Assembly (NCBI GenBank): GCA_964036195.1
Contig: OZ038452.1
Location: forward strand, 11,836,704 to 11,900,703
Direction: 5' to 3'
Source: Sphaerolaimus hirsutus
Lineage: Eukaryota > Nematoda > Chromadorea > Monhysterida > Sphaerolaimidae
DNA length: 64,000 nucleotides
Each line of letters starts with the position of its first letter. The stretch's first letter is position 1. Shown piece after piece: positions 1 to 64,000 of the stretch. The translations under genes were made by a program, and so were the position numbers. The notes beneath the pieces were generated by a model. That model saw nothing but the letters and a program-made list of their open reading frames with translations. It was not told the origin of the DNA and ran no database searches.

Positions 1-540
1 AATATGGCTGTAACTCTTCATTCACATTAGTATTATGTGTTTTTAAAATCAAGCCATGTGCTTCAAATTGCACTGTAGGTGTTTTACATCACCCTCAATG
101 TTTTGAGCTTATTTGTTGTAGGGACATATGTTTGATGTAGGGTAGTATACAAAAGGTAGTCAAAAGAAAAATGAATGTTTTAATAAAATAACAACTTTGC
201 TGTTGAATTGAAATCTGTTGCTTTGAAATCTGTGGCAAATTGAAATCTTATGGCTACACAGCAGGGGTCTCCAATGGGGGTTGAAGTGTGTCCCCAAATT
301 GAATTCATGGCTTATTGCCATATGCACTTATATACTTTTTTACCATTTTCACCCACTTTTAGCAATTTTTCACCCACTTTTAGCAATTTTTCTCCATTTC
401 TTCCTTCTGAACCTTGAAAAAGCCTATATATTGAACCACTGCATTGTGGTTAATGTAATTATATGTTATCACACTGGTATTGTGTTCTAAAGTCCATTAA
501 CACATTGCATAATTCAATTTAGTGTCAATTCATGAAGTAA
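1..540. other. AT-rich non-coding flank with a Fam2 fragment
   Basis: No gene is seen. A shortened Fam2 copy runs from about 262 (CAGGGGTCTCCAATGGGGG, the Fam2 terminus) to about 445 (the Fam2 interior with AAAAAGCCTATATATTGAAC). The short ORF over 281-490 lies inside this repeat and I do not regard it as a gene. Confidence 0.6.
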
Positions 541-756
541 AAGTTGTCTGTAGTCCGGCATTGGTACATTTCTGACAAGCAAAAATTTACCGTACCGTAC
601 CGCGAACCGCACTTTTCAGATTTACCGTACCGTACCGTTTACCGCAAAATTGAAGATTTACCGTACCGTACCGTTTACCGCAAAAGCTAAAATTTACCGT
701 ACCGTACGGTTTACCGCAAGGCTGTACCGTCTGCCACCCTACCCCTGCCATCCTAG
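541..756. repeat. TACCG array, right end of a hAT-like MITE
   Basis: Four blocks of TTTACCGTACCGTACCG with GTTTACCGCAAAA spacers end in GTCTGCCACCCTA near 752, which reads outward as TAGGGTGGCAGAC. This matches the plan of the other array-type MITEs here. The left terminus is not recognisable, so the copy is probably truncated. Confidence 0.5.
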
Positions 757-769
757 TTTTGAGGCATTT

Positions 770-1830
770 GTTCGTGCTATAATAAGCTCATGGTCATAAT
801 AAGCTGTGATATGTTAGTGTAGTATATAATATGGATATTTTGGACAGAAATCACCACTTATAATGCTATCACATTACCCCACTAGGGTTGGAAAAAAAAC
901 GTTTTTTTTTAACTCGATGTTTTTTAAAAAAAACAACGTTTTTTTTATAAAAAAAAACGTTTTTTTTTTAAAAGCTCCCAGATATGACCTAGTGTCAACA
1001 TATATAGGTATATCAGACACTGGCAATACTCTGTGATGTTAAATATGACCATATAATGGCTGTGGAGCCATGGGATAGCATTATAAGTGGTGATTTGTGT
1101 CAAAAATATCCATTTTTCGTCGACATATCGTTCGTATATCGCCTTATAGTCGAATGTTCGTGACTTCAGGTAAAGTTTGGCACGGAATGGTGATCAAACA
1201 AGGTTATAAAAGGAGGTTGTTACTTTGGGAGTGAAGTTACACACTGTGGAGGTACATGGAAGCACATTACCTCAATATTATATATTACAGCAACATATGT
1301 CGGCTTATTCACCCATGGTAACACATAGAAATGGATGTTTTGATACTAAAAATGCAACAAAACCAATGAAAACAACCACCAATGTCAATTTGTGTGTGAA
1401 ATTGCGCGCTTGCGCGCAAAAATTTTGCAAAATACCTAGTGCTTAGTACTAAAAATTTTGGCCGATGTTTTTTTAAAAAAAAAAAACATTTCGGACATCA
1501 TGTTTTTTTTATAAAAAAAAAGATTTCGGACGTCATGTTTTTTTTTTAAAAAAAAAACGTTTTTTTTTTTTTAAAAAACGTTTTAAAAAAAACATCGGCC
1601 AACCCTATACCCCACAGCCATTCTATGGCTATATATAACATGACAAAGTACTGTCACTTGTCTCGTATATACCTGTATGTAGTGAACCCCCACCCTATCT
1701 GGGAAGAAGTTTTAAAAATGGGGTCATTGAAAAAAGAACATTTTTCCACCCCCAAAAAAATTGTGTGGAGAAAAAGTGACCCCCTGATAAGGAATGACAC
1801 ATTTGTTTTCAACTGATTTTTATTTTTTTA
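770..1830. repeat. Old Fam1-related copy split by an insertion
   Basis: The two flanks of the MITE at 883-1607 join into one diverged Fam1-like sequence. Left of the insertion is the stretch ATCACCACTTATAATGCTAT; right of it are AGCCATTCTATGGCTATATA and then ACCTGTATGTAG. An older copy was thus the target of a younger relative. Confidence 0.6.
883..1607. mobile_element. Fam1 hAT-type MITE, 725 bp, perfect TSD
   Basis: It starts TAGGGTTGG and ends CCAACCCTA, flanked by TACCCCAC at 875-882 and 1608-1615. Both ends consist of A and T runs around ACGT. The interior holds GCGCGCTTGCGCGC and the family mark AATACCTAGTGCTTAGTACT. There is no transposase; the 73-codon ORF inside is repeated in every copy and shows no coding signs. 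Its orientation is opposite to the copy at 9933. Confidence 0.9.
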
Positions 1831-1851
1831 ATTTGATTTTTTGTAACAATC

Positions 1852-2490
1852 ACAGGGTTAGTGTTGTAAAAAAACGTGTTTTTTTAACGCCATGGTTAAA
1901 AAAAAACGTTTTTTATTTATTTTAAACGATTTTTTAAAGGCTCCCAGATATGGCTCTGGGTCAATATATATATAGGTAGGTATATCAGACAAGTAACAAT
2001 ACGCTGTGATGTTATATATGACCATATAATGGCTGTGGAGCCATGGGATAGCATTATAAGTGGTGATTTGTGTCAAAAATGTCCATTTTTTGTCGACATG
2101 TTTGTATATTGTCTTATAGTCGAATGTTCTTTACTTCAAGTGGAGTTTCACATGGAATAGTGATCAAACAAGGGTATCAAAGGAGGTTGTTACTTTGGGA
2201 ATGATGTTACACACTGTGGAGGTACATTGGAGCACATTACCTGAATATTATATACTACATACAGCAACATATATGACAGCTTATTTACCCATGGTATCAC
2301 ATAGAAATGGTTGCTTTGATACTAAAAATGCCACAAAACCAATGAAAACAACCACCAATGTCAATTTATGTGTGAAATTGTTTGCTTGCGTGCAAAAATT
2401 TTGCAAAATACCTAGTGCTTAGTACAAAAAATTTTGGCCGATGTTTTAAAAAAATGTCGGACCTTGTGTTTTTTTAAACGTTGTTGTTGT
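1852..2490. mobile_element. Fam1 copy, diverged ends
   Basis: A full-length but older copy begins near CAGGGTTAGTGTTGTAAAA and ends in the AACGTTGTTGTTG run. The interior is collinear with 883-1607. I could not find a clean TSD. Confidence 0.7.
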
Positions 2491-2494
2491 TGTT

Positions 2495-3597
2495 TTTTGT
2501 TCCTGGTGCATAAAAGTCCGGAAAATGCACCTGAAGCTATTATAAGCTTAAGAATGTCCTCAAAAATGCACATGGTTAGATAGAGGGAGTGATCAACAGC
2601 ACAAAATTGTCAGAAAACATTCTCATATATATCCCATCTTAGAAGATATAGCAACATGAATGTGACACTGCTCATTCTGTGTTTCTCATGGTATGGGTCA
2701 AAAATATGCTCGCTGGATTACATCTTAAAACTGCACATTGCTGTTTTGAACTCTCTATCATACAGAAGACATTGAGGGTACCTAGGTGCACTATCTACAG
2801 CAAACCCTAATGATCTGGGAAAATTTGTTCTTAGGCCAAAAATGTTGATGATCAGATTCACCAAATTTTGTTCCTGAAAATGTAGAAAGTCTTTACGTTT
2901 TCATTTGGCCTGAGTACTTGATTAAACCAGACCCATATGTACTTTGCAAGTGATATGGTCATGTACCCTTAAGCATGCTACAGGTTATGCACTTATCTAA
3001 CTTCAGCTGTGTGTGATTTTAAATGATTTGTATGGCTGTTTTCATGTTGTAGTGCCAGTTCCTTGTGAGTACAGTTTTGTGTGGGTGTTCATTTATCATT
3101 GAAATCCCTATATTATCACTATATATAGATCTCTAACATCGTTTTTATACGTGTATTTCTCATTCCAAGAAACAAATGTTGATGATAAAGCTTTTTGTGG
3201 GCCATTATAGTGCCCCATTTCACTAACAAAGGCTACCAGATAATGGCAATCAATTGTGAAGACTTTTCATAAAAACATGACCTGAGAGTAAAATAGGATG
3301 ACGTTTTCTAGCATTTTGTGTTGATGATCACTCCTTCTATCTAACCTGAGCATTTTTGAGGGCATTCTTAAGCTTAGAATAGCTTCAGGTGCATAGGCGG
3401 CGCAAGGTCCCAATTTGTGCTTGTGACATTCACAATCACATTGGCCAAAATTTGACCTTGACACTTTTTACTAGGTAAACATAGGTATTTCTGCTTGTGA
3501 CACCGAAAATTCAGCTTGTGACATTCACAAGCGCACAAGCACCTACGCCGCCTATGTTCAGGTGCATTTTCCGGACTTTGATGCACCAGGAACAAAA
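2495..3597. mobile_element. Foldback element with about 130-bp inverted arms
   Basis: The left arm (from TTTTGTTCCTGGTGCAT, through AAGTCCGGAAAATGCACCTG, to AGATAGAGGGAGTGATCA near 2590) is inverted at 3325-3597, ending ATGCACCAGGAACAAAA. The right arm is split by the small MITE at 3392. The middle, 2600-3300, is unique and has no ORF of note. The superfamily is not assigned. Confidence 0.75.
3392..3556. mobile_element. Small hAT-type MITE (CATAGGCGGC), 165 bp
   Basis: The termini are CATAGGCGGCG and CGCCGCCTATG, with a perfect 8-bp TSD TTCAGGTG at 3384-3391 and 3557-3564. The interior has GCTTGTGACATTCACAA on both sides. A second copy is at about 39429-39593 and a right-end remnant near 29557-29577. 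Confidence 0.85.
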
Positions 3598-4262
3598 TGG
3601 GGTGTGTAAATTTATTTTGCTCTAGAAGGGCTTCTGAGTATGATAGAAAAATAATTTTTTGCATGCACATTATGAACGCTTGCATGCATCAAATGAATGA
3701 CTATTTACTTGGCAGCCATGCTTCTCTGCGGTATGTTCCCAACTCGTCATAATCCATGTTGTCATGTTTTGAGTAGCCAAGCGCTGAATCGTTGTGGAAA
3801 TGTTTTTGACACATAAATAAGCTCGGCAGACAACACACTTTGTATGAAACCTACCATAGTCCACCCAAATAATGAACAAAAATTTTTACGGTTTTGTCCA
3901 TCATATTTTTTCGTTTTTATTATGGAAAAATTAATAACAAAATTTACCAGAAGATTTTATTCATTTAGATATGGTAGGATTCTGCGAAAAAGTATGCTGT
4001 CCACTCTATTCATTCATTTCACTATACTCTGTATGTGTTTAATGACGAGCTATGACGAGTATGACAATGAAAGTGTATGACGAGTCGGCACTGTGACGCT
4101 TTGGGCGTAAACCTTCTCTGCATTGGAGCATCACCAGAACAATGCATGATACTCGATTCCGGACTATTATGAACGGTAGTGTATATAGGCTTTTGCAGTG
4201 CATAGAAGGTAGAAAGGGGAAAAAATCGCCAAAAAACAGGTTAAAAGTACCCAAAGTAGGCT
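3598..4262. other. Non-coding, with a short foldback remnant
   Basis: About 3843-3990 has ACCTACCAT on one side and ATGGTAGGATT on the other. A related foldback lies at 12583-12715. Nothing else is recognised. Confidence 0.4.
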
Positions 4263-4886
4263 GAAAATGGCTCAAAACAGGTATATAAACGTGTGGATAG
4301 GTGACAGGCGCGATTTTGAAGGTGAAAAACTATAAAAATTTACGAAAATTAGCGATTTTGAGCGAAAATTGGGTCGAATTTTCTCAAAAATCGCTCCAGA
4401 TAAGTAGATAGCTGGCCGATTTGGGGGATAGATAGCCAAAAAATTTGCCTCTGGGATAGATACATAGATAGGTGAGCGGCCTCCGAGATAGATAGATAGC
4501 TGGCGGATTTGGGGGTGGGCAGCCCCCCCAGCCCCCCCTAGGAGACTCATGATATAGCCATAGAATTGTTGTGAAGCCATGGGAAAGCATTATTTATAAT
4601 GGTGATTTCTGTTAAAATATCCGTTTGATGTCGACTCATATATCGTCTTTTGTCTTGATGTTCACCTTTTGCCTTGATGTTCGTGACTTCAACTGTAGTT
4701 CAGCATGAAATAGTGTGTACATATGGTCACATGTGAAGTCTGATACAGTGACAGTTATGTGAAAATTAAATAACAGTGCATAAGTACTAAAACTTTTGGC
4801 TGCGGTGTTTTTTCAAATGTTTTGATGCTTGCGTTTTTTTAAACATTGTTAAAAATAAACCTTTGAAAAACTATGGCCATCCTAAA
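4263..4886. repeat. Fam2 fragment followed by a Fam1-like relic
   Basis: From 4263 to about 4545 is Fam2 sequence (GATAGATAGCTGGCGGATTT, AAATCGCTCCAGATAAGTAG). From about 4546 to 4886 is a diverged Fam1-like copy. It is interrupted at 4886 by the next element and resumes at 6732. Confidence 0.6.
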
Positions 4887-5045
4887 TAGGGTTGGCCGAT
4901 GTTTTTTTTTAAACGTTTTTTTTTTTTTTAACGTTTTTTTTTTTTTTTTAAACATGACGTCCGAAATGTTGTTTTTTTTTAAAAACATCGGCCGAAATTT
5001 TTAGTACTAAGCACTAGGTATTTTGCAAAATTTTTGCGCGCAAAG

Positions 5046-5393
5046 TTTTCAAATCCCAATCCCGATCCCGAGAAACTCCCAAGTCCGGGATCCCGATCCC
5101 GGAAAAATTAGTGGAAATTATCAAAAGTGAAATAATGACGTTTTTGCATGCAAAAAACTGGATGCAAACCCCCAGCGTCAATTTTATGCCACTTTTCTGG
5201 CATCCAACAGTGTTTTGAGACCTTTATGAACAACTGTAAATGTCAGAAAAATGGGCAAAATATCTATCCCTCGAACCCAATCCCGATCCCGGAAAAATGC
5301 CTATCCCAATCCCGATCCCGATCCCGTGACCCCAATCCCGGCCAATCCCGATCCCGATCCCGATCCCGAAAAGTCAATCCCGTTTGAACCCTA
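5046..5393. mobile_element. Fam3 (ATCCCG) MITE, left end deleted
   Basis: It is made of ATCCCG units and ends CGTTTGAACCCTA. It lies inside the Fam1 GCGCGCAA/GCGCGC palindrome. The left TIR and first array block are missing; the sequence starts at an internal Fam3 point (AGTTTTCAAATCCCAATC, also near 20909). The deletion also removed the left TSD. Confidence 0.8.
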
Positions 5394-5819
5394 GCAAGCG
5401 CGCAATTTCACACACAAATTGACATTGGTGGTTGTTTTCATTGGTTTTGTTGCATTTTTAGTATCAAAACATCCATTTCTATGTGCTACCATGGGTGAAT
5501 AAGCCGACATATGTTGCTGTAATATATAATATTGAGGTAATGTGCTTCCATGTACCTCCACAGTGTGTAACTTCACTCCCAAAGTAACAACCTCCTTTTA
5601 TAACCTTGTTTGATCACCATTCCGTGCCAAACTTTACCTGATGTCACAAACATTCGACTATAAGGCGATATACGAACGATATGTGGACGAAAAATGGATA
5701 TTTTTGACACAAATCACCACTTATAATGCTATCCCATGGCTCCACAGCCATTATATGGTCATATTTAACATCACAGAGTATTGCCAGTATCTGATATACC
5801 TATATATGTTGACACTAGG

Positions 5820-6609
5820 TAGGGTTCAAACGATATATCGTATCGAATATCAGATATCGACCATTTTTTAATATCGAATATCGAATATCGATATCGAAAA
5901 TTTTGAAAAAATATCGAATATCGATATCGAAAATTTTGAAAAAATATCGAATATCGATATCAAATATCGACCATTTTTTCGATATATCGAACCTGTATTG
6001 TGTCCCCAAATTTACTTTTCATTTTCATTTTGAGATGTTGATGGTTGATCTGATGTGCTTATAGTATTGTATTTGATGAGTAAAAGTACAGTATTTATAA
6101 TGTCATTGTTGTTGGAGTGCTAAATTTGAAGCCAGAAAACGCTGATATACTTTTTTACAACATGCCCTTAAGCAATTAGGTTATAAGGATGAACTGTAAT
6201 ATATACCAATTGTTATTTGTCTGATACACTTTGATTCATCATGTTTTTCTTCTATTTTCTACCATTGAGTGATGTAAAGCTTGTTAAAATCACTTGTACC
6301 ATTCACATTTCAGTAAAGAGATGATTAAACATGTGTGCAACCACATGAAAATACAATATGCCACTTGAAATATGCCTTGCTATACCAAAAGCATATCGCA
6401 ATATCGAATATCGAAAATATCGAAATATCGAATATCGAATATCGACCATTTTTCAATATCGAATATCGAATATTGATATCGAGGTTCCATATCGTATCGA
6501 TATCGAATATCGAGTTTCAGAAAAAAATATCGAATATCGAATATCGATATCGAAAATTTTGAAAAAATATCAAATATCGATATCGAAAAGTCATATCGTT
6601 TGAACCCTA
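5820..6609. mobile_element. Fam4 (ATATCG) hAT-type MITE, 790 bp
   Basis: The termini are TAGGGTTCAAACG and CGTTTGAACCCTA, with a perfect TSD ACACTAGG at 5812-5819 and 6610-6617. Both sides are arrays of AATATCG/ATATCGA units around a roughly 400-bp unique core that starts ACCTGTATTGTGTCCCC. A left-end fragment of the family is at 27364-27475 and a core relic at about 33470-33520. Confidence 0.9.
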
Positions 6610-6781
6610 ACACTAGGTCATATCTGGGAGCTTTTAAAAAAAAAACGTTTTTTTTAAAAAAAACACGTTTTTTTTAATAAAAAAACATCGAGTTAAAAAA
6701 AACGTTTTTTTTTTCCAACCCTAATCCTAAATACTCCAGCGACATTACACCTTACAATGAAGTCTACCATATCCAGGACCG

Positions 6782-7862
6782 CAGGGGTCTCGAATGGGGG
6801 GGGTTACTAGGGTTCAAACGGGACCGCGGTCCCGGTACATGGTTTGGCAAAATGTCGGGACTGGGGCGGTCCCGGTCCCGGTCCCGACGCCCCGGTCCCG
6901 GTCCCGACAATCGCAAAAAGCCCGTCCCGGTCCCGACCACCCAGTCCCGGTCCCGGAAGTTTTTAGTGGTCCCGATAAGGGATGGAAAAAATGTCGTTTT
7001 TTCCATCCCTTCTACAAATTTTTTTCCCACGCTCCTAAATGTAGTCACAAAGCCAACAAATAAATACAGATATACGAGACAAGCGGTAGTAATTTACGAT
7101 GTTATTGGTAGCATAACAAGTGTTGATTTTGGCCAAAAAATCAGTTTCTGATGACCCAGTCGCAGTCCCGGTCCCGACAAATCCCAGTCCCTGGTCCGAC
7201 ACCCCAGTCCCGGTCCCGGACCCGACAATTGAAAAATGCCACTCCCGGTCCCGGTCCCGACACCCCGGTCCCGGTACCGGTCCCGACATTAGAAAATTTT
7301 TGGTCCCGGTCCCGGAAAACTGGTCCCGTTTGAACCCTAGGGGTTACCCCCCCAACCGCCCAGCTATCTATCTATCCCGGAGGCCGCTCAACTATCTATC
7401 TATCCCGGAGGCCGCTCAGCTATCTATCTATCCCGGAGGCAAAATTTTGGGCTAATACCCCCTAAACACCCCCCCCCCAAATCGCCCAGCTATCTACCTA
7501 TCTGGAGCGATTTTTCAGAAACTATACCCCAATTTTCGCTCTAAATCGCTATTTTTCATACCTATATATAGATTTTAACCTCCAAAATCACTAGTTCATG
7601 CGTCTAACTGCATATTTTCAGCTATTTTAAGTACTATATGCTCTTGTATACCCATTTTGAGCTATTTTACACCTACTTTTAGTGATTTTTCTCCCTTTTC
7701 TTCCTTCTATGCCCCGAAAAAGCCTATATATCGAACCACCACAGCCCCCCCCCCCAAACCCCCCCCCCAACCCCCCGAAAATTTTTCAGCTATCTATCCC
7801 TCCGGAGGAGCGATTTGCTATCTATCTAACCACTCGGAGGGTCAAAATTCAAGATACACCTG
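6782..7862. mobile_element. Fam2 hAT-like MITE with a nested Fam5
   Basis: It starts CAGGGGTCTCGAATGGGGG and ends in TTCAAGATACACCTG. The interior has AGCTATCTATCTATCCC repeats and long C runs. The 8-bp flanks (CAGGACCG and TAGGGCCA) match at only 5 of 8 positions, so this copy is old. Short ORFs with poly-Pro come from the C runs. Confidence 0.75.
6808..7339. mobile_element. Fam5 (GGTCCC) hAT-type MITE, 532 bp
   Basis: The termini TAGGGTTCAAACGG and CGTTTGAACCCTA are nearly those of Fam3 and Fam4, with a perfect TSD GGGGTTAC at 6800-6807 and 7340-7347. Arms of GGTCCC/GTCCCG repeats flank a 200-bp core. It sits inside the Fam2 copy. The SRSRSR-type ORFs are translations of the array. Confidence 0.9.
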
Positions 7863-7897
7863 TAGGGCCATATCCAGGGGGGGGGGGGGCTGCAGCC

Positions 7898-8556
7898 TAG
7901 GGATGGAAAAAAGCGCTTTTTTTAACGGCCCCGCTTTTTTAAAAAAAACGCGCTTTTTTCGCTTTTTTTCATAAATTGTCAAGACGTTACCTAATAAGCC
8001 CCCAAATAATGTCCTGAGTCAATATATACAGGTATATCAGACAGGTGGCAGTACTCGTGATGATATATAACCATATAATGGCTCTGTAATCACTTGATAG
8101 CATTATAAGTGCTGATTTCTGCCAAAAATTCCAATTTTATGTCAACTAACTATGTATATCGCCGTTTTTGAATGTTTCTTGACTGCAAGTGAAGTTACGC
8201 ATGGAATAGTGCTTAAATTTGGCTATAAAAGATGGCTAATACATGACAGTGATGTTTCACACTGTAGAAAAGTGGAAGCACATTGGCTGGATATTATTTA
8301 CTACACTGAAATATCTCCTCAACTTATTATTACATGATACCATGCAGGAATAGAAGCAATGCCACTAAAATTCTACAAAATCAATCAAAACAACCACCAA
8401 TGGCAATTTGCATGTGAAATTATGCACTTGCGCGCAAAAAAATTGCAAAATACCTAGTGCATGAGTACTAAAATTTTTGCCATGGCTTTTTTTTTTAAAA
8501 AGTGGTGGGACCCTTGCACCCTTTTGACCCTTGACAAAAAGCGCTTGCCATCCCTA
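7898..8556. mobile_element. Fam1-variant MITE (TAGGGATGG), 659 bp
   Basis: The ends are TAGGGATGG and CCATCCCTA, with a perfect TSD CTGCAGCC at 7890-7897 and 8557-8564. The interior is a diverged Fam1 body (TACCTAGTGCATGAGTACTA), but the terminal runs are AAAGCGCTTTTTT rather than ACGT. Confidence 0.85.
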
Positions 8557-8564
8557 CTGCAGCC

Positions 8565-8814
8565 ATCCCCCTTCCCGGGGTGAGACCAGAAAGTGGCCGA
8601 AAAGTGCAATTTTTTCAACGCCAGCGTAAAAATTTTTGGCGCGCAAGCGCGCATTTTTCACCAGACGTAATGTATTAGTAGCAGATTTTTCTCCCTGTGG
8701 CCGAAATCTTTATAAATATACGCAAATGTGTGCTGTTTGCTGTATTTGTATGTATATTTACATACATATACAGCGTTCGATGGCGCTGGCGCCAACGCCA
8801 ATGGCGTCATGGCG
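8565..8814. repeat. Non-coding, ending in a GGCGCC (Fam7) fragment
   Basis: 8777-8814 is GGCGCTGGCGCCAACGCC-type sequence that continues at 9487-9530 on the other side of the next element. The rest of the stretch is unassigned. Confidence 0.5.
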
Positions 8815-9478
8815 TAGGGTTGGGGCCGAACCGAACCGAACCGAGCACTATTTTGGAACCGAGAACCGGAACCGAGCTTGAGAACCGAACCGGAACCGAG
8901 AACCGGCACTTATACCCGGAACCGAAGTAAATACCCGAAAGAACCGAAATTTTCTAGAAATCTTAGAGTTTTTAAACAGCGTTTTTTCAACACCTACATA
9001 CCTAGTGCAGCGTACTACGCGTACTACATAAATACATATACGTTCCCTCCAGAAAAAAATACCAGCACTCATTTACTCATGTACTTTTTGAAAGTACGCA
9101 AGTACAGATAACTTATATGTTTGCTTTTACACTTTTTCAAGTACCAGTATTATTATAACAACTCTGATTTCTGCATTCTACCATGAAATAAAAAGCTGTG
9201 ATATGCTCCTGTAGTATGACTTATCCAACCAATGTACTTACACATGTAAACTTGGGTAGGTATATTGTTTTTCTGTTGTTCAGCCGATTATTTTATCACC
9301 CGGAACCGAAATTTTGATAATTTTAGAACTGAAAGAACCAAACCGGAACCGAGTTTAAGAACCGAACCGAGAACCAGAACCGAAAATTTTCAGGAACCGA
9401 GAACCGATACCCGAACCGAAATCCTTTGGAACCGAGAACCAAGAACCGGAACTGAAAATTTTGAAATTCCCAACCCTA
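8815..9478. mobile_element. Fam6 (GAACCG) hAT-type MITE, 664 bp
   Basis: It starts TAGGGTTGGGGCCGAACCG and ends CCCAACCCTA, with a perfect TSD TCATGGCG at 8807-8814 and 9479-9486. Arms of GAACCGA/GAACCGG flank a core with the palindrome GTACTTTTTGAAAGTAC. The same core occurs in a different element at 27949-28601. Confidence 0.9.
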
Positions 9479-9486
9479 TCATGGCG

Positions 9487-9932
9487 TTGCGCCTACTAGT
9501 GGCGCCAGCGCCATGACGCCATTCCGCCACTCTGTACGTAAAATTTTAGGGGGTGGGGGCTGAGCCCCCCCCCCCCCCCGCTCGCCGGCCTCCGTAAACA
9601 AGCAGCCCCCCGCTCAAAAATCCTGGATACGTCCCTGACCATATCCCATCTGAATAAAAGAACAAACAAGAATTTCATCATATTTATCAACGCAATTTGA
9701 TATATATGATGAATTTTTTTTAATGTTTGTTCTTTTATTCAGTTGGGATTAGGGTTGCACAAAAATCAATTTTTTTTAACGCATTGATTTTTTGTAATTG
9801 ATTTTTTAAATAAAATCGTTCAAAATGGGGGTACAGAGAAAAAATATGTGTATGTTTGTGAAAAATGTTTGTTGAAATATGTGAAAAAATAAGTGTCAGA
9901 CAATGTATTGTTATGTCTATTGTGGTAATAGT
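9487..9932. repeat. Fam7 fragment, a foldback and an older MITE end
   Basis: 9487-9530 is the second half of the GGCGCC piece. About 9645-9749 is a near-perfect foldback (CTGAATAAAAGAACAAACA and its inverse). From about 9748 a TAGGGTTGCACAAAAATCAA terminus opens an older element that resumes at 10605. Confidence 0.6.
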
Positions 9933-10596
9933 TAGGGTTGGCCGATGTTTTTTTTTTAACCTTTTTTTTTTAAAAAACGTTGTTTTTTAAAAAAAAAACA
10001 TGACATCCGAAATGTTTGTTTTTTTTAAAAAACATCGGCCAAAATTTTTAGTACTAAGCACTAGGTATTTTGCAAAATTTTTGCGCGCAAGCGCGCAATT
10101 TCACACACAAATTGACATTGGTGGTTGTTTTCATTGGTTTTGTTGCATTTTTAGTATCAAAACATCCATTTCTATGTGCTACCATAAGTGAATAAGCCAA
10201 CATATGTTGCTGTAATATATAATATTGAGGTAATGTGCTTCCATGTACCTCCACAGTGTGTAACTTCACTCCCAAAGTAACAACCTCCTTTTATAACTTT
10301 GTTTGATCACCATTCCGTGCCAAACTTTACCTGAAGTCACAAACATTTGACTATAAGGCGATATACAAACGATATGTCGACGAAAAATGGATATTTTTGA
10401 CACAAATCACCACTTATAATGCTATCCCATGGCTCCACAGCCATTATATGGTCATATTTAACATCACAGAGTATTGCCAGTGTCTGATATACCTATATAT
10501 GTTGACACTAGGTCATATCTGGGAGCTTTTAAAAAAAAACATTTAAAAAAAACAACAACATCGAGTTAAAAAAAACGTTTTTTTTTTCCAACCCTA
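9933..10596. mobile_element. Fam1 hAT-type MITE, 664 bp
   Basis: It starts TAGGGTTGGCCGATG and ends CCAACCCTA, with a perfect TSD GTAATAGT at 9925-9932 and 10597-10604. It lies inside an older element of related plan. There is no coding capacity. Confidence 0.9.
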
Positions 10597-10604
10597 GTAA
10601 TAGT

Positions 10605-11057
10605 ATGACTGTGGAGTCTTGGGATAAGCATTATAAGCAGTGATTACTTTCAAAAATATCCATTTGATGATGACTGATTACGTATATCGCCTTATTCCAT
10701 GCGTACAGCTTCAAGTTCAGCATGGAATATTGCTTAAATAAGGTTGTAAGAGAAGGCTAAGAAAAAATGCAAAATACCTAGTGCAAGTCTACCAGAAATT
10801 TTGGCTTTTGTTTAAAAAAAATTTAAATCAGTTTCCACCCTTTGATTTTAAAAAAAAAATCAGATTTTTTTCAAGTTAAAAAGATCAAGTGCCAAAACTA
10901 GATGGTATATGGTAGATTTTATTGTAAGGTGTCGCTGGATTATACAGCTCTACATTTTTTTTAAAAACAATCACTTTTTATCTAAAAAACCATTTTTTAA
11001 ATAGTCTCGTTTAAAAACCACATTTCTACCCATTGCCGTCCGCTTACAGTACCCATT
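10605..11057. repeat. Old Fam1-like remnant, then unassigned DNA
   Basis: Up to about 10890 the sequence continues the interrupted element (AGCATTATAAGCAGTGATTA, AATACCTAGTGCAAG). The stretch TATGGTAGATTTTATTGTAAGGTGTCGCTGG near 10910-10940 is inverted at about 6735-6776. No gene. Confidence 0.5.
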
Positions 11058-11277
11058 GGCGCACCACACACTCAAAATTGTCAAGGGCGGTCCGAGCCTT
11101 GGCGGAACTCTAAAGTCGGTTCGAACGATTGTTTTACGACAAGACTGAAAAACTACTGAAATTTGGGCCGGTTCGGACGATTTTGAATTCCACTCCTCTT
11201 TTTAATTCCTACTTTGAATCCCCGCCTGGCAAAAATGGTTCGAACCGCCCTTTCCAACTTTGAGTGTGCGGTGCGCC
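11058..11277. mobile_element. Short foldback MITE (GGCGCACC), 220 bp
   Basis: The ends are GGCGCACCACACACTCAAA and the inverse TTTGAGTGTGCGGTGCGCC, followed inward by AAGGGCGGTCCGA and its inverse. A second copy is at about 37744-37950. Type not assigned. Confidence 0.75.
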
Positions 11278-12480
11278 ATTCGACGCAGATGCACCGGTCC
11301 ATGTTTTCTGCAACTTCCCGTTGACGTGCATTATTCTACATAAAATCCCGATGCGGGAATTTCGTGCGCCATTTTCTACCGTTTGTTGGCTGGATTTCGG
11401 TTCATCGAAGTTGGTTTTTAAATTTTTTTAAGTTGTCATTTTTCAGTCCGTTTGTAAACTAAGGATTGTTGGATGGTGACGCCTGAATAAAATGCATTAT
11501 CGGGATAATTCATAGATTCAATAGATTCTCAGATAGAAACCGAAATTGTTAAATCTGTTTCCACTTTTAATGACTGACTGCTGAATTCACCACAATCAGG
11601 TTTTATGCTGTTATTTCGTATTTGGATTAGCGCCAGAATTGTTGTTTTTGGACTTTCGGGTTGTTCAACATTCTCTCAGTACAGAATTTCAGCCCCCGAA
11701 TATCTCAGCTGTCTATCTAATTTGTGAAGAAGTTCGGATTTTTGGATTTTAAGGATTTACGAATATCATTTTTCATACTTATCACATTTTTAAATGGTGG
11801 TGCAATGCATTTTTTTGCATTTCGCACATGTAATTTAAGGAAATCAACACGAAATCACACTTAGGGGTGAAACAACATGGGGGTTTCGAGCCTGTGTTCA
11901 CGGTCATCTAAACCTGGTGCCCATATAGGCCAGCTGAATCCCGAATAATTTTTCGGGATTTTGTGTTTCCGACCCCAAACCTCAAGTCCGATCCCAATCC
12001 TGAAATCTCAAAAAAAAACAAATCCCAATCCCGAAACTTATGAAAACCCAATCCTGAATCCTGATTTTTTTGCGGTGAATTAGAGAAAACCCTTCAAAAT
12101 GAATTTTTTCAAACATCCCGATCGCCCGCAAAAATGCCAATCCCGATCCTGAGACACTAATCCCGATCCCGAAATCTCAAATAACCAATGCCGAAACGTC
12201 AATCCATTTGAACCCTAACCACCCCCCCCCCTCCCCCCGGAGCCGACAGATATCATATTTACGTGTGGCGACGGCGGCGGCACATATCAAAGCGTGTTTG
12301 CGACGGCGCAGGAAATCGGCGCGTTGCACTGGTTGTCGCAGCCCAAGCTGCCAGCGACGCCGACAAATGAGCTAAGTTTTAATTAGTAATAGATTTTTAT
12401 CCGTTGGCCGCGTGTATAATCGTCGCTGAAACGCAGCGCGATCGCCGATAACGATCGCAGCGGCACAATTGAACAATGGC
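11278..12480. other. Mostly unique DNA with a degenerate Fam3 copy
   Basis: Fam3-type ATCCCG/ATCCTG repeats run from about 11938 to the terminus TTTGAACCCTA at 12216. From 12245 to 12360 the DNA is GC-rich (CGACGGCGGCGG) with no convincing exon. 11280-11930 has no recognised feature. Confidence 0.5.
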
Positions 12481-12582
12481 CCCACACGCGCTAGTTGACA
12501 TCGACCGAGGAAGGAAGAACGAATAAAAGGGAGAAAAATTGCTGAAAGTATACTCGGCGGACAGCACAAAAAGTATGGAAAC

Positions 12583-12775
12583 CTACCATAATTTTATGAA
12601 TAAAATCTTGTGACAAATTTCGTAATAAATTTTTCGATAGTAAAAACGAAATATTATGATGAAAAAACTGTATAACTTTTAGTTCATTATTCGGATGGTT
12701 TATGGTAGGTTTTTGCACTAAGTGTGATGTCCACCGAGTATAGGTGTAGAAAGCTCAAAATGGGTATACAAAAGC
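12583..12775. repeat. Foldback remnant, then a Fam2 piece
   Basis: ACCTACCATAA near 12583 and TTATGGTAGGT near 12708 enclose about 110 bp. 12748-12775 (AAAGCTCAAAATGGGTATAC) is Fam2 sequence that resumes at 13319. Confidence 0.5.
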
Positions 12776-13318
12776 TAGGGTTGGCCGATGTGTTTTTTAA
12801 AAAGTTTTTTTATTATAAAAAAACGACGTCCGAAATGTTTTTTTTTCTAAAACATTGGCCGAAATTTTTAGTACTAAGCACTAGGTTTTTTGCAAAATTT
12901 TTGCGCGCAAGCGCGCAATTTCACACACAAATTGACATTGGTGGTTGTTTTCAGTCGTTTTGTGGCATTTTTAGTATCAAAGTATCCATTTCTATGTGCT
13001 ACCATGGGTTAATAAGCCGTCATATATGTTGCTGTAGTATATAATATTGAGGTAATGTGCTTCCATGTACCTCCATAGTGTGTAACTTCACTCCCAAAGT
13101 AACAACCTCCTTTTATAACCTTGTTTGATCACTATTCCGTGCCAAACTTTACCTGAAGTCACGAACATTCGACTATAAGGCGATATACGAACAATATGTC
13201 GACAAAAATGGATATTTTTGACACAAATCACCACTTATAATGCTATCCCATGGCTCCACAGACATTATATGGTCATATATAACCTCACAGAGTATTGCCA
13301 CTGTCTGATATACCTATA
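12776..13318. mobile_element. Fam1 copy, right end missing
   Basis: It begins TAGGGTTGGCCGATG and is collinear with the other copies up to GATATACCTATATA. It then stops abruptly at Fam2 sequence. It inserted into a Fam2 element and later lost its right third, including the TSD. Confidence 0.8.
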
Positions 13319-13460
13319 TAAAATACCGATTTTGAGCAAAAATTTCGGTAACGATTCTCAAAAATGGCTCCAGATAGGTAGAAAGCTGAGGATTGGGGGG
13401 GGGGGGGTCGGGGGTAGTAGCCCAAAATTTTGACTCCGGGATAGATAGATACACTCCTGG
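13319..13460. repeat. Fam2 fragment
   Basis: It contains GATTTTGAGCAAAAATTTCGG, TGGCTCCAGATAGGTAG, a run of Gs and GGGATAGATAGATA, all as in the intact Fam2 copy at 24277. Confidence 0.7.
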
Positions 13461-13861
13461 TATACTCCGCGTACGTGATACTCTGCCCTCGCACTGATTT
13501 ATTTCTCGTGTTGGAAGCGTGCCAATGATTATTAAATCATGCGATTTCCATAAAAATATGAAAAAAATTCATGTATGTGAATATTTTAATGAATAACATT
13601 ATAACAACAATCAATTTGGTCATCTTTTTATGAAACTCGGACGCGTTAACCATCGTTGGCACACTTCCAGCGTGAACCACGCGTGCAGGGTGTAAAGTAA
13701 CCGGAGTATAAATGTATTTACGTTGTAAATGTACCACGTCTAAACTAAGGTGCATTTGGCTGTGAATGAAGGGAAAAATCTGTGGCTGTTGGCAGTGTGC
13801 CAAGTGATTTGGATATTTGTTTTTTGTTGATTTTTCTCTCTAATCTGCTGGCTTTTCGCAG

Positions 13862-13902
13862 TGATTTTCGTGCCATATTTAACTAGCTGTGACCAACGAT
13901 GG
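13862..13902 (+). CDS. Candidate start-codon exon of a host gene
   Basis: A 41-base exon is suggested by a strong acceptor (pyrimidine-rich CTCTCTAATCTGCTGGC, then TTTTCGCAG) and a consensus donor GTAAGT at 13903-13908. The ATG at 13899 has A at -3 and G at +4. Only ATG plus one base is coding, so the exon ends in phase 1. The flanking DNA, 13480-14190, is free of the repeat families. This is a splice-site prediction by eye. The next exon could be at 14191 or 15070. Confidence 0.35.
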
Positions 13903-14190
13903 GTAAGTTCTCAAAGTAAAAGCACTTTCTGTTAGTTTTTCAAAAATTAATACATGTGTTTTGAGTTGTTGTTTTTTTCATGAAAAAACTTGAGTTTTTG
14001 GGTTTTATTTCTTTTTTTTGTTTGTAAAAACTCAAGTTATTGATAAAAATTCGAGTTTTTTATGTAAAAACTCAGATTTTTTCTTCAAAAAGTAGCATTT
14101 TACAGTATTTTTATGTGGAAACAGTGGCTTTCTTATCAAATTTTGGTTTTGTGAACGTTTAGACCTCACAGCATCTGGGTATTCATTCAA

Positions 14191-14340
14191 GTGTCGAAAA
14201 AGTCCACAGCTTGGGAGGTGAGGAGCCCTCAGCTCCATCGTATGAGCTACCGGACTCTGGTGGACACTCCTCAACACTTCGATCGCAGTCCCCATCATTG
14301 TCGAAACCACCAGGAGATGCGGACACTATTTTTTCAATAC
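14191..14340 (+). CDS. Possible coding exon, frame ambiguous
   Basis: This is a stretch of balanced composition within AT-rich DNA. One frame reads as a Ser/Pro/Gly/Glu-rich disordered segment (LGGEEPSAPSYELPDS). Another would join the ATG exon in phase but meets a stop near 14355. No clear donor follows and the acceptor (ATTCAAG or CCACAG) is weak. It may be an exon, a decayed exon or chance. Confidence 0.25.
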
Positions 14341-14850
14341 TTATTTCATCGTTAAGCTTTCACCTCATGTATGTATTTACATACTATAAATACATGCATA
14401 GCTTATGTATGCACATACTCACACTGTTCAGTTCAAATCATGTGTCAGAAAACAAACACAAAAAAAAACATTTCTGTATTTTTTGTGTTACTGTGTTTCC
14501 GTGTTCACCAAAAAAACTCATTTGAGTTTCCGTGTTTTTCAAAATTGTTGATTTTCTGTGTTTATGTGTTAAACAAAAAAGCAGAAACTCAATGAGTTTC
14601 TGTATTCAAATAATATGTGTGTTTTTGCCATTGTCGGCTTGGAGGCATTCCTTGTTGTTTTTCCCCACCCATTTTCATGTGCTTTGCAAATATAACGAAG
14701 AGAAAGAAAGGAATGAAACATTGGAAGGTATTGAATTTGGTTGGAATGACGACTGAGATGTACATCACCGGTTTACAAATAACCCATTTGAATATATCTG
14801 CATTTATCCTATCGCTATTTACTTATTTATTTATTGTTTATTTATGGGTA

Positions 14851-14930
14851 CCGTATTTCCTCGAAATACCCCCCTGGAGTGATTGTTTCAGAGTGAGAAT
14901 TTTGAGGGGAGTTATTTCGAGGAAATACAA
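14851..14930. mobile_element. Fam9 (CCGTATTTCCTCG) MITE, deleted
   Basis: The left end CCGTATTTCCTCGAAATACC follows TA at 14849. The right end TTTCGAGGAAATAC is present but its last bases are eroded. Only about 80 bp remain of an element that is 399-400 bp elsewhere. Confidence 0.7.
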
Positions 14931-15069
14931 TATTTTTTATACACCACGCACTTTGTGGGGCTATTTCAACATTTCACTCGACAATTGAATGTCGTCAATT
15001 GACGGGGCTTGGCATTTCACGTGAGGAAATGTTTTTTTTGTTTAATTTTTGTGCGTAATCCAGTTTCAG

Positions 15070-15164
15070 GCTACGTGCATTTGTGCGCGCGGCGGAGGAG
15101 TTCCTTGCGATGGATCTGTCGCTTGCAACGTGGTGCTGCCCCATGGATTATTACTGTCTCAAAG
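15070..15164 (+). CDS. Candidate internal exon, 95 bases
   Basis: The acceptor is TAATCCAGTTTCAG after a T-rich tract; the donor is AAAG|GTCAAT. All three frames are open. Spliced to the ATG exon (phase 1), it would read MGYVHLCARRRSS and end in phase 0, which fits the exon at 16255. Another frame (RAFVRAAEEFLAMDLSL) looks more protein-like but does not fit that phase. No domain is recognised. Confidence 0.3.
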
Positions 15165-15209
15165 GTCAATATTTTTCCTGTTTGTATCAGTACATTGCGA
15201 GTGGCCTTA

Positions 15210-15482
15210 CGTACACTAGTTGACAAGCTGACTAGAACACTAGATGTGAGGTTCCCATCCCAATTTGAAACTTGCGGACACATTGTTTTATACACATAAA
15301 TAATTCATGGCGGACTTGTATTTACATCGCACATATCGCAGTATTTTTCAACATCACAGTTATGTGATTTTCATGTGATTCCATGTTTTAGCGTTTGAAC
15401 GACGCGCGTCGACTCAGCGTTGAATTGGGATGGGAACCAGTTGACATTTGGTGGCGTTGTCAACTAGTGGGTGTAGCGCCAA
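15210..15482. mobile_element. Foldback MITE (CTAGTTGAC ends)
   Basis: ACACTAGTTGACAAGC near 15220 is inverted as GTTGTCAACTAGTGGGTG near 15455. GGTTCCCATCCCAATT is likewise inverted. A relative lies at 19571-19732 and a half copy at about 12482-12505. Confidence 0.65.
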
Positions 15483-16254
15483 TGGTTAAACCTCTTGTGT
15501 CAATTCCGCAAGTATTTAGATAAGCACCTTCGTTTATAAGCGGTGGGTCAGGTCTAGTGATGTAAAAGCGCCATGGCACTTGGTGCAATTTTTGCAAAAC
15601 GCCTGGCGCTGGCGTTTGGCGGTATTTTGCTCTGGCGCTTTATTCCAAAGTCCTGTCGCATCAAGTTTGGGACAACTAATAAGTGTGAAGGAAGTGTAAA
15701 AAAATTGCTTGTCGCAAGTTTACTTGACACACTTTTCTTATCACACTGTGGAATTGGCCCCTGATGATATTGACCCCTGCTTATGATGAATGAAAAAGCC
15801 TCTGAAATATAGGATTTTTTCTTTCCTGCGCCCGGGTGCCACTCACAGACCCTGAAAAATTTCACATGTCATGCAAAGTGGCAGAAGTCATGTAAAATGT
15901 GCAAAAAAATCTCGATGTTTGCCATTATACCAGGCATTTCACATGACTTAAGACACTTTGCATGAGATTTTACATGACATTTGACTTTTACACGGCATTT
16001 TACACGGCCTGGGAAAATTTGCCCCAGAGATAGATAGATAGCTGGGCGGTTTGGGATGGGGTTACCCGCACCCCTTTTTACCCCTGCGGGTATAATGTGT
16101 CTATAATGGGTCTACATGCGTGATTGGTTTAGATGCGTAGTAGGCTTGACCCCAGTGCGGGGGGGGGGCGGTTGCATTTTATGTTGTGAACCCCCGCAGG
16201 GGGCCAAATCTACGAAACCTCTGGCCCTTCCATACTCGAAACCTAAAATTACAG
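15483..16254. other. Fam7 relic and Fam2 fragment
   Basis: 15557-15650 has GGCGCCTGGCGCTGGCG-type sequence without clean ends. 16020-16060 (GATAGATAGATAGCTGGGCGG) is a Fam2 fragment. A G run lies at 16160. No other gene piece is seen before the exon at 16255. Confidence 0.5.
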
Positions 16255-16314
16255 GTGCGACATCAGCCAAACTTTGATGCCAAACAGCGGCTGCAGCAGC
16301 TACGTGGGCGACAG
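16255..16314 (+). CDS. Candidate internal exon, 60 bases
   Basis: The acceptor AAAATTACAG is followed by 20 open codons (VRHQPNFDAKQRLQQLRGRQ) and the donor CAG|GTACGT. The peptide is hydrophilic and Gln/Arg-rich, as in a helix or coiled coil. It is in phase 0, which matches the exon at 15070-15164. I recognise no family. The reading could be chance, because the exon is short. Confidence 0.35.
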
Positions 16315-16910
16315 GTACGTATTTTATATGAATGCCTTTTGGATTCCACGTGTGGAGGTTGGATAATGGTTGGTCTGATTTGAAATGTTGTTTTTTGTTT
16401 TGTTTGTTTTTTGAACGTTTTATTGGGGCGCGCATTAGAATTGAGAAAATGTCTTCCATTTGGCTGATTCAGTGGAATCTAGAGTTTTAAATTTTTTCTG
16501 GATTGTCATTATTGGGACTGATAATTTGGAATGCCAGTGGTGTAGTGGAAAGGGGTTGGGGTTTGTATCGATACAGTGCAAAAATTCATGTGTCGGGGTG
16601 GGCTGGATGCACATCAAGTAAGTAAGCCTCTGTGAACAATTCAAAGATACTTTTTGACACAAATAAAACTGGGCAAAAGCGTTTCATTTGTACGAGTTTG
16701 GAGTTGGCAAAAATCATTCTGAATTAAACAAAACTCAAAAGTGAAATTCATTGTGCCAATATTTTTGTCTCATTCATTGTGCCAATGTGATTTGTGCCAA
16801 TATTTTTGTCTTGGCAAATGCGAAATTCATTGTGCCAATGTGATTTGTGCCAATATTGTTGTCTTGGCACACTGCTGGACACTTTGATTGTGTCGTATGC
16901 ATCTCCTAGG
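16315..16910. other. Unassigned AT-rich DNA
   Basis: A short repeated phrase (TTCATTGTGCCAATGTGATTTGTGCCAATATT) occurs about three times in 16745-16865. No gene or known repeat is seen. Confidence 0.4.
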
Positions 16911-16914
16911 GCGA

Positions 16915-17166
16915 ATAACCGCTAGGCAACAAACACCGCATGGCAACAGCGCTCAAAGCGCAACTGCGTGCGCTCATTGGGCAACAATCATTGCATGGCA
17001 ACCGCGACACGCGCGCATGCATGCCGCTGCCGCGGGGCGCCCGCCCAGCCTGCGCCAATGGATCAGCACATGTCTACATTCTACCGCGCCGCCACCCAAA
17101 GTTGCGGTAGACAAATAGACGCCAGCCATACTGCGGCGCGGGGGGGGGGGCAGTATATCAGCGCGC
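16915..17166. repeat. Left arm of a GC-rich inverted pair
   Basis: The segment from TAGGCAACAAACACCGCATG through AACTGCGTGCGCTCATTGGG is inverted at about 18365-18645. The two arms enclose the palindrome array at 17285 and the Fam1 MITE at 17648. Together they may be a single element of about 1.7 kb. GGCAAC occurs four times in this arm. Confidence 0.6.
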
Positions 17167-17284
17167 CGTAAAGTAATGTAAATTTAAAGTAAAACTTTAT
17201 TTACTTTTACTCATGAGTAACGATGGCAAACCCTCACGAAAAAAGTATTCAAAATTTGTTTTGTTTTTCTAGAGGTGAAATAAA

Positions 17285-17620
17285 TTATTTTTAAGTTCCG
17301 GTAAAGATTCTTCATTTCAAATGCTACTTCATATAAGGTAGCATTTGAAATTTACAACCTTTACCAGAACTTGGAAAATTTTGTTACGGTAAACTTCTGG
17401 TAAAGGTTGTAAATTTCAAATGCTACTTCATATTAGGTAGCATTTGAAATTTACAACCTTTACCAGAACTTGAAAAATTTTGTTCCAGTAAAGGTTGTAA
17501 ATTTCAAATGCTACCTTATATGAAGTAGCATTTGAAATCAAGAATCTTTACCAGAACTTGAAAATTTTTGTTGTGGTTAAGTTTCAAATCTAAATTTCAA
17601 ATGCTACTTCATATAAGGTT
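17285..17620. repeat. Array of alternating palindromes
   Basis: The unit TTTCAAATGCTACTTCATAT is followed by its own inverse, and TTTACCAGAACTTG alternates with TTCTGGTAAAGG. The result is three full hairpins and one half, each with 25-45-bp arms separated by AAAATTTTGTT. No element of this type is seen elsewhere in the window. Confidence 0.8.
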
Positions 17621-17647
17621 ATAATGATTGATAATGTGAGGTGTGTT

Positions 17648-18347
17648 TAGGGTTGGCCAATGTTTTTTTTTAACGTTTTTTTTTTTTAAACGTTTTTTTT
17701 ATAATAAAAAAACATGACGTCCAAAATTTTTTTTTTTTTTTTAAAACATCGACCGAAATTTTTAGTACTAAGCACTAGGTATTTTGCAAAAATTTTGCGC
17801 GCAAGCACGCAATTTCACACACAAATTGACATTGGTGGTTGTTTTCATTGTTTTTGTGGCATTTTTAGTATCAAAGTATCCATTTCTATGTGCTACCATG
17901 GGTTTATAAGCCGTCATATGCTGCTGTACTATATAATATTGAGGTAATATGCTTCCATGTACCTCCACAGTGTGTAACTTCACTCCCAAAGTAACAAGCT
18001 CCTTTTATAACCTTGTTTGATCACTATTCCGTGCCAAACTTTACCTGAAGTCACGAACATTCGACTATAAGGCGATATACAAACGATATGTCGACAAAAA
18101 ATGGATATTTTTGACACAAATCACCACTTATAATGCTATCCCATGGCTCCACAGCCATTATATGGTCATATATAACATCACAGAGTATTGCCACTGTCTG
18201 ATATACCTATATATGTTGACACAGGGTCATATCTGGGAGCTTTTAAAAAAAAACGTTTTTTATTTAAAAAAAACGTTGTTTTTTTTAAAACGTTTTTTTT
18301 TATAAAAAAAACATCGAGTTAAAAAAAACGTTTTTTTTCCAACCCTA
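17648..18347. mobile_element. Fam1 hAT-type MITE, 700 bp
   Basis: It runs from TAGGGTTGGCCAATG to CCAACCCTA. Its flanks GGTGTGTT (17640-17647) and GGTGTGGT (18348-18355) match at 7 of 8 positions. Confidence 0.9.
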
Positions 18348-18359
18348 GGTGTGGTTTAT

Positions 18360-18650
18360 GCGGCTGAACCAAAGACATGACTGCGCGGCTGCGGCGAAGA
18401 TAACCGCGGCGTGCTTTTTACCTGAAAATAGCGTGGGAGTGGATTCGGCTGCGCGGCAGGAATGGCGCCAGTCGGACGCGAGCGCGTGGGCCATTCATGC
18501 GCTGGCCGCGCCATGGCGCCAGCTTGGCGGGCGCCTACGGTCACTGCGTGTGCCGCGGTTGCCATGCGGTGATTGTTGCCCAATGAGCGCACGCAGTTGC
18601 GCTATGAGCCTTGAGTGTTTGTTGCCTACAGCTGCTGGGTCTCTCTTAGA
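18360..18650. repeat. Right arm of the GC-rich inverted pair
   Basis: GGTTGCCATGCGGTGATTGT and AATGAGCGCACGCAGTTGCG invert the arm at 16915-17166. The 177-codon plus-strand ORF over this arm continues into the unrelated tandem repeat, so I do not call it a gene. Confidence 0.6.
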
Positions 18651-18879
18651 TGCTTTTGCTGTGTGTTTGCCAGAAGGCAGTTATGATAGTTCACAGTTTA
18701 TCACACCGTTATTTTTGGTGAGGTACCAGAATACCCCAACATTTGTCAGTGTCAGGTTGCAACATATTCTGAAGGTGTTTTATTCACTCTACTCTGCTGC
18801 ACTGATCTATCTTTTTGCTACTGTCTGCTGGTGGCACATTCAAACTGGGTGCAAGTGTTGCATATTAGCACTGGGCAAC

Positions 18880-20420
18880 TAGCGGTGCCACGTAATTGAT
18901 CAGTTGTCCGCACACAGCAGCACAGAGGTTCAGTACTGTGGTTGTTGCATTGTCTGTGTGTCTATACCCACTGATTTCAACACATGGCCAATCCAATGTC
19001 CACTCGGCTTTTACCCATTGTTTTGCTGTGTGCACCAGCTCCACACCCGCACCCATTTTGCTGCATTTTCCCATATAGGTTCTTGGTTTTTTTTTGCCCA
19101 GAATGATGACTTGTGTGTTTGCTGTTTTATTAATTGAGGGATTGAAAAACAGTTTTCTAATGTAGCCTGTTTTCATTTGCAAAATCACCTAGAAGAGATA
19201 GAGTGGATTGGTTAAAAAGATTGAGAAACTTGTTTCATTAGTTGTGACTCCACTGCGCATGTAACGTTGTGTGCTGTCCACTGCTGCGCTGCCTCAGGAG
19301 AGGCTTGTGAACTGTGTAATGGCAAGGCAACATGATTGTGTGCAGTCAGCTGGCTCCAATGCTCTCAGGGTCCGATCCCAGTGCATGGTTAGCATGTGAC
19401 TGTGGCCTACCCACCCACAGCATGTGCTACCCAGCACCGTGAGTGGACCTCAGAGCTGGTGTGCAGCAGCTGATGCACATAGCGCCATTATGTGTATATC
19501 AACTCCATTAGTGTTTGGCAAGCACTTTTCACATTTTTCCAAAAGTCCATAACATCTAATATGTGCCAATCGCCCCACACACGCTAGTTGACATCGACAC
19601 CAAATGTCAACTGGTTCCGTTCCTAATTCAAAGATTTTGTTTGAACGTCGTTCGTCCAATCGTCAGCAAGCTTTGAATTGGGATCAGCACCAGCTGAAAT
19701 TTGGCGTTGATGTCAACTAGCGTATGTGGGCCCTATATGCTAATATTTTCAGGTGTCACATGCATTTTGCTATGTAAATATATGCATCAAACTCTAATCA
19801 GTGTTCACATATTTTTAAGGTTATTTCACTGCATTTTCCCTACATTTAGATCAGTGAACCAAAAACCTGTAACAGAGATGTACAGAAATCATTTGTGAGT
19901 TATATGGTGTCACTAAAGAATTCTGCTTCAATACTGCTCACATATGTATGTCACTGTGCATTGGTGTTCAAGCAAGTGCTGGGTAGTTATGGGTAGGTGC
20001 ATGTGCCCAGTCAGCTGCACTCACAGCAGCACAAGGGTCCAGCCACACCGGGGTGCTGCATTGTCTGTGTGCCTACCCACTGATCACAACACATGGACAA
20101 TGCAACAGGTGCCCCATTTGGCTTGTACCCTGTGTTCTGCTGTGGGCACCAACTGCTCTCCTGCACCACTTGGCCACATATTCTTGGCAACACAACTAGG
20201 TGCAGTCAGCTGACTGCAATGCACTGAGGGTCCAATCCCAGTGGATGGTTAGCATGTGACTGTGGCCTACCCACCCACAGCATGTGCTACCCAGCATTGT
20301 GAGTGGACCTCAGAGCTGGTGTGCAAGTGCAGCAGTTGAAGCACCTTGTGCCACAATTTGTTAATCAACCCTGGTTGATACACTTGGAATGTCTGTGTTT
20401 AGTTGAATCACCCATAGTCC
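18880..20420. repeat. Tandem copies of a dispersed 0.6-0.9-kb repeat
   Basis: Two degenerate units carry the same ordered marks: a copy of ACACATGGACAATGCAAC, GTGTTCTGCTGGGTGCACCA, TGTGACTGTGGCCTACCCA and GTGAGTGGACCTCAGAGCTG. The family returns at 20590-22620 and 48320-51800. It has no TIR, poly-A tail or coding capacity that I can see. Confidence 0.75.
19571..19732. mobile_element. Foldback MITE (CTAGTTGACATCGAC)
   Basis: CACACACGCTAGTTGACATC is inverted as GATGTCAACTAGCGTATGTG at the other end, with CAACTGGTTCCGTTCC and CAGCTGAAATT further in. It is related to 15210-15482. Confidence 0.65.
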
Positions 20421-20759
20421 ATGACAACTAGCAAGTGGTTGCACCATTGTAACATAAGGGGGAGCATTTTACTGTGTATATGCAGGAAACTAATTAGTGT
20501 TTACATATAAGTACAGTTTGCTATATTTACTCTGCATCTGGTAACATCATCCTGAAAACATGATACCACACATGAAGTAAATAAAACCCCATTAGTTATA
20601 TGCTGCAGCTGAAGTTTTCTGGTGCAATACTGCTAACAGGTGAATGGCACCAACAAACATGGCAGAGTTGCGATCAGATGCTGGGTAGCTGGGCAGGGGC
20701 ATTAGTCCAGCTGACTGCACACAGAGCACAAGGGTCCAGCCCTACTGGGGTGCTGCATT

Positions 20760-21362
20760 TTGGGTTCAAACGGGATCCCGATCCCGATCCCGGATCCCGT
20801 GAAATTCCGGGATTTACCAGTCCCGATCCCGATCCCGATCCCGAAACCCCAATCCCGATCCCGATCCCAATCCCGAAATCTCAAAAATACCAATCCCGAT
20901 CCCGATCCCGAAAGTTTTCAAATCCCAATCCCGATCCCGAGAAACTCCCAAGTCCGGGATCCCGATCCCGGAAAAATTAGTGGAAATTATCAAAAGTGAA
21001 ATAATGACGTTTTTGCGTGCAAAAAACTGGATGCAAACCCCCAGCGTCAATTTTATGCCACTTTTCTGGCATCCAACAGTGTTTTGAGACCTTTATGAAC
21101 AACTGTAAATGTCAGAAAAATGGGCAAAATATCTATCCCTCGAACCCAATCCCGATCCCGGAAAAATGCCTATCCCAATCCCGATCCCGATCCCGTGACC
21201 CCAATCCCGGCCAATCCCGATCCCGATCCCGATCCCGAAATCTCAAAAAACCAATCCCGATCCCGATCCCGATCCCGAAACCCCAATCCCGATCCCAATC
21301 CCGAAATCTCAAAAAGTGAATCCCGATCCCGATCCCGAAAAGTCAATCCCGTTTGAACCCTA
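20760..21362. mobile_element. Fam3 (ATCCCG) hAT-type MITE, 603 bp
   Basis: It starts TTGGGTTCAAACGG (one change from TAGGG) and ends CGTTTGAACCCTA, with a perfect TSD GCTGCATT at 20752-20759 and 21363-21370. ATCCCG/GATCCC arrays flank a 200-bp core (GATGCAAACCCCCAGCGTCA). The DPDPDP and SRSRSR ORFs are translations of the array. Confidence 0.92.
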
Positions 21363-21398
21363 GCTGCATTGTCTGTGTGCCTACTCACTGATCCTGAC

Positions 21399-22083
21399 TA
21401 GGGTTGGAAAAAAAACGTTTTTTTTTAACTCGATGTTTTTTTTAAAAAAACAACGTTTTTTTTGATAAAAAAACGTTTTTTTTAAAAAGCTCCCAGATAT
21501 GACCTAGTGTCAACATATATAGGTATATCAGACACTGGCAATACTCTGTGATGTTAAATATGACCATATAATGGCTGTGGAGCCATGGGATAGCATTATA
21601 AGTGGTGATTTGTGTCAAAAATATCCATTTTTCGTCAACATATCGTTCGTATATCGCCTTATAGTCGAATGTTCGTGACTTCAGGTAAAGTTTGGCACGG
21701 AATGGTGATCAAACAAGGTTATAAAAGGAGGTTGTTACTTTGGGAGTGAAGTTACACACTGTGGAGGTACATGGAAGCACATTACCTCAATATTATATAT
21801 TACAGCAACATATGTCGGCTTATTCACCCATGGTAGCACATAGAAATGGATGTTTTGATACTAAAAATGCAACAAAACCAATGAAAACAACCACCAATGT
21901 CAATTTGTGTGAAATTGCGCGCTTGCGCGCAAAAATTTTGCAAAATACCTAGTGCTTAGTACTAAAAATTTCGGCCGATGTTTTTTTTAAAAAAAAAACA
22001 TTTCGGACGTCATGTTTTAAAAAAAAAAAAAACGTTTAAAAAAAAAAAAAAAAACGTTTAAAAAAAAACATCGGCCAACCCTA
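21399..22083. mobile_element. Fam1 hAT-type MITE, 685 bp
   Basis: The ends are TAGGGTTGG and CCAACCCTA, with a perfect TSD ATCCTGAC at 21391-21398 and 22084-22091. The uninterrupted site, CACTGATCCTGACACATGG, is present at about 49488-49506. Confidence 0.95.
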
Positions 22084-22624
22084 ATCCTGACACATGGACA
22101 ATGCAACAGATGCCCCATTTGGCTTGTGCCCAGTGTTCTGCTGGGTGCACCAGCTGTTCTCCTGCACCACTTGGCTGTGTCTTCTAATATTATTTGTTGG
22201 TGTTTGCCCAAAATGCCAACTCATGTGTTCACATTTTCACTTTCACATTCCTTCTTGTTGTAATTCAGTATGTCATTGTAGATTGAATCACTCAATGTTC
22301 ATGAAACAAGATGCTGTGCTGCATTGAGCGAGGCTTGTAAACTGTGCAATGGTTGCACAAGTGCATGTAGGCATCTGGCTGGGGTATGTGTGCAACTGCG
22401 ATGCACCACGGGTCCGGCCCAGTGCAGTGTGTCATATTGTCCATGTGCCTACCTACTTACTCGGCACATGTCCAATATGACACCTTTCCATGTGACTTTT
22501 CCTTGGTGCAGTTCTGCTTACTTTTTTACATTCCTCCCCATTTTTCTGATAAGTGACTGGGTGAAATGCTCTAAAATTTTAACCATTATAGATATACTCG
22601 GCAGACCGCAATAATTACCATCTT

Positions 22625-23080
22625 GTGGACAACCTGTGAGCAGGATACTTATGCATGCATCTTCACAAAAAAAGAAAAACATTGAATGAATGTTAAGGCG
22701 GTGTCGCGTACAAGTGACACACATTTTTTCTGATACACTTTTTTCAGAGTAATTTTTATTTTATTGACGATGACGTCATGATGGAGTGTGCCATTCAGAA
22801 AAATGCGTAGCATGCGGTCTTCGGAGTATCCTAATGTATCTAATTGTGGATAGATGTCACAAAACTGTGGTCGATCCATGACACACAGACTCTGTGCTAC
22901 CCATCACTGGATGAATTAGATTGAAAAAGCTTGTAGATGGGTTTCATAGCATCTTTGTGGTATGTATTTATTTTGTCTAGGAAATGCCACATTTTTATGG
23001 TATTTCTCCTGCTAGCTGGGAGGTTTTCAAAAAATTCCAGTTTTTATAATGTTCATATTGCACTGGGTAGAACAGGGGCC
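22625..23080. other. Unassigned DNA
   Basis: There is no recognised gene or repeat. Short ORFs on the minus strand have no domain features. Confidence 0.4.
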
Positions 23081-23276
23081 AGTTCCGCAAGTGGAAAAGT
23101 TAAGAGTTGAGTAAAATGACAAATGACAAGTTATGAGTAAAGTTAAGAGTTGAGTAAAACGACAAATGATTTTACTCAACTCTTAACTTTTTACTTTACT
23201 CTTAACTTATCTTTTATCATTTTACTCAACTCTTAAGTTTTAACTCTTAACTTTTCCATTTGCGGAACCGGCACCT
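23081..23276. mobile_element. Foldback element (CCAGTTCCGCAAGTGG)
   Basis: GGGGCCAGTTCCGCAAGTGG is inverted at the right end (CCATTTGCGGAACCGGCACC). The interior is made of AGTTAAGAGTTGAGTAAAA units and their inverses. Related copies are at 29676-29848 and 36150-36378, with AAGTGAAATGGCAAA interiors instead. Confidence 0.7.
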
Positions 23277-23279
23277 GGT

Positions 23280-24276
23280 TGACACTACTTTTGCACCTGT
23301 TGCTACAATGTCTTGCCAAATTCAAATGCAATTCATTGTGGCACTGTCATCACTTTTTTAATGGAAATCTTTTAACACTTCACTGTTTTCTGCACAAAAC
23401 AATTACGAAAAGTGTATGACAAATTTCTTTCATAACAAATGTCTGGGACCCTCACATTGGTTTAACTGTTTGTTATCACAATGAAAAATTGGAAGGTTGC
23501 CAATGGCAGGTTGTATTGTTATGTTGTTGTTTGGCTGAAAGGTTTCCTATTCCATTTGTTATGTTTTCATTATTTGCAGAGTGTATTACCAAATTTGAAC
23601 TTGATTGTTTATATTGGTTTAAGTCTGTTGTCATTTGATTGGAAAATTGGAAGGTTTCCAAATGTTAGGTGCCTTGCTATTTTGCAGGTTTGTTTAGAAG
23701 TGCTTTATTGCAATGCCATTTGCAGATGGTATTTGCATTGAATTAAGCAAATTTGTAAATACCGTACTGTATAAGCATTTACACTTTAGTTGCATATCTT
23801 TTTTTGATTATTGACTCCATCAATTCACACAAAACTCTAATGCCAAACTTTTTGGCTGAGTAAAGTGTGGAAAAATATATTCAAGCTGTTATTTTCTACT
23901 TGCCACATAGAAATATTTAGAATTGACGCCATGTCTTCTTTACAGTGAATTTTGTGCAGTGTAATTTTCTGATTATTGATAAATTTTTGGGGGGAGGGGA
24001 CATTTGAAAATGAAATTCAAAGATGCTGTATGTATTGAGCCTTTGACAGGATTATTTCACTGTGGAAATGGTCCTTTATTCGTGCATCCTGAGCAAGATT
24101 TATTTGTATATCACAAGGAAAATTTTAGATGCAGACTATGTTTCTTTAAAATACATTTTGCTGGTGTCAATTTTCTGTCTGCGCTATAATTCTTTTTGTG
24201 GCACAGAAATGTATGTACGTTTCAACCATGTATGTATTTATGCACGTTTCAACCTCATAACCACATACTTTTTCAT
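23280..24276. other. AT-rich unique DNA
   Basis: No repeat family and no credible gene. The phrase GAAAATTGGAAGGTT occurs at 23483 and 23641. The 60-95-codon ORFs have no recognisable domains. Confidence 0.45.
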
Positions 24277-24805
24277 CAGGGGTATCTTGAATTTTGACCC
24301 TCCGAGTGGTTGGATAGATAGCAAATCGCTCCTCTGGAGGGATAGATAGCTGAAAAATTTTCTGGGGGGGGGTTGGGGGGGGGTTTGGGGGGGGTTGTGG
24401 TGGTTCGATATATAGGCTTTTTCGGGGCATAGAAGGAAGAAAAGGGAGAAAAATCGCTAAAAGTAGTTGTAAAATAGCTCAAAATGGGTATACAAGAGCA
24501 TATAGTACTTAAAATAGCTGAAAATAGGCAGTTATACGCATGAACCAGTGATTTTGGAGGTGAAAATCTATATATAGGTATGAAAAATAGCGATTTTGAG
24601 CGAAAATTAGGGTATAGTTTCTGAAAAATCGCTCCAGATAGGTAGATAGCTGGGCGATTTGGGGGGGGGTTTAGGGGGTAGTAGCCCAAAATTTTGCCTC
24701 CGGGATAGATAGATAGCTGAGCGGCCTCCGGGATAGATAGATAGCTGGGCGGTTTGGGGGGGGGGGTAACCCCCCCCCCCCAACCCCCCCCATTCGAGAC
24801 CCCTG
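24277..24805. mobile_element. Fam2 hAT-type MITE, type copy, 529 bp
   Basis: It starts CAGGGGTATCTTGAATTTTG and ends ATTCGAGACCCCTG, with a perfect TSD TTTTTCAT at 24269-24276 and 24806-24813. The interior holds GATAGATAGCTGAGCGG boxes at both ends, G runs, and the centre GTGATTTTGGAGGTGAAAATC. It is the best copy for defining the family. It has no ORF of its own. Confidence 0.92.
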
Positions 24806-24813
24806 TTTTTCAT

Positions 24814-26760
24814 AAAGATTTGCATGCAATGTTTGGTTGATAAAAATCGACCCAATTTAGATACACTTTTTATTTCCATATTTATTTCAACACATTTTAA
24901 CCTGAAATGTGATGTTTTGAAAACTTGATCACTTGCTAAATACCTGTAGCAAGCTGATTATTATTGATCAATACAATGCAATTTTGTTGCATTGGTAAAA
25001 AAATTATTAAACACATATTCCCGAACTGCAGCTGCGCCCGCCGTCTGTCCCAGTAATTGGGCAGCGGCTTGGACTTGGACATATTTACACCGATCTTGCC
25101 AATTTTTGCCGAATTTGGATATAGTCATGATTTTGGACTAAATATTATATTGTGTGTGACTCGACATGCACATTTATTTAGCTGGACCTCCTAAGACCTG
25201 AGTTGTACTCAGGCACGTTACTTTATTTTGTGCGTTCAATGAAAGTGTTCAGAATTATGTTTTTTTGCAAGTTTTCGTACCACTGCAGTACTTAGTTGGC
25301 ACAGGCACGATTTGTCGTTAAGTAGGTATTCAGTTGCAATGTGATTGCCCATTTTGTGCGATATTCATATTTCGGCTCGAATGCATTTTGCTCGTTTTTT
25401 CCTACTCGAAAACGTAGGAACACGTAGCGCGAAGGGAATCGATTTCAGAAAATGATGGAAGTTGATCTTTTTGTCTGCATATATCTCAATATTTACCTAA
25501 GTCCGTTGGTAGGACGGCATATTCACTTTTTACGTGTTGTATTGATCGCAACAATTCAATATCCAGCTTTGTGATTTTTTATTCTTGCTGGGCGACACAC
25601 TTTGTGAATAATTTTACCATATTTTGATGAATAGAGTGTCCATTTATGATGCACTTAATACAGTGGATTGTGAGAGAAAGTTTCCATTCGTTACTCAGAA
25701 TCAGATGCCATATGGTAGAATTTAGTGTAAAGTGTGGCGTCGCCAACCTCTCCTGCACTTATTGATCTGGTGAAATAGTTTTTTCAGAATTACGCGTTAA
25801 CGTGATTTTAGCTTGCATTTAGCAATGGCGCGGTTATTTACTTGGATGTCTATTCCCGTTTTCGTGCGTTTTCATAATTTTTTGTTTTTGATTGATATTT
25901 AAGGGATGATATTTGATCATTGATACAGTGATTATTACAATCACTGATAGGGCATGTCAACTCGAAATTGATTTTATTGTTCACTTGATCTTGGCGCGTA
26001 CTGAATAAGTTTTGTGATCGATTTGTGTCGTGAGCCATTTGCGTCGATTTGGCTTGTTAATTCAGTGTCAGCAGTTAGATACTGTTGATAGTGAGCGTAC
26101 ACTGTATTTTTGGCATTTATGAGATGCATGTAGTTCGCTCGCTCGTGTACACGATATTTATACACGATACACGTTGTTTCCAAGCGGCTTTATGTATGTA
26201 TACCTGAGTTTTTCACATCATTTTGGTTCCACTTTTTGTCTTTCGTCTGGATGTTAAGCCAACTATTGAGCATGATTCCATTTTGATGTATTTACATGCT
26301 TTGCCGGGAATTACCATAATCTGATGAATGATGATTCGAAAAATTCACTGCATTTTAAATCAAGCTGTCGTTAATGCAACATTTTGTGGGCAAAAATACA
26401 TTAGGTATTTATCAGATTGGGTAATGCAGAATATTACGTCGCAAAGCGTGCGCTCGTTTCTCGTGTGAAAATACTTTCACTGTCATTTGTCATTCTGATC
26501 TGCTATCTATTTCAATACCAGGTCACCGCTGTGCGCTTCCCACATTTATTTCAGTGCTTTATTTTTTATGTCAGTCAATATGACTTTGCGGATATCATGT
26601 TTAGTATTTTATGTACAATTTAGGAGGCTATTTTCGTTCCTTTCGGCTATTACTCATTTTGTTGTGATGCAGATCGAGTGTCCTTTGAATATATATAAAT
26701 ATGTATTTGTTTTTATTATTGTTTCGATTTAGATCATTTTTATAATATGTGTTACGTGTT
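24814..26760. other. Long unique non-coding stretch
   Basis: None of the repeat families is seen here, which makes it unusual for this window. 25020-25080 is GC-richer (GCAGCTGCGCCCGCCGTC). I find no convincing exon. It may be host intergenic or intronic DNA. Confidence 0.45.
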
Positions 26761-26764
26761 TGCT

Positions 26765-26915
26765 TTGAAAATTCCCCTGGGGGATGATACTTTCATCCGA
26801 ATTTTGAGGGGAAACTATTAAAGGGTGGTTAATTTTTCCCACCCGTTTTACATGGGGGATTATTCAAGAGGGGGAATTTTTCTAAACGGGGCAATTATCC
26901 GAGCCAATACGGAAT
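26765..26915. repeat. Fam9 interior fragment
   Basis: CCCCTGGGGGATGATACTTT, AATTTTGAGGGGAAAC and GGGGGATTATTCAAG match the Fam9 interior. The CCGTATT ends are reduced to CCAATACGGA on the right. Confidence 0.5.
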
Positions 26916-27363
26916 ATATACGTGTATTTTTTTATATTTTGTATAAGTTTTTGGCAATTATTTAACTGCATGCTTTACAGAAATACTTATTTAGAATGTC
27001 ATGATTTTTTGCTATTCGAGAATGACCAATAGTGAAGCCAATTTATTGCGACGTAATTAGATCAACATTTTGCTGTTTCGTTATTCAGTGCGATAAGCTA
27101 AATATTCAAATTTCACTGTAAAGTGTGTAGTCATCAGTCATTTTTTTCAGTAAATAGTTCATTGCGTTTCAATAAAACTGAAAACCGATTCCACTGTTTA
27201 AAAAAATCCTGCATGGACAGAGGTCAGTTTTGTGACGCGGCTTTTCATGCGATTTCGCAGCGGCCAATGATCGATTACGTTCGTACTTATATGCCATTTT
27301 GAATATTGGTTGCATGCTACGAGATCAGGGTGTTAGTAGGCAGTGGATGGCAGGGGTCTCCAA
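26916..27363. other. Unique AT-rich DNA
   Basis: Nothing is recognised except a Fam2-like terminus (GCAGGGGTCTCCAACAGGGG) near 27351-27370. Confidence 0.4.
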
Positions 27364-27475
27364 CAGGGGAGGCTAGGGTTCAGACGATATGACTTTTCGT
27401 TATCGATACTCCATATTTAAAAATGGTCGGTATCGATATTTTTATATTTTTGATATTTTGCTTTGGTATAGCAAG
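27364..27475. mobile_element. Fam4 (ATATCG) left-end fragment
   Basis: The terminus TAGGGTTCAGACGATATGAC is followed by TATCGATA repeats up to TTTGGTATAGCAAG, which matches the inner Fam4 sequence at about 6380-6395. The rest is absent. Confidence 0.7.
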
Positions 27476-27925
27476 TAGGGTTCAAACGGGATCCCAATCT
27501 CGAATCCCGTGACATTTCGGGATTTTGTGGCCCTGATCCCGAAATCTCAAAAAACGAATCCCGATCCCGAAACTTTTGAAATCCCAATCCGGATCCCGAA
27601 ATTTTTTTACTCAATCCTGATCCCAATCCCAGAAAATTTGCCACCTTTTAAAAAAAACATTTTTGCAAATTTTTAAGAAATGTGACCAGGCACTTTGTGA
27701 GCACTTTTCCGGCATGTGTGCGTGTTTTTAAACTTATTTTTGTGGTAAATTAAGGAAAATCCTCCAATATGAGAACTTTTTCAAAGAAAAAAGAAAAACA
27801 TTCCTGAAAAAATGCCAATCCCGGTCCGGATCCCGAGACACCAATCCCGATCCCAAAAATCTGAAAAGACCAATCCCGATCTCGAAAGCCCAATCCCGAT
27901 CCCGATCCCCATCCCAAATTGAACA
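27476..27925. mobile_element. Fam3 (ATCCCG) MITE, decayed right end
   Basis: The left end TAGGGTTCAAACGGGATCCC is clear and the ATCCCG/ATCCTG units are mutated. The right end reads ATCCCAAATTGAAC instead of CGTTTGAACCCTA. A core of GCATGTGTGCGTG separates the two array blocks. Confidence 0.75.
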
Positions 27926-27948
27926 AAATTGTACAACCTGTGCAGCAA

Positions 27949-28601
27949 GGGCGAGATCTCGGCCGTAAAGTAAGCCTGGCCGTAAAGTAAATCCGGCCGT
28001 AATGTTTTCTACTAATTCAATTCGATTCTTCATTTACCACTCAGTATTCTTCGACTACTACTAAATACGTATACTCGAGTGCTGCGTAAATACGTTTATG
28101 TTTCCTCGAGAAAAAATACCGGTACTCACTTACTCACGTACTTTTTGAAAGTACGCGAGTACAGAAAACGTAATTGAGAACATTTTTTGAGTGCATAAAA
28201 AGCAAAAAATCACTCACACAAATATAAACAGCTAAAAAACTAGCGTAAAATAACAACAGAAATTATAGAATTCGCGATGGGTAGGGATAGCGACAACTCT
28301 CGCTTTCACCTATACTTATTTTTACATTTTCCTAGATACAAAATCGAAAAATTTCTTACTTTCACGCTTTCCCTGAGCATTTACAGATATTTACGTTTAC
28401 TCACCTTTTACACAGTGTAAAAGTAGAAAAAAATTACTTTGCGTTTTCTGTACTCAGGTGTGACTAAAAATAAAATACTTTACGTTTACGTTTACTTTGA
28501 AACAAGTTCAGTACTTTTGACAACTCTGCTGTAATGATGCCCGGCCGAAAGTGGCACCCTCTACTTTACGGCTGGGTTTACCTTACGGCCGGACCATCCC
28601 C
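27949..28601. mobile_element. MITE with GGCCGTAA-rich ends, 653 bp
   Basis: The ends are GGGCGAGATCTCGGCCGTAA and the partial inverse TTACGGCCGGACCATCCCC, with a perfect 8-bp TSD TGCAGCAA at 27941-27948 and 28602-28609. GGCCGTAAAGTA units recur at both ends. The core shares the GTACTTTTTGAAAGTAC palindrome and about 100 bp around it with Fam6. Confidence 0.8.
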
Positions 28602-28705
28602 TGCAGCAAGTGCTGCACCCACAAATAAAATACGTGACAGGTGTGCCATGCTAAACCAATGACACCATTTCAAACCCAGAGTCAATCAGTTTTGTTTGTT
28701 ATGGC

Positions 28706-28860
28706 TAGTGATGGAAAATGCCATGGCGCTTTTTTGCTGTCACACTATTGGCTCCTGGCGCTACATGCATGAAAAGCGCCATAGTGCTTTCGGCGCTCAG
28801 CGCCTCAGCCATGAAAAGCGCCATGGAGTTTTTGGCGCCATTCTGCTTTTTGGGGGGTAT
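28706..28860. mobile_element. Fam7 (GGCGCC) partial copy
   Basis: TAGTGATGGAAAATGCCATG starts a block of GCGCCATGG-type units up to about 28850. No right terminus is found. Confidence 0.6.
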
Positions 28861-29114
28861 TTGTGCCGTACGCGTACGGAATTGAGGCCAAATGCTGATT
28901 TGAAGAAAATGTCAAGAAAGAAGAGAATGTCAAATCTTGAAGTAAATTTTTGCATGAAGGGACTGATCAAAATTCTGCTTGAGAATGTCACATTGGCTAC
29001 ACATTCGTTTTCGCCGTGACTTTGTGAAAACTGAAATGGCGACATCCAGCCTACTCTTATTGTACGCTATTAGCGTTTTAGGTTTCAAATTTTCAAATTA
29101 AAACTGTCAATATA

Positions 29115-29514
29115 CCGTATTACCTCGAAATACCCCCATGGGGGTTTATTTTTTCGCCAGCAGAATTTGAGGGGGGGTTTATTCGAGTGGGGTTATTATT
29201 TTGTCAGAAATTTTCGTAGGGATCGTAGTAAAAAGTGAGCATTTGCGTACTCAAAACAGCTAATAAATGTGTCCAAAGCTACACAAACTAGTCTGATAGC
29301 ACAAACTAGTCTAGTGTAGCTGCAATGCAAATTAGCAGTAATATACATCCTGTACATTGTATACGTGACGTATTTATTACGTACATGACGTACATCTGTA
29401 CATCATTCCGAAGGGGGCTATTTCGTGGGGGGGGGGGGTGTTTATTATTTCCCCAGCCCATTTTGAGGGGGGGGGGGTTTAATTCGAGGGGGGGGATAAT
29501 TCGAGGTAATACGG
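29115..29514. mobile_element. Fam9 MITE, 400 bp, TA target
   Basis: The ends are CCGTATTACCTCGAAATACC and ATTCGAGGTAATACGG, bounded by TA at 29113-29114 and 29515-29516. G runs (TTGAGGGGGGG) lie near both ends. The TA duplication suggests a Tc1/mariner-like transposase, but none is present. Confidence 0.8.
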
Positions 29515-29671
29515 TAAATAAAACACAATGATTCAACGATGTTGATTAATTTGTCACAAGCACTTAAGCCGCCTATGGCGCCTAGCATTGGTATCACTCA
29601 GTCTTTCGTTACTCAACTTGCACCCAGTTGTTTCTTGAAAGGTTCTAGCAGTTTTTGTGCCGTCCAAGCAC

Positions 29672-29848
29672 AGCAGGGGCCAGTTCCGCAAGTGGAGAAG
29701 TAGAACGGCAAAGGTGAAGTGAAATGGCAAAAGCGAAGTGAATTAAGAAGTAAAATGGCAAGCGCGGGTGAAATAACACAGGTATTATTTTATATCATTT
29801 TTGCCATTTTACTTCTCACTTCTTCACTTGCGGAACTGGTCCCAGGTT
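29672..29848. mobile_element. Foldback element (CCAGTTCCGCAAGTGG)
   Basis: CAGGGGCCAGTTCCGCAAGT is inverted as ACTTGCGGAACTGGTCCCAG. The arms contain AAGTGAAATGGCAAAAG. It is related to 23081 and 36150. A remnant of the 165-bp MITE lies just before it, at 29557-29577. Confidence 0.7.
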
Positions 29849-29849
29849 T

Positions 29850-30445
29850 ACTTACATCGTCACTTCTGAGGATTTGTTGTATGCGGGCCGGACGCTTGCC
29901 AAAGAAGTAGGTAGCGGTGGTGCTATCTTGCTTTGGCGCATGGAAAGCACCATCGCGCTGAATGCAGGCAACACACCGTAGCACAGGGCGCCCGAAAAGC
30001 ACAGCGGCACACACCGGCAACTTGGGTTAGAAGGCACCCAGAAAGGTGGCACAGGCGTGACAGCCCCAAAACCGGCTGCAGCAAGCACACGCCGATCGGC
30101 GCAAACGACCACCAACTAACCCCAAACACACGGCGAGATGGCCGCTGCCGTCGCACACGGAAAGACGCGAGCCGCCAGCAGTCACACTCTGAGCAGCCAA
30201 GCGGCCAACCGACGCCCAGTCGCCCACCTGCTACAAAGTCATCGCACGGGCCAACCAACACGCAACACACGCAGACAACGAGCGATGCAGCAAAATGCAC
30301 AATCAAACAGCTATCAGATCAGTGGAACAGTTATCACAGCTCAATCAGAGATCACAGTGAATCACTCAGCGTTGCCATTTCCCGTTGCGTCTTCGTGCCT
30401 TATTTTCAGCACATTGTTTCTGCAGCATACCACCACAAATGATGA
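29850..30445. other. GC-richer stretch with long open frames
   Basis: A 169-codon plus-strand frame (29933-30442, Gln/Thr/Arg/His-rich) overlaps a 127-codon minus-strand frame rich in Cys and Leu (29923-30306). Neither has a domain I recognise. No splice sites or repeat termini bound it. It could be a decayed exon or the inside of an unknown element, so I do not call a gene. Confidence 0.3.
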
Positions 30446-30559
30446 TCACCCACCACACCTGAAATAGACAAACGTAGTATTAATAAATGAAATCATGGGT
30501 TTACAGCAATGAAATGAAAAAGAACCACGGTGCTGGCACCAAAGCCAATTGCTTGATTT

Positions 30560-31151
30560 TACAATGTCTTTTAAAAAGCTGCAAGATGTGGCTTTATGTC
30601 AACATATATAGGTAAATCAGACAAGTGGCAATACTCTGTGATGTTATTTATGACCATATGATGTCTGTGGAGCCATGGGATAGCATTATAAGTGGTAATT
30701 TGTGTCAAAAATGTCCATTTTTTGTTGACATGTTCGTATATCGCCTTATAGTCAAATGTTCTTGACTTAAAGTGAAGTTTGGCACGGAATAGTGATGAAA
30801 CAAGGTTATAAAAGGAGGTTGTTACTTTGGGAGTGATGTTACACACTGTGGAGGTACATGGAAGCACAGTACCTGAATATTATATACTATGACATATGAC
30901 GGCTTATTAACCCATGGTAGCACATAGAAATGGATGCTTTGATACTATGATGCTTTGATTTGATACTAAAAATGCCACAAAACCAATGAAAACATCCACC
31001 TATGTCAATTTGTGTGTGAAATTGCGCGCTTGCGCGCAAAAATTTTGCAAAATACCTTGTGTTTAGTACTAAAAATTACGGCTAATGTTTTTTTCAAGCA
31101 TTTCGGTCATCGTGTTTAAAAAAAACGTTTTAAAAACATTGGCCAACCCTA
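30560..31151. mobile_element. Fam1 copy, left terminus eroded
   Basis: It is collinear with Fam1 and ends GGCCAACCCTA. It has a 17-bp internal duplication of TGATACTATGATGCTTTGAT type near 30940. The left TAGGGTT end is not recognisable. Confidence 0.75.
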
Positions 31152-31218
31152 GGCTTGAATGGCATCAAAAAAGCGATTGCGTAACAGAAAGGGGATAGTT
31201 ACCGAAACTGGTAGATAC

Positions 31219-31367
31219 CTTTCAAAGACTCGCTCATCCTGACAGCGAACGTAGAAGGGGGTGCATTCGATGGAATTCAACCGGTCTGGCAAACCCTTGC
31301 GGCGCAAATCGCTCGGCACCGATCCGTCAACGTCGTGCGATGAGTCATGGTTGCGTCTGCAAGGGTT
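31219..31367 (-). pseudogene. Chitin-binding (CBM14-like) exon, last in order
   Basis: Reading on the minus strand after AAAG, the segment encodes NPCRRNHDSSHDVDG, then RLNSIECTPFYVRCQDERVF, and meets a donor-like GTATCT. The C-TPFYVRC pattern is that of a peritrophin-A/CBM14 chitin-binding domain, a secreted Cys-rich fold. This exon itself has no stop, but its neighbours are disabled. The assignment rests on the pattern and on the similar exons at 31479-33690. Confidence 0.5.
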
Positions 31368-31478
31368 CTTTATGTCTACTCTACTCGAGCGAGGAAGTGA
31401 GTCGTTATAGAAATTAGACCAAAGACCATTTCATCGACCCGGAAATTGAAAAAAAAACCCGGCATTACGTGAACTCAC

Positions 31479-31616
31479 TTCCAGATCGGTGTAGCACCAG
31501 GGGCGGAAAAGGCATTCGCCCAGCTGGGCGTTGTAGCCCAGCCAGGGCTCGTTGCACCAGCGTCGATGCACATGCCGTTGGCGCACGGGACGAACATCGC
31601 CTGACACTTGGACAGC
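31479..31616 (-). pseudogene. Chitin-binding (CBM14-like) exon with a frameshift
   Basis: The acceptor is ACACTTTGCAG and the donor GGAA|GTGAGT. One frame gives SKCQAMFVPCANG; another gives RRWCNEPWLGYNAQLGECLF and PWC. Joined, they follow the CBM14 order C-FVxCxNG-C-P-GYN-LG-C-P-C. The frame changes near 31558, so the exon is disabled unless the assembly has an error there. Confidence 0.6.
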
Positions 31617-31624
31617 CTGCAAAG

Positions 31625-32660
31625 TGTACAGGTGGGGATTAATTTTTCCGGGGGCAGCGACGACTCACTATAGAGGGGGTTGCCGTAAATGTGGAAAAAA
31701 ATTGCGGTTTTTTCACTGTCCCGCACAGGTCCGGCCCCCACTTGATTTCTACACTTGAACACTACACAGCTATACTTGAAAAAGGGGCGCCAGGCGCCAC
31801 AGGAAAATGGCGCCAAACGCTACTGGCCCCTACAAATGGCGCCAGTGCCATGTCACCATTCCATCACTAATCCTGAATCCTCAATATTTATTCCCTATCA
31901 GAAACCCTAAATTTTAAAATGCAGTTTTCACTTTTATTTTGTTACAAACTTGACACGCTGGTTTAGGGTGTTTTATAGAGGAGGGTTTAAGGTTCCAATT
32001 TGCATATAAAACTAGGTATAGCTCATGAATGCCTCCATTAAAAAATTTACTGGGTGTGAATTTATAATTGAATATTTTGACAATTTTTGTTCCTGAGATG
32101 ACGTAATTATAACATCATAAAATTCACCTTAAGTAAATTTTCTAATGGAGGTGTTTTAGAGGTAAAGTTTTTTTTACGCAACTTGGAACCTCTATAATCC
32201 GTCCAGCGTGACAGTTGTGTACAAAAATCACAGCAAAAAGTGGATTTTAAAAGTTGCTAAAATTTATTTTTTTCTGCCGCTTAGGGGATTTGGGTTTGAA
32301 GTTAGGGTATGGAATGGCGCTGGTGCCATTTGAATGTGCCAAAGGGCGCCATATCATGGTGACCTTTTCCTGTGACGCCATTGGCGTCTAGCGCCACTTT
32401 TTTAAGCTGTAGCATAAGAAATCAAATGGGGGCCGGACCTGTGTGGGACAGTGAAAACGCCACTAAAAATAGTTATGTATACGGAGATGCACTCTTCAGT
32501 GTGTCGCCGCGGCCCCTTCCATTCATGAGGAGTAGAGGGGGGGTTATGCCTACATACCACTCAAGATTTAGCTTTCCACCACCCCCACAGCCGGCGATAT
32601 GGCATCCGAAGTGAAATAAAAAATACGGGGCCGGACTTGTTCGGGCAGGTGTATACATTT
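31625..32660. repeat. Foldback related to 50398-51528, with Fam7 bits
   Basis: CACTGTCCCGCACAGGTCCGG near 31715 is inverted near 32430 (GGCCGGACCTGTGTGGGACA). The middle has AATGCCTCCATTAAAAAATT and its inverse around ATTTTTGTTCCTGAGATGAC, much like 50890-51050. GGCGCC fragments with a CCATCACTA end lie at 31775-31869 and 32305-32400. Confidence 0.6.
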
Positions 32661-32693
32661 ATTTTTTTATGTTATAGTTTACATTGTGTTGAC

Positions 32694-32929
32694 TAGGGAT
32701 GGCCGATGTTTTTTTTTACCGTCCTTTTAAAAAAATTTTTTAAACCGGCATCGATCAGCTAAAAAATAAAACATCAGCTAATTTTTTTTGTGCTATGCAC
32801 TAGGTATCTTGCATTTTTGGGGGCGCAAGTGCGCAATTTCACATACACATTACCATTGGTGGCTCCACAGCCATTCTTTGGTTATATTTAGCATCACGGT
32901 CATTAAACAACATTTTTTGGCCATCCCTA
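32694..32929. mobile_element. Short Fam1-variant MITE, 236 bp
   Basis: It runs from TAGGGATGGCCGATG to TTTTTGGCCATCCCTA. The flanks GTGTTGAC (32686-32693) and GTGCTGAC (32930-32937) match at 7 of 8 positions. It keeps the AGGTATCTTGC and CATTGGTGG marks of Fam1 but has lost about two thirds of the body. Confidence 0.85.
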
Positions 32930-33198
32930 GTGCTGACACAAATATGAGTCACATGAATTTGCGATTTAACTGGTGCGTGTGGAAATAAGAATAGGAAATA
33001 AGGACACGCTTCCAAATATCCCACACTTTATATATGTGCCATTAGTTGCCAGAGTTGGACCAAAACAGTTTCTAGACCGCTCGACCTTATTTAAAAATTC
33101 CAGTATTCTCCGCCAAACAAACTAGGACTAAATAATCGAACACGAATTCAAAGAATTCTTGCGGACGTTCGCTTCCAGAAAAAAACACACGAACCCAC

Positions 33199-33438
33199 CA
33201 GTAACGCCACCCTGACCACACTGTGCATTCTCGGGGTAATCGCACACGGAATTGGCCGGGTGGAAGTACAAGCCCGCACTGGCCCACGACCGTGACTCCG
33301 CCCACGCACCGCACTACTGGCTGCAGTTGGCGTGCGCGTACAGGCAGTCTGTTTGACCCCGACACGAGCTCGCTGGTTTCCTGGTCGCTTGCTCAGAGGT
33401 CGTCGCGGTGAGTGACACTGTGGTGGGTCGTGAAGCAA
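33199..33438 (-). pseudogene. Chitin-binding (CBM14-like) exon, two frameshifts
   Basis: Reading on the minus strand after TATTTTGCAG, one frame gives SSCRGQTDCLYAHANCSQY, the next RCVGGVTVVGQC, and the third GLYFHPANSVCDYPENAQC. Put in order, the three cover a whole CBM14 domain. The first shift looks like one base lost after CAGTA near 33317. A donor-like GTGGGT follows at 33198. This is a decayed copy of a domain found in extracellular chitin-binding proteins. Confidence 0.65.
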
Positions 33439-33529
33439 CTGCAAAATAGAGGGTGAGATAAGTGTATCAGCAATATCGACCATTTTTCGGATGTATCAAA
33501 CCTGTAATCTGTCCCCAAAACGGGGGTTT

Positions 33530-33690
33530 TACGCATTCGAGACAACCTCTAGGGCTCCGCCCACCCACTGGACGTATTGGCTGCAGTCGCCTCTTCGCGA
33601 ATACAGGCCATCGGGTTGTCCAGAGCATGAGTTGATCGGCGAAACCGTTGATCCTGTGATGCAGTTGTGTCATGATTATTCCACTGCGGT
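33530..33690 (-). pseudogene. Chitin-binding (CBM14-like) exon, first in order
   Basis: On the minus strand it reads INSCSGQPDGLYSRRGDCS, then QYVQWVGGALEVVSNA and a TAA stop. It aligns with the start of the exon at 33199-33438 (CRGQTDCLYAHANCSQY), but a conserved Cys is Trp and the frame stops early. With the other three pieces it suggests one gene with tandem chitin-binding domains, now inactive. Confidence 0.6.
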
Positions 33691-33711
33691 GTTACGACGG
33701 CCACGCCACAC

Positions 33712-33780
33712 TAGGGTTGGAAACAACGTTTTTTAACGCCATGTTTAAAAACAACGTTTTTTAAATTTTAGCACAAAATG
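33712..33780. mobile_element. Fam1 left-end fragment
   Basis: TAGGGTTGGAAACAACGTTT is followed by ACGTTTTTTAAATTTT, then unrelated DNA. No right end is present. Confidence 0.5.
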
Positions 33781-33794
33781 AGTTTTTGCGCTGA

Positions 33795-34125
33795 AAACTA
33801 ACGATCTGACATCGGTACTTTTAGAAGCACAAAAAATATTGTGCAGATCGGTACCTTTAAAAGTACAATTTTGAAAAAAGTGTGTAGATCAGTACTTTTA
33901 ACGATACAAAAGCTGAAAAAGCTTGTAGATTGGTACTTTTTAAATTACATCAACTGTATTTTGCTATTTTTTTGTATTTTTCGACCCCCCATATCTCAAA
34001 ATTGAATTTCGCACCTCCCACATATGATATATTTTTTGAAGCACGTTCTTATGGGGACCCCGAAAATGGTCCTAACTCAAATTTGAAAAATTTGTAGATC
34101 GGTACTTTTAGAAGCACACCCTTCA
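33795..34125. repeat. Array of GATCGGTACTTTTA units
   Basis: GATCGGTACTTTTAGAAGCAC-like units occur at about 33807, 33846, 33896 and 33948, then once more near 34098. Most are followed by a partial inverse (AAAGTACA). The spacing is 40-55 bp in the first four. Confidence 0.65.
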
Positions 34126-34134
34126 AATGTTCAC

Positions 34135-34640
34135 ATAAGATTTGGATTCAAAAACAACAAGATTTGGACACAAAACATAAGATTTGGATACAAAGCATAA
34201 CATTTGGGATACAATTTGCTTGACCATTGACACTTAAATTTTTATTTATCATGACAATTGATACATTACATTACAATTTGTGATCACAATTGACACTTTG
34301 CATGACGTTTTACATGACACTTGACACTTTACAAAGCTTGGGACTGCCCCCAGTTCTGCTAATAAACAGATAAACAGCCCACACTGCTAATGGGGCTGGT
34401 TATGTATTAGTCATGTGTGGAGTGTTTTTGGTTCACTGTTTCGGTATCAGAAAAATGGAGTTATAAATACAAAAGTTCTAACCTTATTTAAAAAATTTAG
34501 CTCGTACACGAGCTACTCCACCTGTTTTTATTACAAATTCCAAATTTACCTAGAACCATACCGCGTACCGTTACAGTTTCCTATTGGGCCGACTGAGGCC
34601 TATTGTGCATGAAAACCCGGTGTGCATGTTGACCCTAATT
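34135..34640. other. AAGATTTGGATACAAA units, then unassigned DNA
   Basis: Four AAGATTTGGA(T/C)ACAAA units at 34137-34215 are the inverse of the array at 35545-35850. 34230-34640 has TTGACACTTTACATGACA-type sequence, also seen near 15955, and nothing else I recognise. Confidence 0.5.
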
Positions 34641-34945
34641 TTCACTCAAATTCACTAATTTTCACACCTTTTTATAGATTTTAACGTTCAACATAGCTAG
34701 TTCATGCGTTTTATTGTCTATTTTCAGCTATTTTTTGCAGTATACCCATTTTTAGTATTTTTATAATACCTACTTATAACGATTTTTCTACCTTGTTTCT
34801 ACATCATGAAAATGCCTATGTATTGAACCCCTACAAACCCCCAAACCCCCCAAAAAATTTTTTTCCAGCTATCTATCCCATCAAAGGAGTGATTAGCTAT
34901 CTACCCAAACCCCTGGAGGGTCAAAATCTAGAATACCCCTGACAT
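34640..34945. repeat. Fam2 fragment
   Basis: TAGATTTTAACGTTCAACAT, ACCCATTTTTAGTATTTTTA, AGCTATCTATCCCATC and GGAGGGTCAAAATCTAGAAT follow the Fam2 order. The first terminus is lost. Confidence 0.7.
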
Positions 34946-35270
34946 GCACAGCAGGTAAACATGCACAGAGGCACAGGCCCCTTCCTATTTGCTCTATTTT
35001 TATATTTGTGGATCCGTCCACATTTATAAAAATGGACCCCAACCAATGAAACAGTACCTGTGATTGATTTTTTATAGAATCTAACCTGTTACTGGGCTCA
35101 TATCCTCTGCGATCCTTTCCATTTCACCTCAATTTGGCAGCATGCAGATTCGTTTGACAGGTGTCAGTCGTGCGGGCACTCAGGCCCACTGGCCCAGCAA
35201 CGAGTGCCGGAACTAAGGGCTGCTGGCCGTGTCCACTGGCGTCCAGTGTGGACGGTGAAAGGAGACCAGG
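34946..35270. other. Unassigned DNA
   Basis: No gene. GC content rises towards 35160-35260 (CACTGGCCCAGCAACGAG) without a recognisable exon. Confidence 0.4.
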
Positions 35271-35321
35271 CGCCAGATTTAATTGGGCAGATTATCCCTG
35301 AGAGGGAGGACATGATGGGTG

Positions 35322-35352
35322 TAGGGTTGGCCAATGTTTTTTTCCAACCCTA
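35322..35352. mobile_element. 31-bp micro-MITE of Fam1 with perfect TSD
   Basis: Only the two termini remain: TAGGGTTGGCCAATG and CCAACCCTA, joined by a short T run. The 8-bp TSD GATGGGTG is perfect at 35314-35321 and 35353-35360. Either a full Fam1 copy was deleted internally after insertion, or a minimal element moved. Confidence 0.9.
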
Positions 35353-35544
35353 GATGGGTGTGTCTGGCAATTCGAGATTTGATTAGGCAGGCATGCCTGC
35401 GCCGCCTGCCTGTCATGCCAGGCGCCTGACAGCCACCACCTGACTGCCAGGCAGATTGATATTTAATTGTGTGCTGGGCGGCAGCTGTCAGGTGCCTGGC
35501 ATGATGGGCGTGTAGAAGAGCAAGTAAAAAGAGCAGAATACCAG

Positions 35545-35855
35545 AGTTCTACAATGTATCCAAATCTAATTTTTTTCTATCCAAATCTTATTTTTGTGTA
35601 TACAAATTTTATTTTTTTGAATCCAAAAATTATTTTTTGGTATCCAAAACTTATTTTTTCAATTCAAATATTTTTATATCCAAATGTTTTTTGTATACAA
35701 ATATTATTTTTTGTATCCAAATATTTTTTCATATCCAAATATTATTTTTGTATCCAAATATTTTTTCTGTCCAAAAATTATTTTTGTTGTATTCAAATCT
35801 CATGTTTTCTATATCCAAATCTTACAGTTTTGTACTTCAACATAAGATTTGGATT
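35545..35855. repeat. TATCCAAATNTTATTTTTT minisatellite
   Basis: About fourteen degenerate 19-26-bp units run from 35555 to 35850. The Ile/Phe/Tyr-rich ORFs over the region (35467-35874 and 35637-35999) are translations of this array. Confidence 0.85.
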
Positions 35856-36152
35856 TTCCTTACTAAAAACATGAAAAATTACCTGCCATGCACATCTGAG
35901 GTTGCAGGGCACATTTTTCACATCCTTTTAAATTTTGCCAGACACGCCCTCACAATTAAATCTAATTTTGCAATATTTGGGCAAGTCTGGCACTCATGAG
36001 GGCATGCCTAGCAGGCACGTCGGGCATATCAGGCGCCTGGCAGGCAGGGTGCAATTAAATCTCACCTCACGAGATTTTGGCTGGCGAGCAGGCAGGGCAT
36101 GTCAGGTGCCTGGCAGAGAGGGCAGAAATCTGTCTGCCCAATTAAATCTGGG

Positions 36153-36378
36153 GCCAGGTGCCAGTTCCGCAAAATGAGAAGTGAAATGGCAAATTTAAGG
36201 TGAAGTAAAAGCGCAAAGGCGAAGTGAAATGGCAAGTGAATTGGCAAGTGAAATGGCAAAAGAGAAGAAAAATTACTTTATTTTTCTTTTTTTTACTTCG
36301 CTTTCGCCAATTCACTTGCCGTTTCAGTTCGCCTTTGCCATTTCACTTCTCACTTCTCATTTTGCGGAAGTGGCCCCA
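36153..36378. mobile_element. Foldback element (AGTTCCGCAAAATGAG)
   Basis: GTGCCAGTTCCGCAAAATGA is inverted as TCATTTTGCGGAAGTGGCCC. The arms hold AAGTGAAATGGCAA repeats and their inverses. It is related to 23081 and 29672. The Phe-rich ORF at 36224 lies inside it. Confidence 0.7.
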
Positions 36379-36516
36379 GACGCGCGGGCTACCTGCTGCA
36401 GATCGGCCGCTCACCTGCGACTCTGTCAGCCAGATTGACTCTTTGTGAATGCGGCAAGCACGTGGCCGCCATTCCATTTTACTTTCACTGACGTGGAGTG
36501 GGTGGAGTGGGCACCC

Positions 36517-37363
36517 TAGGGCTCGAAACTCGATTTATTTCAAACTCGAGTTCGAGTCGCAACCCCAAAATTTTTCCGGTCGAGTCGGCGAGTCGAGTCG
36601 GGCGAGTCAGTGAAAATTCGAGTCGAGTCAGGCAAAAATCTCGAGTCTCGAGTCGAGTCGGATGCAATACTTTTTTGCATGATTCTTGCAGAAATTTCAG
36701 ATACTGGTTTCTCTACCGATTTTCTCACACACACTTAATGAAGTCTAAATTATTTTTTCAGAGTGGAAATTTTGAGGGGGTAGTTTGAGGGGGGGTTTCT
36801 TATTTCGCCAGAAATTTTTGTAAAGATTGTAGTAAAGAATAGGCCTTTACATACCCAAAACTGGTAAAAAACATGACTAAATAGGCTATATAAAGACATA
36901 TCAACGTACATTACTACACAAATCAGGCGTGTAGCTGCAGTGCAAATTGGCCGCTATATTGCATACATGATGTACCTGATGATGATATTCCAGATGGGGT
37001 ATTTCGAGGGGGGGGTATTTTTTCTTCAGCTCAAAAACACATGGGGGTATTTCGAGGGGGGTTAATTCAAAGGGGTTTTTCAAGGAAATACGGTATCATG
37101 CACATGGTGTGGAAATGCACACTTGTGCGCAAAAATTTTGAAAAATATGTTAAAAAATTAATATCAAACTGAAATTTTTGGACATTTTTCAATGGGAACC
37201 CCGACTCGAATTTTGCCAAAATTTCGAGTCGAGTCGGGAAAAACCTCGAGTCTCGAGTTTGGGCCATATTTTTCCGGTCGAGTCAGACGAGTCGAGTCGG
37301 TACCCTTTTTTACCCTCGAGTCACGAGTCGAGTCGAGTCGAGTCGAGTCGAGTTCGAGCCCTA
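36517..37363. mobile_element. Fam8 (TCGAGT) hAT-type MITE, 847 bp
   Basis: The ends are TAGGGCTCGAA and TTCGAGCCCTA, with a perfect TSD GGGCACCC at 36509-36516 and 37364-37371. Both ends are GTCGAGTCGAGT arrays. The centre holds a Fam9 piece (about 36757-37093) and a Fam1-like phrase TTGTGCGCAAAAATTTTG. Confidence 0.92.
36757..37093. mobile_element. Fam9 copy nested in Fam8, left end lost
   Basis: It starts inside Fam9 (CAGAGTGGAAATTTTGAGGG) and ends CAAGGAAATACGG followed by TA. The missing left end means the original target cannot be read. Confidence 0.7.
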
Positions 37364-37371
37364 GGGCACCC

Positions 37372-37740
37372 CCTCCCCCCTAGCCTAAATCCACCGTAAA
37401 TACTGAAAACGTTTTACAGACCCGAAAACCAATATTAGTTAATGATGAGAAATGCCGTTCCGTAAATAATCCCGTTTTTTGTGCTTCTTTATTGCATTTC
37501 TCAGCGCTTACTTCCGACATAGTTCATCATCAGTGCGGGATGAGCGTCTAAAAAACATCCCAAGATCAAGCTGGCGGCGTGCCAAATCGTAATCACCGGA
37601 AAATAGAATTCACCATAAATATTCGCACGCGGGCCAGCGGTTGTGTTTCAGTTCAGTGCCAAATCGATAATTGTCATTCAGCATTCGCGCGTGTGTAAAC
37701 ATTTACCCGCGCTTTCTCATTTTTCTATTTTATTTCAGCC
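37372..37740. other. Unassigned DNA
   Basis: No repeat family or gene is recognised. The local sequence is of mixed composition. Confidence 0.4.
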
Positions 37741-37743
37741 ATA

Positions 37744-37950
37744 TTGCGCACTCAATATTGGCAGGGGCGGTTCGAACGCTTTTTTTTGCAAGTCGGAATT
37801 CAAAATCGTCCGAACCCGACCCAAATTTCTGTGGTTTTGCTGTCTTGTCGTAAATAAGATCGTCCGAAGCTAACCGACATTAGAATTCCGCCCGGGCGCA
37901 AATAAAAAACGTTCGAACCGCCCTTGCCAATCTTGAGTGTGCGGTGCCCC
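37744..37950. mobile_element. Short foldback MITE, second copy
   Basis: TTGCGCACTCAATATTGGCA and GGGGCGGTTCGAAC are inverted at the right (GTTCGAACCGCCCTTGCCAA, TTGAGTGTGCGGTG). It is the same family as 11058-11277. Confidence 0.75.
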
Positions 37951-38083
37951 ATTCATCTCGACAATTGCACTGTCGCGGCGCCATTTCTTGGCGCTTCTTG
38001 TGCCTGCCGTCTCCACTTATTTTAAACTTACCTCCAGCGCATGAAAATTTTGCAAAACTTCAAATTCCCATCCCCCAACACAG

Positions 38084-38221
38084 ATTTCCATTTCGCGGCG
38101 CTCAGTGCAGCCGCTGGCAGTTGGCGCGGCGCCAGCGGGTAGATTTCTGGCCGCAGTTAGCGTGTCCGTTGTCCGCTTGCCGTCGCCACCCACCGCGGCA
38201 TTTATTCCAGCGCCGCCGCAG
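38084..38221 (+). CDS. Weak candidate exon in a GC-rich patch
   Basis: CCCCAACACAG precedes and CGCAG|GTGTGT follows a 138-base stretch of high GC. Two plus-strand frames are open, one Cys/Arg-rich (CSRWQLARRQRVDFWPQLAC), the other Ala/Val/Pro-rich. A minus frame is also open. I recognise no domain, so this may equally be a CpG-rich non-coding patch. Confidence 0.2.
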
Positions 38222-38409
38222 GTGTGTGTTGGGTTCGGGGGGGGGGGGGGGTTCTGCTTGAGTTGAGGGCTCGTTTGGCGATGGTGTTTTTATATACATA
38301 TCTATCGATAAAGGTGCCGGCGCCGCGCACACAAGGCGCCTTAGGCTTCTCCTAGACCGCATACTTTATAATTGAGTAAACCCGCATGTCAGCATTTTCT
38401 TATTTACTA

Positions 38410-39004
38410 GTTTGTAGTATGGGGGGATTGGCGTTTTTTCGGGATCGGGATTTAGGCTTTAAAAATTCGTTTTCGTTGTTTATCCTGACATTTCACAAAA
38501 TGACCCGAAACACCAAAAGCAATGTATGCCAGAAACGTTGAATAAAATTGGCATCCAATAAAATGCTATAGGATTCATTTAGGCACTGCGCAATGGGCTG
38601 CCTGGCATTGTCATTCACACCACTGTGTGCCATATATGCATGTATATTAACCTTAAACTATGGTAATGGGCACTGTATTGAGTCCATTTATAGTTGTGTC
38701 CATGCCTACACAACAGAGATTTAGAGGAAGGTGGGGAAATGCGCGCTTGCGCGCAAATTTTTTGCAAACTGCATACAAAATGGTATTTAAAAAGTGCCAT
38801 TTCTGGCACCTTTTCTGTGTGTGAATTTTTCCGGGATCGGGATTGGGGCATTTTTTGGGATCGGGATTGGGATTTTCAAAATCTCTGGATCGGGATTGGC
38901 TTTTTCAAATTTCGGGATCAGGATCAGGATTGAGGTTTCGGGATCGGGACCACAAAATCCTGAAATTTCTCGGGATTCGGGAACGGGATCCCGTTTGAAC
39001 CCTA
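38410..39004. mobile_element. Fam3 (ATCCCG) MITE, inverted and worn
   Basis: CGGGATCGGGATT units occur at 38440 and 38830-38990, with the terminus CCCGTTTGAACCCTA ending at 39004. The left end is not clean. The core differs from the other Fam3 copies (ATTTAGAGGAAGGTGGGGAA and GCGCGCTTGCGCGC). Confidence 0.65.
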
Positions 39005-39060
39005 GTTACCCCCCAAACGCTCCAACTATTTATCTATTCCCGGGGCCGCTCAGCTATCTA

Positions 39061-39177
39061 CCGTATTTCCTCGAAATACCCCCCGGGGGGTGACTGTTTC
39101 ATAGTGGTCTCGAGAGGGGGGGGGGATCAAACGAGGGGTTGTATTTCGAGGGGGGGGGGTATTTCGAGGAAATACGG
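39061..39177. mobile_element. Fam9 MITE, 117 bp, TA target
   Basis: CCGTATTTCCTCGAAATACC and GTATTTCGAGGAAATACGG are bounded by TA on both sides. The uninterrupted Fam2 box (AGCTATCTATCTATCCC) is restored on removal, which confirms TA as the duplicated target. Confidence 0.9.
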
Positions 39178-39428
39178 TATCTATCCCGAGGCTATATATT
39201 TTTGGCTAATATCCTTCGAACCCCACTAGTGATGGAATGGCGCCATGGCGCTGGCGCCATTTGAGGGCGCCAAAGGGCGCCGCGCCATGGCGCCATTGGC
39301 GCTTGGCGCCCTTTTTCTGTGGCGCCCTTGGCGCTTGGCGCCCTTTTTCCGTGGCGCCCTTGGCGCCTGGCGCCCTGCTTTAGAAGGGCGCCAAAAAGGC
39401 GCCAGCAAGGTTTCACGGTGAGTGCTGT

Positions 39429-39593
39429 GCATAGGCGGCGCAAGGTCCCAATTTGTGCTTGTGACATTCACAATCACATTGGCCAAAATTTGACCTTATG
39501 ACACTTTTTACTAGGTAAACAGGTATTTCTGCTTGTGACAACGAAAATTCCGCTTGTGACATTCACAAGCGCACAAGCACTTACGCCGCCTAT
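39429..39593. mobile_element. Small hAT-type MITE, second copy
   Basis: CATAGGCGGCGCAAGGTCCC and TTACGCCGCCTATG mark a copy nearly identical to 3392-3556 throughout. The flanks CTGTG-like on both sides are too worn for a sure TSD. Confidence 0.8.
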
Positions 39594-39673
39594 GGCTGTG
39601 TAAACGGAAAAAAATGAAAGCCGCATCCGTGGATGATCTAAATTTGCCAGAAAAATGGACGGAGTGGTGTGAG

Positions 39674-40310
39674 TAGGGTTGGAAAAAAAACGTTGTTTTT
39701 TTAACTCGATGTTTTTAAAAAAAAAAGTTTAAAAAAAAAAAACGTTTTTTTTTTAAAAGCTCCCAGATATGACCTAGTGTCAACATATATAGGTATATCA
39801 GACACTGGCAATACTCTGTGATGTTAAATATGACCATATAATGGCTGTGGAGCCATGGGATAGCATTATAAGTGGTGATTTGTGTCAAAAATATCCATTT
39901 TTCGTCGACATATCGTTCGTATATCGCCTTATAGTCGAATGTTCGTGACTTCAGGTAAAGTTTGGCACGGAAAGGTGATCAAACAAGGTTATAAAAGGAG
40001 GTTGTTACTTTGGGAGTGAAGTTACACACTGTGGAGGTACATGGAAGCACATTACCTCAATATTATATATTACAGCAACATATGTCGGCTTATTCACCCA
40101 TGGTAGCACATAGAAATGGATGTTTTGATACTAAAAATGCAACAAAACCAATGAAAACAACCACCAATGTCAATTTGTGTGTGAAATTGCGCGCTTGCGC
40201 GCAAAAATTTTGCAAAATACCTAGTGCTTAGTACTAAAAATTTCGGCCGATGTTTTTTTTTTAAAAAAAACATTTCGGACGTCATGTTTTTTAAAAAAAA
40301 ACAACGTTCT
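39674..40310. mobile_element. Fam1 copy inside Fam7, right end lost
   Basis: It starts TAGGGTTGGAAAAAAAACG and is collinear with 21399-22083 as far as TTTCGGACGTCATG. It then runs into GGCGCC array near 40310. Its high similarity to 883-1607 suggests a young copy. Confidence 0.85.
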
Positions 40311-40501
40311 TTTTCTGTGGCGCCCCTGGCGCTTGGCGCCCACTTTCCGAATGGCGCCATGGCGCCCTTGGCGCCTGGCGCCATTTTTTCTGGCGCTTTT
40401 CCATCACTAAACCCCACCCCCAGACAGCCATCTATCAATCTAACAGGAAGTGATTTTTGAGGAATTTTGTACCAATTTTCACTCAAAATCGCTATATCTT
40501 A

Positions 40502-40900
40502 GGCTGCGTTTACACTGCGACTTGTGCCGACAATTTTACAAAGTAAAAAAGTTCCATAATTTTGGAATAAAGTTCCATACATGCAAGAAAATCCAGTGAA
40601 GCATACTCACTAGTTAAGTGCACTCACATGCCAATTTGCAGATAAATCGTCCATGTCGTTCCAGAGTTATAAGCATTTCAAAAAATATTTCGCTTGTCGG
40701 TTCGCTTTTTTGGAAATATTTTTAAAATGCTTATAACTCTGGAACCACATGGACGATTTATCTGCAAATTGGCATGTGAGTGCAGTTAACTACTGAGTAT
40801 ACCTCACTGCATTTTCTTGCAGATATAGAACTTTATTCCAAAATTATGGAACTTTTTCACTTTTCGAATTGTCGGCACAATTTGCAGTGTAAACGCAGCT
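40502..40900. mobile_element. Foldback MITE, PIF/Harbinger-like (TTA target)
   Basis: GGCTGCGTTTACACTGCGAC is inverted as GCAGTGTAAACGCAGC at the right. TTA precedes the left end and follows the right end. The arms are over 150 bp (CATGCCAATTTGCAGATAAA and inverse) and nearly meet at ATATTTCGCTTGTCGG. Confidence 0.75.
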
Positions 40901-41269
40901 TTATACGTTCCCAGCGATCTCGAACTTCAAAATCGCTAGTTCACGTAAACCTACAGCTAATGTGCAGGTGACATCTCAATGAAACATCAGAATCGCGGGT
41001 TTAGTGACTCATCTCTACACTACTACATAACTTTACGTGCCTATTTACCCATTTTTCACTGATATTAAGTGATTTTTCACCTATATTTAGTGATTTGTGA
41101 CCTGTTTTTAACCATTTTTCTTCCTTTTTTCTTCTACACCTCGAAAAAGCCTATATATTGGACCCCCGCGAACCCCCCCCCGACCCTCCCCCAACCCCAA
41201 AATTTTTCAGCTATCTATCCCTCTGGAGGAGCGATTTACTATCTACACGTCGTTATTCATATTTAGGTA

Positions 41270-41980
41270 CACTCCGGGCAAAATGTCTTTATGTTCCTGG
41301 CCAGGAACAAAAAATATCAATGCCTCCCCAATTAACGTGCAACCTGTGTCGGGATATAAATGGCATGAATTCTCGTAGATAAGGGTGCTTTTATGCCACA
41401 AGTCGATTGAAACATCTAAAGATAAAAATGGTGGTATTTTCCAAATCTTAATAGCAAATACCACATGCATAAAAAATTTACATTGACATTTTATTTTACG
41501 TTTACATTTACATTTTCCAAAATTACCAGTATTTTTACAACACTGCTTTATATCAAATGTCGATTTTTAGCTTTCAAGGTGCTTTGCTGCACGTTTGACG
41601 GCAATCCAAAGTCAAATTTCCGGTAGTAAAAAGTCTTCACCGTTTTTGTGAAAACATTATAACAAAGTAAAAACATGATAAAACAATGAATGAGAGTTGC
41701 GTGCAGGTCGTTTTCATCATTTTAACATATTTTTTTCTTTGTTATAATGTTTTCACAAAAAAAACGATGAAGACTTTTTACTACCGGAAATTTGACTTTG
41801 GATGGCCGTCATACGAGCAGCAAAGCACCGAGAAAGCTAAAAAATAGACATGTGGCATAAAGGCACCCTAATCTACGAGAATTCACCCCATGTATATTCC
41901 GACACAGGTCGCATGTTAATTGGGGAGACATTGCATTTTTTGTTCCTGACTAGGAACATAAAGACATTTTTCCCGGAGTG
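41270..41980. mobile_element. Foldback MITE, TA target, 711 bp
   Basis: CACTCCGGGCAAAATGTCTT is inverted as AAGACATTTTTCCCGGAGTG, with TA at 41268-41269 and 41981-41982. The long arms (GAATTCTCGTAGATAAGGGT and inverse) extend to the middle. This is a Tc1/mariner-type target without a transposase. Confidence 0.85.
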
Positions 41981-41996
41981 TAGGTACTCAGGTGAC

Positions 41997-42760
41997 CAGG
42001 GGTATCTTGAATTTTGACCCTCCGGCCGAGTGGTTGGATAGATAGCTGAGCGGCCTTCGGGATAGATAGATAGCTGGGAAAAAAATTTTGGGGTGGGGTG
42101 TTTGGGGGGGGGGGGGGAGGTGAAAATCTATAAAAAGGTATGAAAAATTTTTGAGCGAAAATTAGGGTATAGTTTCTTAAAAATCGTTCTAGATACAGTG
42201 CGCGCAGAAATTCCTGTGCGTATTGGCACCGAGCCATGTGCCACTGTTACTCCGCGCACTCGCGCCAGCCTACATCTTAAAACTCCACGTAAATTTTGCT
42301 CGGCCGGGCGTGTCGTTTTCCCTATACAAACTTGTGATTTTTACGAACCTTTCGAGGCCCACCACGCGCTTAAAATGGGAATTGTGTGTCAAGCGTACGC
42401 ACAGGGGTCTAAAATTATGTGCGTTCTCTGTCGAATGTGAGAAATCGTAGAAATTTATTGTCGTTATTGAGCTCACACACAAAAAAGGCGAGCCTGACGG
42501 AACGTTCGTGATTTTTGGGTTAGCGCTAGTGGGCATTTACACAAAAGTGGGCGGAGCTTGCGCCGACCGCCGCATGCAAAGCAAAATATCTGCGCGCACT
42601 GTAGGTAGATAGCTGAGCGATTTGGGGGGGGGGGTTTAGGGGGTAGTAACCCAAAATTTTGCCACCGGGATAGATAGATAGCTGGGATAGATGGATAGCT
42701 GGGCGGTTTGGGGGGGGGCTAACCCCCCCCCCCCCCCAACCCCCCCATTCGAGACCCCTG
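41997..42760. mobile_element. Fam2 MITE carrying a TA-target element
   Basis: It starts CAGGGGTATCTTGAATTTTG and ends ATTCGAGACCCCTG, with flanks CAGGTGAC and CAGCGGAC (6 of 8). Without its insertion it is about 356 bp, shorter than the type copy. Confidence 0.8.
42196..42601. mobile_element. MITE with CAGTGCGCGCAGA ends, 406 bp
   Basis: CAGTGCGCGCAGA and TCTGCGCGCACTG are bounded by TA at 42194-42195 and 42602-42603. The CAGTG start and TA target point to Tc1/mariner. The 75-95-codon ORFs on both strands have no transposase motif. Confidence 0.85.
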
Positions 42761-42769
42761 CAGCGGACA

Positions 42770-43205
42770 TAACCGCACTGAGCATGGACCATCACCATAA
42801 CCATCTGAATCACCAATATGACTTTCATCATAGTATTTAATTTTTCATGGACAAACTAAATAATTCACAATATTTCATTCTTAACTTAAGGTATAATTCT
42901 GCGCATTTTAGCGTAGTTCTGCGTAGAATTCTGCTAATTCTGCGTAGAATTCTGGAAAGCCGCGCGCGAGGCATTGACTTCTCATTTAATACCATGATTA
43001 TTTTCTATTAAGGTATTATTTTCTTATTTAATACCATGACATTTGAGTTGCCATGTGTAGAATTTCATTCCAAAATCGCAGTGCACACCCGAAATTTTGC
43101 ATACTAATCATGAAAGCGTTTCTACTGAGACTTGAATTTAAAAAAGATAATACCGGTCAGATCTTCCAGATCAATTAATCAGGTCAGATAAATTCTTAAT
43201 GAGCT
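42770..43205. other. Unassigned AT-rich DNA
   Basis: The phrases TTCTGCGTAGAATTCTG and TTATTTAATACCATGA are each repeated locally (42900-42960 and 42985-43040). No gene is seen. Confidence 0.4.
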
Positions 43206-43207
43206 GA

Positions 43208-43592
43208 CACAGCAAAAAATGGGTGTGTGGATGCGCGGTGAAGCGTCGGGAAGTGTCTTCACGCCAACACTTCCCGAACGCTTCACCAAGCATGTCAGCG
43301 CTTCCACATACATGACGAAAAAATGCGTGAAGGCACTTCACGCTTCTTAATATGGCGCTCCCACGCAAATTTATACGCGGGGGAAGCGTGTGGAAGCGCC
43401 AGCGGCGTGAAGTGTCTTCCACATGTTTGGATGCGCGTGAAGCGCGCGGTGAAGATAGGTGAAGCTTGTGGAAGACACTTCACCCAGAATCTTGTGATGT
43501 TGGTGGAAGCGTGTGGAAGCGTGTGGAAGCGCGCCGCTTCACGCGCATCCAGCCCGCTTCCACACGCTTCACGGATCTATTTTTTGCTGTGT
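43208..43592. mobile_element. Foldback element with GTGAAGCG arrays, 385 bp
   Basis: CACAGCAAAAAATGG is inverted as ATTTTTTGCTGTG. Between them, GTGAAGCG, GTGGAAGCG and CACTTCACGC units alternate in direct and inverse order. TGA flanks both ends and could be a 3-bp duplication. It repeats the array-MITE theme in a different terminus class. Confidence 0.7.
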
Positions 43593-43643
43593 GACAATGT
43601 CGTTTTTCATGAAAATTTGCGTACAAAATTCAGTTTGAATATA

Positions 43644-44042
43644 CCGTATTTCCTCGAATTACCCCCCCCCCCCTTGATATTACCTTCCCCTCGAAATACC
43701 CCCAGGTGTTTTGCTGCTGGGGAAAAAATAAACCCCTCCTCCAAATATCCCCGTCTGGAATGATGTACATCGCCGATTTTTATCGCAGATGCACATATAC
43801 GCTAAAATGTTAAAATGTATACAGATGTACGTCTATATACCCGATATGTCCGAATATATCCTATATTCTCGCTATTATAACCGGTTTTGGGTATGAAAAC
43901 GCGTACTCTTTACTATGATATTCATGAAAATTTCTGACGAAATAATAACCCCCCCCCCTCGAATAAGCCCCCCCTCGAAATACCCCCCTCAAAATTTCCA
44001 CTCTGAAAAAAAAAACCCCTGGGGTATTTCGAGGAAATACGG
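43644..44042. mobile_element. Fam9 MITE, 399 bp, TA target
   Basis: CCGTATTTCCTCGAATTACC and GTATTTCGAGGAAATACGG are bounded by TA at 43642-43643 and 44043-44044. It is one base shorter than the copy at 29115. Confidence 0.85.
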
Positions 44043-44044
44043 TA

Positions 44045-44562
44045 AGCGTCGCAAAGTGCAAAATTTTCAAATGCTTTTCAGTTGACGCAGTACTGCGCCG
44101 CGCTCACTAAAATGCCTTGTTGCACAACAGCCTATTTCAATTGCTAATTTTTATTATTTCTTCATGGTGTAGTCCTGAAAAATCGCCTAGCCGCACTTAA
44201 GTCATTCATTCTATGTATTTTGCAATGCTTCTCTCAATGTAATGCCATTCTTGCTACAATACCAATGTGAAATGCCTTTTTTCTGGGTAAAAACAGATTT
44301 GTAAAAATCACCCAACTTGTTCACCTGCCACTGTCACTCTAGTACATTACCATGTAAACTAAATACATACTACGACGCCGGCTGGTGGTTGTCGCGCGCG
44401 CAGCGGATCAAACTCGTAGCACTCCAACTATCTTCTGTATATCCTCGACTAAGTAGGGGGTGGTGTTGACTATTTTTATGCCCCCAAAAATTCACACATC
44501 TACCACCCCCAGAGCTGAGATAGAGACCCTACTGGAGGGTACAGTTTTTGTCACTACAGCAC
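44045..44562. other. Unassigned DNA
   Basis: No repeat family or gene is recognised. Confidence 0.4.
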
Positions 44563-44800
44563 TAGGGTTGGCAAGCGATTTTTTTCAACCGATGTTATTT
44601 AAAAAAATCCGATTTTTTAAAAAAAACATCGCAACCCATTATCTGATTTAAAAAAAATCGCTGGGAGAAAATGTTGGTACTCATGCACAAGGTAAAATCC
44701 AAAAATTTCTCGTGCAAGAGCGCAGTTTCATGCAACCACTTCATCCAATGCTTTTTTTATGGATTGGCAGCAAATTTGGTAGTGTAGCATCACTTTTTTG
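44563..44800. repeat. Fam1-like left portion, diverged
   Basis: TAGGGTTGGCAAGCGATTTT is followed by A/T runs around ATCG and a worn Fam1 body (ACTCATGCACAAGG, GTGCAAGAGCGCAGTTTCAT). It loses similarity after about 44800. Confidence 0.55.
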
Positions 44801-45110
44801 TGTGATTTGTTGTATGTCAGGTAGGCTGTGAATCATTAGGGGAGGTATGCATTGTTATGCTATGTGTTTTCATATCATACATAAATGCAAATGCATTCAT
44901 GTTCACTTCCAAAATGATTGATATTGTCTCCTCAGCAAAAACATGCAATTTCTGCAAACCAAGTTGCAAATAGTCGATGTATTATGATTCACAGAGCAAA
45001 TATAACTTATTAATTACTGTCAAAATTAAAAAAAGAAACTGACTAACAAGCTTTTCCAAAGCTCTACAGCAGTTAGATTTCCATAGAAAACATAAGTGTG
45101 CACTGGCTAC
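44801..45110. other. Unassigned AT-rich DNA
   Basis: Nothing is recognised. Confidence 0.4.
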
Positions 45111-45350
45111 CTACCTGGAGTGATTTTTGAGAAACTAAACCCTAATTTTAGCACAAAATCGTTATTTTTCATATTTAAAAAAAAAGATTTTCAGCTCCAA
45201 AATCACTAGTTCATGTGTCTAACTGCCTATTTTCAGCTATTTTTAGTACTATATATGCTTATATATTTACCCATTTTTAGCCATGTTTCACCTACTTTTA
45301 GCGATTTTTTCGCCCTTTTCTTCCTAATACACCTTGAAAAAGCCTATATA
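45111..45350. repeat. Fam2 copy, first part (resumes at 48163)
   Basis: GAGTGATTTTTGAGAAACTA through AAAAGCCTATATA is Fam2 sequence. It continues at 48165 (TTGAACCC) and on to GGAGGGTCAAAATCTAG near 48310. Confidence 0.7.
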
Positions 45351-45689
45351 TGAGTCAGTCCACGAGTCGATGGCCACTCCAGGAACAAAACTTGGACACC
45401 GGTAAAAAATTGATAATTGCAAAAATGGTCCTAAGGTACTCCAATGGGTCCACTGAGTGATGAAATACATGTAAAATTTCCATTCGTATATATTGCATAT
45501 ACTTGAAAGTGAAAATTTTCAAAATTGGGCATTTCTGACATTATTCACTATTGGGCACCCAACTATAAAGGTACAATAGCTACATTTTATACCATTGCAG
45601 AGCCCAGACTGTCCTCTATCAGAATCCACAGCCCGCTATAGCATGTTCAGCGACCATTTTATACCTAAGAAATGGAAACGTGCTGGCAG

Positions 45690-46525
45690 AGGCAAGTCCA
45701 CCCAATTCTATTGCAATTCACGCCTTAACAGTCGCTGTGGAAAGGGGGTAGACATGCAGTTGCGAAGCTAAGAATGTGCTCTTTCAGAAACTACAGACTT
45801 TTTGGGGGATTTCCCTGAGGTCACATATACCTAAGAAATGAAAACGTGCCAGCAGGAGATGGAATGGCTGCTTCTATTGCGATTCATGCCTTAACGGTCG
45901 CTGCGGAAAGGGGGTACACACACACAGTTGCGAAGCTAAGAATGTGCTCTTTCAGAAACTACAGATTTTTGGGGGGTATCCCTGAGGTCACATATACCTC
46001 AGAAACAAGAATGTGCCAGCAGGAGATGGAATGGCCGCTTCTATCGCGATTCACGCCTTAACGGTCGCTGTGGAAAGGGGGTAGACACATGTGGTTGCAA
46101 AGCTAAGACTGTGCTCTTTCAGAAACTACAGATTTTTTGGGGGGTATCCCTGAGGTCACATATACCTAAGAAATGAAAACGTGCCAGCAGGAGATGAAAT
46201 GGCCGCTTCTATTGCGATTCACGCCTTAACGGTCGCTGCGGAAAGGGGGTAGACACATGCAGTTGTGAAGCTAAGAATGTGCTCTTTCAGAAACTACAGA
46301 TTTGTTTGGGGGTATCCCTGAGGTCACATATACCTAAGAAACGAGAACGTGCCAGCAGGAGATGGAATGGCTGCTTCTATTGCGATTCACACCTTAACGG
46401 TCGCTGCAGAAAGGGGGTAGACACACGCGGTTGCGAAGCTAAGAATGTGCTCTTTCAGAAACTACAGATTTTTTGGGGGTTATCCCTCAGGTCACATATA
46501 CCTAAAAAACAAAAACATGCCAGCA
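45690..46525 (+). repeat. 167-bp satellite, five units, forward
   Basis: Units of about 166-168 bp are marked by GTGCCAGCAGGAGATGGAAT at 45847, 46013, 46181 and 46347. Each contains GCCTTAACGGTCGCTG, GGAAAGGGGGTAGACAC and GTGCTCTTTCAGAAACTACA. Open frames over several units arise because the unit is nearly stop-free in one frame. Confidence 0.9.
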
Positions 46526-47990
46526 GGGGAATCACAATAGAAGCAACCATTCCATCTCCTGCTGGCACATTTTCATTTCTTAGGTATATGTGACCTCAGG
46601 GATACCCCCCAAAAAATCTGTAGTTTCTGAAAGAGCAAATTCTTAGCTTTGCAACTGTGTGTGTCTACCCCCTTTCCGCAGCGACTGTTAAGGCATGAAT
46701 CACAATAGAAGTGGCCATTCCATCTCCTGCTGGCACGTTTTTGTTTCTTAGGTATATGTGACCTCAGGGATACCCCCCAAAAAATCTGTAGTTTCTGAAA
46801 GAGCAAATTCTTAGCTTCGCAACCGTGTGTCAACCCCCTTTCCGCAGCAACCATTAAGGTGTTTATTGCAATAGAAGCAGCCATTTCATCTCCTGCTGGC
46901 ACGTTTTTGTTTCTTAGGTATATGTGACCTTAGGGATACCCCCGAAAAATCTGTTAGTTCTGAAAGAGCAAATTCTTATCTTTGCAACCGTGTGTGTCTA
47001 CCCCCTTTCCACAGTGATGTTAAGGCTTGAATCGCAATAGAAGCAGCCATTTCATCTCCTGCTGGCACGTTTTTGTTTCTTAGGTATATGTGACCTCAGG
47101 GATACCCCCCAAAAAATCTGTAGTTTCTGAAAGAGCACATTCTTAGCTTCGCAACTGTGTGCGTCTACCCCCTTTCCACAGCGACCATTAAGGCGTGAAT
47201 TGCAATAGAAGCGACCATTCCATCTCCTGCTAGGGTTCAAACGGGATTGACTTTTCGGGATCGGGATCGGGATCGGGATTCACTTTTTGAGATTTCGGGA
47301 TCGGGATCGGGATCGGGATTGGGGTCTCGGGATCGGGATCGGGATCGGGATTGGTTTTTTGAGATTTCGGGATCGGGATCGGGATCGGGATTGGGGTCAC
47401 GGGATCGGGATCGGGATTGGGATAGGCATTTCTCCGGGATCGGGATTGGGTTCTAGGGATAGAGATTTTGGCCATTTTTCTGGCATTCACAGTTGTTCAT
47501 AAAGGTCTCAAAACACTGTTGGATGCCAGAAAAGTGGCATAAAATTGACGCTGGGGGTTTGCATCCACTTTTTTGCATGCAAAAACGTCATTATTTCACT
47601 TTTTATAATTTCCACTAATTTTTCCGGGATCGGGATCCCGGACTTGGGAGTTTCTCGGGATCGGGATCGGGATTTGAAAACTTTCGGGATCGGGATCGGG
47701 ATTGGGATTGGTATTTTTGAGATTTCGGGATCGGGATCGGGATCGGGATTGGGGTTTCGGGATCGGGATCGGGACTGGTAAATCCCGGAATTTCACGGGA
47801 TCCGGGATCGGGATCGGGATCCCGTTTGAACCCTATCTCCTGCTGGCACGTTTTCGTTTCTTAGGTATATGTGACCTTAGGGATACCCCCCAAAAAAAAC
47901 TTGTGGTTCCTGAAAGAGCAAATTCTTAGCTTCGCAACCGTGTGTGTCTACCCCCTTTCCGCAGAGACCGTTAAGGCGTGAATCACAATT
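46526..47990 (-). repeat. 167-bp satellite, about five units, inverted
   Basis: The same unit is in opposite orientation (CCATTCCATCTCCTGCTGGC at 46549, then 46717, 46884, 47050 and 47217). The Fam3 MITE at 47231-47835 splits the last one. The turning point is at about 46525-46548. Confidence 0.9.
47231..47835. mobile_element. Fam3 (ATCCCG) hAT-type MITE, 605 bp
   Basis: TAGGGTTCAAACGGGATTGA and GATCCCGTTTGAACCCTA are flanked by a perfect TSD TCTCCTGC at 47223-47230 and 47836-47843. It is closely similar to 20760-21362 in the opposite orientation, including the core. Confidence 0.93.
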
Positions 47991-48319
47991 AAATCATCTG
48001 ATGTCACCATTCCATGTTAAAATGCTTGATTATGCTATATATAAGAGGAAATTGAAAAAATGAAATATGATTTTTTTATCAGTGCTACATAGGCAACACT
48101 TTAAGAAAATAATTTTTTTTGGGTGTGTCCAAGTTTTGGCAATCGACTCGTGGACTGACTCATATTGAACCCTCTCAACCCCCAACCCCCCTCAAGTTTT
48201 TAAGCTATGTATATCCTCTTTAGGAACGATTTGCTACCCATCCAACCTCTTGGAGGGTCAGCATCTAGAATACACCTGCAGCTATCTATCCAACCCACTG
48301 GAGGGTCAAAATCTAGGGG

Positions 48320-50397
48320 ACTCCTCGTCCACCTACCGATCTTGACAGTTGACACATTGTCAATTTAACAGGCGCCACGTTTGGTTTCTCTCAATGTTCT
48401 GCTGAGTGCAACAGCTGCACACTTGCACCACTATGGTTGCATTTTCTCACGCAAGTTGGTTGTTTTTGGTGTTTACTCATACTTCTGTGTGCACGTTTTC
48501 AGAGACTTTCATTTGATTTCCTTGCTAGCAGATTAGCAACTGTTCTTATTGCTATCAGCATGTAATACCTATGCCAAACAGTTTGCTTTCAGCAGCATTT
48601 CTTCATAGTGTGCTGACTATGAAAAAACAGTTTTGTAATGTGACTTAAAATCAAAAAGTGTTCCTTCTTTGCTAAATAACTTAAAACACATAAAGTGAAT
48701 ATGTTACACAAAAAAACTTTGAAAAACTTTTACCCTTAGTTGTGACTCCACTGCGCATATAACATTGTGTGATGTGCACTTCTGCACTGCCTCAGTAGAG
48801 GCTTGTGAACTGTGTGACAGCAGCATGCATGTGTGCAGTCATCGGCTGGGTGCAATTCTCTGTGGTCCAATCCCAGTGAATGGGTATCACATGACTGTGG
48901 CCTACCCATGACACACAGACGATGTGCTACCCAGCACTGTCAGTGGACCTCAGAGCTGGGCCGCAGCAGCTGATGCACATTGTGCCATAATGTGTGTGTC
49001 AATTCCAACAGGCTAGCATGGAACATGTGTTTGGCAAGCACATTCCACATGTTTGAACATAACAGTTAACATAAAATAACAGCTAAAATAGCATTTAATA
49101 ACAGTTAACATATAAAATAATAAAAGCTAACATGTGGCTGCAGCTGGAGGCAACCCCTGCAACATATCATGTGCATTTAGTTTTTGTTGTAGCAAACCCT
49201 AATCATTGTTCATAGGTTTTTAAATGCAATTCATATAATTTTCTCAAGATCTGGGACCAGTGATCCAAAACCCTGAAGCAGGACAAATTTTGTCAGATGT
49301 TAGTTAAATGCTTCCTCTGAATGATTCTGCTTCAATAATGCTTACATATGTATGTCACTGACCAACCGCACGGCTGTGTTCAAGCAGGTGCTGGGTAGTT
49401 CAGCAGGTGCATGTGCTCAGCCGGTTGCACTCACAGCAGCACAAGGGTCCAGCCCTACCGGGGTTTTGCATTGTCTGTGTGCCTACCCACTGATCCTGAC
49501 ACATGGACAATGCAACAGGTGCAACAACAATACAACATTTGGCTGTTGCCCAGTGTTCTGCTGGGTGCACCAGCTGCACACCTGCACCACCTGGCCATAG
49601 CTTCTTGACAGCACAACAAGGTGCAGTCAGCTGGCTGCAATACTCTGAGGGTCTAATCCCAGTGGATGGGTATCATTTGACTGCAGCCTACCCATGACAC
49701 ACAGACAATGTACTACCCAGCACTGTGAGTGGACCTCAGACCTGGTATGCAGGTGCAGCAGCTGAAGCATCTTGTGCCATAGTGTGTTCACTCTCGTAGG
49801 TGCATGTTGAATGTTGGTGTTTAGTCAGTGCTTCACAAATTGACAACAGACCAATGCCAACTAACAAGTGTTGCACCATTGATGCATAGGTTAAACACTC
49901 TTCATGTAAATATATGCATCAAATTCTAATAAGAGTTTACACATAAATTAGTCACTGCATTTTTCTATACTGTTCTGAATACCTGGTATGACACATAAAT
50001 GATAGAACCTATTAGTTACATGCTGCAGTTGAAGATTCCTGATGCTATACTGCTAACATGTGAATGGCACCAACAAACATGGTAGAGTTACAATCATGTT
50101 CTTGGTAGCTGAGCAGGTGCATGTGGCCAACTGGCTGCACACAACAGCACAAGGTCCAGCGTTATTTATTGGGGTGCTGCATTGTCTCTGTGCCTATCCA
50201 CTGATCTCGACACATGGACAATGCAACAGGTGTCCCATTTAGCTTGTGCCCAGTGTTCTGCTGTGTGCATCAACTGCTCTCCTCCACCCACTCAGATGCA
50301 TGTTTGTAACTGCACAAAATACCAACTCATGCATTCACATAACTGCGTTCCTGAATACAAAAACAGAAACATGGCTGAATTTACATTGCTGAAAGTA
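48320..50397. repeat. Tandem dispersed repeat, second block
   Basis: Three to four units carry the marks described for 18880-20420, at 48900-48960, 49390-49750 and 50100-50280. The piece 49430-49620 is the best uninterrupted version of the region hit by MITEs at 20.7-22.1 kb. Confidence 0.75.
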
Positions 50398-51528
50398 ACC
50401 ACCTTCCCGGTCACGTCCGGCACCCATTTTTTGATTTTACGTCTTACATCCTATCCCCAGTTCTAGGGCGCCCCAGAGGCTGAAACTTGGGGGAGATATT
50501 GGCGCAACCCCCCTCTACTTCGCATGAATTGGGGGGGTCGCTGCGACCCCTCTCAGGGTGGGTCGCCCTAAGTGCAAAATTTTTTTTGGCTTTTTTGGTG
50601 TCCCACAGCAGGTCCGGCACCCGCTGATTTCTGAGCTGTGGGAGGAGTATAAATCTAAAATTTTGGGGATGTGTTACCAACACCACTCCCCTACTGTACA
50701 CTATTCAAAAATGTGAGATTTATGTGAAAAATTTCTCAAAGATTCGCTTATTCTCTAAAAAAACACCACTCCCCAATAGATGGATGACAAAAAATTACCT
50801 TTTTGGAACTTTTTTATGGGACACTTGAAGAGATGGTTTACGATACTTTAAAGGGAAGGGTTTGATGTTTTAAGTTACGTAAAGAACCATACCTCTAAAA
50901 TGCCTGCATTGCAAAATTTACTTGGGGGGAATTTCAAAGTTTAAATTTTGTAAATTTTTGTTCCTGCAATGATGTCATTATGATGTCATAAAATTCGCCC
51001 TAAGTAAATTTTGTAATGCAGGCATTTTAGAGGTATGGTTCTTTACAAAACTTTAAACATCAAACCGTTCCCTTTAAAGTATCGTAAACCATCTCTTCAA
51101 GTGTCTAATAAAAAAGTTCCAAAAAGTGATTTTTTTGTCATCCATCTATTGGGGAGTGGTGTTTTTTTAGAGAATAAGCGAATTTTTTAGAAATATTTCA
51201 CATTTATTTCACATTATTGAATAGTGTATAGTAGGGGAGTGGTGTAGGTAACACATCTCCAAAATTTTAAATTTATACCCCTCCCACAGCTCAGAAATCA
51301 GCGGGTGCCGGACCTGCTGTGGGACACCAAAAAAGCCAAAAAAATGTTTGCACTTAGGGCGACCCACGCTGAGAGGGGTCGCCGCGACCCCCCAAATTTG
51401 TGCAAAGTAGAGGGGGGTTGCGCCAATATCTCCCCCAAGTTTCAGCCTCTGGGGTGCCCTAGAACTGGGGATAGGATGTGAGAAGTAAAATCAAAAAATG
51501 GGTGCCGGACGTGACCGGGAAGGTGTTT
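50398..51528. mobile_element. 1.13-kb foldback, arms of about 500 bp
   Basis: CACCTTCCCGGTCACGTCCG is inverted at the right end (CGGACGTGACCGGGAAGGTG). Further in, GTCCGGCACCCGCTGATTTC, CACCACTCCCC and AAATGCCTGCATTGCAAAAT all have inverses. The turn is near 50960. It is related to 31625-32660. There is no coding capacity. Confidence 0.85.
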
Positions 51529-51529
51529 A

Positions 51530-51830
51530 CATAAACAGAGCTGCTGCTTTGCTTCGGGTTAGGCTTGTAAACTGTGAAGTCACTATGCATGTGCATGCAA
51601 AAATCTGGCCGGGACAAAGTGCAACCACAATGTACCAAGTATCAAACCATGTGCAGGTTGTATATTGCCCATGTGCCTACCCACTTACTTGGCACATGAT
51701 CAATATGACACCCTTTTACATGACTTTCCCCTGGTGCCAGCTCTGCATACCATTTTCACATTTCTCCATTTTTTTCTGACAAGTAGTTGCCTGAAATGTC
51801 ATAAATTTTGAAATGTCTAAAACCAGTGGG
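51530..51830. repeat. Dispersed repeat, last unit
   Basis: GCCCATGTGCCTACCCACTT and GACACCCTTTTACATGACTT match the unit at 22440-22500. This block continues the repeat interrupted by the foldback. Confidence 0.65.
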
Positions 51831-53360
51831 CCAATTAGTCAAAGTGGGTAAATATGATCTGGCTGGAGACAGGAGTGCAAGGAATGCACTGTGGATCTGG
51901 CAATTTTTGATGATGATGCAAAATAAAATGTGAAAGTGTGAATTGCTATTATTTCCCACACAAGTACCACATAAGAGGTCTGATAAAAATGCTGGTTGTA
52001 GTATGTTATGTTACTGAACAGTCTGCAACAGTACAGTGTGAAATTTACAAACTTAGGACCCAATCCGGCTATTTTGCTGGCAGTAGTTTGGATTTCAAAA
52101 AGTGAAATATAGTTTGATAGGTTGCCAAAAGTAACTTTCATGCTCAGTACACAGAACACACTGTGTTCAACACAGTATCCAATAAAACCTAGAATCTGGA
52201 GCTCTAAAAAGGGTTTTCAAATCAAAATATTCCAAAATTTTATTCAATTTCAATTTTCAATTCAATTTGTTTACTCGGCATGGACTTTTCAAGTCAAATG
52301 TTCCATGTATACGGGTTCAACATATGCCAAAGTAAGTCTCCAAATGTCCCCTGAAATGATCTGGCGAGATCAGAACAATTAATACACTGATGATTTGGGT
52401 TATTTGTGATGCCACTGGTAAGGTGCATAAATAGAAGGTTGTCTGAAATACCAGGTTGCACCAGTTAAAAAATAAAGTCTCAAATCTTGCTGCAGTGTGC
52501 AGCAATAAGCAGACTGGTGTAAATACAACTGTTTCAAAATTCCTTCAATTTTTGATGAACATAAAGTTCAGCTAACTTATAAAGTAATTAAAACATTAAA
52601 TTTTTCAAACTATTTAATCCTACGGTACAGTAGTAACTTTGATGGCTGATACTAAACATTTAGATTCAATCGTGTCCTTGTAAATATAAGTTGGGGGAGG
52701 GTTGTGACACCTATCATTTCTAGAACAAATGAGGCATCCATTTCTAAATGTCGATAAGTCCAAAATTTTGGAACCTTAGTTGAGCACAGAAACAATCCAG
52801 AATCAGTTCTCAGTTCCACACATTCCTCAATCCAATCTTCAATTTTTTTTATGTCACTTTGCTGTATTTAAAGTGCCATATTTTGGCAAATTTTCGAACC
52901 ATTAGGAACAATTAAAAAAAATCTTCAGAATTCAATAGTTCCATGCTGTACCCAGCAAAAATTCCACACTTTTTCTAGGAAAAACCGTATGATATGTGTT
53001 AAGATGTGGTGGCTCATGAACTTCTAGAAGTCGATAAGTGCATAAATTGCCCAAGGCAAATTTATCAGGACTGGAAACAAAACATTTGTTGCAGACAAGA
53101 AGTTGATAAGTCACTTGTTTACTGAACTTCTGCCTGGATTAGATTTCAAATAAAATTTCAACTCAACTGAATCTCAACTTTTCAACGAAGTTGAGAATGT
53201 CATTTTGAGTGACTGCACACTTGTGCACTTTTTCCCGACTGCAGCTGGCCCCAGGCCACTTTGCTCACTTATGAAAAATCGTACTGTAAGAGCATTTAAA
53301 AATACAAGAATGCAACTGAACTTGTGTGTGAGCAAAATAACCAAGCCAAATCCAGTAGAT
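51831..53360. other. AT-rich unique DNA, no gene seen
   Basis: No family of this window is recognised. ORFs up to 106 codons have no domain signs. The stretch lies downstream, on the minus strand, of the GC-rich exon at 53507 and could be its intron. Confidence 0.45.
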
Positions 53361-53369
53361 GCTGCGCAA

Positions 53370-53475
53370 AGCCCTAACGGCGCGTGAGGCAGGGGCCGGC
53401 CTGCCTGCACAGATCGCGGACGCTAAGCCGCAGCCAGTTCTGGGCGTGCTGGTCGTGCTGGTGCAGCCGGACCAG
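53370..53475 (-). CDS. Open GC-rich segment downstream of the exon
   Basis: On the minus strand, in the same frame as the next entry but after its in-frame TAA, it reads RQLVRLHQHDQHAQNWLRLS then VRDLCRQAGPCLTRR and stops. Composition and Leu/Arg periodicity look coding. It may be a terminal exon reached by other splicing, or part of a decayed reading frame. Confidence 0.3.
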
Positions 53476-53506
53476 CTGGCGCGTCACGCGGCACGCAGCC
53501 ACTTAC

Positions 53507-53724
53507 GGGGGCAGCTGCGGCTGGGGCGGCGCCAGCTGGGCGGCCCCCGGCTGCACGTCCGGCTCGGGCGCGGGCGCGGGCGCGACGGCCGCCGGCCCCT
53601 GGGGCGCGCGCAGCTCGTCCAGGCGCGCGTTCAGCAGCTTGCCGAGCTGCGGCCTGGAGCCGCGCGCCACCGTGAAACGGTCGTAGATCTGCCGCCTCAC
53701 GGTGGCCGCGCGGTTTGCGCCGAT
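53507..53724 (-). CDS. GC-rich internal exon of an unrecognised gene
   Basis: On the minus strand the acceptor GACCGCAG is followed by 218 bases and the donor GTAAGT at 53506-53501. It encodes IGANRAATVRRQIYDRFTVA, a basic amphipathic stretch (SRPQLGKLLNARLDEL), then a Pro/Ala-rich tail. It begins in phase 0 and ends in phase 2. Read through the donor, the frame stops at TAA at once. GC content is far above the surroundings. I do not recognise the family, but the splice sites, composition and peptide all suggest a real host exon. Confidence 0.5.
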
Positions 53725-53908
53725 CTGCGGTCACGGGGGGCATTGTACGCATGTAAAATGTGCCAGCACTTTCGCCGCTCTATGTCAAACTATAGTGACG
53801 TAAACATGCTATAGTGATTGCACCAAAATAAACAGCACAATTGAAGCGTTTGGTTCCGTAACTCGATAACGACCAAAGTAAACAATTTTTGAGTCAAGTG
53901 CGGATCTG

Positions 53909-54387
53909 ATATATAAAGTGCCGGCTAATATAATTGAGCTTTTGGCTCGAAATCGCAATATCGTTAAATTACTCACCCCCTAAGCGAAGCTGGGCCCTGT
54001 GGCCCGGGTTGGAGTTAGCCCCAGGTGTTGTCTACTCGCACCCCCGGGGGGACCCCTGTGGCTGCACCCCCTCAGCCACAGGGGCGCCTCCCGTAAAAAT
54101 TTTTCATTTTTGAGTTGGTCAATATAATCAAGCTTTTTGCGGCATTTTTTTTGCTCGCTTTACACGGAATGTGTAAAGCGAGCAAAGCTATCCGATTTGG
54201 ATACTTCGGGTGTAGAAATTCACGCTCTTTCTTTTGAGCGTGGATTCAAGCCCTGTATCTAATAAAAATCGCGAATTTTTCAAGTTATCGCTGATTTGAA
54301 AAAAATCAGTCTATCGTTACTGAATCTACAGGGTGGGGTTAAAAATTTAACTGTGGGGGGTGAAAACTTAAAGATGGGGGTTGAAAA
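53909..54387 (+). repeat. Left inverted arm of the 4.16-kb element
   Basis: It contains GAGTTGGTCAATATAATCAA, TTTACACGGAATGTGTAAAG (itself palindromic) and GAAATTCACGCTCTTTC, plus a GC-rich block at 53990-54100. All have inverted partners at 57636-58071. Confidence 0.85.
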
Positions 54388-54655
54388 TTTGACATAGTAT
54401 ACAGAAAACTATGGCGCACATTTTGGATACATCACCCCCACACATCTGTACACCCAGAAAAAACTTTCGTAAGATAAAATTTGAACTTTAAACTAACGTT
54501 TTATTGTCCTCCTCCGCCCCTGGACGAGAAAAAGTTAGTTTAAATTTCAAATTTTATTTAACGAAAGTTTTTTCTGTGTGTACAGATGTGTGGGGGTGAT
54601 GTATTCAAAATGTGCGCCATAGTGTTCTGTATACTATGTCAAATTTTCAACCCTG
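54388..54655. mobile_element. Foldback element at the edge of the left arm
   Basis: GAAAATTTGACATAGTATAC, TATGGCGCACATTTTGGATA and CACCCCCACACATCTGTAC are inverted at 54580-54655. The turn is GTTTTATTGTCCTCCTCCGC. It begins just where arm similarity stops. Confidence 0.8.
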
Positions 54656-54678
54656 TAATGCGATAACTGATGGCAGGC

Positions 54679-54713
54679 CACCAAAGTGCCAGACCCATGT
54701 CTCTGGGACGGTG
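54679..54713 (+). ncRNA. Two-helix hairpin 1 (loop CCCATGTC)
   Basis: Outer stem CACC/GGTG (54679-54682, 54710-54713); inner stem CCAGA/TCTGG (54689-54693, 54702-54706); loop at 54694-54701; internal loop AAAGTG against GAC. Transcription is inferred, not shown. Confidence 0.5.
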
Positions 54714-54885
54714 ACCCAGCGTCAATTAACGCTACTAAATCCTAATTATGGCGCTTTAGTTGCCGCGGACGCCATATTGACCCCTTTTTGGGCCAAGTGA
54801 CGTCATCACGACGCCGCCCCATACGGAACCTAACTTATAGGAAACTTACGGCGCAACGAACGCCAACTATGGTAATTGGCGCCAG

Positions 54886-54924
54886 ATCACCAAAGTGCCA
54901 GACCTACGCCTCTGGGACGGTGAT
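54886..54924 (+). ncRNA. Two-helix hairpin 2 (loop CCTACGCC)
   Basis: Outer stem ATCACC/GGTGAT; inner stem CCAGA/TCTGG (54898-54902, 54911-54915); loop at 54903-54910; internal loop AAAGTG against GAC, as in hairpin 1. Confidence 0.55.
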
Positions 54925-55510
54925 TAAGCGCTAATTACCATAGAATTGTAAATCGATGGCGCTATGTTGCCGGCCCTAATTAGCGAAACAGCCTGGTTAG
55001 CCGTATTTACTCATGAAAAGTCCCGGGTGACGTCATTTGGCACCACCGGGAACGGAACCTAACTTTCACGAGATTTACAGCGCTTTCACTAAAAAGAAAA
55101 GCAGCGCCGAGTAAAAATCGATTCCCCTGGGGCATGGCGGCCGAACGAGCGCCAGCGGACAATTTCCACGGCCGCGACAGCGCCGCGGCGTCGCCATTCG
55201 ACGGCCGCCGACCGCCGGAACCCGGGAAAGGGGGATTTTGGGTGATTTTGGGAATTTTTGTAAAAGTGTTGAGTCGGCCACTTTTGGCCGAGTGCCAACT
55301 TTTTGAAAATGGCACTGAGTGCATTTTCGAGGAGGTTTAAGCGCTGTCGCCGTGTTTTGGGCGACAGTTTATCGCTCAAAACTTATAAAATTACCCCTAC
55401 CCAGTTCCCCCCCCGACCGCCGACGACAGCGACCGCTAGGGCATCCGCGGAGCGACGAAACTTCGGCCGATTGGAGAGTTTTGGTGGGAGTGGCCACCGG
55501 AAGGGATGGC

Positions 55511-55553
55511 CCCGATAGCTCCTGAAGCCTACGTCCTTCGGAGTAGAGACGGG
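55511..55553 (+). ncRNA. Two-helix hairpin 3 (loop CCTACGTC)
   Basis: Outer stem CCCG/CGGG; internal loop ATAG against TAGAGA; inner stem CTCCTGAAG/CTTCGGAG with one bulged T; loop at 55528-55535. Confidence 0.6.
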
Positions 55554-55604
55554 TCACCCCTTCTGGAGGGGTATGTGCCTTAAGTAAATAGTAAAATAGG
55601 GAGC

Positions 55605-55651
55605 GGCCCGATAGCTCCTGAAGTCTACGTCCTTCGGAGTAGAGACGGGCC
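55605..55651 (+). ncRNA. Two-helix hairpin 4 (loop TCTACGTC)
   Basis: The outer stem is GGCCCG/CGGGCC, longer than in hairpin 3 and changed on both sides. The internal loop and inner stem are as in hairpin 3; the loop is at 55624-55631. Confidence 0.6.
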
Positions 55652-55659
55652 AATCCCAA

Positions 55660-56365
55660 AGGAAATTGGAAGAATGCCAAAAGGGCATTTTTGTGTGTAC
55701 TTTGGCACATATCCCGTAGCCACTGCTGCCACAGGGAGGAGTTTTGTGATGTTGTAGGCTGTAGGAGTAGGTTTAGGTTGTAGGTGCGCGGTAGGTGCCG
55801 CAGCATGTGATTTATTGTGTATGTATTTGTATTTATGTGCACGTATTTACCCACCTAACCCCCTTAGTTTGTGATAATCGCATGTGTTTCGTGATTTGTA
55901 TTTATGTTTATCATTATTTCTGTGTTTGCACTAATTTGCATGTGTTTTGCACTTTTGCACGTCGTGTTTAGTTTCACGTTGGCCGATTGGTACGCTGGTT
56001 TGGACGAGCTCACGTTTGAGCAAACACGGTTATCTTTGTATTTTTGGTTTGTTTGCACTTGCTTGCAGTTTCGAGTAGCCTGTGGATTTACCCGGCTTGT
56101 TTTTAATTACATCATGTTTAATCCTTGAGAGTCTCACTCAGTAGGCCATTTTTAGCTGTTAGTTGTGCGTTACATTCGGTAGGTTACTGTAGGTATTTTA
56201 CTTTCTAGTTTGGCACAGTTCCAGGTTTGGTTTTATTAGCTGGCTGAGTGCCAGAAGAAAGGTGTTCCTGAATGTCAAGTCACCATTCCCCTTTGTCCCA
56301 TTAAAAAGTAACCCTTGTGGTACATGGCTCTGTTCAGCTGAGGTCACTTATTTTGGTTACACTTT
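55660..56365. other. Element interior without a called gene
   Basis: The region between the hairpins and the promoter has two frames of 74-76 codons (55904 and 56262) without recognisable domains. TTTGCACTAATTTGCATGTG-type repeats are weak. No mobile element is recognised. Confidence 0.4.
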
Positions 56366-56475
56366 CGAATGTACTCTGGTGATTGGTTGGCTCCGCCCAG
56401 CTGCAAACCGGTTTTGGGCACCTCAAACCTATAAAATAGAGCCCCAATCTTGTGATTGTCATCAGTCTATTCAAT
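56366..56475 (+). promoter_or_regulatory. TATA-type Pol II promoter
   Basis: GTGATTGGTTGG (inverted CCAAT) and CTCCGCCC (GC box) at about 56379-56399 precede CTATAAAATAGAGCC, with TATAAAATA at 56430-56438. TCATCAGTC at about 56459-56467 is at a suitable distance for a start site. It points to the ORF at 57018. Confidence 0.6.
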
Positions 56476-57017
56476 CCAATTCTAATTACTAAGTCAGTGA
56501 TTTACCAGCTGAAATGAGCCTACCCTTGGTTATTCATTCTCTGCTAACTCTGGCATAGGCCTTCTCTTCCCTCTGCACGGTGACATTTAGGTTCACAGGG
56601 GCAGGAGTGGCCACACGGAGCTGCCGGTATAGCTAAGATAGGGTGTTGTATGGGGAGAACCCACCATCTGTGATGCTTACTGTACGTCTGGACCTCTGTG
56701 GACTTGTTTTAGGCGTAGTATAAGCTGAAGTAGGCTGTACACCTATTGACTCGCTCTAGGCTTTCGTAAGGGCCCAAACAGTTGTGCTACGTCGTCGTAG
56801 AATTACTTTTGATAGTGGTGCTGTGCCAAGCTAGGACTTAAGTACAGTGTACCGTACTGCTATCCTCACCTGTCTGGTTTAGCTTATATGACCCTGAGTG
56901 TTATTTAGTCATTTTTGTATTAATGTTTTGATTTGGAAAGTGGAAAGGTAAATTGGAAATATTCAAATACTTTGGAAACTTGATGCTTCTCAGCAGTGGT
57001 TGCTTGATCACTTGATC
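56476..57017 (+). other. Presumed leader of the ORF at 57018
   Basis: About 550 bases with several short upstream ATGs and no long frame. A spliced leader is possible, but I see no strong donor. CTACGTCGTCGTAG at about 56798 is a small palindrome. Confidence 0.35.
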
Positions 57018-57650
57018 ATGGAGCCAGCTTTTATTGAGCCCGGAATTTGTGGTGTTTTTGAGAAGACTGCTGAAAGGCTGAAGAAAGTTGTGCAGCCTAG
57101 AAACCTTTGGTATTTGGTGGGCAAGAAGGGGAAATTACAGCCGCACGTTATTCGCCGCAAGCTTTTGCAATTTGCGCGACCGGACTTTGTTAGCTGTGGC
57201 AACCAAGTAGACCGAAAAGTTCCGAAGCCTACGTCCTTCGGAATAGCTAGGTCGAAAGGCACCAGGCTAGTGAAGTTTGGCAGACAGGTTTCCCGTGCAC
57301 GCGGCAAGCGTAGGGCTTGTAGGGCAATTGTCACGCGTCCAGTGGACAACATGTCGCTCGTTGAATTGTCGGAATTGTGTGATTATTTGGTTGGCGTATT
57401 GCCATCGTTTGTCGTTCCACGCGAGCCGGAGATAACCAAGTCCCCTGTTAGGTGCTGCAGATTCGGTGTAATTAGGCAGGATGGGTTGCACGAGCACATC
57501 GTTGAGAGTTCTGACGAATATGGACATTGTCCAAGGTGTTGCTATCTGGCCCATAATGGTGATGTTGTAAGACCCGAGGGGTTATCGTATTGTATTGGAG
57601 ACAAGGTTGCAAGGCCGGGGGGGTTATTCTATTATAACCCCCATCGTTAA
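57018..57650 (+). CDS. Unrecognised 210-aa protein in the 4.16-kb element
   Basis: The first ATG is at 57018; an earlier in-frame TTG at 57000 is less likely. The N-terminal half is basic (ERLKKVV, KKGKLQPHVIRRKLL, RARGKRRACR), the middle is hydrophobic (MSLVELSELCDYLVGVLPSF), and the C-terminal part has Cys pairs (RCCRFG, GHCPRCC). Basic plus Cys motifs suggest nucleic-acid or zinc binding, but no family is recognised. Codons 71-85 also form hairpin 5. The last five codons and the TAA lie in the right inverted arm, so the arm defines the C-terminus. A TATA promoter lies about 590 bp upstream. It could be a gag-like or transposon accessory protein, or a captured exon. Confidence 0.5.
   Translation: MEPAFIEPGICGVFEKTAERLKKVVQPRNLWYLVGKKGKLQPHVIRRKLLQFARPDFVSCGNQVDRKVPKPTSFGIARSKGTRLVKFGRQVSRARGKRRACRAIVTRPVDNMSLVELSELCDYLVGVLPSFVVPREPEITKSPVRCCRFGVIRQDGLHEHIVESSDEYGHCPRCCYLAHNGDVVRPEGLSYCIGDKVARPGGLFYYNPHR
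57210..57253 (+). ncRNA. Two-helix hairpin 5, inside the ORF
   Basis: Outer stem GACC/GGTC; internal loop GAAAAG against TAGCTA; perfect 8-bp inner stem TTCCGAAG/CTTCGGAA; loop CCTACGTC at 57228-57235. It has the same layout as hairpins 3 and 4 with compensated changes in both stems, although here the bases also encode protein. Confidence 0.6.
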
Positions 57651-58071
57651 GTTTTCACCCTCCCACAGTAGACAGATTTTTTTAATTCAGCGATAACTTT
57701 AAAAAATCGCGATTTTTTTGGATAGAGGGCTTGAATCCACGCTCAAACGAAAGAGCGTGAATTTCTACACCTGATGTATCCAAATTGGATAGCTTTACTC
57801 GCTTTACACATTCCGTGTAAAGCGCGCAAAAAAAATGCTGCAAAAAGCTTGATTATATTGACCAACTCAAATATGAAAACTTTTTATGGGGGGCGCCCCT
57901 GCAGCTGCATCATGGCAGCCACGGTGGTACCCCCGGGGGTGCTTCTAGTAAAGTCCTGGGGGCAGTTGCATATCGGGCCGCTTGGCCCAAATCCTCTTGG
58001 GGCGTGAGTTATATATGTTTAAAAACGGATGTTGTGAAAAGCTCAATTATATTAGCCGGCTCTTTATATAT
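57636..58071 (-). repeat. Right inverted arm of the 4.16-kb element
   Basis: Its inverse matches 53909-54387 through AACCCCCATC, GAAAGAGCGTGAATTTCTAC, TTTACACATTCCGTGTAAAG and TTGATTATATTGACCAACTC, with a more diverged GC-rich block near 57890-57990. Confidence 0.85.
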
Positions 58072-58500
58072 ATACTCTTTTCTTCAAAATAAATAAAAAT
58101 ACTTAAATATCTCATACCGTTCCTGGAAACCTTCCCTCAGTTGGGCATTCTGAAAGTTTTTCTTGGCAGAACCGCATTTTGGTGCGCCTAGCGAAATCAT
58201 GATTGGTGCAGCAGAGCTGTATTTTGGCGCGCTGCCATGTGGGCAAAATTTTTGAGGTGGAGATATTTGTGGTTTAGTGGTGCCCAGTTATTTTCTCCAT
58301 AAATAGATTTGTAAGGGCCATTTGAATTCCACTGGTAGATAATTGTCAATTTAATATTTTTTCTGCTGCTGAGTGCAGATGCAATATTTAGGTAAAGTCA
58401 ATGGACATAACACTCTACAAAATTGGAAAGTTAGGTGTTTTTTGCGCAGAGCAAATGGGATTGCACATAGGTATTTATCTGACATGCCATTGTTTCTATT
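58072..58500. other. Unassigned AT-rich DNA
   Basis: No repeat family or gene is recognised. Confidence 0.4.
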
Positions 58501-58840
58501 ATGGGTGCGTTCTGTACTCGTGTGTGTTTTTTACTCATGTGTGTTGTTGTACGTGGGTGCGTTATGTATGTGGGTGCGTTATTGTCAGAATTTGGGAAAA
58601 CCCAGGGGTTGACAAGTGTTGACCCTTGTACAGAATGCATTTATGTACAGAACGCACCCATGTACAGAATGCACCCATGTACAGAACGCACCCGTGTACA
58701 GAACGCACCCATGTACAGAATGCACCCATGTACAGAATGCACCCATGTACAGAACGCACCCATGACCAGAACGCACCCATGTACAGAATGCACCCATGTA
58801 CAGAACGCACCCATGTACAGAACGCACCCATGTACACAGT
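58501..58840. repeat. 17-bp minisatellite with an opposed start
   Basis: Thirteen or so units of CACCCATGTACAGAACG (A/G and C/T variants) run over 58627-58835. At 58503-58585, four to five worn units lie in the opposite direction (GGGTGCGTTCTGTACTCGTG). The repetitive Cys/Met/Tyr ORFs on both strands come from this array. Confidence 0.9.
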
Positions 58841-58849
58841 GATTAGAGT

Positions 58850-59726
58850 GTAATTATCATAAAATATACCTGCTCTTCTATTGATTGATCTGATTCTCTA
58901 ACTGATTCAGTTGACAAGAATTTGCAATGTCAACTAGCATGTGGGGGGATTGCAAAAGTCAAGTGTAAATATTTTAGTGGAATATTGGCAATTAACCACA
59001 TAATTACGGCATGTGGCTTTGAAGCTGGAACTGTGGAATTCCACTGCGCAATGCTAAGTACATGATTAGTACATGATAAGTACATATTTTGCAAAGCAGC
59101 AGTGTGCAAAAACCAGCAGAAATTAATAATAATTTATTATTTATTCATAATGTGGGCTGGAACCGCATTGACCCAGCAGAAACGGACAGGCCTGGTCAGA
59201 CGGCATAGACAGGCACAAATATGCACGCTCAAATCAATTGATTAAACCTATGCAGTGTAACAGATGCCTCTGTTACGCTACTAAATGCTGGTCATTTATC
59301 GCAGAGCTATAATGTCCCTGATATATTCATTTTACTAATGTTTATACCGCGGACATTATAGCTTCGAAAATTCGTCGAATGTCGAAGCTTATGTCAAAAA
59401 TTTTGTGACCGCTGAGATATGATGTCCCCGCGGACATCATATCTTCCGAAGGTAAGATGTCCATGGAGGGAAGAATACCTGGAATCATCTCATACCGTTC
59501 CCGAGATACAGAGACACCGATTTTTGAAAAAATGTAAATTTTCATCCGAAACTCAATATCTCCACCATCAAAATGGTGAATTTTTATATATCATGTAAAA
59601 TTTTGTGAGTTAAATTTGTTGCCATAATGACAGTAAAATGGACCTAACTCTAGCCATATTTGCCGGCCAGAGAAGTGTATATATGGAAAATGTAGAGAAA
59701 TTCGTTGGCTTTTCAAAACGTATTGG
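58850..59726. other. Unassigned DNA with one strong palindrome
   Basis: 59415-59444 is a 13-bp-arm palindrome (AGATATGATGTCC and inverse, loop CCGC). A weaker GACATTATAGCTTCGAA repeat lies at 59353. There is no gene. Confidence 0.5.
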
Positions 59727-60306
59727 GCAAGGGCACGGTTGAAAAAAACGTTTTTTTAACGCCATCTTTTTGTAATAAAAAACAACGTTTTTTTAATTTA
59801 AATCGTTTTTTTTAAACAACGTTTTTTTTAAAAAGCTCCTATATATGTTCCTGGGTCAACATATATAGGTACATATCAGACAAGTGACAATACTCTGTGA
59901 TGTTATATATGACCATACAATGGCTGTGGAGCGATGGGATTGCATTATAAGTGGTGATTTGTGTCAAAAATGTCCATTTTTTGTCGACATGTTCATATAT
60001 CGCCTTATAGTCGAATGTTCGTGACTTCAAGTGAAGTTTGGCTCGGAATAGTGATCAAACAAGGTCATAAAAGGAGGTTGTTACTTTGGGAGTGATGTAC
60101 ACAGTGTGGAGGTACATGAAAGCACATTTACCTGAATATTATATACTACAGCAACATATGACGGCTTATTTACCCATGGTAGCACATAGAAATGGATGCT
60201 TTGATACTAAAAATGCCACAAAACCAATGATAACAACCACCCATGTCAATTTGTGTGTGAAATTGCGCGCTTGCATGCAAAAATTTTGCAAAATACCTAG
60301 TGCTTA
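59727..60306. mobile_element. Fam1 copy interrupted by the LTR element
   Basis: It is collinear with Fam1 from GGTTGAAAAAAACG to AATACCTAGTGCTTA, then stops at the LTR start. The remainder should lie beyond the retrotransposon, outside the window. GCTTA (60302-60306) is the likely 5-bp target duplication. Confidence 0.8.
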
Positions 60307-60911
60307 TGTTATGCCATTTTGTAGGCATTTATTTCTCTATATTTCTATTCATTTTCTTATGGTAGGTGTTTGAATGCAACGTAAGTGTTCGCTCGCCCAT
60401 GTAGTTTCCCCCCCATGCGCCGCTCTATTGTTTTAGGTGCCCTATGTATTTGCGTATGCACTATGTACTCGCGCGCCGTGGAACGTTGCGTCGCGGCGGT
60501 TTTTTAGGTGTTCGTTTTGCGTGCGCTATGTATTCATGTATGCGTTGTGTACTCGGCGCCGTGTAGTAAACTGTTTGGCGCCATTCTATTGTGACATTTT
60601 TGGGTAGGTATCCCCCCATATCTTGTGTATGTCCAGCCGATATTTTGAATCGGCTGGCAGTCAATGTTTTCGCTATTTCCGCGTGAATATTTTCTCTTTT
60701 TTCCCGACCTATGTTATTAAGTATTCCACCCAATTTCTACTATTATTATGAACCGATTTAGCTAAATAAACAGCACCGGTTCTGAATTTGGACCCTGGAA
60801 TTCATTTTGGCACTTGCTCGCGCACTTTCAAAGAGTGTAATTAGGGCCGCTGTCTAATAAACCAACCCCCACCAAGCAATCTTCAATGACCGCAACTGCG
60901 CGGTCATTACA
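60307..60911 (+). mobile_element. 5' LTR of a Ty3/gypsy-like retrotransposon, 605 bp
   Basis: It starts TGTTATG exactly where Fam1 is broken and ends CATTACA, so the termini are TG...CA with 6 of 7 inverted bases matching. A primer-binding site follows directly. AATAAA occurs at 60765 and 60857. A 9-bp hairpin (CCAGCCGAT and inverse, loop ATTTTGA) is at 60633-60657. The partner LTR is outside the window, so the limits rest on the edge of Fam1, the TG/CA ends and the TGG. Confidence 0.85.
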
Positions 60912-60929
60912 TGGTGACTGTACTGGGAG
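60912..60929 (+). promoter_or_regulatory. Primer-binding site for minus-strand synthesis
   Basis: TGGTGACTGTACTGGGAG directly follows the LTR. TGG pairs with the CCA end of a tRNA, and the rest is of tRNA 3'-end form, with C at the first base of the T-stem strand. I cannot name the tRNA. Confidence 0.7.
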
Positions 60930-61937
60930 CTATTAATTTAGCTCCCATCAATCGACCCCAGGCCTCCTGTTCGCCCGGCCGTGCGGAAAAAATTCCGCCG
61001 CGTTTTCGTGCTGCGGGACTTTAGCGACACGCGTCGCTCCCGCCCGGCCGGCCGCTTGTCAGCCACTGGGGCTGCGCGGCCAATTTCGCTTTGATCAGCC
61101 ACTGGGGCTGATCGTTTCTCGCGTCGCTTTGCCACTGGGGCTAGCGACATTCCGGCGACGCTTCGCGCTGTTTTTCGACTCGACCAGCCACTGGGGCTGA
61201 TCGTTTCTTCGCGTCGCTTTGCCACTGGGGCTAGCGACATTTCGGCGACGCTTCGCGCCGTTTTTCGACTTGACCAGCCACTGGGGCTGATCGTTTCTTC
61301 GCGTCGCTTTGCCACTGGGGCTAGCGACATTCCGGCGACGCTTCGCGCCGTTTTTCGACTCGACCAGCCACTGGGGCTGATCGTTTCTTCGCGTCGCTTT
61401 GCCACTGGGGCTAGCGACATTGTGCCAACGCTTCGCGCCGATTTTTTCGACTCGATCAGCCACTGGGGCTGACCGAACTGCAGTTTTTCCACTGTGCCAC
61501 TGGGGCCGGCGGAATGCCATCATCAATCAGATCAGCCGCTGGGGCTGACCGAAAAAAAATCGTTTTTTGTTGCTGAGCCACTGGGGCCAGCGACAACGTT
61601 TTTTTGATCTACCTGGCCACTGGGGCCAGGTAGAGTTGATCGGTAGGGCGCTGGGCCCTGTTTCTGTGGGGCGCCGCACCGAGGTTTCATTTTTCTTGTG
61701 CCGCACACCCACACGCGGTCGCAGGGCGCCACTGGGGCACCATTTGTGCAGGGTGCCACACGGTGTTGAATTTTGGCGCGGTGCCAATTGCTGCACGCGC
61801 TTGAATTCATATTGATTCTGGGTCATTTTGGCACCTACCTGCCTTATTGAAACTCCAGTTGTGTTTGGTCACTCCTGCACCATCTGTGCACGTCAGTTGT
61901 GCTTGTGCAGATTTAGTGACTCCTCACATTTTCCGAC
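60930..61937 (+). other. Untranslated leader with a hairpin array
   Basis: The leader of about 1.0 kb between the PBS and gag holds 16 hairpins that share the loop (A/G)CTGG. Loops begin at 61065, 61101, 61134, 61190, 61224, 61280, 61314, 61370, 61404, 61462, 61499 (weak stem), 61538, 61580, 61619, 61650 and 61731. Stems differ but mostly pair: CTACCTGGCC with GGCCAGGTAG at 61609-61633, and GATCAGCC with GGCTGATC at 61093-61113. The 143- and 184-codon minus-strand frames are by-products of the repeat. Confidence 0.75.
61085..61470 (+). repeat. 90-bp tandem repeat, about 4.3 units, in the leader
   Basis: Each unit carries one hairpin with a GACCAGCC or GATCAGCC stem and one with a GTCGC...GCGAC stem. 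Loop spacing is 89-92 bp within each type (61101, 61190, 61280, 61370, 61462 and 61134, 61224, 61314, 61404). Downstream hairpins (61499-61735) are outside the tandem array and have unrelated stems. Confidence 0.9.
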
Positions 61938-64000
61938 ATGTCGCAATATACGCGAGCGGAACTGGAGCCGGTAGTTGAATCATGGATGGACGAGCCCGTG
62001 GACAGGCCAAAATTGTTGCGCCTGCTAAATGTGCTAATGCAGTTTCGCGTTAACGATGGCGAGTGGCCCACGATTAGCGATCCGCCCCGCCTAGGAACTG
62101 GGCGATTGATCCAGCATGTGTGGAAGTGCATGGACCTGTATTTCACAGATCCAGATACTATCGTGGAATTGGTCCTCGACCTTGAAGATCAAGTACCGCC
62201 CAGAGGCATTGGGAACGACCCCATGCCGCCTCAAGGCGTTGCGGTCTCCCAACCACCTGTGGCGCTGACTGTGGACAACCTTTTGCCTGTTCTCCAGCAA
62301 CTGCTATCTAGCAATCCGGCATTTGTCCAACAATTTACTTCATCGTCAGTGCAGGCGCACACAGCACCAGTGCAAAACGTGCCCGTGGGGACGCAATCGA
62401 TACCGGCGCCTGGCACAATCAATCGCTGTCCATCAAGGACCTCTTCCGCTTCTACGGACCAGTTGGTCGATTCAACTGAAGCTAGGCTGCAGGCCATTTC
62501 ATTGTTACCTGGTGGTTTGATTGGTCAAATTGCTGCCTACATTGACCAATATGTCATGGTACCGGCCGATGGTTTTCCGTCCCTCGTGGATACGCTGGGG
62601 CAATTGTCGTCTCGCGATCGCATGGGCGGTGGCCATGTGGCCAACGTAGCCAGCAAGCAAACACCGTTCAATGGGGATTCGAGCGCGCCGTCGGGGCCAT
62701 TTAAATTTTGGCTTCACAATGTGGCGCTACAGGCTCTGAATGTCCCGCCGGCATACCAACACTTGTTTTGGACTAATGTGTTCCAACAGTGCCTGAAAGG
62801 TAGTGCCCAGGATCACTATGCATCTATCCGCCTGGACAAGCGTAATTCAATACTCTACGTTCTGGACAAGTTGGCACGTGTGCATCGTCTCGACCGCAAG
62901 GCGCATTCGGTTGCCGAGTGGTATAGAATTTCTGCTAAATCTTCTGATACGGTGTCTTCCCTGTACCGCAAGCTGTGCAGCTCGTTCCACTATATCAGCG
63001 AGCAAATCGACGATTCACAACGCGAGAAAATGATTGGGGATAAATTATTCCTCGAAGTCGAAGACATGGTGCCGACAATGTGTTGGTATCGCTGGCGCGA
63101 CAAATGGCGGGACGGTGAGATCGAGTTAGCCGACGCTGTTAGTCGCCTCGATATTGCCCGCGAGGAAAACTCGCATCGCCATGTTGAACAGAATAAAAAT
63201 CGCAATACTAATTGGAAGCCAAAGTCGTCAACGGGCAGAAATGCTGGCTGGGGCAAGACTCCATCGGCTGAAGCTGCATTGCGAAGCGCCCCAGGCCGAT
63301 CTAATGGCCAGAAAGGCGGTTGGGATAGGCAGTCTAAATTTGACCCGACGACACATCAGGGTCCATGGTGCACCTATTTTTTGCATTGTGCACCCATGCC
63401 GCACGAGCCGGCGAAATGTTTTTTGAATCCGGCGTCGCCTGCCTACCAACTGGATCGGGCTGAACGGGCCCGAGAATTTTTGGAAAAGGCTGGCAAAACC
63501 AAGCACGACGCTCGGGAAAGGATGCGCACTGAGTGTAAAAAGCTCAACCTGACATTTGATGAGCAAATTTACAGCGCTCCGGAATCAGATAATGAATCTG
63601 CTAAAAATCCGGCTACAAAATTGACTAAAAATGTGTCTAATCCATCATCTGATTCCGAGCCCGAGCCCGATTTTGAAACGTGGTTCCCTAGCGGCTATGC
63701 AGCTCACAAGCAGATGGGTTGCGCCATGAACCCACCAAGCATGCGACACGCCCGCTGTGATCGCCCGCTGGCCAAAGTGGATTTCATGGGCTGCACGCTC
63801 ACAGGCACACTTGATAGTGGCTGTGAGGAGGGGATCATCATCGAGGAGCATCTGCTCGAGGATGTATGGAAACGCGCACAGTGCAATGCCAGCACAGAAA
63901 AGGCAAAGTACCGGCCATACCCTGATTCAGGTTTGGGGACTACTGGCGAGCCAATTCCGGGACATCACCTGGCACTCTACAAAATGCATTTGCTGCATAC
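61938..64000 (+). CDS. gag-pol: Gag-protease polyprotein, open at window end
   Basis: The frame starts at ATG 61938, after an in-frame TGA at 61917, and stays open for 687 codons to the window edge. Residues about 240-390 look like a retrotransposon Gag core (TPFNGDSSAPSGPFKFWLHN, then FQQCLKGSAQDHY). A basic, Asn/Gly/Trp-rich stretch follows at 420-470. Next is one zinc-knuckle-like motif: C478, C484, H489, C494, that is CX5CX4HX4C rather than CX2CX4HX4C. A Ser/Glu/Asp-rich linker leads to a retropepsin-like site with the catalytic triplet Asp-Ser-Gly at 626-628 (TGTLDSGCEEGII). Gag and protease share one frame without a shift. Reverse transcriptase, RNase H and integrase should follow outside. 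It is uninterrupted, so probably young. Ty3/gypsy is inferred from the layout; BEL/Pao is the alternative. Confidence 0.85.
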   Translation, partial: MSQYTRAELEPVVESWMDEPVDRPKLLRLLNVLMQFRVNDGEWPTISDPPRLGTGRLIQHVWKCMDLYFTDPDTIVELVLDLEDQVPPRGIGNDPMPPQGVAVSQPPVALTVDNLLPVLQQLLSSNPAFVQQFTSSSVQAHTAPVQNVPVGTQSIPAPGTINRCPSRTSSASTDQLVDSTEARLQAISLLPGGLIGQIAAYIDQYVMVPADGFPSLVDTLGQLSSRDRMGGGHVANVASKQTPFNGDSSAPSGPFKFWLHNVALQALNVPPAYQHLFWTNVFQQCLKGSAQDHYASIRLDKRNSILYVLDKLARVHRLDRKAHSVAEWYRISAKSSDTVSSLYRKLCSSFHYISEQIDDSQREKMIGDKLFLEVEDMVPTMCWYRWRDKWRDGEIELADAVSRLDIAREENSHRHVEQNKNRNTNWKPKSSTGRNAGWGKTPSAEAALRSAPGRSNGQKGGWDRQSKFDPTTHQGPWCTYFLHCAPMPHEPAKCFLNPASPAYQLDRAERAREFLEKAGKTKHDARERMRTECKKLNLTFDEQIYSAPESDNESAKNPATKLTKNVSNPSSDSEPEPDFETWFPSGYAAHKQMGCAMNPPSMRHARCDRPLAKVDFMGCTLTGTLDSGCEEGIIIEEHLLEDVWKRAQCNASTEKAKYRPYPDSGLGTTGEPIPGHHLALYKMHLLH

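What the first reader, a model, noticed from the sequence alone, without database searches (positions are those of the whole stretch)
61060..61740. Sixteen hairpins with one loop and changing stems in a retrotransposon leader
Between the PBS and gag, the loop (A/G)CTGG closed by C-G occurs 16 times. Stems vary in sequence yet mostly pair: 10/10 at 61609-61633, 8/8 at 61093-61113, GTCGC with GCGAC at 61123-61148, AGGGC with GCCCT at 61645-61659, and TTGTTGCTG with CAGCGACAA (one G-U) around 61584. A constant loop on covarying stems is the mark of an RNA bound by a protein. The position in the leader suggests genome packaging by Gag, translation control or dimer formation. Array growth by a 90-bp tandem duplication explains only about half of the copies. 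I know of no named element like this.
Basis: partly seen in the sequence, partly recalled or inferred. Interest (0 to 1): 0.88.

Follow-up and report, generated by a model that had tools for sequence, protein, structure and literature searches.

The report
Hairpin array in a retrotransposon leader
The start of a jumping element's RNA carries a row of small hairpins that nearly all show the same five-letter tip, kept in 13 of 14 sampled relatives while the sequence around it changes, so the tip is probably a handle that something grips to handle the element's RNA.

Summary
Sixteen (A/G)CTGG loops, each closed by C-G, lie at 61065-61735 between the PBS and gag of a 5.1-kb gag-only LTR element (60307 to about 65420; LTRs 99.5% identical). 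Locally, 15 of 16 fold as hairpins. The host genome (348 Mb) holds 1061 exact GCCACTGGGGC cores against 53 for the reversed pattern. Fifty leaders with 4-20 hairpins each (525 in all) were compared. Arrays sit between the PBS and gag, in sense, in autonomous Ty3/gypsy copies (frames of 2411-2492 aa) as well as gag-only ones. Of 14 loci picked by gag match, 13 have the array; of ten distant gag relatives, none shows one in the 1.3 kb fetched. With cores masked for alignment, loop positions 3-5 changed in 0.9-1.5% of comparisons, the inner stem in 1.0%, spacers in 16.5%. Stem pairs covary beyond shuffled and slid controls, although close relatives show few compensatory changes. AUG is depleted 18-fold on the sense strand (1.7-fold antisense). 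Selection on an RNA hairpin is well supported. The partner is not shown. Gag (multivalent packaging signal) is my first choice; the primer tRNA, whose T-stem CCCAGU is complementary to ACUGG(G), is a serious rival.

The parts
60307..60911 (+). 5' LTR (TGTTATG...CATTACA); 3' LTR lies outside the window at about 64813-65420
   Evidence: blastn of this stretch to L141 917-1524, 99.5% identity; ends read by eye
60912..60929 (+). Primer binding site TGGTGACTGTACTGGGAG, 18 nt complementary to a tRNA-like 3' end of the genome
   Evidence: Same site with 0-3 mismatches after LTR end ..ACA in 48 of 49 copies; GTTCGACTCCCAGTACAGTCA and GTTCGACTCCCAGTACGATCA in the genome (pattern matches, not confirmed by a tRNA finder)
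61050..61081 (+). Hairpin 1, loop ACTGG at 61065-61069
   Evidence: P 0.99
61093..61113 (+). Hairpin 2 (class I, 8/8), loop 61101-61105
   Evidence: P 0.99
61123..61148 (+). Hairpin 3 (class II, internal loop below GCC/GGC), loop 61134-61138
   Evidence: P 0.96
61182..61202 (+). Hairpin 4 (class I with one C.A mismatch), loop 61190-61194
   Evidence: P 0.99
61213..61238 (+). Hairpin 5 (class II), loop 61224-61228
   Evidence: P 0.73
61272..61292 (+). Hairpin 6 (class I with mismatch), loop 61280-61284
   Evidence: P 0.92
61303..61328 (+). Hairpin 7 (class II), loop 61314-61318
   Evidence: P 0.96
61362..61382 (+). Hairpin 8 (class I with mismatch), loop 61370-61374
   Evidence: P 0.99
61393..61418 (+). 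Hairpin 9 (class II), loop 61404-61408
   Evidence: P 0.96
61452..61476 (+). Hairpin 10 (class I with mismatch), loop 61462-61466
   Evidence: P 0.99
61487..61514 (+). Hairpin 11 (class II, bulged U), loop 61499-61503
   Evidence: P 0.97
61530..61550 (+). Hairpin 12 (class I with mismatch, loop GCTGG), loop 61538-61542
   Evidence: P 0.99
61567..61596 (+). Hairpin 13 (class II, bulged A), loop 61580-61584
   Evidence: P 0.97
61608..61634 (+). Hairpin 14 (class I, 10/10 or more), loop 61619-61623
   Evidence: P 0.99
61645..61659 (+). Hairpin 15 (class I, AGGGC/GCCCT, loop GCTGG), loop 61650-61654
   Evidence: P 1.0
61728..61738 (+). Core 16 with only a 3-bp stem in this copy; L129 pairs further here (10 pairs)
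   Evidence: P 0.0; L129 position 3540
61096..61472 (+). 90-bp tandem duplication holding 9 of the 16 hairpins
61938..63998 (+). gag ORF (runs on to about 64544, beyond the window); protease-like LTGTLDSGCEEG (protease assignment recalled, no Pfam hit); no room for pol before the 3' LTR

Best explanation
SHOWN: the array is a selected RNA-level feature in the leader of one clade of Ty3/gypsy-type LTR elements in this genome, in sense orientation between the PBS and gag, in autonomous (gag-pol) and gag-only copies alike. Each hairpin has a (A/G)CUGG loop, an almost fixed GCC/GGC inner stem and a variable outer stem, with or without one bulged nucleotide three pairs below the loop. INFERRED, most likely: each hairpin is a low-affinity site for the element's own Gag. 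A row of 4-20 gives high avidity, marks the genomic RNA for packaging, and lets gag-only copies such as the window element be packaged with Pol supplied by autonomous relatives that share the leader.
For: Array and gag go together: 49 of 50 array loci show gag 132-647 nt downstream in sense, and for the 50th (L155) a gag match lies 250 nt outside the fetched stretch. 13 of 14 gag-picked loci have the array. Ten distant gag relatives have no RCTGG array in the 1.3 kb fetched. Constraint: loop positions 3-5 0.9-1.5%, inner stem 1.0%, spacer 16.5% (341 comparisons). Covariation: score 0.443 (class II) and 0.449 (class I) against at most 0.094 and 0.183 when slid, 0 of 500 shuffles. Local folding: P>0.5 in 89% of 185 hairpins, 7.6% with shuffled flanks. 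Sense-strand ATG 7 against 129 expected, antisense 107 against 180, marks the array as scanned 5' UTR. Gag-only and autonomous copies share the array.
Against: No binding data. No transcript data. The Gag has no canonical CCHC knuckle; a C-x4-H-x5-H-x4-C motif is kept in the ten copies readable there, and acidic and basic residues are about balanced. Compensatory doubles among close relatives are few: 8 kept against 17 broken, and for outer pairs 10 against 19 in the strict and 42 against 32 in the looser orthologue set. Most stems belong to two families. The GU-over-AC bias expected of RNA appears in pairs 3-6 (58 to 27) but not in pairs 7-9 (87 to 92). The loop is also complementary to the primer tRNA, which a Gag site need not be.
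Confidence: 0.45

Rival explanations
1. The loops pair with the primer tRNA. ACUGG plus the closing G is complementary to CCCAGU (T-stem 3' strand and nt 66) of the tRNA whose 3' end matches the PBS. The array would be a row of partial PBS mimics that gather or open the primer tRNA, in the manner of HIV-1 PAS or the bipartite PBS of Ty3.
For: tRNA-like 3' ends at three places, of two kinds, match the two main PBS forms over 18 nt. Tolerated loop changes are mainly A to G at position 1 and C to U at position 2, both wobble-compatible with U66 and G65; U, G, G at 3-5 are nearly fixed. Array-bearing loci have an 18-nt match (12 of the 12 gag-picked loci where a PBS was found, of 14), while five of ten distant loci match the same 3' end over only 12-14 nt and have no array; in the other five no PBS was found. 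CCCAGT is absent from 19 leaders, 0 against 5.6 expected. Extra-PBS contacts with the T-arm are described for HIV-1 (passages of PMC3675109) and Ty3 (passages of PMC5371799).
Against: Noticed after the fact; by my estimate a given 5-mer hits an 18-nt PBS by chance about 1.4% of the time, before counting other partners I might have noticed. CCAGT itself is not depleted (15 against 19.1). The same tRNA bases are used by the PBS itself, so loops would compete with it. Pairing alone does not explain the fixed GCC/GGC inner stem or the recurrent bulge. PBS match length is confounded with phylogeny.
Confidence: 0.2
2. A host RNA-binding protein of Smaug/Vts1 type or another hairpin reader binds the loops and represses or stabilises the RNA.
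For: CUGG performed better than the other CNGG forms for Smaug (passages of PMC4053848); constant loop and variable stem fit a hairpin-reading protein.
Against: SREs need CNGG at the first loop position; here a purine precedes it and cannot pair with the following G. Isolated cores on C1 are near chance (my count: 8 of the 100 listed places over about 25 Mb, about 4 expected from the reversed control), so wide use by host genes is not visible there.
Confidence: 0.12
3. Translation control: the array slows scanning ribosomes and so sets the balance between gag translation and packaging.
For: Strong sense-strand ATG depletion from array to gag fits pressure to let ribosomes scan through; stems of up to 10-15 pairs lie in that path.
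Against: Does not explain a constant loop; any stems would do.
Confidence: 0.1
4. A DNA-level protein array such as the Su(Hw) insulator in the leader of Drosophila gypsy.
For: Same position between PBS and gag and similar copy number as the 12-site gypsy insulator (recalled; one search gave listings only).
Against: Covarying arms around the core, a gradient of constraint centred on the loop, one orientation relative to gag, GU over AC in pairs 3-6. The GU bias is missing in pairs 7-9.
Confidence: 0.05
5. Neutral spread of a repeat by tandem duplication, with stems kept by descent only.
For: 9 of 16 window hairpins lie in a 90-bp tandem array; two stem families hold most hairpins.
Against: Spacers in the same comparisons changed 16.5% while loop 3-5 and inner stem changed about 1%; arrays persist where gag is only 48-61% identical.
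Confidence: 0.05

Closest known systems
Dispersed multiple packaging signals of ssRNA viruses and HBV (STNV AXXA, HBV RGAG; PMC3593212 passages, PMC7612645 listing, PMC6281560 listing)
   Same: Many stem-loops with a short shared loop motif, proposed capsid-protein sites acting together
   Different: Those are spread over the genome; here a compact array lies in one leader with an almost fixed loop
Retroviral psi / leader packaging signals (recalled; listings)
   Same: Position near PBS and gag, structured RNA
   Different: A few distinct stem-loops, not 4-20 copies of one hairpin
HIV-1 PAS and Ty3 bipartite PBS (PMC3675109, PMC5371799 passages)
   Same: Genomic RNA segments outside the 18-nt PBS pair with the T-arm of the primer tRNA
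   Different: PAS is one site that uses tRNA nt 48-55; here many loops match bases that the PBS also covers
Smaug recognition element (PMC4053848 passages)
   Same: Hairpin loop with CUGG on a non-specific stem
   Different: CNGG is second, not first, in the loop
Gypsy Su(Hw) insulator (recalled)
   Same: Repeat array in the 5' leader of a Ty3/gypsy element
   Different: Duplex DNA sites, as far as I recall without hairpin covariation
Non-autonomous gag-only LTR elements (TR-GAG; search listing only)
   Same: LTRs and gag without pol (recalled definition)
   Different: The listed papers are mostly on plants; this genome has collagen-type exons, and the leader array is extra

Membership tests
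Ty3/gypsy LTR retrotransposon | Two LTRs, PBS matching a tRNA, pol order RT-RNaseH-integrase | tested here: met
   LTRs 99.5%, tRNA-like match, domain order in a piece of an autonomous relative; the window copy itself has no pol
Non-autonomous gag-only LTR element | gag present, no pol between the LTRs | tested here: met
   ORF ends near 64544, 3' LTR starts near 64813
Smaug recognition element | CNGG begins the hairpin loop | tested here: not met
   Loop is R-CUGG; definition in PMC4053848 passages
Known Rfam RNA family | Match at or above gathering score | tested here: not met
   No match in the 64-kb window
Dispersed packaging signals | Several stem-loops share a loop motif | tested here: met
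Dispersed packaging signals | Motif binds the capsid/Gag protein and promotes assembly | not testable with these tools
   No binding data
PAS-type tRNA contact | Sequence complementarity to the primer tRNA outside the PBS | tested here: met
   ACUGG(G) against CCCAGU of the tRNA-like 3' ends; found after the fact
PAS-type tRNA contact | Pairing occurs and stimulates initiation | not testable with these tools
   No probing data
DNA insulator array (gypsy type) | Duplex DNA-binding sites without need of palindromic flanks | tested here: inconclusive
   Covarying flanks argue against it; no binding data

The most novel reading that the evidence does not exclude
The array is a multivalent primer-tRNA trap: 4-20 copies of a hairpin present a PBS-like ACUGGG segment to the T-stem of the primer tRNA, so that one RNA element couples primer capture to packaging, and gag-only parasites keep it to use the machinery of autonomous relatives.
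Probability: 0.18. Interest if true: 0.88.

Novelty: new variant of a known kind. Interest (0 to 1): 0.72.

Why it matters
How LTR retrotransposons pick their own RNA, and how gag-only copies share it with autonomous ones, is poorly known outside yeast (recalled). A compact array of near-identical hairpins with an almost fixed loop, present in both kinds of copy and not seen in the distant relatives sampled, gives a short, easily synthesised RNA with which to find the partner. If the partner is Gag, it is a multivalent packaging signal in a retrotransposon leader; if it is the tRNA, it is a new way to load a primer.

Tried and rejected
(2) Protein search with gag found no homologue, and Pfam no family over cut-off. 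(3) Rfam: none in the window. (4) Antisense ORF: 184 aa from a start codon in the window, 193 aa stop to stop, 87-254 aa over the 50 loci; I did not compare frames between copies, but the 90-bp period is a multiple of three, which keeps the window frame open by itself. (5) Smaug element: loop register does not fit. (6) A small upstream ORF that starts at the LTR/PBS junction AUG has 37 codons in the window and 8 to 146 in 11 other copies; length not conserved. (7) A CCHC knuckle seen in the window Gag is not shared: nine other copies show R or H at its second cysteine, and L135 stops before it. (8) Tests of stepwise compensation went against the simple reading. (9) The first orthologue comparison with loose alignment gave 10-13% change at loop positions 2-5 against 25% in spacers; I tightened the flank criterion because misaligned pairs seemed to be included (at 0.65, 511 comparisons: loop 3-5 2.2-3.3%, spacer 21%; at 0.75, 341 comparisons: 0.9-1.5% and 16.5%). 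All three show the same order, with smaller contrast when loose. One search left out 7 and 3 comparisons with a gap in the core, and those with an identical flank pair. (10) The uAUG expectation was first computed from single-base composition and then from dinucleotides; TAC is also low in the array (15 against 53). (11) Of 57 loci fetched by GCCGCTGGGGCTG, 37 hold arrays and 20 do not; the three single-core loci L199-L201 hold none. Four of 188 unique hairpins were left out of the two classes as weak. (12) PF00504 (photosynthesis marker) was asked twice and not answered; collagen-type exons (that family also rings in three bacterial controls) suggest, but do not prove, an animal.

Full report
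WHAT IS THERE. The window lies at C3:11836704-11900703 of a 348,482,957-base genome in 762 contigs. The genome has many collagen-type exons (137 matches), so the host is probably an animal; it is not named. The finding sits in the leader of an LTR element. The 5' LTR is 60307-60911 and a 99.5% identical LTR lies at about 64813-65420, outside the window (L141 917-1524). One open frame, 61938 to about 64544, fills the interior, with a protease-like DSG motif near residue 625. There is no room for pol, so this copy is gag-only. Its PBS, TGGTGACTGTACTGGGAG, matches the 3' end of tRNA-like sequences at C1:14346147 and C7:25400145; a second PBS form in other copies matches one at C1:5159516. These are pattern matches; no tRNA finder was run on them.

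THE OBSERVATION. Sixteen RCTGG loops closed by C-G begin at 61065-61731. CCRCTGGGG occurs 15 times in the window, all here and all on +, against 0.65 expected. In 125-nt pieces 15 of 16 close with P>0.7. The global fold of 61040-61760 is far more stable than its 20 shuffles (z -7.26) but pairs tandem copies with each other, so the hairpins are local predictions, not the global optimum. Nine of the sixteen lie in a 90-bp tandem array.

COPIES. GCCACTGGGGC has 1061 exact hits in the genome against 53 for the reversed pattern (100 places listed). I fetched 12 clusters on contig C1, the stretch downstream of the window, 57 places found by GCCGCTGGGGCTG and three single-core places. Fifty loci, window included, have arrays: all 12 clusters, 37 of the 57, none of the three singles. 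They hold 525 hairpins, 4-20 per leader, mean 10.5, and 188 unique 29-mers. Two structural classes appear: class I, an uninterrupted register (121 unique), and class II, with one unpaired nucleotide on the 5' side three pairs below the loop (63 unique; U 40, A 22, G 1); four were weak. Classes tend to alternate (12 or 21 in 102 of 166 neighbour steps in 19 representatives), and the commonest spacing is 30-45 nt.

CENSUS WITHOUT THE LOOP. Hairpins of eight or more pairs were sought with any loop of 3-8 nt. Of 94 unique hairpins with 5-nt loops, 67 had RCTGG and nine more were one step from ACTGG (five of them ATTGG). In a first-order Markov control no loop stood out among 339 hairpins. The loop is therefore not an artefact of searching for it, although the loci themselves were found by the core.

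CONSTRAINT. Leaders fall into 19 clusters. One representative each was aligned pairwise with the 11-nt cores masked, so that the cores could not anchor the alignment. In 341 hairpin comparisons with each flank at least 75% alike, changes were: spacer 16.5%, loop position 1 15.5%, position 2 4.4%, positions 3-5 1.5, 1.2 and 0.9%, inner three pairs 1.0%, pairs 4-6 3.7%, pairs 7 and beyond 7.6%. Looser criteria gave the same order with smaller contrast. Position 1 is A or G in 338 of the 341 partner loops; the other three (CACTG twice, CCATT) look misaligned. Comparisons share sequences, so they are not independent.

COVARIATION. Class II: 89.7% of cells paired, eight of ten pairs with changes on both sides, covariation score 0.443 against 0.202 shuffled and at most 0.094 when slid. 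Class I: 76.3% paired, score 0.449 against 0.172 shuffled and at most 0.183 slid; its number of pairs with a change on both sides (8) is not above shuffles (211 of 500). These used 30 of 63 and 29 of 121 unique hairpins, picked to differ from each other. Over the larger unique-stem sets (82 and 38), six of nine tested pairs in class I and five of nine in class II exceeded all 500 shuffles, and one more class II pair exceeded all but 2. Caution: the class of a hairpin was chosen by the better register, which favours pairing a little. Against: among near neighbours, double changes that keep pairing are few (8 kept, 17 broken), and single changes to G-U exceed those to A.C in pairs 3-6 (58 to 27) but not in pairs 7-9 (87 to 92). 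In the orthologue set, outer double changes were 10 kept and 19 broken at the strict setting, 42 and 32 at the looser one; a recurrent G-C to U.U change makes up much of the broken ones. At the level of stem families, six of 23 keep at least five of six outer pairs against 1.5 expected, a value that the highest of 2000 shuffles also reached. So covariation is strong between deep types and weak on short branches.

ASSOCIATION. Gag follows the array in sense at 132-647 nt in 49 of 50 array loci. For L155 a gag match lies 250 nt beyond the fetched stretch. The PBS precedes the array by 112-201 nt in 48 of 49 loci looked at. In the reverse test, I hand-picked 14 of the 155 gag matches, over 47-98% identity and without regard to hairpins: 13 have at least four RCTGG cores (4-11, some with short stems), and the one without (L224) is a match at 47% in a short frame. 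Ten more distant leaders (gag 29-33%, or 43-58% over part) have no RCTGG array in the 1.3-1.4 kb fetched upstream of the estimated gag start; in five of them no PBS was found, so their leaders may be incomplete. Three (L208-L210) carry six hairpins of a sister design: outer stem CGCTAGTG/CACTAGCG nearly constant, inner stem varying in step (GGGC/GCCC, TGGC/GCCA, GAGC/GCTC), loops ACACG twice, ACGAA, ACTGG, ACCGG and ATTGA (register read by eye). Seven array-bearing copies among those fetched have one frame of 2411-2492 aa (L129, L170, L213, L214, L215, L218, L219); a piece of one (L226, same copy as L129) has RT, RNase H, integrase zinc-binding and integrase core in Ty3/gypsy order. So the array belongs to autonomous and gag-only members alike.

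STRAND. ATG is almost absent from array and post-array leader on the sense strand: 7 against 129 expected from dinucleotides in the array, 7 against 117 after it. On the antisense strand it is 107 against 180 and 118 against 153, and in the first 600 nt of gag 191 against 296 (19 representatives). The leader thus behaves as a scanned 5' UTR, which supports function as sense RNA.

MECHANISM. Shown: selection on a hairpin with an almost fixed loop, in the sense leader of one clade. Inferred: a partner reads the loop. I favour Gag, because array and gag track each other, because gag-only copies must be packaged with help, and because multivalent loop motifs are proposed to act so in small RNA viruses (PMC3593212 passages; listings of PMC7612645 and PMC6281560). 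The strongest rival is the primer tRNA. ACUGG plus the closing G is complementary to CCCAGU of the tRNA-like 3' ends. The commonest tolerated changes (A to G, C to U) are the wobble-compatible ones. Gag-picked loci with a PBS match the tRNA over 18 nt (12 of 12) where five distant loci stop at 12-14 nt. T-arm contacts outside the PBS are described for HIV-1 and Ty3 (passages). Against it: the match was found after the fact, the PBS uses the same tRNA bases, and the inner stem would not need a fixed sequence.

NOVELTY. Searches for leader hairpin arrays in LTR retrotransposons returned no paper with all terms or papers that, by the listings I saw, treat other matters (12 of 36 listed; 92; 93); only open-licence PMC papers were searched. 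No Rfam family matches the window. I rate it a new variant of a known kind: a structured retroelement leader built as a repeated-hairpin array.

Noticed in passing
L208 215 and 310, L209 360, L210 61, 171 and 339 (sense-oriented): Sister elements carry hairpins with a nearly constant outer stem CGCTAGTG/CACTAGCG, an inner stem that varies in step and varied A-Y-N-N-N loops: the reverse pattern of conservation.
   Followed up: partly
L132, L133, L160, L186, L192 against window 60307-63998: Gag stretches are 94-99% identical to the window copy while LTRs are only 77-83% identical, which suggests recombination between LTR/leader and gag modules.
   Followed up: no
L206, L207 (sense-oriented, around the PBS): Distant relatives have many GAGCGGC/GCCGCTC repeats in LTR and leader that could form other hairpins.
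   Followed up: no
window 5042-5341, 20911-21210, 47386-47709: Stretches with CCCGATCCCGATCCCG-type short repeats recur on both strands of the window.
   Followed up: no
window 987-1445, 21502-21960, 39772-40230, 59848-60306: A dispersed repeat of about 450 bp; by my reading the LTR element is inserted in the last copy after GCTTA.
   Followed up: no
window 60911: The LTR/PBS junction makes an AUG in the copies with ..ACA before the PBS; the upstream frame that follows differs in length between 12 copies.
   Followed up: yes
L143, L147, L150, L180, L190, L197: Six non-array loci share RCTGG cores at nearly the same two positions; probably another repeat family.
   Followed up: no
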